Source of the DNA: Flammula alnicola | Taxonomy: Eukaryota > Basidiomycota > Agaricomycetes > Agaricales > Strophariaceae | Length of the DNA: 64,000 nt | Assembly (NCBI GenBank): GCA_015499995.1 | Contig: JADNRV010000006.1 | Span: forward strand, 124,001-188,000 | Reading direction: 5' to 3' | Part shown: positions 1 through 64,000 of the stretch, piece after piece | How the letters are laid out: every line of letters begins with the position of its first letter | How positions within the stretch are numbered: position 1 is the stretch's first letter | Notes under the pieces: generated by a model | Database searches by the model: none | Told to the model about the DNA's origin: nothing | What the model saw: the letters and a program-made list of their open reading frames with translations, nothing else | Made by a program: the position numbers and the translations under genes

Positions 1-481
1 ATCAGCTGAATTCGAGCTTGATGATGGCGTTGGAGAGTCGGGCGGTGGAGGTGGAGGATTTGGGGAGACAGGTGGGTTTGCTTTTTTTTTTTTTTTTTTT
101 TTTTTTTTGGGGGGTTGGTTTCTTCGTTCGGTCTTCTTTGCCTTCTTCCTTCCTCTCTGTGTCAATTTCTTCGATCTACGTTAAACTCATGTGCTCCTTT
201 ATCCACCCCCCCACCAGATCCTCGTACACAACCGCAAAGTCCCCGTCGGCGAGATGACGGACAAGATCAACGCGGTGACGGCCGCGGACATCCGGCGCGT
301 CGCCGCGCGCGTGTTCAGCCCCGACTCGGGCAGCAAGGCGACGGTCGTGTGTATGGGCGCGGAGGATGTCGGCGGCGCGTGGCCGGAGGTGTTTGCCAAG
401 TATGGTGTGCGGGTGCTTAGAGTTTGTTTAGAGTTTTTGGTCTGGTCTGGTGCGGGGTACGTACTAATTTACGGAGGTTGA
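1..481 (+). CDS. MAS2: Mitochondrial processing peptidase alpha subunit, C-terminal part (partial)
   Basis: Only the last two exons are in the window. Exon 1 (to 71) reads SSLMMALESRAVEVEDLGRQ. After an intron at 72-217, exon 2 continues ILVHNRKVPVGEMTDKIN and ADIRRVAARVF, ending at a TGA at 479-481. The ESRxVxVEDLGRQ signature and the following V-x-EM segment are typical of the alpha (substrate-recognising, non-catalytic) subunit rather than the beta subunit. In the mitochondrial matrix this protein pairs with MPP-beta to remove N-terminal presequences from imported precursors. The intron contains an uninterrupted 27-T run. The predicted C-terminus after FAKYGV (RVLRVCLEFLVWSGAGY) looks unlike a conserved end, so a further 3' splice or a read-through into UTR is possible. 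Identity is fairly secure; the exact 3' end is not. Confidence 0.82.
82..108. repeat. Poly-T tract (27 T) followed by 6 G, inside an intron
   Basis: A run of 27 consecutive T (82-108) is followed directly by G6 (109-114). It lies in the MPP-alpha intron, where it extends the pyrimidine-rich stretch before the acceptor at 217. Its exact length should be treated cautiously given the other homopolymer-length problems in this window. Confidence 0.9.
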
Positions 482-911
482 GGCCTGGGTGGTGGGGATA
501 GCATGATGGGTTGGTTATTTACCACATACGTACATATACCCGCTACTTACGCTATAAAAAGATTGGAATAATCTGAGTGCTGATGTGCGTTGCGCATATG
601 CACGCATATGCATTGCAACATTCGTAGTAAAAGTGAAAGTACTTGAAGTCGACGCAGTGTTTAAGTATATGAAGACATGGCAGTGGAACAAATGAATCTC
701 GACTCTCAGAAGCAACTCATAGCGCCGTCTGAGTTTTCTTTATCTTCGTCCACCTCGTATCGCGCCTCGTGCTCAAGAACACCTCCGAGCCAGATGCGCC
801 AGTCCATCCACGCACTCTGCTGTGTCGGCACCAAGTTCGTAGCCTACATTTGTAAAACAAGACAGGCGTTAGTTAGTACTTAGTATATCATCAGATCGGA
901 ACCACGTTGAT
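482..911. other. Convergent intergenic spacer, no gene seen
   Basis: The 430 bp between the stops of MPP-alpha (+) and BRCA2 (-) should hold both 3' UTRs. Only short unsupported reading frames occur here. Confidence 0.6.
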
Positions 912-3900
912 CTATCTCCAACGAAAACGCACCATGAACCGCTGCCCGACCTCGAACGTGCCCGCCCGGCTGCCCTCGTCCAGCGTCAGGCCGAGGACGT
1001 CCCATACCGTCAGCTGTGCGTTGCGGTTCGCCGGCCTGCGGAGCGTGCGCGCGTCCTGCGCGATGAGGATGCGGAAGGAGCGCACGTCGCGCGGGGGGCA
1101 AGTCGTCTATCATGTCCATGTTATGTGTTATATATTAACAGGTCAACGAAATCGTCGATGATAGCGAGGAAAACGACGTTAAAAACGAACCTTGAGCTCC
1201 TTCTCGATCTCCTCCCCAACGAGCTCGCGTCCTTTCTCGTTTTGTTTCCGGATGTGCAACGCGAGCCACCCGGCGTCGGTTGGGCTGATGCGAGCGATGA
1301 CGCGGGCCGCTGTGTCTGGATACTCGAGCTCGTCGTACAGAGCGTCGATGTTGTCTGGGGATAACCTGCCGAGGAAAAATAAGTGTGTCAGTGCGTGGTT
1401 TCCAGTCTGAACTCCACATTTGAGGAGGATGCGTACTGTCTTCCTTCGCAAGGAACTGACTCCCGCTTTCCTCTCCAGACGATCGACGTATCCTTCGTAT
1501 CGAGCGTATTTCTTGTCATACTCATCTCTTAACTTTGATGCCTCCACCTCGTATCGCCTCTGAAGGAAATTCGACAACGATTGGCATTTAACCCTTGATA
1601 AACGGACGTAAGAAAAACACACCCTTCCACTTCTCGTTGACCTCCAGCTCCTCCGCCTCGTTCCTCGGGCCTACGCGCTGCTTGTTCCCGTTCTCATCTT
1701 CGAGAAACTCGAGAAATGCGATGGGGTATAACTGTGATAAGGTATGTATGATATATGCGTGCACAATCAGCAAGACTGCCCCAGCTGAACGTGCAAGAAA
1801 ACGAGCAGCAGACCTTGACGATGACAAAGTCCAAAGCCGCCACTACGCCCCCGTCAGGAGTGAGACTGTGCAGCGTAGAGATACACGGGCCAGGCATGAA
1901 GCCTAATTTGCATGCCACGGCATGAGATGGGACGAGTTTCCGGACAAAACCAGCTTGGTCGATTATAGCCTCCAGGATCTCCGTTGGGTCCTTCTTTTCT
2001 GTCGAGAGCTATACATACCATTCGGAAAATAAATAAGTTTCTGTATATCACATATAAAAGGTTCCAGCCGAAACTCACTCGGGCACCAGCAACCCCCAGC
2101 TTCCGCCCAACACGAATAACACCCCGCCTCACAGCTCTCGCCATCGGCAATCCACCTGTGCGCGCAGCCGGTACCATCCGTCCGTCAGCTCGAGCTCGGG
2201 GTGAGGCTCGATCGGAAGCCCGTCGTCCGTTACCCCGCCGGCGACCAGAGGACATTGGATACGCAGAGGACCATGGGAAACGCCGCTGGAGCGTCCTGGT
2301 TTGCGATCTTGCGGAGAGGGGGCCGGAGACCGCTGTTTAGCTCGCGTTCGTATCTATAGATGGGAACCGTTGCATCAATGGACGTTTTCATGATAGAGAG
2401 GAGAAGAAAGTAGATGTACCGATAGAGCAACTGACGGATAACCTCTGCCCAGCACCACCGCGCCGTGTCCGGCTTCATCTCCTTCTCCGGATCGAGCGCG
2501 ACCATGCCTGCGAGTTTCCAGAGGACGAGACACCAGTGATTATCCACCCATGGTTTCGTCGCGAGCACGCATCCACGGTCGAGAAGCTCTTTTAGTGCTT
2601 CCGCAGGCCTAGTATTGACTTGGCGCAGATAACGTGGATGTCGGCGGTGTCGAGGAGGTCGTGTGGAAAGAGTAGTAGAGCGCGGTTTCTGATGTTATTT
2701 GGTTGAGCATGGAGATGTTGCTGAGTCGGTATCAAGAGCATTGGAAAGTGGTTCAAAATTACAGTGAGAGAGGACATACATTCCCATAGTTTCGAGTTCG
2801 TCTGCCTCATACTGTTGTGGTCGTAAGCCAGATGAGGCGAGAGTCACTCGTTCCGTTGGAGAAGCTGCGAGGCGCAATATATATGAGATCTTTGGGCAAA
2901 ACGTATCAGAAATGAAAACATACTCAAGCAAAAGAATTGTTTCCTCGAAGGAGGATTCCAAGGTGGTCTTTCTCTTGTAAGCCAGTTTTCCCTCACAGGC
3001 GTCGCACTCTTCGTGTACTGAGGCGTTCTTCCATTTCCTGAGGCGCCCAAACTCAGTCGGCCAGGCTCGGAAGGGCCCATGCCCGGTTTGAAGGGAGTTT
3101 TGAAAGGTATGGGGGTAGTCCTAGAGATAGTGGTGTTGATTTTGGTTCTCAACGGTGTAGTAAACGCCGAAGAGCCGCTCGACTCATGTTGAGGGGCAAT
3201 CGAAACGGCACTGATAGGAGGAGCTGCGAGGGGGTGTGGGTGTTGGCTGGCGGCGGACGTAAATCCAAGGGAGGCCGTTGGGCGATTAGAGTTGAGTGGA
3301 GAGCCTGCCATGGAACCGTTATTTGACGCATTGAGTTGTTTGAGCATGGGCGGTTTAAACTGTTTAGGGCGATACGCGTTGTTATTCGGGGATGGATGAG
3401 CTTCGGCAGACACAGGAAGAGAAGGACGAGAGAACCCGGCTGGAGAAGGTGTTGCGGGGGTATCCACGATATTTGATACAGGTTGAAATGCCACTCTCAT
3501 GGGAGACTGGGCAAGAAGACTGCTCGATGCGAGCTTGAACCCACTGGAGATATCAGGCGCAGGAGCAGGAAAGTTTTCATGGTTTTCATGTTCCGTACCC
3601 CTCAATTTTGCATCCTCTTCTTTCTGCCAAGCATCGAGTTTTGCTTTTGCTTTAGCCAGGGCTTCCTTGGAGGGCATGATAACACCCTTGTTTGAAGCCT
3701 TGGTGAACCCTGCCAGTGCAGATCCTGTCGAAAACTTGGCAACTTGGAAAACGGGGGTTGCATGTGTGGCTGGTTTGAACCAGTTTTCAAAATCAGCTTC
3801 TTGTGGCGGAAGTTCAGGGGATGGAGACCGTCGTGGTTTTGCGCAAGCAGGACCTTTGAGGCGGAAGCGAAAGCGATTGGTGCAGGAGGAATGGTAGACG

Positions 3901-4312
3901 TGGGTAGTGTCGCAGCGGAGGCGAATCCGTTGCTGAATGGATTGTCGGGATCATCCCGAAGATTTGAAGCTTTGGTACTGACGAAGGCGAAGCCTGGATA
4001 AGATGATGATGGCTCCTGTGATTGCGAGTGCTCCCAGTCAATTCCTCTCTTATTCGAGTCTCGGGTATCCGTCCGATACTTGTTCACCCGCCTCTTTAGG
4101 CTTTTTAAACGTGGGTCTCGGTACGTCCTGCGATAGTTGTGCTTCAATCGCGTCAAATGCAGCGAGGTCTTCCTGTGTCAAATCTCCAACTTGATCGTCA
4201 TATGTTGGTGAAGACAATCGTTGTCGTTTACGGGCAGGAGAACCTGACACTTGTCCAAAGAGTCAATTTAAAGAACTATAAGCATCAAAGAATACATACA
4301 AGAGCGAGGCAT
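912..4312 (-). CDS. BRH2: BRCA2/Brh2-type recombination mediator
   Basis: Loads Rad51 on single-stranded DNA during homologous recombination in the nucleus. Evidence: the N-terminal half contains a canonical BRC-type Rad51-binding motif, AGFTKASNKGVIMPSKEAL (about 3640-3705), and FxxA-like motifs FASA around 3880-3930. The C-terminal half has the helical/OB1 region, with DNHWCLVLWKLAGMVALDPE and then CWAEVIRQLLYRY and RPPLRKI...MVLCVSN (2250-2560). OB2/OB3 material follows, down to TFEVGQRFMVRFRWR at the TAG (912-914). The start is chosen at an ATG at 4310-4312: MPRSL, with a GTATGT intron after 13 nt, joins in frame to SGSPARKRQRLSSPTYDD. Two one-base breaks (near 2620 and near 3855) interrupt the homology frame and resemble the homopolymer deletions elsewhere. 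The size (about 3.4 kb) fits the compact fungal Brh2 type rather than animal BRCA2. Exon boundaries in 2590-3000 and 1600-2250 are approximate. Confidence 0.85.
3630..3710 (-). other. BRC repeat (Rad51-binding) within the BRCA2 homologue
   Basis: Translated on the minus strand this segment reads GFTKASNKG...SKEALAKAKAKL. It matches the BRC consensus: the FxxA tetramer (here FTKA), then S/G and K, then a C-terminal helix rich in L and A. In known BRC peptides the FxxA mimics the Rad51 self-association motif. Confidence 0.8.
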
Positions 4313-5588
4313 AGTATGCGCTGCAGGAGGGTCTTGGTACTAAAGCTGCTAAAGCAAACGATCGAATTTGGTGACACAATCGCGTAACGCGACGAGTCAC
4401 ATGACCACATTTAGTCACGCGTTTCCTTGATCAGATCATCCTGGGATTCCTGGCCAATCACCATCTTGATTTCTTGAACTCGAACGTTGTCCTATCAGTG
4501 CGGCTAGCTCCTTCTTAACTCTAGCTATAAACCTTGTCAGACGATCTCTGTGACGGCTGAATCAAGATTGCTTTCATCAACTGCATTTGTACTTGTCGTC
4601 GACGAACGCGTTGCTTCCTGGACTACAAAGCGAAGTTGCGGCAATGAATCTCGGATTGCCATTCCAGCTCTCTTCCCTCAAAGGGCTTGCTTTCATATTT
4701 TTGGCTCCCGGATGACATGTCTCCCACAAGAATTTCCGGTCTTTGAATGTTGAACGTCCAAATATTCTCTTCTCTGGACCGGAAGTTACACGTCGGATGA
4801 TATCTCGGGAATCGCTTATTCCTTCGCTTCACCCTCCAGTATGTGCGACCATATACACCCCGTGGGTCTTTGCCAAGACGCTGCACGCCTAGTCTGACCA
4901 TCTTGTTCGACTTGTATGAGCTTATGAGTATGTGCTGCGCGATATACGTACTTCTCAAATGGCAAGAATGACCTCTGGTTTGTAATTCTTGTCCTATGAT
5001 TGACGTCAAGTGACCATGTTTTTAACTCTGCTATTTCAGGCCCGAAAGGACAAAATATATCGGTGGAGAACGACTCTGCCAACGCCATCTCCCCTATACT
5101 ATACAAGGACCGACGAGGATTTTCTGCCTCGCTGGCACAGACAAGTCAGAGGATTGGCGCTCTCACCCAATAAGAAAGTTCATCGGTCTGATTCGGTAAA
5201 CCGTCGGATGCTTTCTAATAAAGTGGGTTACGAAAGTCGATGACCTCGTAAACTTCCCATGGGCTACTTGTGCCATAATAAATACGAAGAGTTGATGATT
5301 AACCCGCTTTGGGTATGAATTGAATACCTCATTTATGGTATAGGCGTGTTAGCAAGTAGCTTGAGAGTTTGTTGTATTTCACTCTGTTTCATGACACTAG
5401 AGACTAAGTTGTGTCTTGCGTAAACAAGATAAATTGCAGGGTCTGTACATTTCCCTTTTCAGAAAGAGGAAGAACGCCAGCTGAAGGCAGAAGCACACTC
5501 ACACCTCCGACGTTCCATCTCGCTCCTCGTTTTATCCTCACCGCCAGCCGTTTCCCTCTTTCCTTTGCACCCAGGTGCACCGTTCCCA
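4313..5588. other. Gap between BRCA2 and taxilin genes; only a doubtful minus-strand ORF
   Basis: About 1.3 kb separates the divergent BRCA2 (-) and taxilin (+) starts. Apart from the weak minus-strand candidate at 4623-5106, nothing convincing is seen. The segment next to each ATG should contain both promoters. A TGACGTCA octamer (CREB/ATF-type site) occurs at 5001-5008. Confidence 0.45.
4623..5106 (-). CDS. Doubtful small uncharacterised gene
   Basis: Two overlapping minus-strand frames can be joined. One begins MALAESFSTDIFCPFG. The other begins MVRLGVQRLGKDPRG and continues for about 90 residues rich in R, E and aromatic residues, ending CRNFAL. A GTACGT...AACAAG intron (around 4900-4950) could link them. 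I recognise no family. The basic, unstructured composition and lack of a clear start make a spurious ORF quite possible. It is listed only because this 1.2-kb gap otherwise lacks a gene. Confidence 0.2.
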
Positions 5589-7780
5589 ATGAACGCCCCG
5601 GACGCGACCACCCAGCAAAGCGCGCCTCCTGCGAAACAAGCCAAACCACCACCCGCCGGGCCAGCGCCTCCGGCACCTGCCACTGCGCCTCCAGCTCCCC
5701 CAAACCACACTAATAGTGCGCCAGTATATCATTGTAGTTCCCCTCGAAGTTCTATTCACACCCGTTATCCCCTTGCACCAGATGTCAACGGTCATCACCC
5801 ACCCCCGCAAAATGGGAAGGGAAAGAAACGGAACGACGCCCCCATTGATCCTGCCACCATGTACGAGTCTCTCAAAAATCGAATAGCTGCGCTAGAAGAA
5901 GAAGAGGTGCTCGAGGAAGAAGAGGAAAGAAGATACGGCGAGTACAATTTTCAATGCCGCCTCACATCCGCGAAGTTGACGAACTTTCGCCTGTTTTCCA
6001 GCCGAGGAAGCTCAGAAATCGGTTAAGGGCTTGGAAGAGAATGCCATTCATAGCAAGTACATTGAATTGGTAAAACTACCCCAAGAATCATTCTTGAATG
6101 TGTTGCTAACATTGTGGCCACCACAGTTCGCTGAACTAAAACGAATGGAACGGGATCACGCCAAGGAGAAGCAGAAGTTGGTCAAGGACAAAGATGCAGG
6201 TACGTTCTCCCGTTCATGTCTTTCTGCTTATAGGCGTCATGTTAACAGACTTGACGATGATCAGCCAAGGGGCAGTTGACCAAAGCGAACCAGACGAAAA
6301 CTAAAATGGAGAACCTAGCTCGTGAACTCCAGAAAGTGCGGCAATAAACTCTCATAAATCTCAATCCATGTTATTTCTCATGACCTAACGCATATGAACT
6401 CCAGGACAACAAACGTCTGCGAGTACGCAAAATGTTTCGCCATTTTTAATTATTTGTGTTGATTCGTGGGTTATAGGAGGACGGGAAACGTTTGGCGCAA
6501 AGTGTGGAGGAAGCCCAAGAAGAGGCAAGAATTCCCAGACCATACCTGCTGCGGCGGATCACTGAACTTGACGTCTAGTTGATGCGCATGAAGAACGACT
6601 TTGCCAAACGCGCAGACAAGGCCAAGCAACAGGACGCAAAATACCGCGAAATGCCAGACATCGTGGTCAAGGTCATCTGTCGATACCGCGCTGAGTTGTT
6701 CTTCAAGATATCTCGGAAAACTAAACTTTCTCGCCTGATCAATTCATGGACGGAACGGATGGAACGGAACGGGGGAAAGGCGAGCGATGGAAAGGAGGGA
6801 GGCATGAATGGGTCGGCGAAGACGGATGCGGCGAGCACGCATTATTCTGGATCTACAGGCCCCAATTCCGGAATGCAATTCATCTTCACGTTCAACGGTC
6901 GGATGTTGGAGGCTGATCAGACACCGGAGGAAATTGGCATTGACGAGGGGGATGAGATCGTTGCTGTTGAGTTGATGGATTTGACAGAGAACGGTGGCGG
7001 TTCTGAAGAATGGGTGCGTATTTTTATGCTTGGCAACACGACTGATTTCTTAGGTTATTACAGGAAGAGCATGTGGAACCCCGTCGCGAGAAACTAAAAA
7101 AGAATTGGACAGACGACCCACAAGAGTACGATTCTACCCTCTTGCTTCGACCTGCCTAACATATTTAACAGAGCTAGGCGCACGGTAGAGGAGATTTTCG
7201 ACGGCGTGTAGGACCGGTTTTCACTAATAAACTGATTTTTACTGACGTACTCTTTCTCTTCTACAAAGCATCCGCGAGCGCTTGAAAGAGGTCCTCCGAC
7301 AATACGAGCTTCGCGAACGCCATTTTGAGTGCGTTATCCGTTCGAAGGAGCTCGAGGTCCTCCTGTCCCGAGCGCGTGCGGCAGAGCAGAAACAACTGGC
7401 AGAGGGCGAGAAAAATCGATCAAGTAAACAGGAGGAAGAGGTCTGCATCCATTCAATGCCTCTCCATGACCCCTCTGTTCTGAGTGTCGACCTCTAGAAT
7501 CGCCAGCTGAGGAAAGACCTTGAGGATGCACAAAATGGGCAAACGATGTTGATCGACAAGCTGATCACTTGCTGTAAAGAGGTATGTACTAACTCTCAAT
7601 CATGTCCCAGCCACTCTGAGCAAATTGTATTCACATACTAATTTTTCTGCTAAATTGCAGATCATTCAGAAACCAAATGCTGAGCGAACACAGCGGCTCT
7701 TCGCATCCCTTCGGGAAGAACTGGAGAGAAAAGGGCCTCGGGCTGCCAAGAAGCCTGTCGATGGGCCTGTGGGCGGATGA
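5589..7780 (+). CDS. Taxilin-family coiled-coil protein with an inserted SUMO-like domain
   Basis: Taxilins are cytosolic coiled-coil proteins that bind syntaxins and nascent polypeptide-associated complex. The N-terminus (ATG 5589) is Pro/Ala-rich. It is followed by taxilin coiled coil: MYESLKNRIAALEEEE, ELKRMERDHAKEKQKLVKDK, KMENLARELQKDNKRL. The C-terminal part is also taxilin: IRERLKEVLRQYELRERHF, SKELEVLLSRARAAEQKQ, then MLIDKLITCCKEIIQKPNAE, ending VGG (TGA 7778-7780). Between them, exon 6579-7013 (435 nt, phase 0 on both sides) encodes a ubiquitin-like fold of SUMO type: IVVKV, AELFFKISRKTKLSRLINSW, a low-complexity linker, then MQFIFTFNGRMLEADQTPEE and DEGDEIVAVELMDL, with NGGGSEE after the last strand. 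The upstream intron appears to use a GC donor (gcaaga). The 7201 intron uses a GTAGGA donor, giving FDGVIRERL in frame. Taxilin identity is strong. I know of no taxilin with a SUMO-like domain, so the fusion is an inference from continuous splice phase and lacks transcript support. Confidence 0.78.
6579..7013 (+). other. Symmetric exon encoding a SUMO/Rad60-like ubiquitin fold
   Basis: This single exon encodes 145 residues and starts and ends in phase 0. About 25 coiled-coil residues (MKNDFAKRADKAKQQDAKYR) precede the SUMO-like fold. Diagnostic features are FFKI on the second strand, the RLINSW helix region, the ADQTPEEIG turn and GDEIVAVEL on the last strand. An acidic NGGGSEEW tail follows, with a Gly-Gly pair but no free C-terminus. 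Confidence 0.72.
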
Positions 7781-8063
7781 AAGTGACTGTTTGCCACGAA
7801 TCCTTTCTCCCTCTTAAGCGGACGTTATAATGAAACACCTATTCCACATCCTTGAAACACATTCTCAGTCCCTGAAAGGGGAACCACGTAAATTTGGTCC
7901 AAATGGCAAAGTGTCCATGAATTATTTCATCCAAAGGTATACCTAAACTAAAGGGGCAGAGTCCGATCCAACTATGACTACATGTACAAGATCGTCCATG
8001 TCCGAAAATGCATTACAAGAGTTCTCTGGAAAGTTCTTCAAATTGACCTTCACGCAAACGCAT

Positions 8064-9578
8064 CTAATTCCTCAACCCCTTCGACCAATCCGACTTGACG
8101 AAAACCTTGCCTTTCACACTTTCGAGCCCCTCGCCAGCGTAGCTAACAAGCGGAGAAATTTCGATTTCAACGCCGTCCTTGACTTGCGCTCCCGAGTAAG
8201 TCAAAAACCTCTTGTGTTGGGCAAGAAGGTCACGGCGACTCGTCTCGGGGTCATCAGAACCTGTGCCTGGCGCATTCTTCAAAGGACTGAACTCCTCGTT
8301 TCTCTCCACCTCCAAAACAGCAAAGCGTTCGGTGTGGGGGAAGACATCGAAGACGAACATCTCGAGCTTCATTCCGTTAGGCTTGCTTGGCTTTACGGAT
8401 TCGCCAGATTCCAGATCGACATGGGGGATTTTTTTGCGGGCGATGTGGAAGGCGAGGTCGTCCTCGAATGATTCGACGCGGTGCAGGTAGGTGGTGGTGT
8501 AGAAGTGATTGACAATGTTGCCTGCACGGAAGGTCAATTCGCCGGTTTCTGGATCGCGCCGCTCGGCTTGTTCCTTTGAGATTTCAGAATACTCGACGAC
8601 GCTGTACTTGTTCCCTCGGCAAGCGACCACTCCGACGGATTCAGTTGGGTACGACTTGGGCACGACTTTCGTAGCGCAATCGGCTTGCTTTTGAATGCTG
8701 TATCCGAGGAAGACGGGTCTGCGACGCGAACAAGGCAGTTATCCACGCAATAGGCATGGACGTAAAGGATTCCGCGCTTGGCGAGATCGGAGAGCACGGT
8801 GTCGCTCTTGCCAGGGTACAAAGGGGAACGAGTTGCGGCGTAGAGACCGCCGTTGCCATCCGGGGCTACGGCCACTCTCGATTGCGTCTCAAGCAAGACC
8901 TTGCCTTCCATTGTAAGGCAGGGCAATGTCCCTATGCCTAACATCAAGATCCTGCCAACTTGAAATCATAAATATATGCGCACCTTGTTCAAAGAATATG
9001 ACATTTTTTGGATCCAGACCGAAGTAAGAGTTCTTCTTGAAGAAATCCTCCGTGTCCCGACGCGTTGGACCGCTTGTCATGACATACCACGGGATGACGA
9101 CGGATCCGGCGGGCTTCGAGTTTTCGATCTCGGCAACTGTTTGCAAACGTGCGATGCGCTCAGCCTGGTATTGGAACAAGGATTTGTGCGATGGAAGGCC
9201 GATGTCGTAGCATCCTTTAGGCGCACTGCTCCCCAGCCTCGTTCCCTGCCCGCCGGCCATCAGCAACACCCCGACCTCGCCTCGGGCAATCGCCTCCAGG
9301 CCAGTTTGACGCCATGCCTTCGTCTTTGCAGCATCTGTAACGGACTCGGATGCGCCTTTTGGAAGGGGTTCTATAGAATCTGTTTGTGCGCTGGGATGGA
9401 GAGCTTCCGCTTCTGAAGAGACCGCTTTGGCGTAAATGCGGTTGACGCGCTCGATGTTGAGTGCTTCCAGTTGGGTCTTCAGCTCTTCCTGCTCGGCGGC
9501 GGAGAGCTTGGACCAGAATTTGAAGAGATGGCCTTGACCAGCGGCCTCGTAACGTTTGCGAAGATTATCGATGGACAT
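8064..9578 (-). CDS. UAP1: UDP-N-acetylglucosamine pyrophosphorylase
   Basis: Makes UDP-GlcNAc from UTP and GlcNAc-1-phosphate in the cytosol, the donor for chitin, N-glycans and GPI anchors. The N-terminus is [15 protein letters not shown] (ATG 9576-9578). The nucleotidyltransferase signature [20 protein letters not shown] follows at about residue 105, then [34 protein letters not shown] and AGNIVNHFY. The end is [12 protein letters not shown], about the normal family length. One intron (about 8947-8992, GTGCGC...TTAG) restores [17 protein letters not shown]. At 8715-8717 (GGG on the plus strand) the frame slips. The minus strand reads VRVADP and then, one base out, [17 protein letters not shown]. 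Adding one C gives the family sequence, so this is most likely a homopolymer undercount in an essential gene and not a true pseudogene. Confidence 0.92.
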
Positions 9579-9639
9579 GATGGTTGCAACTTGCAAGAAC
9601 GTGCTTGGTGGATGGCCATTGGCAGAGCCCCGAGGCGGG

Positions 9640-10053
9640 GTGTTTTAGGGTTCGGCCATTGCCGTACCTGCATAATGAACAGCTGCGGGCAAGCCTGTGC
9701 TTGCACCGCAACCACTTCGCAGCCCGTTGTTAGCGACGACCAAGGCTTGCGCCGCTTCAGCGAGAAACGGGTACAAGATGAAAGATACAGCCCTCCTTTC
9801 TGGCTGATCCTTCTTCCGAGGTTTCACCGCTGCATGTCCTTCCAATTTTCGAACACTGCGATACTTACCGGTACCGTCAGCGAGATCAAAAATAATACGT
9901 CTTCCAACTTGCTGGCAATTTCGTTTGTGATGCGCCACGGGCTTCATAATATGTCCGACGACCCCGACGACCTTCGTCCATTTCTATCATCCGGGGCTCA
10001 CGCGGAAGCGTTTGTCTTGAAAATGGTGTTTTGCTCTCACTCATGACGGAAAT
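9640..10053 (-). CDS. Doubtful uncharacterised gene upstream of UAP1
   Basis: On the minus strand an ATG at 10051-10053 opens MSESKTPFSRQTLPREPR. In another frame there is WTKVVGVVGHIMKPV followed by GRRIIFDLADGTG and a GGTAAG donor, a pattern loosely like an OB-fold protein. Downstream is an Ala-rich stretch ending GTAMAEP. The frames do not join cleanly, and I could not find a family. It could be a short diverged gene broken by base deletions or chance open frames. Another short open frame (10313-10513, minus, MLQLSQSLPAGMPAFSEKQG) lies upstream and could be a separate or earlier exon. Confidence 0.25.
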
Positions 10054-10697
10054 ATCACGGCGAAGAACATTCCACCTTCACTACCTTGATCCTGATTCCT
10101 CGCTGCAACAGCTCTAACAATAGAGGCTGCCAGATACCTTAATGTTTACGCTTGTCGAAATCAAGCAGTCTAAGGAGATTATACCGAACTTGCTCTGTTC
10201 TTTAGCCTGAGAGGTTGGAGGAGTTGGCACTCTACCACCCTTTGCCTAGTACAGTCTGTCCTCAGAAACATCAACTTCGCAAGTCCGCTGGCACGACTTC
10301 CGAGTGTTCTTCCTAGCAAATACTTAACAATGCACATTGCCGCCACTGCTCTGTCTTTCCGATGAACGGCGTGGTCTTTCGTTCACGTGAATTGTCACCA
10401 TCGTGCTTTATGCTCTGAACGGTTGACATTTCCTTCTTTACTGGCACGTAAACGCCTTGCTTTTCTGAAAAGGCAGGCATACCAGCTGGCAAGCTCTGAC
10501 TTAACTGCAGCATTAGCTATTTTGGTTGACCACACGACTCTATGATCTATTCTTGGATTATAAATTTGGACATTCGCTTTAGCTTCGCGCTAGAAGTCGA
10601 TCGATCGGTAACCAGTAATTTCGGAGTGCATTATATATAAAGTCAATATCTCGCTCTTCAATGAGTATCAGTACCTGCACACTCATTTCCCCTTGCA
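10054..10697. other. Intergenic region upstream of GH5 copy 1
   Basis: No supported gene, apart from the 67-residue minus-strand open frame noted with the previous entry. The right end is the promoter of GH5 copy 1, including its TATA box. Confidence 0.4.
10632..10640 (+). promoter_or_regulatory. TATA box of GH5 copy 1
   Basis: TATATATAA lies about 60 bp upstream of the ATG at 10698, a spacing that fits a short 5' UTR. The two related GH5 genes have TATA elements at similar distances. Confidence 0.6.
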
Positions 10698-12481
<1,784 letters not shown>

Positions 12482-13323
12482 TTCTCGCGAAGAGCGCTTG
12501 TTTATATTACCCTCTTCTTTTTATTCCACCTTCATGATCACGACATGTAACGCTAGTTTGGTTTTCGTTTATTGCTCTTCTATAGTTCATGAATGTTTTC
12601 TTGGTATACCCTTAATTGTATCTCATGTTCTCACGAAATCACCTCCACTGGCACCGGCGCACCACAGCGGCGGGCGTCTAAATCACAAGTCATGGCTACA
12701 TCGTTTTCTATGGTGGTTTACGAGGCACACATAAGTTTAACGACTCCCATAGAAGACTCTGCTTGTATATAATAGCTGGAACGCGCAGTACAGAAATTAC
12801 ATGGCTGATATGTGTACAATAATTTTACACGTCCATGAAAGGGTCATCTAAGAGAGAATATAGGAATAAACACTAAAAAATGCTAACGGCGCCTTGGCGC
12901 CAGACCCCAACTCTGTTTACACTTTTCTTTTCCAGAAATACTTAGCCTAGATATCCTATTGGACAAGTTCATGGATGACAATTATAAAGCATACCTGGTT
13001 GGGGTGTTGCCCCACCTTTAAAATCGGGCTATAATATTTCTTTTAAAAATTATTTGAGAGAGAAGGAAAGCGATTGTGGGATGGTGGGGAAAGGAAACGA
13101 TTGTCGATGGCGTTCCGACTCCGAGTCGATTGGAATTCGTAGGATCACGAGGTCGATTATATAATTTTGATTTTCTCACGGCTTTACAAGCGTTTTGGCT
13201 GGGAGGCCGGACGTTTGTGAACGACAGAACTCCTGTCCTTCGGATCCTTCGGACAGAGTGGGATAGCAAGAAATTCAACGGTTTCGTGCCCACCAAAAAC
13301 TTTCATCACCATTACTGATGCGG

Positions 13324-13391
13324 ATAAGGACGCGCGTCCAAGGGCTGCCAGCGGGCAAATCGGCGAAATCAACCCCTCTCATGGGGTCGAA
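13324..13391 (+). repeat. Left arm of an inverted repeat
   Basis: This arm, with core GGGCTGCCAGCGGGCAAATC and then ATGGGGTCG, recurs as its reverse complement at about 14026-14093. I count only a few mismatches over about 65 bp, and similarity fades outward on both sides. The arms are about 630 bp apart. It may be the ends of a degenerate transposon or an inverted duplication. Confidence 0.7.
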
Positions 13392-13791
13392 GGAATGACG
13401 TGGAATGTCACAGCCATCACAATCAGAGATGTCACCGCGGCAAGTCACAGTGCAATCACTGATCACTCCGTAGATAACATGCGATTCAAGTTTGCGACTC
13501 TCCCTCTTCCCTCACCGTTTACTTCCTCTTCTTTCCATTCACCGCCCTATAATCAGCACAGATATTTTTTCTTGATGCCAAAGGCTCTCTCCCCAGTGAC
13601 CAACAGATAGTTTCCGTGATAAATATGATCTTCCTGAGAGTAAAGATATGGGGAAAGTGAAGGAGCAAGTTAAAGAGGAGGAGCCAGAGGAGGAATGGCA
13701 GAAATGCGAGAGGTCAGCTACAATTTTAGCAGTGCAGCCATCGGGGAAAAGGGCTCGAAAATGTTGATAAGTAGGACTAGGGAGTACGGTA

Positions 13792-13943
13792 CAGTCGAAC
13801 CCTCTTAACCCATAGCCCTAGTAACACATATCCACCCGTTTTTTTTGGCTACCAGATCATCAGTTTGCACCAAAAGTTGCCTCTCATAACCCATAACATA
13901 GCCTGGGCCATCCACGGAGGATGGGTTAGAAGAGTTTCTACTG
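13792..13943. mobile_element. 152-bp MITE, Tc1/mariner-pogo type
   Basis: The element begins CAGTCGAACCCTCTTAACCC and its reverse complement begins CAGTAGAAACTCTTCTAACC, giving imperfect terminal inverted repeats of about 22-25 bp. It is flanked by TA on both sides (13790-13791 and 13944-13945). The TA target duplication and CAGT termini are typical of the pogo/Fot1 branch of Tc1/mariner elements. It is too short to encode a transposase, so it is a non-autonomous MITE. No second copy was seen in the window. Confidence 0.72.
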
Positions 13944-14025
13944 TATTTCCTAGCGCGCGCTATCTCATCTACGCGAGCGGACCCTGGCAAGGCCCTGAGG
14001 CGTGACAGAGGCAGGGATTCCCACC

Positions 14026-14093
14026 CTACGACCCCATGGGATGGGTTGATTTCGCCGATTTGCCCGCTGGCAGCCCCTTGCGCGCGTCCTTCA
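14026..14093 (-). repeat. Right arm of the inverted repeat
   Basis: Reverse complement of the 13324-13391 arm. It shares the GGCGAAATCAACCC core and the GGACGCGCG outer end. The neighbouring minus-strand open frame is a by-product of this copy and shows no protein family. Confidence 0.7.
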
Positions 14094-14450
14094 TACACAC
14101 GTCCATTGTCAAGAGTTCCGGAACACGCTTGCACCCGAGAATGGAAGAAGAGCTTATCATGCCAACATGCCAACAATGAAAAAATTGGCACCGTAGGTCC
14201 GTAGCACTGAGTCTTGGATCCAAATCATTTTGACTTCTCTGTCGCCCCTCTTTTCCGGCATTGACTGATATACTTTGTCTATCGTAGCAGACTCGACCTA
14301 ATGCTAACTGCATAATTGGCTCTCGTGTTGCTTCTCGAGGGTCTAACGGAGCATTTTCGACTTTTTGACATCCCTCCCGGGCCTCCCCTAGTTCGGAACT
14401 TCCTGATAGTCCTGGGCTGAGTTTTAAGTTCTCCTGGAAAATATGGAACA

Positions 14451-14457
14451 TATAAAG
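14451..14457 (+). promoter_or_regulatory. TATA box of GH5 copy 2
   Basis: TATAAAG lies 68-74 bp upstream of the ATG at 14525, matching the position in copies 1 and 3. Confidence 0.6.
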
Positions 14458-14524
14458 TTTACTCAACTCAAGCCTTTTGCTCCCTTCCTATTGCACCGCA
14501 CCCACACTCGTTCAGCTGCTCATT

Positions 14525-16304
14525 ATGATATTTTCTTATCTTATCGCCGTCATTTTTTGCAGCCTCTCGCTCGTTCATTCTACCTATGGACTCACCTCCG
14601 GGTTCCCCTACGGTGCGCAAAAAGTTAGGGGTGTAAATCTTGGTGGTTGGCTTGTCCTAGAGGTGTGTTCCTATTTGAATGCTTAGTGAGTAATCCGTAT
14701 CTTATTCATATCAGCCATGGATCACGCCTTCCATTTTTGACAACACTGGTGACGCTCGAATCGTCGACGAGTATACCTTCGGACAGTATCAAAATCACGC
14801 ACAGGCTCTCCCTATCCTCAAGAAACACTGGGATACATGGATAACTGAAGCTGACTTTGCTGCAATCGCGGCCGCTGGGTGCGTTTTCGACTATATGTTT
14901 AACATCTCCTAATCTTATCGTCTTCGACGACGGCCAGGCTTAACCACGTTCGTCTTCCTATTGGATTCTGGGCTTTCGAACTTCGAGGTGGGGAGCCGTA
15001 CATCCAAGGCCAGTTGCCGTACCTGCAGAAGGCGGTAACATGGGCACAAAAGTATAATATTAAAGTCATCGTAGATCTTCACGGTAAGTAAAATAGGCGT
15101 TATTTTCATACGAACAACATTTTAACGCAATGATAGGTGTCCCTGGAAGTCAGAATGGGTATGAACTCTATGTCAGATTCTTCATTAGATTGTATCGCTG
15201 AATATCGAGGCCGTTCTAGGTTTGACAATTCTGGGCAGAGGATAGCATCCCGTAAGTGATTTATATGCTAATAATTTCGTCATCCTTCTCACTATCTTAT
15301 TTCTTAGCCAATGGTACACTCAGGCCTCTAATGTCAACCGTGCGAAAGACATCATCACGACTCTTGGACTGATGTACAGAGACCAGAGTGGTGTTGTTCC
15401 CATCATAGCACCTCTGAATGAGTAAGACTTCATTCTTGAGCCTTGCCGCATGCGCGCGAGATTATGGTAGTAATTTCTTCTATTGCCAGACCTGCTGGTT
15501 ACTTCGGGAATGATGTTTTGCAGGCTACAAAGCAGGTAAGCGCTCAATAACTTGCTCGAGCGCCATTCATCTGAAGGAAATACCTTGAACAGTATTGGTA
15601 TGATAGCTATGGAATTATTCGGCGAGTTTTTTTTTCCCCTAACTGCCAGCCAGCGCCTGTATTCATGCTTGTTGCTCAGCGGAACGCAAGGTAGCAACCC
15701 GAGCAACACTGTTGTATTGATTCACGATGCATTCCAGCCGCCAAGCTACTGGAAGGATTTCATGGGCCCCCCGCTGTGGGACGGAGTTATGATGGATACT
15801 CATGTATACCAAATGTTTTCACAAGCGGTGAGTTGATATTATTCGACGTTAGTATCAAATCTCTCAATATAAAGTATGTTTCAGGAAAACCAGAGGAGCA
15901 ACGCCGAGCACATTCAGGCCGCGTGCGCCAAAAAGGACGATCTCTATACATCTACGCTACCCATCCTGGTGGGTGAATGGACGCCAGGAGCAACTGATTG
16001 CGCAAAGTACCTCAACGGTCGTGGCGTTGGCTCTCGCTACGACGGCACTTATCCTGGATCGACCGCGGTCGGCAGTTGCGATGGCCTCACTGGTAGCGCA
16101 TCGACATTCAGCGCAAGTTACAAGACCTTCCTCAGGCAATATTGGGAGGCTCAAGTTATCACTTACGAGGAAGCCGGCCAGGGGTGGGTTCAATGGACCT
16201 GGAAAGCAGAGAACGCCGATGAATGGACATATCAAGCAGGCCTCACCAATGGCTGGATTCCCCAGGACCCTACTGCCCTTCAATATCCCGATATTTGTAG
16301 CTAG
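14525..16304 (+). CDS. GH5 exo-beta-1,3-glucanase, copy 2
   Basis: A secreted Exg1-type glucanase whose frame is intact through about ten exons. A hydrophobic signal segment ([20 protein letters not shown]) is followed by [67 protein letters not shown], and [11 protein letters not shown] plus PAGY. Next come [29 protein letters not shown] and [14 protein letters not shown] (nucleophile Glu), with [12 protein letters not shown] near the PDICS end. Catalytic residues and Trp/His positions of the family are present. Introns are short (45-65 bp). The intron after GIIR appears to use a GC donor (gcgagt at 15622), and joining at CTCAG drops the YPF of its paralogues. It is tandem with copy 1, about 2 kb apart, so they probably arose by local duplication. 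Likely roles are wall remodelling or glucan breakdown. Confidence 0.88.
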
Positions 16305-16849
16305 GCAGGAGGATGCTCGGAAGTCCATGGTTTTTGATATGCCATTATTATCGTTGTCATTATACTTAGAAGTTAGAGGAACATTATTTTTATGTAATTT
16401 ACAAGCGGCTGTGGAGGGGTGGCGTGGGAATAATTTCCGTCAGAGCATTAAACAGAGGTAGTCATCAATGATTACATAATGATCGCTTGAGCTCAACTCA
16501 GAGCAGCTCATACCTTCAAGTTTACTCTGTCGGCAGTAGGCCTTGACTCGCCGGAATTTGTGGATAAGGCTGCGTCGGTTGCTCTGGTCTCTTGCCTGCC
16601 TTGCTTGACTTTTGTCTCTTATACATCCATTGAGTGAGCTGACATTTTCTTTTTTTATTGATCTTTTTTGTCTCTTCTTTAAACTTCCGTGATAGCTGTT
16701 GCATTTACAACATGATCACTGTGGTCGTTGTATTTTAAATCCTGTATTTTCGATCAATCGTTGAAACATCCCTTTTTTCATTCTTGCCTGATTCTATCTA
16801 TCATTGATTCTAATAAACGATATTCGCAGTATCATTCATAAATTCAGCC
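16305..16849. other. Intergenic spacer, nothing specific
   Basis: AT-rich spacer of about 545 bp between GH5 copy 2 and the next plus-strand gene. Only terminator or promoter sequence is expected, and no further ORF is supported. Confidence 0.5.
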
Positions 16850-18658
16850 ATGGTCGTGACTCCTGCAGGCTTGCTACATGATCCGGAAATTATCCTTCGT
16901 TATAAAAGCGATCCCTCTATGCGTAAGTCTTTCGTTTCTTCTAGGAACATAAAATAGTCATCGACATGTATTGTAGCGCTCAAATATTTCGAAGGAAAAG
17001 TCGGCGCAGTCATCTCCGACGGCGAATTCTTCGTAACAAGCCCTAACATGGATATCATATACGCACCTCCTAAAGTCTCTCGAATATCATATAAAGAGGA
17101 CTATCGCCTTGGAGAGCACGATGGTCTGCTTTGGCCGCAACCATTCCTACTAGTAGCTGAATTTTGTCGGAGTTTTTGGCGGCCTCCAACTATATCTACT
17201 CCTACAAACCGCACATGGACAACGAAAAAACAGCATCAGAAACCGTCAATGTCATCGGTGCTTTCGTTAATACACTAGCCGAATGTGACGCATTCTTCCG
17301 AGCTGGTATTCCCGTCTGGCTCATCCGTCCAACCAAGTATGCTGGATCCGTCCGTGTCGATTCATTGGTTCAGGTACTTGACCCCAAGGACCACTTGTGC
17401 TTATATGACGTGTATTCGAAATTCCCTGTCTCGTTCACAGGATCGCCCTCAGATCCACAACGATTCCGCGGATTTGCTCAATATTCAAGGTCTTTCCTTT
17501 CATACCAAGATCCTTTCAACTCGGAGCCTTTGTTGGGATCTACTGGAGGTCCTGGCCCACCCACCACTTCTTCCTCGTCCCATTCCTTGTCTTATTCAAC
17601 TGTGACGGGACCCAAATGCTCTACTCAATCTCGTCATCACCGAAAATTCGTCACCTTGTAAGTCCATAATTGTCATATATTTGACAACAGCAATAATAGT
17701 AACAACATGTATTACAGATCCAAAGCCGACTGCATCTTGGACCCCGCAAAAGCATCCTATTGCTCACAACAAAATTTCTAGATCAGACACCCCCTAATGC
17801 CTCCAGCTGTGCCTATATGGTGTACTGCACTTTCGCACGTCAACGTTGATCCTAAAAGGCTGGTCTATCTAACGAAACCGACAGACTCAGGTTACGCCTT
17901 TCCCTAACCAGGACTCTTTGTGGGAACGACTTCCGAAGAGAGGCAGGCCATTTACTTTTCCGACTGGCTCCGATACCGTTCAGCTTTCGTTTACCGCATT
18001 TTCTTCTGTTCATTCTCCAAGCCCTTCAGCAACCAGATTTGGTGCACCCTGCTCAATCTACCTTTGGATCGCCGTCAGGAAATTCTGAAGAAAGATGGTG
18101 TCGACTCTGGGAAGAACAAGAATCGAAAGGCGCACGAAACCGTCTATGAACTGCTTGACTCTTGCGTCAACCGTGATGATGAGGTGACTTTGAACTCAAC
18201 TGCAATGAGAGAAGTCTTTTGGCGTGGTGAGAAAGTGCAATTAGGCAGCGTCCCTCCTGTTGCGATCGCCCAGGAAATTCTCTGGGAGCTATGCGAGCTC
18301 AATTTTCGATTTGAATTGCTGGCTTTAGACCGTCGCGCAAATGTTCCAACAACCGACACCGATGACACACCTCGCGGTCAACTGGTATTGTCCTGCTTCC
18401 CTGGACAGTGTTCGTTGGCCATTGTGCATGTTGGCTCGGCTCGTGAAGGTCTCGGAGCGGCTGATTGGATGGCTCGGAGGTCATCTGTCATTGCGATGAG
18501 GACAGTGATGCAGATGTGGAGAGGTTTCCTCGAGGACAATGTTTCATCTCGACAAGTTAAAGTGCCTGGAGCTTGGTGCGTCGCCCAATCATGTCTGAAT
18601 TGATAATATCAATGCTGAGAAGCATTCACTGACTCTGCTACTTAGTGAGACAATATAA
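16850..18658 (+). CDS. Uncharacterised protein, possibly of an agaric-expanded family (first of two)
   Basis: I can give no function. The ATG at 16850 opens MVVTPAGLLHDPEIILRYKS, followed by LKYFEGKVGAVISDGEFFVT. Further on are FLAASNYIYSYKPHMDN and an AFVNTLAECDAFFRAGIPVW plus LIRP block. The last part has FSDWLRYRSAFVYRIF, RKAHETVYELLD, MREVFWRGEKVQLGS, ILWELCELNFRFELLALDRR, and LAIVHVGSAREGLGAADW with ALRT-like MRTVMQMW. The blocks VP(V)WLIRP, E-LNxRFExxALDR and GLGAxDW recur, as I recall, in large families of unknown proteins found almost only in mushrooms. The frame shifts near 17150-17200. The stop is either TGA at 18601 or TAA at 18656 after one more intron. No known catalytic motif or membrane segment was seen. 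Confidence 0.55.
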
Positions 18659-19016
18659 GGACGGGGATATGGCGTGAGAAGGCAGGGAGAGGGAATGCAA
18701 TGGTTTCCGTCTCAGTCGTTGCGGTAGCCAGTGGTTCTGTTTCAGAAGTCCTGCTACTTCGGCCTCAACGTTCAAAAGCCTATTTGATCCAGAAACTTTA
18801 CCGGATTCCGATTTTAATCCGTAAAGGAGGCTTCGACCCTGGTAGAAGTTGTCGATCTCAAGTTCATTGCTCGAGTCTGAGTCACGGGATTAGCCTTTGT
18901 GTCAGTCTCAGGTTTGACTCCTGCTTTTCACCCCCATTGACATTTGTTGTTCAACGGACGGCTTTTCAACAGTCTTATATCAAATCTGCCTTGTTTGCCA
19001 CATAGTCTGCTGCACT
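18659..19016. other. Spacer between the two uncharacterised genes
   Basis: About 360 bp with no supported gene. A 101-residue open frame (18700-19005) has no recognisable features. It may be UTR or the promoter of the downstream gene. Confidence 0.4.
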
Positions 19017-19943
19017 ATGTTATTGGAAAAAATTCCCTGCCCATCGTCCCTTGTTCGCTTCCTTCGACGTCTCTTCAAGATGTCGAGCCTCCTATCTGGA
19101 CCCGGGTTCTTTGCCCCGAATCAGATGTCAACAACGGAACCTTATCTCAGGGCGCTTCGTGCAGAGTATAAGACCACTGCTGAGATGAAGGCTGTCCGGG
19201 TGACTGGGGTCAATATGATGAAGCAGCCATTGGGCCCCTCTATAGCAGCTCACGAATATCTTGTCGCGATACTTGAGGACAGCAACAACCGCTTTGGCTA
19301 TCTCCTCGTTGAGAGGATGGCTGGTGATCACATCACATTGTCATCCTCCGACGAACATAGGTCATGCTCTTCCTCCTCCCCATCTTCCTCCTCTTCTTCC
19401 TTGATTTCAACATCATTGGATTCAATCTCTGGAGAGCACCACGCTCATGATGAAGTCACAAATCTTGGAGAGGCTTCTGTAAAACAAGGAGGTGATATAA
19501 ATGTGCCACTTACCACTTTGGCAAAGGTAACCGACACCTTCATCTGTACCACCTAGCCATCATCGCCGATGTGGTCTCCCAGGTCTTAGGTCCTTACATG
19601 ATGCTTTCCGACAATCACTACTCATACGCAAAAATTGTCCTGGGAGTTCTGCAGCAGGAATTCAAGCCGACGTGCCATCCTCACCCTACCCCTTCGGCTC
19701 ACATGTGGAATTGCCCACCAATGTTGATGACAAGTCTATTGTAGCAGCGGTGGCAAAATTCACTGAGGAACTCCACTCATTTGAGCACTCTGTATGTTCT
19801 CTGTTCACCCTACTCTTTCTGAAATTTCTAACATGTAACGCAATATGCAGGTTGAGGCGGTTGAGGCTAAAGCGCGACAGCAAGAGGACGAGATCCAGGT
19901 GCTGAAACGTGAGCTGAAAGAGGCGAGAGAGGCGAGAGCATGA
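19017..19943 (+). CDS. Uncharacterised protein, second of the pair, with C-terminal coiled coil
   Basis: Function unknown. From an ATG at 19017 (a shorter start at 19080 is possible) there is a region with YLRALRAEYKTTAEMK and AAHEYLVAILEDSNNRFGYL, then a Ser-rich low-complexity stretch of about 25 residues, then LYHLAIIADVVSQVLGPYMM plus LSDNHYSYAKIVLGVLQ. The HLAxxAxxV and CYWFA-like (here HYSYAK) block resembles proteins of unknown role that I recall from agarics. The frame slips by one base near 19525 (AAAGG run) and again near 19665. A last exon gives a charged coiled coil (KARQQEDEIQVLKRELKEAR) ending at TGA 19941-19943. It is adjacent to and co-oriented with the previous gene; no shared domain is obvious. 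The start is uncertain. Confidence 0.5.
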
Positions 19944-20287
19944 ATTAGGCATCTCAGGGGTGTGAAAACGTCAGGAGCAGGAGCAGAGGGACCAGACTCA
20001 GAGGAGTTGGAGGCAATTACTCTCGTTTACAGTGACAATGATATATATATATACTTGAGTACATTTGACTTACAACTTCCTCGTGATTGTGCCAGGCTTC
20101 TGATAAGGCGAGGCGATCTAGGGCGCAAGAATGGATATAAATTTGATGTAGCGGTACTTAACCTTTACATAGATTAGGTGGTAATATATAGTATTTCGTG
20201 CTCTCGTATAGGGCGACCTTTATAGATCGTCTGGTAGATCTCGGTCCCTCGCTGCTGTATACAGGTTGACGATAATGTCGTTCGCGG
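19944..20287. other. Convergent spacer
   Basis: About 340 bp of 3' flank between the uncharacterised gene (+) and the carrier gene (-). It includes a short TA microsatellite (about 20038-20050). Confidence 0.5.
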
Positions 20288-21805
20288 TCAGCGTAATAAT
20301 ACTGCATCATCATGACAGTTAATGAGATATCTGGAAGGGGAAAACGAGTGGATGCTCACGTATGGGGCGCAATGCGCATGAAATGGGCAGTTGAACCTGA
20401 ATGAGTGGGTGTTAAAAATCGAATGATGGAATGGGGACGAGCAGGAAGGACCTTTATACCACCCACGGACACCCTCTATTTTGAACGTTTTCCATAAACA
20501 GTCTATAGGATTTCGGTATAGCGCTCCTCTAAGTTTTCCGTCAGGGCCAATTACTGTTGGTTGATTGTACATCCGCGTTAGAGCCTGAAAGACGATGACA
20601 CACGATCAATAACTCTAAATTTTAGAGGGAAATTTTTCGCTTACCGTGTCAGCTGGTTGCATCGCGAGGCACTAGAATTCTGTCATCAAACGTATATCAA
20701 GAGTGCGAGTGAAGGTAAAACGTACAACGCATGCTCCTGAGACGGTACTACTAGCCAAGAAGGTCCATGTACTATTTGCGGGTAGAATATCATGCTTGAC
20801 TAGTTGGGTCTTCGTAAAATTGTAACTGGGCAATTGAACCTGGCAAGAAAGATGAGCTCGCCTATCAGACTTGAAGAAAAAGTATTTCTCTTACGGAAGA
20901 ACCCATTGAGGTTCGCAAAATTGCAGCGTCTATTCCACGAACCAAACCTCTGGCACCTTCGGCGCGGAAAATTGTGGCTAAAGCATGAAAGGCGTTTCTA
21001 TAGTAGTGTTGAGCACCGACTGGCAGGGCGGGTGAGTAGGCCTGGCAAGCTCCTGTCAAGGTGGACCTTTATAACTTGGACAACCGTACTGACCTGCATC
21101 CGAGCCTTGATAAGAAACAAAGGATTCCCCAAGGAAGCTGCGTACATTGATTAGACATAACTCTGGACATTGAGTCTCGAAGTACCTCCAACTGCTCCGC
21201 TGGTAGCTCCTGCCAGAATGGACGTAAAGGGTATTTGCTCTTCGGCCGGACGTCCGATGAACTTGTTGAAGCTCCTCCGGAAGGGTTCATAAAATCCTGC
21301 GGAGATGTTCATGCAATATCCCAGAGCAGAATGCAGAACAATACCGACCTAGTCTTGAACCGTTTAATAGAATCTGAGAGATTATTAGGGTGAGGCAGGT
21401 ATTTTTGGTGGCAGTATCTTACTTGGTATGCATACTGTTTAGGACGGCAAATTAAACGCGGAGAAAAAGATTTTTTAAGAAAAGCAGACACACAGCTGGT
21501 GGAAGTCCTCTCTGAATCCCGCGGAGACCCTCGTGTTTCCAAGTCTTGCCAAGGACGTCAAAAGCATGATTGTAGACCTTCTTCCCGCCGCCTTTGGTCA
21601 ACTCGCCCTGCAATTGCAGACGTGTCTTTGCGACTTCAGCTGGATTAGAGACAGTGACCTTGAGATAGACGATGGTGTGTTATAAAGGACAGTAATTTGG
21701 GTTTTTGGTTGGACCTACAGCGATACATGCTGCAATGCCGCCGCAGATGAAGCCTTCTGTGGTTGACACGACTCGGGGTTTCTTTGGTGGGGGAGGGGTA
21801 GTCAT
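20288..21805 (-). CDS. OAC1: Mitochondrial carrier, oxaloacetate/sulfate (Oac1) type
   Basis: An inner-membrane solute carrier family protein, probably exchanging oxaloacetate/sulfate or related dicarboxylates. Read on the minus strand from ATG 21805: MTTPPPPKKPRVVSTTEGFI plus CGGIAACIAV, and a carrier repeat NPAEVAKTRLQLQGE with KGGGKKVYNHAFDVLGKTWK. The second repeat includes AFHALATIFRAEGARGLVRG and AAILRTSMGSSVRE. The third has MQPADTALTRMYNQPTV and NPIDCLWKTFKIEGVRGWYK, then GSTAHFMRIAPHT near the end. The P-x-D/E-x-x-K/R signatures (PAEVAKTR, PADTALTR) mark the three-repeat SLC25 fold. About ten short introns interrupt it. The extreme C-terminus depends on the last splice (YLINCHDDAVLLR, or a different frame). 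The Oac1 assignment rests on the N-terminal and repeat spacing and is likely but not proven. Confidence 0.8.
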
Positions 21806-22065
21806 CCGCGCACCCCAATATCCTTCTCCTTGAGCGTTTAGAAAAATAGCAAGGACGTCGTGAACAAGAAAGAGCCAGTAAAACGGCAAACGGCTCTGGG
21901 GAAGTCCGGTAATGTACAAGCCAAGTCGCGTGATCGACGGTTGGAGTAAAAGATGGCGCGACGCGATTTGACAGTGAACGCATTTAGCAGAGTCCCGTCT
22001 GGTGGCTAGCTGGTCTTCCACACAAACATATGCGACCCAGATGATTTGAACGACTACGATTTGCC

Positions 22066-25000
22066 ATGCACATCCCATTCAGCACACAAACCGTCATATT
22101 CGTTGGGATTTTGGCGGTGGTCTTGCCCGTCATCTCACGGATCGTCTCTTCACCATTTACTCTCTTGCTTATATCTCCTCTAATACTTGTTATTCTTGCT
22201 TTTGGTTACTTATTGCTCAATATATATCTAGGATGGTATCTGGACGTTCATAAAACACAGGAACCTCGCAACTATCTCCACCATGCTGCCCACCCGTTCG
22301 CTTTCTCGACACCCGCAGCTTGGCAAGCCGTCCTTACTCGCTCTCAGTGGTCTCAAAACACACCGAAAACCCTGCCTCCACTTTACCCCGATTCTCACGA
22401 AGTGTCCGATGCGTTAAATGAAATCGTCACCATGGTCATTAGGGACTTCGTGTCTAGCTGGTACACGGGTATCTCCAGTTCGCCGTCCTTCCCCATTGCT
22501 GTATCATCCGTCATACACGCCTCTCTGCAGCAATCAACCAAAGGGCTGCTGCGATAGATGTATCAGCTCTTGTGGTTAAACGAATATTGCCCAAAGTCAC
22601 CGCACACATCGACCAATTCCGAGAATCGGAAGTCGCTCTGCGCGGGGCTGGGCTCGAACGACGCTTGACTCAGTCCGAAGAACTGGACCTCCTCCTAGCG
22701 AGTCGGTATGCTACGAAAGGTGTTAAAATTCATCCGGCTGTCGAGAACCTTTCCACTACATTTACTCGACAAACGGAGGAGATGCATCTCAGGCAGCTAG
22801 TTGACAAGGCCCTTCCTTACATCCTTCCACCTAAGGAACGGAGCAGCAAAACACTGAAAATCGTGGTTAGGGAAATCGTGACGTGTTCGGTTTTATTTCC
22901 CATAGTGGAAATGGTAGCAGACCCCGATTTTTGGAACAGGACGATTGATCAAGTGGTAAGAAAGTTCATAAAGCACATTGTGTGCACCAGCTAACGAGAT
23001 TATACTCAGGCTGGAGCTGCCATACATCAGCAGTAAGCACGAAGTCTTTTGTTAGCCGATTCCAAAGCTTATTCTAACGTCTTTCAGGCAACTTATATCC
23101 AAAGTACGGAATGTCCTAGAAGCTCAGTCACCCCGTCAAAAGAACCGAGTTACTCCTTCAAGTGGTATTGCTGCTGGATACACGGAAAGGATTACGATTC
23201 GTACGAATGTACGACAGTTCGAGTCATTCTTGCGCAGTATCAGTCACACCTCGTCTTTACTTGACGCTCGGCGCTTGAAAAACGATATCGTTGGGGAAAT
23301 AAGGAGGACACGACTATTGCTAGGTATGCCAAAGTTACATACTTGTCAAAAACGCAAAAATCTAACATGCATACAGCAAATCACGAGAAGGAAGACTGGA
23401 TTGATGGCGAGAAGACGGAGGACGTCGTGGCCTTCCTTGACAGACTTTACACCGCGAAACGGAAGGTTGAAGAACGGATCGTAGTTCTTGGTGGCGAAGA
23501 TAATTCGGTAGGTTATTCGTCATGCAATCATTCCATACCATTCACATTGAACTGCTCCTTCGGCAACAGAGACAAGCGACTATCCAAGAAGATGGTCCGA
23601 AATCCGTCTCCTTGAGGGACATACTCAGAAATCCTAACTCTTTATCTTATTTCATGGAGTTCATGGACCGACGACATCGTTCCTTACCCGTGCAATTTTG
23701 GCTCACCGTTGAAAGCTTCAAAAATCCCCTGGAAACAGTTGACTCTGATACGTCGGGCGACGAAGAGGAGATAATCCAGGATCCGTTAACATTAACCACG
23801 GTTAAGGAGGACATATCTATGATTAACGACCTGTATTTCTCCGACGGCAAGACCCAGGCCGCTCTGCCAGCAATATCAAAAAAGCACGTCGATGTGATAC
23901 GCGAATTTGTCTACGACCCGGAACCATCAGTAGCAGCGCAGAGAAAAGTGCGTCGGAGCGTGCTGCTCGCCCAAAAGCAAGTGGAGCGAGACATGGAGCA
24001 AGATTTCGACGAATTTGAACGGTCTGAATTATGGTTTCGGGCGATCAGTGATGCGGGTTTTGAGAGCAGTGAAGCACCGGCTGATCCGTTTGAAAAGCAA
24101 AAGGATGGTATCGTGGAGTCTCCTCGACCACTGGAACGCTCAGCCCTTTCTCCGTCTGTCCAATCGAAGCACATCATTTCACCATATCCACAATATCAAT
24201 CTCGACACGACCCAAGTCCAATATTTGGCATGCAAAGGACGGTCAGCTCAAACTCTAATCAATCGGTCCAGTCGAAGATGTCGAATGTCCATACGCCTTC
24301 TAACATTGAGGTTTTGATGTCTCCTGTCTCGGAGACTTCGTCCGAACCTTCTCGTGCACCCTTGTTCGATGATCCGGAAGATGAGATGCAGAGAGCTGAG
24401 GAGAAGAGGATGGAAGCCATCCACACTGCTTTGACAGATATCATGGCTCTCGAACAAGAACAGGCCGAGCGTCCTTCTATCAGCGAGAGGAATTCTGAGC
24501 CGCTTTTCAAGTCGCTTCGGATCTCTGAACGGCCCAAGCGACAAAACGTCATCTTTGGTGAAGGCCCGTAGAACATGATCCAGAAGACGCTGAAGATGGC
24601 GAGCAGGAAGGATCTCCAGACGAACATGGTTCTTATCAGCTTGCAGCACCGGGCGACCTCCAACTGTCATATGAGATCTCGAGACTAGGAGAAAATATCG
24701 CAAATCTACAGGCTCAGGATACTATGCTTGATACGTTGATCAAGAAGGCGGAGCTGACAGGAGACACCCAAGAGCTGCGATTGCTTACCAGGTCGAAAGC
24801 CTCGATGACTCGAGAGCTGCGCGAACTCCAATTCCAGAAACAGCAATACGAGCAGCAGGAATCCGCTAACCGCCTGATCTCCGATCGTACGAGAGTCAGC
24901 ATCGTCAACTCGACCGTCGCAGAGGAAGATGGCAAGTCGGTCGTGCGGTATCTCGTTGAAGTTCAGCAGCTGGGCGCGGATGGCAGTTTCGCGTCTGGAT

Positions 25001-26232
25001 GGGTTGTTGCGAGGCGGTATAACGAGTTCCATAATATGCACAACAAACTCAAGGAACGTTACATCCTCGTGAAGAATCTCGATTTTCCGGGAAAGCGCCT
25101 CGTTGCCTCTCTTTCTGGGAATTTCTTGGACACAAGGAGAATTGCGTTGGAGAAATATCTTCAGGTGAGATTGCAATTTTTAATTTTCTTGTGACTATCA
25201 ATCACTGATGTTCTCCCCAGAGTGTCATTGCCATACCGGTAGTCTGTGAGAGCGAGGAGCTCCGGGCCTTCTTATCTCGCGATTCGCCTTTCATGGCCGC
25301 TGCTCATCGTGAAACAGCAGTCTCGAAGACGCATGCCCCTTTTCTGGCGCCAATCTTGTTCGCAACGTCTATCGATCGTGGCTGAGAGTATCGACGACAT
25401 GTTCTTTGGGCCTTCCATGCTGGATGTCATGATCCAGCGCCTGACTCGCCAGGCCGCCGAATTTACAGGCATTGTTGGTTCGGAGTTAATGACGAGGATT
25501 TAGTTGCGCAGGCTCTGAATGCGTCTGGAAAGGCCGCCTCAGAGGCGACTTTGATGAAGTTATCGGGGGATCTCAAACCCTTGGAGGGAGAGACGAGTAC
25601 TTCTACGTTCTCAGCGCCGATTTGTGATTTGATCCTTGCGGTATTCGAGCTCAACAAGAAGAATAATTGGTTGAGGCGTCAGGCTATCGTGATTATCCTG
25701 CAACAAGTTCTTGGTGGAACAATTGAACGGTATGTCTTCTTTCCATTTCATGTTCCTCCATATTGATAACAACCTTAGGAAAATCCGAGAGAACGTCAAA
25801 GGATTGCTCCGCGAAACCCGGCTACTGTCGTACATCGACCTACTCCGCGACAATCTTTGGCCTGGCGGGAAGCTCAAGCCGCCAGGCCCACCGCGCACCG
25901 CAGAGGAGAAGATCCGGACACGAGACGAGGCAAACAGAAAGCTTTCATCTCTTGTTCCTGGTACGTTCTCAAGTTCCTTCATTTGGTCTCCATGTCTGAA
26001 TTTGAAGTTAAGATCTTGCTGCCAATATGATTGGTCGATCTAATGCCCGTCGCGGGGCTCGCAGGATTTTTGCAGTCCTGCAGAACAGACGCCTTAATCA
26101 GCATATTGTATATACCATCATCGACGAAGTTAGTGCAGAATTACTCCTACGTAACGAATTTGTTACTGATTTTCTGGTGACCACGAATAGGTTTTTGCTG
26201 CAATTTTCCCAGAAACAACTGGCAATGCTTGA
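22066..26232 (+). CDS. MDM1: PXA-RGS-PX-nexin C protein of the Mdm1/Snx13-25 family
   Basis: An ER-anchored tether at ER-vacuole and lipid-droplet contact sites in yeast. N-terminal membrane segments (MHIPFSTQTVIFVGILAVVL and a second hydrophobic stretch) lead to a PXA domain with VVKRILPKVTAHIDQFRESE. An RGS-like block includes FMEFMDRRHRSLPVQFWLTV plus ESFKNPLE. A long Ser-rich linker with SPVSETSSEPS follows, then a PX domain (VVARRYNEFHNMHNKLKERY, FPGKRLVASLSG). The nexin-C end is SNARRGARRIFAVLQNRRLN, then TIIDE joined by a GTTAGT intron to VFAAIFPETTGNA (TGA 26230-26232). Homology-frame breaks by one base occur near 22526, 24565, 25340, 25378 and 25489; adding one base each time restores the family sequence. 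Size and domain order are normal, so I treat it as a functional gene with assembly indels. Confidence 0.85.
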
Positions 26233-26378
26233 GGATACCCCGTCCCATTCGACCATGCCCCGCCGACAAGCTATCGAAAAATAGTTTCGCTTATGATCCT
26301 ATATATCCCACTTGACGATCTTTCCTAATATATGTGTCCTGGTATCCACCTGTATAATAAATGCTTCAATCCATAATT

Positions 26379-28383
26379 TCAGGTAGTGCTGGCGTTGGAC
26401 ATTTCAACGTCTTCTATGAATTCGTGCTCCACAGAAGATTCATTTGCCTTTATGGATAGATCGTCCGCCGAAGTTTGCGCTTCAGGCTCGTCTTCCTTAG
26501 TAACTTCGTCCTGTGCAGGCGATGACTCTACTTTTATAGTAGAAGATTCGCCTGTCGGACCAGCCACTTCAGCCTTAGGCTTCTTCCTGGGACGCCGCTG
26601 CATTAGGACACCTTGCGCAGTCGGGTCATCATAACTGGAGATCAGAGGCTTAGTGCTAGTTGATCGGGTCAGCTCGAAAAACCTACATTTGGATTGCATG
26701 CAGGATAAAGCCTCCAGATCCAGACATCGCCATCATAGGGTGTGTACGGCCAGGAAGTACCTAAGCAGTGCAAATCAGACGAAAATGCCTCTTTGGGTTT
26801 TAGAAAAAGGAGAACGAACCTGGTAACGTCGTAGCCATGTTTCTGTAACTGTTGGACATAGATATTGAGGAAGATTGCGAAGTTTTGCTTGCAAGTCTAC
26901 GACGATCTAGAATGCTTCAATGAATGGTGTCACATCCTGAAGAAGTTGGTAGGCCTACCTGATTGAATGGACTATGTACCACGATCGATGCCGAACCTGC
27001 GAGATATGGGGATAACCTTTCGATTATTGAATATGGATCGTATTCGCTTGATATTACAAGGCTATCCGCTTTGGTTAAGAAAAGAGCACCAGATTTTGAG
27101 GGAGATTGAACTCACCCCTCGAACTCTCCAGAGAAAAGTTCTTCCCGTGTGTTATTAAGAAGGTCCAAAATAGCTTTCCTTTTGTTCAAGCGATATTTTT
27201 GGCGCTCTGATTTGACTTGATCGTCAGGGATGTCGCTTGGAGGAAGTACTGGGGAGTAAAGTAGTATTAGGGACCGCGACACGTTGGTTTTTAAGTGATA
27301 ATACGCACTAGGTGTATAATCTTCCTCTGCTGTTGCCCAATTTAGGGATATCAGTATGTCTGTAACCGATGAAGGAAAATTCAGTTGCTCTAGGACAGGA
27401 TATGCTGGGGGCGAATCTGTGTGGCATATCGTGATAACTTTTCCTTGACCTGCGCCAAAAAATCAGACAACAGGATGGGCAAAAGAAGTGAAGCAGAAAT
27501 TACCTCCCATACGTTCAAGTATGCCTGCTACAACTATGCCAGAAGCATCATCTACCGCTAGATATCTTCCTCCAGGCCGAATGTTTGCCAAATTCAGCAC
27601 TTGCGACAGTGCGTCTATTCGTAAATCACGTAGGCGGTTTTGATCCTTTTGGAACCAATATTCACAAACGTTGAATAGTGTAGGTTCAATAGTGGAGAAG
27701 ATTTTCGAGTACCTATTTCTCATGAGCAATGGTCGACACTGGCGTTCAGTACTCACTTCGCTTCCTTCCGCTTCTTATATTTATCCTTGCTGTACTCCGT
27801 TTTCAGAGAATAGTTGGCATGTTGCTCGATTTGCTTTTTGATGATGTCCTGATGGTTAATGAATATCCAGTTACTACGGTTATTGAAGTGAAAAAGAGGA
27901 GGAAATGCGGAGGAGAGATTTGACGTACAGATGCGTGAACACCTGAGCGCTTCAACGCCTGTATTTCGTCCACAGTCAAAGGCTGCACGAACTCTCCGTC
28001 GTTTATGAGTTCATTTGTGGCATCGGTGTCCTCTGCATAAAATATTTAGAAAGAATGAGGGACAAAGAGGTGGACACATACCAACTTCTTCTAAGGTACG
28101 AGGAGGCAGATATTTGAGCCTTTTGTCCTCGATCTCATACGTCAGGCCGTATGGTTGGCCGATTAGTTCATTGGCATAGAAAGAACCGAATTTTCCAATA
28201 ACGACGGTCCTAGAATTGCATTCAGCATGGTGCTTCGGAACAGAAATTCAGGACGCACATATTTTTCTCTACCTTCACACTTTTCACATCGCCATTCGGT
28301 AGACGCACGAGTACGAGGTCTCCTGATTGAATACCTGGATCCCTAGATTTTTGTTCGCTTTTCGATAGTTTGAAGGTGCTCAT
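26379..28383 (-). CDS. TRM6: tRNA (adenine-N1)-methyltransferase non-catalytic subunit TRM6
   Basis: A nuclear partner of TRM61 in the m1A58 tRNA methyltransferase (Gcd10/Gcd14). From the ATG at 28381-28383: MSTFKLSKSEQKSRDPGIQS, then GDLVLVRLPNGDVKSV. The TRM6 core follows: GSFYANELIGQPYGLTYEIE and EFVQPLTVDEIQALK with SGVHASDIIKKQIE. Next are KRKEAKYSKIFSTIEPTLFN, ANIRPGGRYLAVDDASGIVV plus AGILERMGG, and DYTPVLPPSDIPDDQVKSER. The C-terminal part ends WLRRYQVLPGRTHPMMAMSG plus GGFILHAIQM and then an acidic tail. The GGRYLAVDDASG block replaces the SAM-binding loop of the catalytic subunit, as expected for TRM6. About nine short introns. It is adjacent to and divergent from the UCS gene, with only about 190 bp between their start codons, so the two probably share an intergenic promoter. 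Confidence 0.88.
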
Positions 28384-28571
28384 AGCAGCAAGTGGATGGG
28401 TGAAAAAGAGGTTGAAAATATCTGAAATTATTTCCGGGTCTCGCGATCACTTTCTAATTTGCGTCTTTCCATCAGCATGCATTCCCTCACTCAGTACTCA
28501 GTCCTCACGAACAATCGCAATCCTCAGAGGTCCTATCGCAAGGCGCCCATCTCTCCAGACCTCCTTCAATT

Positions 28572-30644
28572 ATGGCAGCAAACGATGTCGATGAAAGCCT
28601 GAATCAAATCCTGAAGAAGACCCAGACGCAGTCTGAACGCAAGCTGCTACCAGATGAAATCGCATGCTTGACCTCCGTGTTTTTATCAACCCGATCGGAT
28701 GCGACAACTATCCGCTCCAAAGCCTATGTCGTCCTCTCTGCATTCTGCCAAGGAGTACGAGATGTAAAGGGGAAAGGGAAGGAGCCCGACGATACCACCA
28801 AACGTATCGTCGACACATTCGGCCCAACTGTCCTTCAATATCTTGGAGAAACCGACGAGACACCCCTCCTTACTGGCATTTCCTTCCTTACAGCGCTGTT
28901 CCAAGTCGATTCTCAAGCAGCTTCTGCCATATTTACTCAGGAAGGGGTGGTGGAAAACTTGATGGACACTGTAGATCTTTCGCCGTCCCCACTCCTATGC
29001 CAGGAAGTCGCCCATCTCCTCGGGCAGGCATGTGGACACAAAAGCTGCAGGGCGGTCATCACATCACAGATCGTCCGTTGGTTAGAGTTCAAGTCTCGCC
29101 AATCTACAGACTTGGTATTGCAAAGTGCTGCCTCTGTCGCGCTTATAAAGCTTTCCAAAGGTTCTGCTTCCGATGCTCCCGAGAACGGAACGCCAGAAGT
29201 CCGAAGTGGTCAGACAGACGAATTGGCAGAAAGGATGGTAGAGATTATCATTTCTGGGCAGATTACTTCTGCTGTTGATGCTGTCGAAGGGTTGGCATAT
29301 CTCAGCACTGACCCCATCGTGAAGGAAACCCTTTCCAAAAATTCGACTTTCTTCAAACGTCTTTTTCCATTGGTTCCTGTGCACAAGGCCGGCGCATCGA
29401 CAGCTTCGAGCGACCTCAATCCTACCTTGATTTATGGTGTCCTCCTTATTATATGCAATTTGACGAGCTTCCGACCACGTCTTACTGAGGAGCAGAGACA
29501 AATGGAAAAATTGAAGGGAATGACCAAGGCTGCCAAAGGGTTATCAGAAGAGACAGATACGGCCTCTTCATTGGACGACGACGATCATGTCAAAGCACGC
29601 ATACGCTTGCTTATCGCATCTGGCGTCCTTCCTGTCTTCCCAGCAGCCATTGCGGCTTCCGATTCTCCTGGTGTCAGGCTCAGCGTTGGTAAATCGTTGT
29701 TGGGAATAGTTGAGGAGAAGGAGAACAGAGGAAAGGTTCTCCAAGCTGGAGGAGCGAAAGTATTACGGACCATCATCAAGCAGTCGCTATCGGCGCACCC
29801 TGACACTTCTAAGAGCAAGCAAGCAAATCTCAATCCAACGGAACTCCAGACTATTCAGGCTTTGGCGAAGCTTGCTATCACGGCATCGCCTGTACAAGTT
29901 TTTGGGCCTAACGTTGGGGCGATGTACGACGCAATTCGACCCTTTTCAATTCTATTGCAGCATCCATCATCGAATTTGTTGCAACGTTTCGAAGCCATAA
30001 TGGCTTTGACTAACCTGGCTTCTCACAGTGCAGATATGTCTTCGAGAATTGCGCAAGCTCCTGGTGTTCTAGACAAGGTCGAACTTTTACTCCTGGAAGA
30101 GCATACCCTTGTCCGCAGAGCATCGGTCGAACTCGTATGCAATCTCATCGCTGGATCGGATGACACCTTCGAACGTTATTCAGGAGATACTCCCAATTCT
30201 GCGTCCAAAATTCATGTCCTTCTCGCGTTGTCAGACGTCGATGATTTGCCAACACGGTTAGCGTCATCTGGAGCCCTAGCCACAGTCACCGCAGCACCCA
30301 CTGCCTGTAAAGCACTCATCACTCTACAATTCGAAAAACATCGTTTTCTATCGGTGATGGTCCAGCTCATTGACCCCTCGTGTTTGCCGAAGTCACAAAC
30401 GGAAGACAGTGAAGGACCTTTGGATACAAATGCTGGTCTCGTGCATCGTGGAGTTGTTTGTGTTTCCAATGTTTTCAAAAGCATCACTGATGTCAAGATT
30501 CGCGAAAAAATGTTTAAACAAGCAACGGAAACAGGTTTACTGCGCGCTCTTCTCCAGCTAGTCAAAGGAGAGGGTGTGGTCAAAGACCAGGGTATCATTC
30601 AGCCAGCTGCGGAAGCACTAAAAGCAATAATGGATAGGAAATAA
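28572..30644 (+). CDS. SHE4: UCS-domain myosin chaperone (She4/UNC-45/Cro1 type)
   Basis: A cytosolic chaperone that folds and stabilises myosin motor domains. It is a single uninterrupted 690-residue exon, in contrast to its intron-rich neighbours. Armadillo-like helical repeats run throughout: MAANDVDESLNQILKKTQTQ, LTGISFLTALFQVDSQAASA, LLCQEVAHLLGQACGHKSC. The central block is VDAVEGLAYLSTDPIVKETL. The UCS C-terminal part shows PTLIYGVLLIICNLTSFRPR plus LTEEQRQMEKLKGMT, VRLSVGKSLLGIVEEKENRG, and ALTNLASHSADMSSRIAQAP with RRASVELVCNLIAGSDDTFE. No N-terminal TPR domain is present, as in fungal She4 and unlike animal UNC-45. The gene lies 354 bp upstream of, and points toward, a myosin-I gene. 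Confidence 0.88.
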   Translation: MAANDVDESLNQILKKTQTQSERKLLPDEIACLTSVFLSTRSDATTIRSKAYVVLSAFCQGVRDVKGKGKEPDDTTKRIVDTFGPTVLQYLGETDETPLLTGISFLTALFQVDSQAASAIFTQEGVVENLMDTVDLSPSPLLCQEVAHLLGQACGHKSCRAVITSQIVRWLEFKSRQSTDLVLQSAASVALIKLSKGSASDAPENGTPEVRSGQTDELAERMVEIIISGQITSAVDAVEGLAYLSTDPIVKETLSKNSTFFKRLFPLVPVHKAGASTASSDLNPTLIYGVLLIICNLTSFRPRLTEEQRQMEKLKGMTKAAKGLSEETDTASSLDDDDHVKARIRLLIASGVLPVFPAAIAASDSPGVRLSVGKSLLGIVEEKENRGKVLQAGGAKVLRTIIKQSLSAHPDTSKSKQANLNPTELQTIQALAKLAITASPVQVFGPNVGAMYDAIRPFSILLQHPSSNLLQRFEAIMALTNLASHSADMSSRIAQAPGVLDKVELLLLEEHTLVRRASVELVCNLIAGSDDTFERYSGDTPNSASKIHVLLALSDVDDLPTRLASSGALATVTAAPTACKALITLQFEKHRFLSVMVQLIDPSCLPKSQTEDSEGPLDTNAGLVHRGVVCVSNVFKSITDVKIREKMFKQATETGLLRALLQLVKGEGVVKDQGIIQPAAEALKAIMDRK

Positions 30645-30998
30645 TTGACGCTTTGTTAGATTGTATAATACTCGTATAGAGTCACTTTAACGAGGAAATT
30701 CTGCTGCGCGTATTTTACAGCTTGTCATTTCTAGTAAAAAGCGCAGGCCCAACTACGCAACTCGTCGAACTTAGAATTCTGTCGATATTAGCCAGTGTTA
30801 GCCGTGCCTCACGGAAGAAGCCGTGAGCTTGATTACCGATGATGGTAATACTAATTGCAAACATCACCCTTCAAGTTCTTGGACCTATATATCTTTTCCT
30901 ACTGTACTCTCTGCACATCCGCATTGCCTGCTGCTCTAAACTCCCTGGGCTTGCGGATATCCCTATACCCATCTCGATAACCCTACACTAATTCCAAG
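30645..30998. other. Spacer between the UCS gene and myosin-I
   Basis: 354 bp that must contain the 3' end of the UCS transcript and the myosin-I promoter. A pyrimidine-rich stretch precedes the one-codon first exon. No other gene is seen. Confidence 0.6.
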
Positions 30999-33900
30999 AT
31001 GGTACGTATGCCCCTATATCCATACTGCATCGGTTCCAACTACACTGCATATTACAGGCTCCGTCGAAGAAGGCTGGAAAGAAGGTGACCCCTGCCGCTA
31101 AGAAATCGGGCGGGCAGGCAAAGGTGGCAAAGGTGCGCAGAGTTGGCCGTTGGCATTAAGCGCTCGGATCTGATCTTCGTGGCAGGCCGATTGGAAGGAG
31201 GGCTTCAAAAAGAAGCAGGTAGGAGTGGCAGATATGACCCTTCTGACCACGATCAGCAACGAAAGCATCAACGATAACCTTCAAAAACGATGGACGAACG
31301 CGGAAATTTATACTTATATTGGTGCAGTCTTGATATCGGTCAATCCTTTCAGAGGTATGGTGGGATCGTAATCTCAGTTGTCGCTGTATTTATGCTTCGT
31401 CTTCCTCATAGATCTCGGTATATATACGGATGAAACTTTGAAGAAATACCAAGGGAAGAACAGACTAGAAGTGCCCCCACACGTCTTCGGGATTGCAGAA
31501 AGCGCGTATTACAACATGAACGCCTACCATGAAAACCAATGCGTGATCATCAGTGGAGAATCAGGTGCTGGGAAGACTGAGGCTGCAAAACGAATCATGC
31601 AATACATCGCAGCTGTCTCGGGTGGACAAGACAGTAGTATCCAAGAGATCAAGGACATGGTTCTGGCCACCAATCCCTTGCTGGAAAGTTTCGGCTGTGC
31701 TAAGACGCTGCGGAATAACAACTCGAGTCGACATGTAAGTAAAGCCAGGTTCCATCTTGATTTGCTAATATTCTCGTCTCTGACAGGGAAAATACCTGGA
31801 AATCATGTTCAACGATAGAGGCGAACCTGTAGGAGCACAAATTACAAACTATCTTTTGGAAAAGGGACGCGTTGTGGGCCAAGTTGAGAATGAACGCAAC
31901 TTCCATATTTTCTATCAATTCACAAAGGCAGCCTCGGACGAGCAACGGGGTGAGAAGCCTCCCAAGTGGTATTCATATTCTTGCTGACAAGCATTCAGAG
32001 GCATTTGGCCTTCAAGGTCCTGAGGCATATGCCTATACAAGTATGAGCAACTGTCTTTCAGTTTCGGACATCGACGATACCAAAGACTTCCGCGAGACCA
32101 TTGTGAGTTTACTCGTTTTCTTTTAGAACTTCGCCTACAAATTGTATTTTTAGCAAGCAATGAACGTGATTGGTCTCAGCCCGGAAGAACAGAACGAGAT
32201 TTTCAAGATGTTGGCTGTTATATTATGGCTTGGAAACGTGCAATTCGACGAGATGGATGACGGAAATTCTTCCATATCCGATACAGGAGTAACCGACTTC
32301 GTCGCCTACCTCATGGAAGTCGATGCTGCCCAAGTCCAAAAGGTTCTCACTTCAAGAATGATCGAGACAACAAGAGGTGGAAGGAGAGGGTCCATTTACG
32401 ACGTTCCCTTGAATCCTGCACAGGCAACATCGGGACGTGACGCGCTGTCGAAAGCCATCTACAATAATTTGTTTGAATGGATCGTGTCCAGAGTGAATGT
32501 ATCTATGAAGACGCGGTCTGCACATTCTCAGATCATCGGTATTCTGGTAAGGCCTTACCCCAGTCAGCCGATTTCTTTATTCACGCAATGTACAGGACAT
32601 CTTTGGTTTCGAAATCTTTGAGGTTGGTTTTAATTTTCCGCACGCAATCAGTCTTCGTGATCTCTTTGTAGGACAACTCCTTCGAACAATTGTGCATCAA
32701 TTACGTCAACGAGAAACTCCAGCAAATCTTCATCGAGCTCACACTAAAGACAGAGCAAGAGGAATATGTTCGCGAACAAATCAAATGGACGCCAATTAAA
32801 TACTTCAACAACAAGATTGTGTGCGACCTTATTGAAGAACGTCGGCCTCCGGGAATTTTTGCTGCTTTGAACGACGCTTGCGCGACGGCCCACGCAGATC
32901 CCGCAGCTGCAGACAACAGTTTCATGCAGAGAACTTCTTCTCTTGCGTCAAATCCTCACTTTGAGGCTCGCGGTGCCCAATTCTTGGTCCGCCATTATGC
33001 AGGAGATGTCATGTACAACGTTGCTGGTATGACTGACAAAAACAAGGACTCCTTGATCAAGGACTTGCTCGATCTCGTGGCCAGCAGCGGAGACTCCTTT
33101 TTGCAGACGCTATTCCCGGATCGCGTCGACCCTAACAGCAAAAAGAGACCGCCAACTGCTGGTGACAGGATTAAGGTGCGTTACACCATCTTTTCAGTCT
33201 TTAACTCGTTAGTAAATCTCGACCAGCAATCGGCAGGCGCCTTGGTGGACAACTTGATGAAAGCGCAGCCCTCTTACATTCGTACCATCAAGCCTAATCA
33301 AAATCGAAGTGGCTCGGAATATGACTCGAAAGCCATACTGCATCAAATCAAATACCTCGGTTTGCAAGAGAATATCCGTGTTCGCCGCGCCGGTTTCGCG
33401 TACCGAAATACCTTCGAGAAGATGGTTGAGCGATTCTACCTGCTATCGCCCAATACTTCATATGCAGGAGAGTATACCTGGTCTGGAGACTCCAAATCAG
33501 GCTGTGAGCAAATTCTTAAAGACACAGGCATCGCTAAGGAAGAATGGCAGATGGGTACTACGAAGGCATTCATCAAGAATCCAGAAACGGTATCTTTATT
33601 ACACTTTTCCTCTCCTTGATCTTGTTGCTGACGGCACGTTCTCCAGCTATTTGCTCTCGAAACTATGCGAGACCGGTACTGGCACAACATGGCTGGCCGT
33701 ATTCAGCGGGCCTTCAGAAACTATTTGCGCTACAAACATGAGTGTGCTCGGCGTATACAGAGATTCTGGAAGAATAATAAGGAAGGAATCTCATATGCCC
33801 AGATTCGCGACTATGGACACCAACTCCTCGCAGGTCGCAAGGAGCGCAGAAGGTTCAGTCTTATCAGCTATCGAAGGTTTATGGGTGATTATCTTGATAT

Positions 33901-35654
33901 CAACGACAAGAGTGCATTCGGAGAGGAATTGGCCACCGCCTGTGGCATAGGACGTGAGTCTTTTCACTGATTCTCTTTGTTGCAGAGTTGAAGAATTATG
34001 TATTGCTTCAGGGGAGCCGGTAATTTTCAGTTCGAGGATTCAAATGCTGGTATCCAAGTTTGGTCGCTCTAGTAAACCTGGTCCGCGATTCCTTGTTTTG
34101 GTGAGTAGTACTATATGAAATGTATCAATAGTCTCTCATGGTCCTACAGACTGCAAAAGCGTTGCACATCCTCGTCATGACTGACAGGGATGGTGGAGCA
34201 CAGATTGCTCTAGAGAGGAAGATTCAACTTGTTGCTATCAAGAGTTTAGCTATGTCAAGCCTTCGAGATGACTGGCTGGTACGTATACATTGATTGACTT
34301 TTCTCAAACCAAAACTGATGGTAGTTGAAACAAGGTAATCAACGCAAATGCCTCTGAAGAAGGCGATCCCGTCATCAGCTGCGTTTTCAAGACTGAACTA
34401 GTGACGCACCTCGTCAAAGCGACCAATTCCAATGCCAATTTGTTGATTGGTCCAACGTAAGCAAACTAAGTGGTCTATAATCCCGTCCTTATCGTTTGCT
34501 TTTAGTGTGGATTACAGCAAAAAGAAGGACAAACGAGCTCAGATTAAATTCATCAAGGACGAAACAGTTCCGCGAAACGACATTTACAAGAGCCACGTTG
34601 TGCACGTACCCTCAGGAGAGCCACCTAGTAGCGTTTCCCGACCTCCTGCTAGGAGAAAACCAGGAGTTGTTCGGCCGATCACCCAGGGAAAACTGTTGAG
34701 AGCGGGTGGCCCAGACGTAAATTTTATTTTTTCTTCAAAAAGTTGGTGGTTGATTCTTATTATTTTGCAGAAACCACAAGCAAGGTCGAGACCAAAGCCT
34801 GCGGCTCAACCTCTTCCTGGCCGTACGACGACGGCTGTCTCCAAACCCGCTGCTATAACGCACACACCGGCTACGTCAACCGCGGCTAGTACGTCGGCAA
34901 GTAAATCAAAACCTGCCCCTGCACCTCCTCGTCATGCCCCCGCACCTCCGCCGCCACCTCCGCCGCCTCGTCAACCTGAAGTACCTCTCTACAGAGCGAA
35001 GTTCGCATTCGAAGGACAGGAAGGTGAAATGTCGCTGAAGAAGGACGAGGTCGTTGAATTGGTAGAGAAAGACGACAACGGGTGGTGGCTAGTGAAGAAG
35101 GATGGCGCAGAAGGTTGGGCGCCAAACAACTATCTTGAACTTGTTCCGCCTCAAGCCGCGCCTGCCCCGCCGCCACCTCCGAGAAAAGCGCCACCGCACA
35201 AGGCCGGTCATAATCTCTCTGCATCAATTGCGGACGCGTCTGCGAAGCCTATCTCCGTGTTTCCAGGTATGGCAGCTGCCAATGGATCTGCAGCGCCTTG
35301 GAAGACGAAGGCGGCTTCAAACACGGACAGTTCTCCTGGCAGTTCGCGTCCATCGAGTTCGTTAGCATCAAAGCCTCCTCCGCCTGTGGCGTCGAAACCA
35401 AAGCCTCCTGCTGTTGGGGCGAAACCTGTGGCTGCACCGAAGGTTGGGGCGAAGCCTGCGGTTCCTTCGGCACCGAGACCAGCGCCTGCCGCCCCCGCCC
35501 ACGCGAGAGCATCGAGACCTGCTGCTGCCCCAGGCCAAGTGGATCTTGCCGCAGCTGTAAGTAGCAAAATCATATCGTACTATGGCCTTTTGCTGACAAC
35601 CGCCTTCCTTTATAGCTCGCAAAACGTGCGCAGAGAATGGCAGAGCAAGAATGA
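30999..35654 (+). CDS. MYO1: Class I myosin (Myo3/Myo5 type) with TH1 and SH3 domains
   Basis: An actin-based motor of endocytic patches. The first coding exon is just ATG (30999-31001), followed by GTACGT. Exon 2 gives [18 protein letters not shown] and [20 protein letters not shown]. The motor has the P-loop [38 protein letters not shown] (switch I), [20 protein letters not shown] (switch II/relay), and a TEDS-site Ser in [14 protein letters not shown], the p21-activated kinase (Ste20) type. The actin and converter parts include [12 protein letters not shown] and [22 protein letters not shown]-like [20 protein letters not shown] precedes a TH1 tail ([20 protein letters not shown]). A long Pro/Ala region surrounds an SH3 domain: [20 protein letters not shown] and [20 protein letters not shown]. 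The end is [12 protein letters not shown] (TGA 35652-35654); I see no acidic Arp2/3-binding tail. Confidence 0.92.
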
Positions 35655-36152
35655 TCATCAACTTAGAATTTCTAAATATTCAATCATTTTTGCTCACGAA
35701 GATGCACTTATGATACTGTAGCTTATCTCGGGCAAATACTGGTTTCGGTTGTATTTAATGCACACACGGACTCTGAATGTGGAGGAGGATGGAATATAAT
35801 GTGTGTTGTATAGATGGTCAGACAGATGCAAATGTAGCTTGTGTTTATGATGGTAGATGAGTTCGGATTCGGGTATGTGATTACGGATATCAATGCTGGA
35901 AACGAAACGAAACGAAGACGATTATAGAGAACAGCATGGGTGGAGAGGAGTGATAGTAAAAGTGAAGTAGAAGTGAAGAAGGAAAATCCATACTGTGGAA
36001 GGAATATACATGAGGTATCTAGACATTGTGTAGTGAGTTTATTATCTATGAGTAACATATCGTCTGGGAGTTGAGGTTCCACATTAATAACCAATGCTCA
36101 AGTACGAAGTCGTAGTAGTAAAGCAGGTCTTTCGTTCCTTCCCTTTGAACCT
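35655..36152. other. Convergent 3' spacer
   Basis: About 500 bp between myosin-I (+) and the Ser/Pro-rich gene (-). It contains a short (GAAAC) tandem near 35900. A 123-residue minus-strand open frame here has no family features and is taken as chance. Confidence 0.5.
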
Positions 36153-38420
36153 TTACATAGGTTGTGTAATGACAATGGGAGGCGGAGAACTCGAAGGCGG
36201 AGAGAAACCAGAGATCATCATATCTTCTACTTCGTCTTCAGAGGTCATCGTCAAGTCACCAATGTCGTCGAAGGACGAGTCGGCTTCGGGGGGTATATCA
36301 TCAGTATCAAGGTCATGGCGTTGTCGCACGTCGTTTTCCGATCTAGTTGGTTATGTTCCGATACCGCGTCCTGCTCGTCATGCTCGCGTTCTCGCCCTCG
36401 TGCTCCTCCGGCTCGAGTCCACTCGAGCCATGGTAGTCCTTCAGCTCCTCCGGCGACAGCACCTTCGCTGCGCTCCTCCCACCCTCCGGGAAATCCTTCA
36501 CCTGCTTCTCCAATGCCTCCTGACCCATCTTCAGCAGGCCATCCAAGATGACCTTGATGCGCTTGTATATCTCGTCTCCGTGGCCAGCACCGGCCTCCGC
36601 ATCCGACGCGTCCAGGTCCTCGTCCTCCACGTCCTCCTCGTCGTCCGCGATCTCGTCTGGCTGCAGGGAGGACTTGACAGCTCGGAAGGCCCGCGGGGGG
36701 AGGATGAGGCGCGATTCGCGCAGTTTGCGCCGCAGCTCGTGGATCTCTTTGGCTTGGCGGTGTTTGGTCGCTTCGAGGGAGGCGTTGATGGCGAGCAGAG
36801 AGCGGTTGGTGATTTCTAGGTCGGCGATCTGTGCGTGCGGAAAGATAGGGAGAAAAGAGGGTTAGATATAAGATAATATAATAAATGGAGAGAAAGAGAG
36901 CGAAACACGTACCTTTCGATTTGACTTGGCCGCCGCTTTGACTTTATGGTCTTCCGCGCCCTCCAGCTCTCCATCCGTCCCGTGGTCCTGCCCACTAGAA
37001 CCATCCTCATCGTCGGCAGAGCCCGTCCCAGCAGTATACTGCATGAGGTTATCAAGCGTCGTTCTCAAGTTAGTTGGGTTATTAATATTATTATTACTAT
37101 CGTACGGGGCCTGCTGCGTCTGCGCCGACGCCGACGGGCTCAGGCGGCTCCCATTGTCCGTCGACGTCGAGCCTGTCCGTGAGTGCGAGTAGGGCCCTAG
37201 GTACGAGACACTGGCGGACGAACGCGAGGAGAAGGAGACGGAAGACGCTGGCGGCGAGTGTGGTGGGAGGGGTATGGACGCTGGGTCGACGGCGCCATTG
37301 ACCAGCCCTGGAGGCCGAGTTCCAGGCGACTGGGTCGGCGATGCATTAGGTGGACTAAAAGTTTGATATACTTGGTGTCCAGCCGCATGATTTGTTCGTA
37401 CAGCAGGGGGAGGACGTTGGGTTGCGAACCGATGTGGATTGGCAGCGGACACGGCAGTTGTGATGGGATAAAATTGGAGTGGCGGGCTCGTCGGTTGCTG
37501 GGACAAAGTTGAGGATGTGGACGGGGCTCGTGCACGTGGGTTAACGTTTCGAAAGGAGGGGTATAATGGAGAACTCGGAAGCGATGCGGTAGTCGACACG
37601 TCCGATGTCGCAGACTTGGCCATCTTGCTGACCTTTGAACGTATACGTAACGTTGCGAGCTGGTCTCGTCACGGTCTGCAAGGCCAACTACGGACTTGGA
37701 TGCTAGCAATCTACGCGACGGTGCCGCAGACATAGAAACCACTGATGAGGAAGTGGGGCGGAAAGATGAGAAAGACATGGCGTGGTGAAGCGACGCACTG
37801 CTCCCTGGACGAGCCCTGGAGTCATCAAGATACCCAGGGGAAACCGACAGTGCTGAGGACGTCGGTGGTACGCGGTTGCGGGCCTCGGGTGTTACAGGCG
37901 CAGACGCGGGAGGTGGGGATCGGACATTGCGGCTGACGGAAACGGTAGAACTGGCTTTATGTGGGTTCGTAGGTGAGAATACACCGTTTCGGACGCGTGT
38001 GGTCACCTTGGTTGGTGATCCAGCGCGAGGTGTCGAACATGTACTGCCTAACAAAAAGTTAACACAACTTTAAGTCCATAGAGGGCAGTCACGGAGACAG
38101 ACCGGAAACCGAGCTACCACCACTGGGCCCAGCCTTCTGAACCCTTGTGGTGGCACTACTATTGACTTTTGCCTTTGGTCGAAAGTTCGTGGTAGAGCCA
38201 TGAGGGGTGGAGGATACATAAGACTTGGCGGGCGATACAGGCCTTGAATGGATGTTCGTGAGTTGGTGTCGTGAAGGCGGCCGCCCTAAACTTGAAGGAG
38301 TCGATGGCTTGTCGTAGTTCAGTTTTACATTGACCTGTCAGTATATTCAGATTCAGGACCATCTTCCGCGACCTTGAATGTGCTACAGACCTTTGACTTT
38401 ATCGTAGGACCCGAGTCCAT
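36153..38420 (-). CDS. Ser/Pro-rich protein with coiled coil and acidic C-terminus
   Basis: Not recognised. The start (ATG 38418-38420) gives MDSGPTIKSK, followed after an intron by VNVKLNYDKPSTPSSLGRPP and then a long disordered Ser/Pro/Thr-rich region with many SP/TP sites (SPTKVTTRVRNGVFSPTNP, TFSPPNASPTQSPGTRPP). A coiled coil follows (IADLEITNRSLLAINASLEA plus TKHRQAKEIHELRRKLRESR). Next are ILPPRAFRAVKSSLQPDEIA, an acidic block and KRIKVILDGLLKMGQEALEK. The C-terminus is acidic: EADSSFDDIGDLTMTSEDE, then VITQPM at the stop (36153-36155). The frame near 36290-36370 slips twice by one base before this tail. The many SP/TP motifs suggest a phosphoprotein substrate of proline-directed kinases; that is inference. 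Intron positions in the N-terminal half are approximate. Confidence 0.65.
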
Positions 38421-38578
38421 CGTCTGGAGGAAAGGGGCCGTGATGGAGTAAATATTGAAAGTAGAGACGAACAACAGCCAAACATTCGAATCTTCACATG
38501 GGCAGATAAGAGAAATACCGCACAACAAGAAATCTATACCTCATTCTACATAAATTTTGTATTTCATTTACATTGTCA

Positions 38579-39453
38579 TCAAGAGGAAGCCTTTCTAGCC
38601 AATACATCCTCCACGACCTTCTCAATCAAGCTCTTCAAGCCTTCATCCCCACTGCCACCAAGCGCAGCAACGACGCTCTTTTGCACATACTTGCCCACCA
38701 TGTCCACCTCAATGTTCACTGTGGCACCTACCGCCTTTCGACTCAGTGTGATCTTCTGTTGCGTGTGCTGAATCAGCATGATACTAAAGGTGCGCTCTGC
38801 GTCGTTGACCCCTGTCAGCGTCAACGAGGCGCCATCAATCGTCACGTAGCCTTTGGGTATGAGGTACGGGAGGAGCGATGGTCGTTCGGGTGTCGGCGCA
38901 GGCAGCTGGAAGGTCATTCGGAGCGAATCGCCGTCTGGAACCCGGTCAACCACGGTAGCAGTGCCGTCGACATGAGCCTGCAATAAACCAAGGTAAGATT
39001 TTGTCTCTATGGATACGAAATCGTTACAACGTACCTGCACAAAGTGTCCTCCAAACCTGACATGTGCACCCATCGCGCGTTCGAGGTTGAGCTGGTCGCC
39101 GACCTTTCTCTCACCTAACCCAAGTCAAGTCTGAGCAAACCCCACAACCTCTCAAGCGAAAAAGAAACGCACCGAGATCCGTCCTATCCAGGGTCTCATT
39201 AGCCAGCCACACCTTGAACCACCCTTCCTTTGCATCAAACTCCGTAACCGTCAAGCACGCTCCATTCACCGCAATCGAGTCGCCATGTGACAATCCCCGA
39301 GAATCTCTGTAGAGTTCGAGATGGTCAGCGTGCATCCTCCGGAATCGAGAACGATGGAGGAGACGGTCCCGAGGTGTTCGATCTTTGGTCTTAGGTCAGT
39401 CGAGAGCCCTTTGGACTCTGTATGGGCAATTGGCGCACCAGTCCAGTAAACAT
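38579..39453 (-). CDS. RIB5: Riboflavin synthase alpha chain
   Basis: Catalyses dismutation of 6,7-dimethyl-8-ribityllumazine, the last step of riboflavin synthesis. The first exon is tiny (ATG 39451-39453, MFTGL), then after a GTGCGC...CCAAAG intron comes IEHLGTVSSIVL, giving the family start MFTGLIEHLGTV. Two lumazine-binding repeats follow: GDSIAVNGACLTVTEFD and ANETLDRTDLG in the first; MGAHVRFGGHFVQAHVDGTA, DSLRMTFQLP, GYVTIDGASLTLTGVND and KAVGATVNIEVDMVGKYVQK in the second. The GACLTV and GASLTL elements and the GGHxVxxHVD motif are diagnostic. The predicted protein (about 230 residues) is of normal size. The gene lies head to tail with the third GH5 gene (both minus). Confidence 0.93.
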
Positions 39454-39774
39454 TTGGGTCCAAGAGAAGAAACGCGGCACCACGTGATAACCAGCGCCTT
39501 AAAGTAGCGGCGCGTCTTGGGCCTTGGCGTCGGGTGCGTAAAAAGTCGCGTCTGGTTTCCAGATTCTGATCTTTGTTGCCTTGACAAAGGAGTGCGAGAC
39601 TCTCGGCCCTCATTTATTGAGCACCTTTTATTCTGTCTACTTCAAGTAATGGTTTTCAAGACTCAGGTACGGAATAGTAAATACAGAGTTCAATCGAACA
39701 TATAGGCACTAGGAAAGCAAGTTCAAATTTGAGTTCGAAAAGGTCATATCAGCGAGAACGAAAGGGAAATCCTC

Positions 39775-41593
<1,819 letters not shown>

Positions 41594-42311
41594 CTCTCAA
41601 GAAAAGGGATGTGTTCCTTCTCGATTTTACGTGTTTTCCGCCCTTATATACCGTACCAGTGCAAGAAAATGTGTGGTCTAAAAATAGACTGTAATTACAG
41701 TCATCCATCCTCAAATTTCAATAGTGGCGTGTCAGCCTTATAAGGCAAGTAGAATATTAGCTCACACGGAGATCGCAGTTCTGCGATTCACAACGGAGGT
41801 CCATTAAGTACGCTCTTTGTAGGGTACTCACCCAATCTTAAGAATGGGGTGTTTGAAATATATTCTAGTTATGAGGCGCCGATCATGCCAGTTAACGTTC
41901 ATCATTGAAGCTGTCTTCACAAACAGCTTACGCCGAGTTCCCCGACTGAACGAGGAGGCGGATAGAAACTACAACCGATTTAGCCACCATATGCTGCTCT
42001 TGTTTCATAGATATGCTCCTCTTTCTGACCGGGCATATAGGAGGCCACCTCGAGCTCGATGTGATCACCGGCATCGAAGTACTAGTCTTACATCGGGCAT
42101 GTATTTAAATTCTAGCCGTTGGTCGCACTGTATCTGTAACGAGTGACGTCAAAATATATCAGCTTTCACATTTACTTCAGCTATAGGTACAAAAGAGAGA
42201 GAAAAAGCATTTTTTACGATAGCTTTAAAGCTGCTTGGGACTTCGCCATCTGTATAACAATCACCGATGGCTCTCCCAAAGTTCTGTCGTTCTAAATTTC
42301 TTCACTTCACC
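41594..42311. other. Intergenic spacer, nothing specific
   Basis: About 720 bp between two minus-strand genes, holding the GH5 copy 3 promoter and the 3' flank of the Gly-rich gene. A 100-residue open frame at 41844 (+) has no supporting features. Confidence 0.45.
41644..41650 (-). promoter_or_regulatory. TATA box of GH5 copy 3
   Basis: TATATAA on the minus strand lies about 50 bp upstream of the ATG at 41593, as in the other two GH5 genes. Confidence 0.6.
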
Positions 42312-43197
42312 TCAAAACATGTCGTCGCGTCCGCCACTGCTCTGATCGTAGTCGCCACCGCCTTGCCGCTTGCCGCTAGTGTCGCCGCCTTTGAATTCTT
42401 GGTAGACATTCTTCGCCTTGCCCATCCAGTCCTTTTTCTCGCCCGCTAGCGATAGCCTAGTCAAAAAAAAAATCTTATGAAAGGCTGACGAAACTTACTG
42501 CCTGAGCTTTGCTTTCCACCGTATCCTTGAGCTTGAGCACCTTGGTTTCCGTCTGTGAAAGGCGTGTTCAATATGCCATGATTCGGAATAAGGAATTGGT
42601 GATACTCACATCCACTTTGCGCGAACCTCCATCTAATTCAAGGGAAGAAGGTGATTAATGATAAAATAAAACAAAGGCCGATATAAAAGCTCGACGTACA
42701 TTGTTGCTCATCGTCGAAGTCTCCACCGGAACCAGTGCCTCCGAAGCCAACATTGGTACCTCCAAGTGCGGCACCTCCTTGTTGCTGGCGTTGCTGGCCA
42801 TAACCCCCAGCCGGCTGATCGCCGCTGCCAACTAGAAGAAGAAATTAACGCCGGCGCAAAGGAATAAGAAGAAACCAAATCTCACATCCACCTCCAGAGA
42901 ATTGATCATCACCCGTATCTCCGCCTTGGGTCGTTCCTCCGAACCTGCCTTGGCCTTGAGTATCACCTCCAAAATCACCCCGATTGCGTTGTCCGCCTCC
43001 TCCGAAAGTGCCTTGTGTGGACCTGCCTTTATCGCCGGACTGCGACTGGAAGCCTCGATTAGACTGAGATTGGTCGTACCCAGCTATAAATATATCAATA
43101 TCGCTGACGGCTTATGAACGGCGCGATGAAGATACGCACAGTCATCATCACCGCTTCCCTGATACCCGGAACCGCCAGTATTGCCCCAGTTACTCAT
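42312..43197 (-). CDS. Gly/Gln-rich small protein with a conserved-looking C-terminus
   Basis: From the ATG at 43195-43197, MSNWGNTGGSGYQGSGDDD, then repeated G-G-x-Q/F-G segments (TFGGGGQRNRGDFGGDTQGQ, PAGGYGQQRQQQGGAALGG, GFGGTGSGGDFDDEQQ) over about six short exons. The end is EKKDWMGKAKNVYQEFKGG and then DYDQSSGGRDDMF (TGA 42312-42314). The exon near 42610 needs one added A in an AAA run to keep the frame (giving YGNQGAQAQGYGGKQSSG). Disordered, low-complexity composition resembles stress-induced hydrophilin-like or phase-separating proteins, but I cannot assign a family. A TATA element and a compact promoter suggest regulated expression. The KDWMGKAKNVYQEF helix could be a small membrane- or partner-binding motif (inference). 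Confidence 0.65.
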
Positions 43198-43754
43198 ATT
43201 ATGATATGAAGATATGTGGTTGGTTGTTTTGTTTGTGTGCGGAAGTGAGTCAATGTGAGGACAAGAGGGCGGTGAGACGAGGTATTATATACTTTCGAGG
43301 AACGGAGGGATGACGTCGTTTGGAACTCATCGAACTGCGCCTCGAAAAGAGCTGAGACACGGATGGAGCGTATTCAAAGGCGGTATCTGTTCATTAAAAG
43401 CACGCAATGCTTGTCGGACATGTCTGGAAGCGAGTTCAATAGAGGACAGACAGAGACAGAGACATTGGATGATGTGATGCCGAATGTCGCTTTCCAGAAC
43501 CCATAGGTTTTCCTACGTAAAAAGAGTTAGGATGCCTTGTGATGTGCCAATGGTTGAATCGACACGGAGAATAGTGAACTGGATAACACTGTGGACTTAC
43601 TGCTACTGTTGTGCTAAAATCAAGCCAAAATATGGCGATGTTGAGTCTTGACAGTGTTGAGGTGACGGGATGTACGGGCCGATTTACGCCGTCCATCAAG
43701 AAAATCTTTCTTTGCGATATACCCTGGTCCCTCACCTGAAGCCAGCCTAAAGCT
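43198..43754. other. Divergent promoter region of the Gly-rich gene and the small TM gene
   Basis: About 560 bp between divergent starts. It contains the TATA element of the Gly-rich gene. A 108-residue minus-strand open frame (43436-43762) has no coding features and is rejected. Confidence 0.5.
43284..43291 (-). promoter_or_regulatory. TATA box of the Gly-rich gene
   Basis: TATATAAT on the minus strand lies about 90 bp upstream of the ATG at 43197. Confidence 0.5.
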
Positions 43755-44043
43755 ATGGCCAACTCAAAGCCAAACTCGCTACCTTCTCCAAAAAACAGGA
43801 CCTTCCTACAATCCTGGCTCGGTAAGTAAATCTAAAAGTAATCTAGAAGTACCTCTAATTCGAAATATGAACCATTTTACTACAGCCCTGCCTGCACGGA
43901 CGCGGCTCTACGTGTCGCTTGGCGTCTGCGTAGTTGCAGGAACTGGGATCATGATTTCTGATTTCCTAGAAAATTCCCCACCTCCTCCGCACAACTTATC
44001 GACAAAGACTGCGTCTGGTTCCGCATCTCAGAATCTTGCCTGA
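43755..44043 (+). CDS. Small single-TM protein (74 residues)
   Basis: Too short for routine ORF listings. Exon 1 (43755-43821) gives MANSKPNSLPSPKNRTFLQS. A GTAAGT...TACAG intron follows, and exon 2 (43886-44043) gives ALPARTRLYVSLGVCVVAGT, then GIMISDFLENSPPPPHNLST and a TGA at 44041-44043. One hydrophobic helix (about residues 31-49) follows a basic, Ser-rich N-terminus, a layout common in small mitochondrial inner-membrane or assembly proteins. No family is recognised and the mitochondrial location is only a guess. Splice sites are canonical and the phase (1) is consistent, which supports a real gene. Confidence 0.6.
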
Positions 44044-44245
44044 CCGACTCGGCAAGCCGAAATCTTTCCGCCTTTACAATTAGAGTACAAAGCTACATAA
44101 TGGATGCAATGTATGAATAGTGAGTTGTTTCTACGGGGAAAAGCGTCCAACCTTCACTCACGAAGACTGACGGAAAACTGGATACTAGGATTATGTTAAC
44201 CACACGCGTGCACTTTTCGAAAAGAAGCAGCCTCCGCACCGTTGA

Positions 44246-45025
44246 TCACAGTGCACCATAAGCCATCTCCGGCGATTTGATATCATGCCCTCCTTTCACC
44301 CCGGGCGCCTCTACCTTTCCGCTTTCCTTCACAATCGACTCCAACGACGCCATCGTCGGATACCGATGCCCGTCCTCGCTCGCCAATCTAAACTCCCAGC
44401 TCCTCTTTTCCCAGTCCGGCACTAACGTCTCCTCGCCAAGTCCTCTTCCCTTCCTCTTGCGCTTCCCACAGACGACCGCACACACGAAGCCCCACCAGGA
44501 GTCGAAGAAGGCGACAGACAGGACGGCTGTTGCGATGAACGTGATGGTGATCACCGCTATGCCAATGACCTTCCACTCCGTCAGCTCAGCGGGCGGAGTA
44601 GTGGGGGCGTCTGCGACGTAGCCGATACTGTATGACACGCTGGAGAACGTCACCGTCGCTGGGTCGGGATAAGGAGTGGCCGTCGTGCTGCCCGCCATCT
44701 GTGTTAATGGAGTAATTGATGGTGATGCTATCTCTGTTCTAGAGGTCGAGATAGTGGATACGATGGGCGTGCCCGCCACCCTTGCACTCGTCGAACTCGA
44801 CATTAAAAGGCCAAAAGGAACGCTATTAATCGTTGTCGGTGCACCAGGTTGGAACGTATAAACCTCTTGCGGCGTTGTAGTCGCCATGTTTCCTTGCGTG
44901 CCATCGAATAGGCCCAATAAATCTCGCTCAGCGAGCAACGCAGTTCTGATGTGTTGCAGTGGGCGACCGATAACAAGTCCTGCAAGGATAGTGGGGTAGA
45001 ACGCTGCAAATTCACGAAACCGCAT
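44246..45025 (-). CDS. Single-TM protein with Ser/Thr-rich ectodomain
   Basis: A single-exon 259-residue protein: MRFREFAAFYPTILAGLVIG, then a Ser/Thr/Pro-rich stretch with VYTFQPGAPTTINSVPF, and a transmembrane helix WKVIGIAVITITFIATAVLS plus VAFF near residue 165. A basic stop-transfer segment (CGKRKRKGRG) and a cytoplasmic tail rich in charged residues (LVPDWEKRSWEF) follow, ending PEMAYGAL. The layout suggests a cell-surface or wall-sensor type single-pass protein, but no domain is recognisable. The N-terminal hydrophobic stretch could be a signal sequence; a type I topology would put the Ser/Thr-rich part outside. Unusual for this region in having no intron. Confidence 0.6.
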   Translation of the reverse strand: MRFREFAAFYPTILAGLVIGRPLQHIRTALLAERDLLGLFDGTQGNMATTTPQEVYTFQPGAPTTINSVPFGLLMSSSTSARVAGTPIVSTISTSRTEIASPSITPLTQMAGSTTATPYPDPATVTFSSVSYSIGYVADAPTTPPAELTEWKVIGIAVITITFIATAVLSVAFFDSWWGFVCAVVCGKRKRKGRGLGEETLVPDWEKRSWEFRLASEDGHRYPTMASLESIVKESGKVEAPGVKGGHDIKSPEMAYGAL

Positions 45026-45304
45026 TGGCGGCCTTTTAGGTGTTTAGAAATACTGTCGCTGTTTGAAAAGGAGCGTATGCTGAAGAAAGATGTCGTGGCG
45101 AGAAATGGAAATGGCCATCTCCGATACCGATCCACCTCTGCTAATAACAATAATACTGTTTTTGCGACGCGTCAAGAGGATCCTTCCCGGTGACAGAATC
45201 ACGTGACTAGAAACCCATCTCATTTATACAAATTCTATACACATAGCATGTCATTACAGTGATCTATTCGTCGTCGATAAACAGGAACGATCTAATATGT
45301 AACC

Positions 45305-48300
45305 TCACGAAGACCCCTCACTAGATCTCTCGCTCTTCCCAGCGGCCATCTTCACAAAAAGCGGCCAATCCGCACTTTTCCTGCACATCTCCCGAAATGC
45401 ACCATTCGGCTTCAGGAGCAGAGCCTGAGGAGTGTCAAATTCTGCTATCCTGCCTTCATCGAGCACTAAAATGCGGTCGCAGTCCATCACTGTCTTGAGT
45501 CGATGGGCGATGGTAATGACGATCGCACCGGACAGTTCTTCGCGAATCGTTCGTTGAATCTAGTACACAATATGAGAAAGTCCATCAGCCGACCAGAACA
45601 GGGTAATAAACTTGGGGGGGGAGTATGTACCTGGTCATCCAAGTTCGAATCGATCTGGGACGTCGCCTCGTCCATGATAATGATCGACGTGTGTCTCAAT
45701 GTAGCCCTAGCCAGAGCAAGAAGCTGTTTCTCTCCGGCGCTCATTGACCCTTGGTTGATCCGCATATCCAATATCGTAGGTTCTTCTTCAGTAGGCTTGT
45801 GATTAAGCAGCGGCGTCAGATGGCACCTGTCCAGAACTTGCAGGCATTCTTCCGTCGTGCATTGACCAAGAGGGTCGAGGTTGCTCCTGATTGTGCCCGA
45901 GAAGAGGGCGACGTCTTGGCTAACAATTGTCTGTATAACAATATCAATCAGAGACGACAATGACAAAACATTAAAATAAACGTACAACACGAGTTCTCAA
46001 ATCTTCAAGACCGAGGGTGGATATATCAATGGCATCAATGCTGCCCGTCGACATCAGAAACTGAAGGAACAGAAAGAAATAGCTGTGCCTACATAATCCT
46101 TCCTTCTGTAGGCTCGATCATGCGTAGGAGAGACATGGCCAACGTCGATTTACCTAGGAATGTCGAGGATATAGTAGCAAAAAATTCAAGTAAACCAATG
46201 TAACGTACCTGAACCTGTCCTTCCGACCTAGACAGAACAAAATGAGTCAAGAGTCCGAAACAGCAAGACAATGCAACGGACCACTCCAATCTTCTCCGAA
46301 GGTTTTATAACGAAGGTCAGGTTGTGCAAAACAGCTGGTAGGTTCGGCGCATACTGCACTGCCAGGTTTTCTACCACCAGTTCCCCCGAGGTAGATGGCC
46401 AATACGCTGGTGGCCTGTTTTTCTCGATGATCGCAGGGGCCTCCTGCGGTACATCCAGGTATTCCACTACACGTTCGACACTGTTGAAGTCAAGCTCCAA
46501 TTGCGCTGCTACTTTTACGATCTGTCGACTGGCATCTGCGAAAATACCTGCTTGAACAATAACAATGGCCGCCGAACCATTGGTGACACCCTGCCACAAT
46601 GCGAATATCGTTGCAGCGAACACGACTACAGAACCCAAGCCTGAGAATATTGTGTTAAGAAATGGTATAATTAAATGCAGCGGAAGACCATGTAACGGCT
46701 TACAGTCATATCTCCATCTCAACCAACCGTTGACCAACCACTAAGATTTCTCGATGAATATCAGTTTGCCGTTTGAGCTGAAGGTCTCTCACATAAACAT
46801 GGTCGAAAGATTGGAATTTATCAACCTATCTCAATGTCAGAACTCGCGAAATTTAGATAAATATCGAGCATCATACCCTTGTGTAAAAAGTGTCCTGGTA
46901 TCGATTCTCCATTCCAAATGCACGGATATGTGTGATACCCCTCAACAGCTCATCGAATCCTGCAAAAGCTGGCGACAAAGATATGGATTCCAGTCGTCGT
47001 AAGTCCCGAGAAGCCTGTATATAGGGTGGTGCCAGTCGGATATACAGCCATGCAATAAAGAGGGCAAAGGGGGCAAAGGTTGGAACCACGAACAACATAA
47101 CAGCAAATGATGCCATGAAGTTCAGAATCCCAGCCAGACAATTCCTGGCGGAGTTTTGAAGGGCGTTATCAATGGTATTGATATCCGTTGTGAATCGGTT
47201 CAGAATACGCCCGATAGGAGTAATGTCGAAGAATCGAGCAGGTGCCTTGGTTAAGCGTTTGAGGAGTGCAATGAACAGAGATCGTGACGCCTGCAAGCTG
47301 GTATAATATCCTAGGACGATGTAGAACAGAACAGAACAAGCTCCGACGATAGAAATATATAAGTAAATCATCAACCATGGCTTGACGTTGACATTAGGCG
47401 AAGGTAGACCATCCCAAGGATAGCCCGTGAATTGCGTGAGGGTAACCACAAGAGGATAATTCTCCTCGTATGCCTCACCCCATCGAGCAAGGAAGACCTA
47501 CAGTATAACCCAATATTGTCAGCGAGGTAACTCAAGGTGGAAAAAAAATGCAAATAACCTGATTGCCAATATTGATCACGCGGATAATTAGCAAAATGGC
47601 AAGAGTTAAGAACCCTGCAAATATGCCGGATGCTCGGATGTACGTGAGGTAGCTCCGAAGCGAGACACGTCCCTCTGCGCGAGCCTCTGCTTCGATGAGC
47701 TTCCCATCACCAGGTTCGCGGTTTTGGCTTGCTTCCGGTCCATCCACCTCGTTGAACGGTTTTTGCAAAGGTGGCTGAGGCTCAGGGAAAGGCTCTTCCT
47801 CCGTTTCAATGACCTTCGACAAAACCCCTCTTTCCTCCAGTTCTGGAATCGTGCCGTGGTGTAAAATCTTCCCCTTGTCCATTTCGACAAGATAAGACGC
47901 GACTGGTAGACAGAGTGTGATATGATGTGTCACTAAAACGATTGTTCGCCCACGCGCGAGGTCGCCAGTGAGACATCTGCTCACGAGATGCTGGGCAGTA
48001 TGCATGTCGACAGCGGCCAGACTATGACATTGAGTCAGCAACTTCGCTCGCCCAAAGAATAAAAGCAACATACGGATCATCCAGGAGAATGCACTTGGCT
48101 TGAGAGTACATAGCCCTAGCGAGAGCAATTCGGGCCCGCTGGCCTCCTGATAAAGTGATACCCTTCTCTCCGATTTCTGATAGGGCAACGATCAATACTC
48201 GCCTCAAGTAAGAAAATCCAAACATACCAGTCATATCACCGGCGTCAAATATTGCGAGATCTTGTCTGAGTGCACAGACATCCAGGACCGACTGATAACG

Positions 48301-51142
48301 AGTTTCATCGAATGGAAACGGTGAACCAAAAATGATATTGTCGCGGATGGTAGCATGTTCGAGCCCTGGATGAAACAATTTAATTCAAATAACTGACGGT
48401 GTAGATGGAGATATTCACATGGATTTTGTGCGCAATACGCGACTCGGTGATTAGTCTTGTCAATTAAGACCTGACCAGACGTGCAATGCATTTCTAGAAA
48501 CACCCTTCGTCTAAATTTGCGGTTGAAATGGTTGCAACACAGAAGGACTGACCTCCAAGAAGAGCAACCAAGAAGGCAGTCTTTCCGGAACCAGTGGCTC
48601 CACTTACGATGGTCAATTTCCCAGGCGGGAAGATGACAGTCAGAGGTCCGAGTTGGAAACGAGCAGGGACGACATCAGCACTCGTAGCTTCCTTCCACTC
48701 AAAGGAAGCTTCAGAGAAGCCAAGTTCGACACCATCTTGTTTGCTGAAAGTGTCCACTACAGGTGCCGACAAAGTCGAGGCCCAATCGGGCACTTCGTCC
48801 TCCTTGAGAAAGTCCTCGATGCGTTGCATAGAGACGTACGCTATTGTGATGGCTTGAAAAATGGTACTTCCAGGAGCTTAAGAGTATACGCACCATGTAG
48901 CATTGCAAAAAATTGTCCGGGCAAGGCAACCATCGGGGTTTGTAGCTGAGTGAAGAGAGCAATCGATGTGAAGGCCTTGGAAACTGTCAACCGCTCTCCT
49001 GCAATCAGAGTATAGCATAGGAAAGAAGTCAAGGCAGTCGCGGAAGGCATCCAAACCCTATCGTTCGGACCAAGTTAAATATTTAGATAGTAACCTAATG
49101 AGAATGAAGAACTGACCAGATGAAAGAAATCGCAGTGTCTACAATGTTTCCTTTTACTCGCCATTTCAACTCCGTTTCTCGGGCGTTTTGGGCCTTTCTT
49201 GACCATTGATATTCCCAACCGTAGAACTTCAAGAATCTGATGTTCTGCAAAAGCTCATTGACAATGTTCATCCTCTCATCCTTTGCTTTCCAGGAAGACC
49301 TTGTAATCTGAGGTAGTCTTAGGATGAGAAGTTGGATGTATAAATAGTCGGCTACTGACCGAAATGTCATACTGCGCAAGAGGATAGTTGAGGATAAATG
49401 CGACGAGGACAACTACTACCCCGGAGAGTGCACTCCATCCAAGGATTCTGCGATACTTGGTTAGTTGTTTGCCTCTCGGTTCAACTGTATGACGTACTGG
49501 TATAAAAATACTAGAGCGATGACAATACGGATTGGAGATGTGCATATTCCAGAAAACTCCCAAAAGCGTTGTGCCACAGAATATGTATCGCCCCTGAAAG
49601 ACAATGTCTCAGCAAAATGTCTTCCTATGCATGCGGTGCATCAGGGATAAACGTACTGCATCAGGTTGATAATTTTGCCCAAATCTGCATTTTTAGTTTC
49701 GCCTTCCTTCTGTACTCTGCCACTGATTTCTTGTCGCTTTAACGACTTGTAATGCAAGGCGCAAAAGAGCTGTCCGCGGGTCCGTTCGTAACATCTTCTT
49801 GTGTGCCAACTCTGGAATAAGTCTACCTGAGCGAATGACAGATGGGCAACGAATGTCACGAGAGTCCAGAAGTAGGCACGGGTTTTGGAGTTGGGTGCAT
49901 CGGACGCAAGAGCAGCTAAAATTTCTTGCAAAGCATAGGGAGGAACGAAACCTGAAAACAGACCATTTAGAGGGTGTATAAGGAACAAACTAAGTGAACA
50001 TACCAACAGTGGCGCTCCACATCTCCAACGTGACATCTAATATCAGGTCCAGAGAATTTGAACTCAGAAGAAATCTTATCAGCGAATACGATGGGTTCCT
50101 GGGTATTTGACCCCTGTTAGTGAGGAAAGTGAGAAGATTCGTGTTTCCAAGAGGCTTACAGAGTACGATATTCAAGGTATTTATGGAATAGGTTTTTATG
50201 GCGGAAAAAAGGGGAGAGTGTCCACACGTCAGTATCGTTTAGTGTCCTCTTCATCGCAAGGTCCAGAATTGGCTGAACGAATGTGAATCCACTCCATGTC
50301 CACAAATTGACGTTATCCTCTGGACAAGACAACTTGACTGAAGGTATCTGCAGTGTAAAGGATAAGGCAGGGCTCTACCATGCTAGGAATGGTTTGTCAC
50401 TTACGTCGTCTGGTTTTGCGACATTGATGGAAGGCCTGTAAGTCTTTAGAGGTAGTGTGCCTGCAATCCAGGCGAATGCAACCGGGATAATCATGGCAAT
50501 GACGTCGAGGACTGCCTCCTTCCCGTCATCTTCAAGGAAAATATCATTTCCAAATGTCACGAGGGACAGGAGAACGGACGTGATGGCGAACGTGATGAAG
50601 AGATATGGGGGGGTCAAGGGGGACCTCAAGATTACTTTCAATGAAATATAGCACTTGTAAGATCATTGGCGTTAGAGGGGACTCGGAAAAACTGCATGTA
50701 CATAAATACTCACCCATGCAACCGAGTAAACCAGCGACTTGACAACATATTCTCTAAAGCCCATGTAGACACTGAATATGAGACAGCCAACCCATCCGAC
50801 AAATGCGAGACTCGCAAGTCCTACAAGGAGTCGACCTTTAAGCTTTGACTGCAGTGGTGTTCGATCCACAGGCTCCAACAAGAGGTCGTCTAGGGTCAAG
50901 AAGTTTCTGAATGGTGAAGAAAACCAGCGCCATATTGCTCGAAGAGGCTTCGTATGCGGTATTGATGACGCGAGGTCAAGCAAAAAAGCGGCGACGATGA
51001 TTGTTGCGGGTAGAAAGCTGTCAAGCCATTTTGGTGGGGTAAATGGATCGCTATTCGAATCGAAACCAAACTGTGCATTCAAGAGGAGAGCAATGGTCAA
51101 AATATTCCGTCAATTTCATCCAAGACTCACCAGTGTGCCCAT
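45305..51142 (-). CDS. ABCC/MRP-type ABC transporter (full length)
   Basis: A polytopic ABC exporter of the multidrug-resistance-associated subfamily. The proposed start (ATG 51140-51142) gives MGTL, then after an intron [36 protein letters not shown] and hydrophobic TMD segments. NBD1 carries Walker [18 protein letters not shown], signature [18 protein letters not shown] and Walker B-like CILLDDP (Asp in place of the usual catalytic Glu, as common in MRP NBD1). NBD2 has [20 protein letters not shown], split by an intron, signature-like [15 protein letters not shown] and Walker [14 protein letters not shown], then the H-loop region near [20 protein letters not shown]. It ends [10 protein letters not shown] at 45305. 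About 20 introns. Substrate unknown; candidates include glutathione conjugates or metabolites. The N-terminal start is less certain than the rest. Confidence 0.85.
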
Positions 51143-52069
51143 CGACGAGACTTAGGCTAACGAACGTCGCTGTGAGAGTGTCCGTCCGCGTCGCTCGTGA
51201 ACTACTGGCTCCGCAACTTCCGCTTCGCCTGCAGGCATTCTTCTCAGGTATATCACGATAGTATATCTTGGACAGTCAGCACGCATGCGCAGAACACTCA
51301 CGATGCGCGACACTGAAAATCCGGTCACAATTGACCAATCATCGTATGGTCAGGTTATGCTCATTCGCAGAAAATATGGTGAAGATATGTCATTTTAATT
51401 GTCTAAAAGATGCCAAGAATTACAAGTTGCGGAAGCAATGAAGAGCAAAGGCATAGTTTCATCAATGGAGGCAGAGGTCCCGAAGGAAAGGGGGATGAAC
51501 TCGGCGGAGATGAGATTGGGATTGGGGAACACTTGGCTACGCCGTCTACCCCATAATCTATGGCTACGCAAAATCCGGATCCACCACAGCAGACCGACAA
51601 CGGTTGGAGTCGAGAGGCATAGTCGGGCGGCTACACAGATACAAGTTGGTCCAAAAGAATGGCCTTCCGCCTGTCGGTGAAATAGAAAAATTAGAAAAAA
51701 TAGTTGGAGAGGATGCATTTCGCCTGGACAGTCAGGATAACCCGGTATATGATCTCATGCATGCGATCGAACAATAGGGAACCTTGGATCATCTTTAGAG
51801 AGAGAAACGACGACAGAAAGCTCACCATACACTGATTATCGTACGGACTGCATGGTGTACGTGGAAAAGACGCAGAACAAGCGAGGATGCGAATCGAACC
51901 TCATAGAAGCGTGACGTCACGCGAGGCTGTAACAATGCCACCCCTGTCCGAAGCGGAATAAGCACTCTCAACTTAGCAAGCATCGAATCGAAAGCGTAGT
52001 GCGTCGAAAACAGCTTTCTTTCTCTCATCTACATATCTTCTATACGGCGACTCGTCAAGACCTTTATCG
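51143..52069. other. Divergent intergenic region between the ABC transporter and the RING gene
   Basis: About 930 bp containing both promoters. The 14-bp palindrome at 51909-51922 is the only clear signal. A 107-residue minus-strand open frame (51395-51718) looks like chance. Confidence 0.5.
51909..51922. promoter_or_regulatory. Palindrome with CRE-type core (TGACGTCA)
   Basis: GCGTGACGTCACGC is a perfect 14-bp palindrome with the CREB/ATF octamer at its centre. It sits about 150 bp upstream of the RING gene ATG (52070). Fungal bZIP proteins of the Atf1/Sko1/CREB type bind this core, so stress-dependent control is plausible. Confidence 0.45.
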
Positions 52070-53851
52070 ATGTCCTCCAGGGAACCTCTATGGTTTTGTC
52101 ATGAAGTCAGCCATGGATTTTATCTTTACCATGGATTCCATAATGACTGATCTCTCCATCCCAGTGCCATGCAGAGATGAGACCGCTCATGGTAAGCCTG
52201 TCGGTCCTCGAATACTGGATTGTGCTGTATTAATCCTTGTTCATAGGTCCCAGATCCCGTGTGTGCATCGTGCCATGGTAGCTTTGTTGAGAAGGTAGCC
52301 GCCCATCCTGATTCATGTCGTCATGCATTCCAATTAACAATAATATTCATTAGATGGAAAATGCTGCAGATGATCCTCGCCAATTCGCTCACGACCTCGG
52401 CGACTACGAAGGTGGTGAAGGTGGTCCGGAGCCAGGAGTAGATGCTCTTCTCTGTGCGTTTCTGAGTGTGGCTGACAAGTATCCCCTGCTGATTCCACCT
52501 CAGTTACCCTCCAATCTCTGATGGATCGAGGAATGGGGGCGCGAAATACGACTAATCAAAGGACAACTACCGGTCCCTCAGTTCGTCGTTCTCTCCATTT
52601 ACCTCCCTAAACTGCTTGCTGACTTATATTGCCTCAGGTAACCTTTGAGGTTCGGGGACCCAGCGGTTCACGAACAATGCGATTTGGCGGCCCAAGCACA
52701 TCGAGTGGAGGAACCAACGGTGGATCACGGCCTGCCTCTCCAGGTGCTGTTCCCAATATGTCTACGTGAGGGACCTTGGATCTCTTGTCAGGCTGATGAT
52801 GCTTACGTCGAAATCAGATTCATACGCCCGAGCCCCTTTGGTGTTCCATCACCGACTGGAGGTGGTACAGACCATCCCAATATCAGCGGTGCTCTTATGA
52901 CTCAGTATTTAATGGCCCTCCTTGGGTACCACGACCCGCAAATGTTTGGCATGCCAGAAAATGGACGAATGGGCGATTATGTATTTAACCAAGAAGGTAT
53001 TTTTTTTTATCGGATGAACCAAATTATCTTTCGCTGACAAACATTATGTTTGTCAAGCACTCGACCAAATTGTCTCCCAGATAATGGAAAACTCGAATGC
53101 ACACCGGCCCGTCCCTGCTACAGAGGAAATCATCGCAAAACTGCCACGAGAGGTTCTGATGGAAGGATGTAAGTGTTTGCGTTATCTGATCCATCTTTTG
53201 CTGATGTGTCAATAGCGCCGACACTAGAACAGGATTGCGCTGTGTGTAAAGAACAATTCCAACTAGCGACAGAAGACCCAGACGAGCAAGTTGTAGTAAC
53301 CTTGCCCTGCAAACATCCCTTCCACCAACCGTGTATCCTGCCATGGCTCAGTTCAAGTGGTACTTGTCCTGTATGCCGGTACGTCATCGTTTCCATTTAT
53401 TCGTCAATTTATCCTCACGTTCTTCCTCCGTCTTGCATTTCTCTATAGATATGCACTGGTGCCACAACCAGAGCAGCACCCTCTTCCGAACAGAGATGGT
53501 GGGACGGACACTGCCGGCGGTCGCAGCAGGTCTCCACCACCACCCAACGGGAGTTCGGGGGCATCACAAGGATCTGGTCCTGGCCGCGGACCCGAATCTG
53601 GGGGTCTCTTCCACAATCTTTTCAGTGGCTTATCAGGCCTTGCGCACCACCACCAGAATAACCGCTCGTCTTCTCGCGAAAGCGGGTCGAGGTCTCCCAG
53701 GCCCACGTCGCCGCAGCAGCAGCAGCAATCACAGCACCGCCGATCGAGTTCTGACCCGTCTTCTCCGTCGTCGTCGACATCGAATAGAAGGCGAAACCAG
53801 CACAACGGGAATGGCAACGTTCCTGGGAGCTGGTCAGAGGATCTCGATTAG
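52070..53851 (+). CDS. RING-H2 E3 ubiquitin ligase (RNF115/RNF126-like)
   Basis: From the ATG at 52070: MSSREPLWFCHE, then exons CHAEMRPLM and VPDPVCASCHGSFVEK, forming an N-terminal zinc ribbon of four Cys (CHEC...CASC) like that of RNF115/126. A spacer follows (MENAADDPRQFAHDLGDYE, Gly/Ser-rich middle, MGDYVFNQEALDQIVSQIME). The RING-H2 domain is EQDCAVCKEQFQ...VTLPCKHPFHQPCILPWL plus SGTCPVCRY, with the C3H2C3 pattern. The C-terminal tail is rich in Ser, Pro and Gln and ends WSEDLD. All exon joins keep frame through about eight introns. Role: transfers ubiquitin from an E2; substrate unknown. The architecture matches BCA2/RNF126-type ligases, which work in endosomal sorting and quality control in other eukaryotes. 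Confidence 0.88.
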
Positions 53852-54558
53852 TATTCATGGGTACGACACAACGCGGTTGCAATGCTAAGATGAGAGGCAG
53901 GGTATGCTGCATTGCTGGCAAACCTCATCGCTGGCTACGATTTCGTTGAGTCAGGAAACCCCAGATCTTTTTTTGATATAGCTACACCTTGTGCTTCAAA
54001 ACCCCACAGTGCATATATTCATCTTCCTAGCTGTCCCAGTATGTCGAAATCTTCACTTAGCCACGATTAATTTTGTACATTGTACATATATCAGACAATT
54101 CTTACTATAGATTGTACACTTTGAGAAAGTTCGCCCTCGTAAGGAAAAGATTGAAAGCGCCGATTTTCAAGTCCAGAGAAATACCTGTTCTTGACGTCTG
54201 TCACTGTTATCGCCGAAATAATGCTGGATGACACAGACGAGCGGACGATTACATTTATTGGTTGTGGAATTGGTGAGGTAGAGGAGATCAACTTGTCAAT
54301 GATAGAGTTGCGCCATGCTTATGATGTCCCACATTCGGCCAAAGTTTCTCGCCTTCTCAGAAATTAAAATATCGAATAACGCCGAGAGGTACTTAGGTCT
54401 CAGAGTGCCCGATGGGCCGGTAAAACGTGATAAAACAAAGAAAAATTGTATTTGTTGTTGATGCATATTTTGTACAGTCCTATGCAAGCCCGGGAGAAAA
54501 AAGGGACTTCCGATGGTATATACTACTGCTGCTCTTCCTGATCCCATCACCATACCGT
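53852..54558. other. Convergent 3' region, no gene
   Basis: About 700 bp between the stops of the RING gene (+) and the aspartic protease (-). It is AT-rich with no supported ORF. Confidence 0.5.
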
Positions 54559-56290
54559 TTAGTTGGTGGTGGCCTTGGTGAAGGCGGTGTTGGCGAAACC
54601 GACACGCTTGTTGGCAGTGTCGAAGACAGCGTAGAAGCGCTCGAGGAATCCGAAGCCGTTGATGAAGTCGAGACCCTGGCCGCTGTTCGTGCCGAGATCG
54701 TTGACGATGAGGTAGATGGTTCCTGCAACTCCACCGATGTCAGTGTTGAGCGAGCGGGGCCAGAGTTGAGCGTTGGCGGTGAGCTCGAAAGCGGTCTGTC
54801 AAAAAGGAAACCGGTGAGATCGGGCCGGCAGCACAGGATGAAAAATACCCACTCCTCCAGCGGTGAAGAACAAACTCTGCAGGTTCGAGAACTGGGTGGA
54901 GGTAATGCGGAGCAAGCCCGTATTGTTATCGAGAACAGCTCCGGTTGCGGTCTTGTACTTGGTGAATGCGTTGGTGGCAATGAGAACGAGAGTTGTACCT
55001 GTGTGCAAACGCCGTGATCAGGATAAATTTCCCAAGAGACCCAAATAGAGACTCAGGTAGGCAAGCATCAACGTACCGGTGTCGACAATGCCAGCAGTGG
55101 TGGCAAGAATGGTGGTGGAAGTACCGTAGCGGATGGATTGGTTAATACCCCAGAATTCGCTTGCGGGAGAGGTGGTGGTCAAGGGACTGTGAGAAAGATG
55201 CATAAATCAGCGGCTGATCTTGAAAGTAAAGGAGTCGAGAGGAAATACATACATGAAGGTGAAGGCGCCGGTGAACTTAGAGCTGTCAGTTCCACCTACA
55301 CAGCAGAATAGTCAGAAAAATGATCCGTCGTGCCATAATAATGCCAGTATACGTACCCCAGGTGATCTCTCCGTTCAGAGATTCAGCGGTGGTGGTGGGC
55401 TCGAAAGAGACAGCGATGGAGTTGGTTGTGATGACTCCGTTTGCAAAGAGGTTGTCAGTGACAGTGGGGATGGTAGAGCCGGTGGCTGGGGACAGAGTGT
55501 CGAGGGTGAGGTCAACGGGGCCGATACTAGTGGAAAAAGAAATCTTAATCGAAGCTCCTCTAATATTTTGAACTTGATTACATACCCAAGGATACCGTCA
55601 ACACCCTGGAAGCCGGTGGATGTCGAAGCAACACCAATAGATTGCTTGGGGATGACGAGGCCAGAGGCAATGGTGACGGTGTCAGTGAACTCAGTTCCGG
55701 AGAAAGAGCCTGATCCGTAGGCCACAGACTAAAAATATCACCAGAATGAGATGTGCAAGGCATATCAATAAAGGGCATTGTAAACTCGCCACTCGGTTGG
55801 AGGTCTGAACGCTGGTACTCGTCTTGACATATGCAATACCAGATCCAACCCATGTGTTCGAGCTGCGGGCCGCCGAAAAACTTGAGAACATTGAAGATGA
55901 TATGAGTACCGAAATACATACCTTCCGGTATCAATGAGGAGCGAATCTATATTAGGAATAAGTTAAGCAGGAGCCCAATCGGTTGGTAGGCATTTTAAGA
56001 GACTTACAGGTAGTAGGTGGGCTACCAACACCGACAGAAGCAACATAGGTAACGGCCTGGTTGTCAACCTGCTCGTTGATGACCGCACGGCTCTGGCCAG
56101 CAGCCCTCGCGGCACCCTTAGCCTTGAGAGCCTTAGCCCTGGCCTGATCGTGTCGCACGAGGTTGTGAACGCTCGTGAGATTGAGACGTCGGGAAATGGG
56201 CAATGTCACGGGGGACCTGTTCACCAGCACTGGGTTGGCAGCGACGGAGAGAGCGAGGAGAAGGGTGGTCAAGAGAGTAGCAGGGAACAT
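54559..56290 (-). CDS. Secreted aspartic protease (pepsin family A1, polyporopepsin-like)
   Basis: The start (ATG 56288-56290) is MFPATLLTTLLLALSVAANP, a signal peptide, followed by a pro-region (RRLNLTSVHNLVRHDQARAK). The mature part has VTYVASVGVGSPPTTYSLLI plus DTGSSNTWVGSG (first active-site Asp), a flap with VAYGSGSFSGTEFTDTVTIA, then FQGVDGILGIGPVDLT. The second Asp lies in GIVDTGTTLVLIATNAF. The end is VFDTANKRVGFANTAF and KATTN (TAA 54559-54561). DTGSSNTW and DTGTT mark both catalytic loops. About 400 residues, normal for basidiomycete secreted proteases. Several short introns; a TATA-like element sits about 70 bp upstream. Function: extracellular protein digestion. Confidence 0.92.
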
Positions 56291-56360
56291 CTTGATCAAT
56301 GAAACGAATTTGCTAGGAATGCAAGGATTCGATGGAGACTGAGAGAAAGTCTTGGTTCCC

Positions 56361-56367
56361 TTTTATA
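56361..56367 (-). promoter_or_regulatory. TATA-like element of the aspartic protease
   Basis: TATAAAA on the minus strand lies about 70 bp upstream of the ATG at 56290. Confidence 0.55.
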
Positions 56368-56827
56368 CGATATTGCATAGCAATGAAGCACATGGATCTT
56401 CTTCGCCAGAAGTTCCTAATATTGCGTGGCCGACAGGAATGCGTAGTCCTCCATGAGTAGCACTTGTGTTGATAATCAAGCAGTGTAAAGTATTTTCTCT
56501 CTCGGGACGGGAGATCTGTCGGCAGTGATGAGATGTGAGATATATTTAGCGTCATTATTCCACCACATCCGCTGCTTTACCATGAGGTAAATTGAAATGG
56601 GCGAGCGTATGGAAGGATTGTTCACCATGCCTCTGACAGGAAAAGCAGTCGTGAAGGATATGCCTGATCCTGCAATACGACACGACACTCTCACGGGAAG
56701 AGTGATAACAAAAATAGAACCGTGGATTATCCAGAAATGATTTTGTTGTGGTCCTCGGATTGCAGAAGGCTATTTTGTCTGGGGTAGATCTATGGAAGCA
56801 AAGGAGATTGGCTCCTGCGAACTTAAT

Positions 56828-57139
56828 TCAAGGGAGCATATTCAGCAGAGAATAGCCCGATAGTCGGTTCCAATCCTGCATCCTGAGCGTCAATATGAAT
56901 GACCATTGAGAAGGATCCATCTCGAAGCCGTTCGGGGAGAATAGCAAAAAGACAACCGGTAGCCGTCTTGATGAACAAATAGGGTCAAGTCCATGGTTGA
57001 TTCTGCCGGCTTCAAGTCGCTGCATTTCCTTTGCCAGGGGGCCCGGCTGCAGCAGATAACCTCTTCGACGCAAAAAGTCCTCAACGTCGCTTGTGATATT
57101 TGTCAAAAAGTAAAAGGGAAGATCAGAATATGTTGCCAA
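56828..57139 (-). CDS. Doubtful ORF of about 100 residues
   Basis: The minus-strand frame reads LPFYFLTNITSDVEDFLRRR, then GYLLQPGPLAKEMQRLEAGR, PVVFLLFSPNGFEMDPSQWS and FILTLRMQDWNRLSGYSL. The aromatic and Pro content looks more protein-like than random, yet there is no ATG at its start and no family match comes to mind. It may be a fragment of a gene or of a decayed paralogue. Confidence 0.25.
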   Translation of the reverse strand: MATYSDLPFYFLTNITSDVEDFLRRRGYLLQPGPLAKEMQRLEAGRINHGLDPICSSRRLPVVFLLFSPNGFEMDPSQWSFILTLRMQDWNRLSGYSLLNMLP

Positions 57140-58900
57140 GAATGAGCAGCATGGTCCTTAGGCACGAAATTGGTCAAGAGCATGTTGTTTGTTGGCAGTT
57201 GCTGGTGTTGATTGAAGCGGAGTTCAATTCAGAACCTATTTTGGGCAAAAGCAAAGCTTGCTCAGCTAACCACGCGACCACACGACCGTCAGAACTCCCG
57301 CTCTCCAGCGTTCTCCCAAATTCAATCATCGCACCATCGCGAGCTATAGCGCGCCATTAGAGAACCGAGCCAAGACTTTGTCGAACCTCGTGGGATGTTG
57401 ATAAGCTTGCTCAATGCTTTCACACGACCTATTTCTACTCATCTGAGTGTCATTTGGAAGAGCGATGGTTCTATACTACAACAGCAACAAACTGCCAACT
57501 TTCTGCTCTATGACAGTCTAACTATGATCCAAGCACCATGTTGTGGTAGATATAGCCCACCATGATCCGACATCGCCATCCTTTGCAATGTCGCTAATCT
57601 CAGCTGCAAGTCAGTCTCCACCGGTGAGCACACGCCAGCTGCAAATCTCTATTATTATACATCTAAAAATATCTCTCCTTCTGCTTTTGTCAGTACTTGC
57701 GTTCACATACTATCCCTTCTTTGTGATATCGTCATGCGCTCACTCCTCTGCTTAGAATCTCATCACCTCTCTTGTGAGAAATCAGGGTTAGGATACCATT
57801 CCTGGGCACTTCTAGCGGCAGGAACCGAGGTCGAAGCAAAGCTGGTCGCTGGTTTCGTCACTCCAGGAACTCCTGTTGGTTTTGAATCAGTTTGACAGAC
57901 AAGCCTCAAAATAAACTGTCTTCATACTTTCGGTTTGAAAGCTCATCATCAGACGTGCATGCCAGCGGTCGGGTAAAGCATCCCACCGATAATGGACTCA
58001 ATGTACACACGTCCACCCGACCTATCAAGCGACGGAGAAGAGTTATGTCGGAAACCCAAGTAAGTACGCCATCCTCAGGATGGGTACCTAAACTCGTCGA
58101 TCGTCGCGTGCATGGTGCAACAACCCGTAATTGGCGTTTCCTGGTCACAGTCCAGCATCAGCCAACATCCCAGGACCTGCGACTCATGTGCTCTCTCTGA
58201 TCTTCCTACACTGCCGGCGACACGGCGCCCTCGTAGACCCTAGTACTCAACTTTACGCCATTCTTTTGCATCCTCTACTCATCCAGACATCCAAACGATG
58301 AGAATATTCACCGTTCCGTGGGGTTCGTCCACAAGGTCGACGTAGTGTCCAGCGTGCTGTCGAATTTTCTATCTGTCTACCCTCAGCTGATTACAGTATG
58401 GAACTCATGGAACATACGCAAAGTCCACAAGAAGGGGATCGCCTCCTATCCGTTGGGGTACGTCCACAAGATCCTTTAATTATCACAGATATTCAGAACA
58501 CTCGTGCAGACTCGGGTACACTGCACAAGGCACAAGGCCAGCCCATCATTGTGAAATAAATTTTATTCCCTAATCGTCATTTATTTTACTCGCAACATAG
58601 TGAAACGCAACGGTAGCAGAACACAAGGCAGGTCGCCCTCTGTGACCCAGTTGAGTGGAATTCGTTGTTAGGCCATCTGATATGCTTCTTATCATCCGGA
58701 ATTAAATATCGTTCTCTCCTCACGCCTTACTATTCAAAGCTTAAGAGACAGTAGAATCTCGAATTTTCAGAAGATTCAAAACAACCTACCTTCTAGTATT
58801 TTCCGTTGAATCCACCATACGACGCAGTCAGCTTCGACGAAGGTCACGAGAAGTTCGTGAAATAATTATAAGTCTGACAGAAGCTAGCATGTAAACACTC

Positions 58901-59025
58901 CTATGCAGTTACGCATTCCCCATCAATCTCCAAAGAACCTGCAGCCTTATCAGTAGTCTTCGTTATCAATACTACGAACGCATGCGCCTGGATGATGAGT
59001 AAAATAAGCTTACCAACAGTGGCGA
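58901..59025 (-). repeat. Direct repeat R1 (about 125 bp, diverged)
   Basis: Shares with R2 (60921-61025) the order TACGCATTCC, then CTCCAAGGAAC-like, CTTCATTAGT/CTTATCAGTAG-like, AACGCATG, GATGATGAGTAAA and CTTACCAAC. On the minus strand both hold an acceptor, a short exon ending in a Glu-Cys codon pair (GAATGC) and a GTAA donor, so the repeat is a duplicated exon-intron segment. The two copies bracket the ARMT1 pseudogene. Confidence 0.6.
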
Positions 59026-59389
59026 TGTCGTATTGCTATTAAGTAGACAAATGTAACTGATATCCTGCCAGTATGTTTTGCGATTCGGAAAGGTTCCAAG
59101 TCTATTCGGACTGTTGAATTTGTTAGAGACGATACCTACTAGACGGGTTATTGGTTTAAAGACGCAGAAATAATAGGCGAAAAAAAAGGTCTCTCAAAGA
59201 ACGTTTCGTAAAATAGCAAGACAATGTATTACACACAGGCCGGGCAGGTCTAATTGATCCGGCAGCTTCTAAGCAAACCGCACTTTCTCTCCAGGCCGAC
59301 CTTTAGAAAGAAGCACGGCAGCTTGTCATTCAAACATAATTCAACAATAATCCTAAAGAGTCTGAATAGACTTACATATTTTTACTGAC

Positions 59390-60870
59390 TTTCCAGCCAG
59401 GCTTGGTCTCATCGAGGGTCTCGGCGATGTCATCGCCTTCAGCACCGAGACCGACGACGTCGCTCTTGATAGTCCCCAAACTCACAATAGCAGGGGCCCC
59501 AGCCGAGCTTGCCATTTTCCCGACAGGGAGTGCAATCGTAGGTCAACTTGCGGTGGTTGAGACCTCCTTTAAAAATGACCAGATTCGAACGAGAAAGGTG
59601 AAGGAAGAGATCCGGGGCCTCCTTAGACTGAGTGTAGATCCCAGAAAGTGTATTTGGGATGTTTGCTCGTACACCCATTTGCCTTCTTTTTCGTATTGCT
59701 ATAATGAATGGCAGATATTTTAGGAAGCTTTCTTATCTTGATTTTGAAAATCAATACAAACTTTCCAATGAGCACCCAGCAGACGTCTTCTTTCAATCTC
59801 TCAAGGTGTTTGATCCGACACTTGCAGTTGTATCTCCGTGTTCGCCATGCCTTGGGGTCCCGTAAAGCTGAGGGAGGGTATGTCCATTTACTCTCTTCCC
59901 TTGTGGTCGGCAAGTAATGACAATACCCTTTACCTGTACGTCCTTGTAATAGGCAACGTGATGCCTGCGAAAAGACCATTCTGCGTCCTTGCCTTTGGGA
60001 ATAGTTATCCATACACTGTGGTATTTAACAACCATTCCTAATCTTTCTTGGTGACATCAGAGACGAACCAAGGGTATCGATTGCCATGGAGGCGAATTTG
60101 AGTCGCAAGTCTACTTTGGAATAGGAGATCGGCTAACGGGGCGAAAATGAGATTGGGTGCAACTGTGCGAAGCAATTCACGGTACCGTAGACACAATCGC
60201 AATAGAGTTCGAAGTCGGCATTATCGAGAACGAAGTCGACTCTGCCGCCGGTTCTCTCTCGAAGGGTCTTCACATGTTCACAAAGACGGTTGAGATCGTT
60301 GCCAAGAATTATCTAAGAATATTCTTCTGTTGCTGCCAAGTGATCACCATCCGTGGAGTGAAGAGCCTTAATTTGGTCTTCTGTCATGTTGATCAAGAGG
60401 GAGAGGCCCGTCAAATTTCCCCGAAGGCAAACTGAGATAAAAAGTAAGATAAGGAATCCAGAAATGGACAAAGGATTCCAAACCGTGGGTCAGTTCGAGG
60501 AACATCAAGCATTCTGCCTCAAGCTTCTCTTTCAAGGAAAAGTTATCTGAGATCTTGAATGGTTCTGCAAAACGCAGCGATAATTCGAAAACTGCATCAC
60601 TTGAATGCGAGAACCTGAGGAATAAAAAGAGATCAAAACGGTTCGAGGGATAGAATACATGCGCTTTACTTTCTGACGGAGGAGTCCTTCAAGAATTTGC
60701 TCATGGAGTCTGCGGTTGTGGGTTCCTGCGAAGAGCCAGAGCGCGTTCGTGAAATCTTTGCCTGAACGATCGAATGACGTCATTAACATATTCCTGGATT
60801 TGGCAATCTCCTGAGCCCTCATTCCACGGCGCCACATCTGCTCACATCTGCTGCATCGTTCGTCGGACAA
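59390..60870 (-). pseudogene. ARMT1/DUF89 damage-control phosphatase, pseudogene
   Basis: The family dephosphorylates or carboxyl-methylates damaged metabolites using a metal-binding Asp-Asn site. Identifiable blocks in order on the minus strand: FTNALWLFAGTHNRRLHEQI (WLFAECYLYRR equivalent), NLTGLSLLINMTEDQIKAL, VKTLRERTGGRVDFVLDNAD plus FELY (metal-binding DN), ADLLFQSRLATQIR, NRYPWFVSDVTKKD, EWLLNTTVYG, then EAPDLFLHLSRSNLVIFKGG plus LNHRKLTYDC, and SDVVGLGAEGDDIAETLDET with KPGWKVS near 59400. In-frame stop codons occur at 60313-60315 (after ATEEYS), 60038-60040 (after VTKKD) and 60005-60007 (after VYG), and several frames do not join. Unlike the other broken genes, these are nonsense codons that added bases cannot repair. 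The N-terminal and middle regions are poorly preserved. Inactivation appears real. Confidence 0.75.
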
Positions 60871-60920
60871 TGGGTGGGTCGCAACTCTGCTTTGCCGCTC
60901 GGATCAGTCATGGGGTTGCC

Positions 60921-61025
60921 CATGCATTTACGCATTCCACCTCCAAGGAACTATCGGAAGCCTTCATTAGTATCTCTGACAACGCATGGATGAGGAGTAA
61001 AGCAAGTTTACCAACGGCTGCCAAC
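60921..61025 (-). repeat. Direct repeat R2 (about 105 bp, diverged)
   Basis: Partner of R1 about 1.9 kb upstream in window coordinates and in the same orientation. It lies just beyond the 5' end of the ARMT1 pseudogene. On the minus strand it follows an Ala/Thr/Ser-rich frame (SETPTNAASGSTSVRTSRWL) that I could not assign. Confidence 0.6.
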
Positions 61026-61609
61026 CAACGCGATGTGCGCACGCTTGTCGACCCGCTCGCGGCGTTCGTCGGCGTCTCGGACGCGGGATTCGCGGTGGCG
61101 GTGAAGGCGGAGATGCCATGCTGGGTAAGGCCACAAGACCGCGACCTTTTAATAAACTTTAAGAATCTATACCGAGCTTTCCCGTCATGCTATTGGGATG
61201 GGGTTTCGTTATGATTCAGGATGTGGGTGTTGTGAGCCGGGCTTGTGCCAGTGGCTCGTCTGTTACTTATGGTGACCCTGGACGTGCTGCAAATTGGGAC
61301 TGGGAAATGTGACACGTCTGCCCGAATCGTTTTTTAGCTCGAGTGCCAGTGAGGTCGCAGCGTGTATACAATGACAGAACTGTTCGTAGAGACTCGGACG
61401 CTGCGGCATTGCTTTCTGTTGAGGTGGATGTCCATCGAGGTCCAGTATTCTCCCGTACATAGTCAGACTTACAAATTCCGTTTTTTTTACTAGTAAAATT
61501 TTTAGTGCCACTGGTGGGGACGACAGTTGGATATCATCACGTGCTCATGTCCAAATAGCTGCACACAACACGAACGCGTCCCTCCTCCTCACACGTCACT
61601 GCTACATTT

Positions 61610-62076
61610 ATGAAGGCCATTCCGCTTCCACTAGCACTTGATGCATTTGCATCGGGTGCTGCTTCTCCTGCTTTCTTAGCGACTTATTGTGGGCCGAGGA
61701 GGTGTCCCACAAACGGTGCGCGATCATTAATCATTAATATTAATTGCCCTTTGTTCTTAGCCCATTTTACTCGTTTGTCAGAGAGCACAAGGCCATATCG
61801 CCCGCCTTCAGTAATGGTGTTATCCGTAGACTGACTTCAGTCGTCTGCGTCCTAGGTGCCGGGTGCTTTGCACTCCCGACGCCTTCTGAACATGGAACTT
61901 TCGTCCACGCTTTCTTTTCAATTCCAACAGCTGTCAGGAACGTCATATTCAAAAGCATGCCACCGTATTTCATGCACCGTGCACTGAGTGTAAGCTTCTG
62001 GGCCTTGCAGATCGGAAGAGCATTGCTCCGTTCGTCATTTTCAGGTCCTTGGAAGCCCACCCTACAAAGTAATTAA
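61610..62076 (+). CDS. Possible membrane-protein fragment, unknown
   Basis: A first exon (61610-about 61716) reads MKAIPLPLALDAFASGAASP, and a second, after a GTGCGC...TTCTTAG intron, reads SPFYSFVREHKAISPAFSNG plus VIRRLTSVVCVLGAGCFALP and VSFWALQIGRALLRSSF. The phase between the two exons does not match exactly. The second part is hydrophobic with basic edges, compatible with a piece of a multi-spanning membrane protein. No family was recognised. It ends in a TAA at 62074-62076. It may be a gene relic next to the ARMT1 pseudogene. Confidence 0.3.
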
Positions 62077-62112
62077 TCGGCACTTCCTGGATCAGAGCAG
62101 TCACTGATCCCA

Positions 62113-62120
62113 TATATAAA
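62113..62120 (+). promoter_or_regulatory. TATA box of the lipase gene
   Basis: TATATAAA lies about 80 bp upstream of the ATG at 62194. Confidence 0.6.
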
Positions 62121-62193
62121 GATCCCTTAGAGAGTGTCAATTTATCCCCCACTCTTTCTCTGAAGCCAGTCTCTGCATACGCTAATCATCGTC

Positions 62194-63968
62194 ATGGAGG
62201 ACTTTCGCAAGCTCAAGAGAACGATCCAGCTAGCCGAACTCGACCTGCTGCGTGCTCTCCCAATCGACCCCGATGTCGTAGTTCCTGAAGATGACGAAAG
62301 CGCTGGTGTTATTGAAGGAGTCGCCCCCGCCAATGAAGAAGATGCCGCCCAGCGGCTCTTCAAGGACGACATAAAACAGATTAGAAAGTGGATCGCTGAA
62401 CAAGCCCAAGCGATCAAGAAGGCTAAGGATAACCGTAAGCTCTCGTTATTTCGACCTCTAAGTCTTCATATGTGCAAGTGCTAACAGACTGTCGACGATA
62501 CATACAGACGGCTCCGGAAAGTAAGTTACGCATTACTCTGTTCAGAAAACGTTCTCTGAAAAATATCTCTATTCAGTGCTGACATAGACTTCAACATTAT
62601 GATGCTGAACTTCCTCGAGAGCGCGGCTACCTACTATAGGTGCGTACACATTAAGTTGCGCAACATTATGCAATGGCTTCACTGACTGTGCGAGCGTGCA
62701 GGTCCAAGTCCAAGGTCTTGCAAGCTGTGAAGGCCATCCGCGCCGGCGACACGGAGAAAGCTCTCAAGTTCCTGAACGAGTCCCAAAAAAAGATTGACGA
62801 AATCGTAAGCACTTCCAACGATCTGAAGACTTTAGACACGTACATATACTCATGGCTACGGTAGGCGGCCCTGCTGGATGCGGAATTCGTCGTCGCTGCG
62901 GACTTTGTCGATGTAAGCCGCTCAATTTAAATCTCTGCTTTCGACGCCAAGATGAATGAACGAGCCTTTGTTGTCAGCGCACTCATGACGGTAACTGGAT
63001 CTGGGACGGCGCGTTTTGCGGTCTTTTTGTCTTCGAAGACGCCTCGTCGACTCAGCCATGGATGGGCTTAGCGTTCAAGGCCAGTACCTCATACCGGGCG
63101 CGCTAATTCGCATACTACAATTGATGCATCTTTCCAATAGGGAACGAAGACATTGGGCGAGTGGGCTATTGATGCGAGCTATGTCCCACAGGCGGCTTCT
63201 GGCGACACTCTCTATGGCTGTGATGTCCACGCTGGTTTCTACCAGGGACTTTTCGGCAGTTTCAAGGGAGAAATACCATTCGGTAGGCGGTGGTTATTTC
63301 TGCAGACAAAATGTATGTTAGTGTGCTAACTCGAGGCGCCGCAGAGCACATCGTGCAAGCACTTCAAGCGACATCGGCGAGATTCTCGAACAAGACTGCC
63401 GCAGTTGGAACGCACCACACCGTGAGCTCCCATCCGAACATATATTTTTCTTCTGACACTGAATACATCATTCCAGGGTCATTCGTTGTGAGGGGCGTAT
63501 GCCATTCTCTGCCATACCGAGCTCGTCCGCCGTTACAACACGACTCCGGGACTCGACTGGAGCATCAAGGACCTCGCTACCTTCGGCGGCCCGCGCGTGG
63601 CTCTCCAGCCGCTCGCAGATCTCGCCGCTCAAAGTCTGGCGGAGGACCAACACTCCTGGCGCGTCTGCAACAAGAACGACATTGTCTGCACCATCCCGCC
63701 TCCGATTGTGGGTCCTAGGTTCCGCTACATCCACCTCGACGACGCCTGGATGATCTCCGCGAACAAACCTGCGCAGCCTGTGGTGTCAGAGAGGCCGGAC
63801 AATCCTGTTCCGCCTCTCACCCAGATCCCTAACTTCCACTGTGCGTTTTCCCCCCTTTTTCGAGACTGCAGAATGACGCGGACGGACGGCGTCGACTGAC
63901 GGGATTGATTTTCAGTCGTCGATGCTTACTACCGGTCGCTCAAGAACCAGCTGACTGCTTCTAAGTAA
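62194..63968 (+). CDS. Class 3 lipase-like alpha/beta hydrolase with an in-frame stop
   Basis: From ATG 62194: MEDFRKLKRTIQLAELDLLR, IKQIRKWIAEQAQAIKKAKD, then after short introns NIMMLNFLESAATYYRSK. The catalytic half has DGNWIWDGAFCGLFVFEDAS, NEDIGEWAIDASYVPQAASG, DVHAGFYQGLFGSF, and after an intron ending at 63476 the elbow GHSL followed by TGA (63489-63491) and then GAYA. The expected pentapeptide is G-H-S-L-G, so a single G-to-T change (GGA to TGA) would create this stop. Downstream the same frame continues: KDLATFGGPRVALQPLADLA, NKNDIVCTIPPPIVG (catalytic Asp) and FRYIHLDDAWMI (His). The end is FVDAYYRSLKNQLTASK (TAA 63966-63968). No signal peptide is evident, so the enzyme may act inside the cell. 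Confidence 0.8.
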
Positions 63969-64000
63969 GGCTGATTGAAGAGGTCCGCTGGTATGTGCGG

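Follow-up and report, generated by a model that had tools for sequence, protein, structure and literature searches.

The taxilins, SUMO and the SUMO-like proteins of the RENi family are the closest described systems to the gene reported here. Syntaxins, SNX4 and NAC are binding partners of animal alpha-taxilin (PMC3972091, excerpt), and no work on the function of fungal taxilins was found in the literature, as judged by titles and the beginnings of abstracts. The RENi proteins (Rad60, Esc2 and NIP45) are defined by two C-terminal SUMO-like domains (PMC2946365, excerpt). Two surfaces of the SUMO fold are relevant to the present case: the groove for SUMO-interacting motifs (SIMs), five positions of which were mutated in SUMO2/3 (PMC12077520, excerpt), and the Ubc9 contact, where D68 is the contacting Asp of Smt3 (PMC8636563, excerpt) and the counterparts of that Asp in Rad60 and Esc2 are needed for Ubc9 binding (PMC7891725, excerpt). 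A fusion of taxilin and SUMO was likewise not found described in titles and abstract beginnings, drawn mostly from outside the subscription journals. A preliminary description of this DNA had regarded such a fusion as undescribed; this agrees with the literature searched, although NCBI and UniRef already contain gene models in which the two Pfam domains occur together.

Within a 64-kb stretch of the Flammula alnicola genome (the window), a gene of 13 exons encodes a taxilin of 489 residues with a SUMO-like domain between its coils (Table 1). The exon model was built by hand and checked against one orthologue, Galerina marginata P0122, to which the product aligns without gaps. The preliminary description had assigned the SUMO-like domain to a 435-nt exon, phase 0 at both ends, with a GC donor in the intron upstream, and all of these features were recovered. 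Exon 8 is free of stops, the donor reads GCAAGA, and the gene has a second GC donor (GCGAGT) in intron 2. The first 25 codons of exon 8 (6579-6653) encode coil and not SUMO fold. Exon 6, of 18 nt, codes for DNKRLR. The open frame carrying the SUMO-like domain ends at a TAG at 7210, which is located inside intron 10 behind the donor GTAGGA at 7208, so that the domain continues in frame via exons 9 and 10 into the second taxilin coil. This donor, together with the P0122 alignment, rules out reading exons 8-10, with the stop at 7210, as a SUMO gene of its own within a taxilin intron.

Table 1. Features of the Flammula alnicola taxilin gene, in coordinates of the window.
Feature	Position	Strand	Remarks
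Exon 1	5589..5715	+	start codon 5589, Pro-rich N terminus; spliced model aligned gaplessly to P0122
Exon 2	5782..5937	+	followed by GC-AG intron 5938-6001
Exons 3-7	6002-6069, 6127-6199, 6265-6335, 6405-6422, 6477-6524	+	first taxilin coiled coil; Pfam Taxilin
Intron 7, GC-AG	6525..6578	+	directly 5' of the SUMO exon
Exon 8	6579..7013	+	435 nt, phase 0/0: 25 coil codons, SUMO-like domain and start of linker
SUMO-like beta-grasp core (predicted)	6654..6986	+	residues 213-323; variable loop at ~6768-6872 inside
Exon 9	7064..7125	+	linker returning to coil; best Pfam Taxilin stretch starts at residue 330
Exon 10	7172..7207	+	seeming stop codon at 7210 is part of the next intron
Exons 11-13	7269-7440, 7498-7581, 7661-7780	+	second taxilin coil and stop codon; Pfam Taxilin

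The taxilin gene is adjoined, in convergent orientation, by a gene (8064-9644, - strand) resembling UDP-N-acetylglucosamine pyrophosphorylase (Pfam UDPGP). One gene model of Phellinidium pouzarii (P0261) spans a taxilin and a UDP-N-acetylglucosamine pyrophosphorylase-like enzyme, indicating that the two are neighbours in that species too, apparently in tandem. Model P0242 of Mycena citricolor has the taxilin-SUMO protein fused with a part named listerin E3 ligase, probably by an annotation merge, and the listerin-named part had no match within the window at E 1e-4.

Against Pfam Taxilin (PF09728; cut-off 30.3) the spliced protein reaches 75.2 bits, and against Pfam Rad60-SLD (cut-off 23.8) it reaches 37.1 bits; the taxilin blocks previously claimed to flank the SUMO exon are indeed found as coils on both sides. 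The coil before the SUMO-like domain matches the Taxilin profile up to position 103 and the coil after it matches positions 102 to 212, the first match coming from a fragment truncated after exon 7, while the whole-protein scan gave the second block only. The SUMO-like domain is thus an insertion within the taxilin rod, at a point that is roughly placed. The best Taxilin stretch stops at profile position 212 of 302 and does not cover the whole profile, which Pfam membership does not require, and the C-terminal part is absent by comparison with three ascomycete taxilins (Morchella and two others); we call the F. alnicola protein a shortened taxilin variant. One place in the genome exceeds the Taxilin family cut-off, and at that cut-off no ordinary taxilin was seen beside the fusion. 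The only PDB relative returned for the second coil was 14-3-3 eta, at E 0.4-0.51.

The architecture is far from private to this species. A query devoid of the SUMO-like domain, which admitted proteins of ~197-626 aa, gave 313 matches, and every one of the best 120 that were listed carries both SUMO halves. A lengthened second query, admitting proteins of ~511-1627 aa that share exact words, gave 48 matches; 45 are fusions, and the three without the domain are ascomycete taxilins from Morchella, Geoglossum and Phylliscum. Both coils and both SUMO halves are present in 141 of the 144 different proteins listed across the two queries, in agreement with the fusion proposed earlier for this locus (Pleurotus P0191, with no precomputed Rad60-SLD label, was counted as a fusion because both halves gave BLAST matches). 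Clavulina (Cantharellales), Clathrus (Phallales), Tulasnella, an Auriculariales species and the Dacrymycete Dacryopinax are among the 45. Tremellomycetes, Ustilaginomycotina and Pucciniomycotina gave none in the lengthened query, the length range and exact-word rule of which make absence mean little. By these matches, the gene form is common to the Agaricomycetes and at least one Dacrymycete and, given vertical inheritance, the fusion must have arisen no later than the divergence of Agaricomycetes and Dacrymycetes. The taxilin-SUMO fusion is a real, old and widely shared architecture. Its database entries are mostly named hypothetical or 'ubiquitin-like domain-containing', with one 'Small ubiquitin-related modifier 1' in Psilocybe cubensis.

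Fifteen of the 120 listed matches of the SUMO-less query derive solely from lgn or jgi sources, and all 15 read coil, SUMO, coil; for 14 of them no contig reaches 4 kb, and for one the longest is 8.8 kb. Twelve introns would break the frame in the F. alnicola gene, and from the uninterrupted reading on contigs under 4 kb we infer that the 14 proteins derive from spliced RNA with the SUMO exon included, and that the SUMO-like domain belongs to the ordinary mRNA. Other proteins of the lgn/jgi type (P0004, P0013 and P0033) run from the SUMO exon into intron. The preliminary description had suggested a toggle, in which alternative splicing omits exon 8 to give an ordinary taxilin. The phase of the exon and the GC donor before it would suit such a mechanism, but no skipped form appeared among the listed matches (120 of 313, plus 48) save the three ascomycete taxilins, even though the SUMO-less query admitted proteins of that size, and skipping would also delete 25 coil residues and retain the linker; a toggle is therefore improbable. 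The open frame that meets a stop at 7210, and database models that seem to over-join genes (P0242 and P0261), might instead signal a wrong fusion of neighbouring taxilin and SUMO genes in the gene models, or a misassembled locus. The intronic position of the stop, the consistent phases across all 13 exons, the coil-SUMO-coil order in 141 listed proteins and the single uninterrupted frame of the 14 short-contig proteins, implying spliced RNA, make this explanation hardly credible.

The inserted domain is predicted to take the SUMO beta-grasp fold, in keeping with the SUMO/Rad60-type fold read from the exon beforehand and with the Rad60-SLD score. The AF2 model of the whole protein has a pTM of 0.32 and does not fix the seating of the domain on the rod. 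The SUMO of its own genome is nearer to the domain (25 of 76 aligned) than is a Rad60-type frame that the genome also contains (12 of 64). The gene for this SUMO (L019, G000:C577, from base 443) was read as five exons and ends QVGG-SH, and the existence of a separate SUMO gene with GG-SH on that contig rules out the fusion as the SUMO precursor of the genome. A place on contig C191 scores the same as the genome's SUMO and perhaps represents the other haplotype.

Orthologues were compared in an alignment (A1) of 109 of the 120 listed matches of the SUMO-less query (313 in total), with 11 shorter or near-duplicate proteins omitted. A second alignment (A2) combined 48 of the 120 listed matches of a further search (349 in total), 11 proteins from the SUMO-less and lengthened queries and the exon of the window. 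Over the 109 orthologues, with gaps scored as differences, the SUMO halves had mean pairwise identities of 0.884 and 0.763, and the coils of 0.856 (residues 63-187) and 0.825 (residues 351-420). The coil part of exon 8 reached 0.657, the C-terminal end 0.635, the tail linker 0.513 and the loop within the domain, which is variable at 23-63 residues, 0.290. The NGGGSEE tail of the F. alnicola domain had raised the question of cleavage by a SUMO protease. The exon itself has GGG, but GG occurs in the tail columns of just 14 of the 109 orthologues, and SUMO-protease processing is, as far as the aligned tails indicate, not a conserved feature. The chain runs past the GGG into the second coil, where a conjugatable SUMO has a conserved C-terminal GG that a protease exposes, and conjugation or release of the domain in the usual way is unlikely.

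Three of the five SIM-groove positions are kept, F229 and R233 in 109/109 orthologues and I231 in 108/109. The other two are changed, with F or Y at 228 and S or G at 232 (Gln to Phe at 228 and Lys to Ser at 232), and the affinity for SIMs may consequently be low or special. K230 (108/109), W244 and R247 (both 109/109), which we take to line the groove, are also kept. Outside the domain, a single weak SIM-like match was found, LEVL at residue 393. At position 293, a column facing the Asp of plant SUMO and of the genome's own SUMO, none of the 109 orthologues has D or E. From the numbering, this Asp is presumably the equivalent of Smt3 D68, and we assume, partly on the basis of PMC8636563 and PMC7891725, that D68 and its Rad60 and Esc2 counterparts occupy one place. 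Judging from this column, binding of Ubc9 through the backside contact usual for SUMO is improbable. The second Ubc9 contact of Smt3 is E90 (PMC8636563, excerpt); position 315, read gaplessly, holds L in 85, V in 17, I in 3, M in 2 and Y in 2 of the 109 orthologues, but a gap falls there when the domain is aligned with the genome's own SUMO.

It follows that the domain is very unlikely to work in the manner of the second such domain in Rad60, Esc2 and NIP45, which recruits Ubc9 to raise local sumoylation. Membership of the same Pfam family, Rad60-SLD, and an acidic run, DEGDE, near the last strand would fit such a role, but the Ubc9-binding acidic residue is absent throughout the orthologues and the domain lies nearer to SUMO than to the Rad60-type frame. 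A weightier alternative, although we consider it unlikely, is that the domain serves the rod structurally, as a spacer or for dimerisation, with the fold kept for stability and no role in the SUMO pathway. An insertion in the middle of a coiled coil, the lost Ubc9 contact, the non-conserved GG and the two changed groove positions all agree with it, and the groove residues could be kept for packing against the coil rather than for partners. The near invariance of K230 and R233 seems to exceed the needs of a spacer, yet invariance cannot separate packing from partner binding.

We favour, with a probability of roughly 0.55, a shared form of taxilin that carries the SUMO-like domain in its ordinary mRNA and serves as a scaffold with a permanent SUMO surface, most likely binding SIM proteins without conjugation. 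Computation gives the gene structure, the predicted fold, the conservation, the distribution among listed matches and the losses, both of the GG and of the acidic residue that contacts Ubc9; the role would build on these as follows. The coiled-coil scaffold would bear the SUMO surface at all times, the surface would bind SIM-containing proteins, and these would be brought to the partners of taxilin, which by analogy with animal taxilins may be syntaxins, SNX4 and NAC, the docking requiring neither conjugation nor a protease step. Such a protein would also be a natural case for testing how a SUMO surface acts when conjugation plays no part. A pair of domains common to a large fungal group, and conserved to much the same degree as the host protein, may point to a so far unstudied connection of SUMO-type recognition with membrane traffic or with the handling of nascent chains. 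With one taxilin place in the genome and orthologues already in databases, laboratory mushrooms could be used at once. More tentatively, a copy of SUMO may have entered the taxilin rod in an ancestor of Agaricomycetes and Dacrymycetes, with loss of the last third of the protein, and mushroom-forming fungi may since have relied on a permanently 'sumoylated' scaffold that gathers SIM proteins at membranes or ribosomes without a conjugation cycle, and whose SUMO signal would be beyond the control of SUMO proteases.

The mushroom protein resembles each of the known systems in part. With the taxilin family (PF09728; alpha-, beta- and gamma-taxilin, and ascomycete P0263-P0265) it shares two coiled-coil blocks and motifs such as RELQKxNK and QYELRExHF, but its blocks are separated by a SUMO-like domain, and it has no match to the ascomycete taxilins in their C-terminal part (Pfam positions after ~212 of 302). 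With SUMO (Smt3, SUMO1-3 and plant SUMO) it has in common the predicted beta-grasp fold and three of the five SIM-groove positions, whereas its domain is internal to a larger protein, does not conserve the GG, has lost the acidic Ubc9 contact and carries its variable loop where SUMO has a short turn. The RENi proteins similarly have SUMO-like domains built into a larger protein; theirs, however, are two and C-terminal, while the mushroom taxilin has one that is internal, flanked by taxilin coils and without the key Ubc9 residue.
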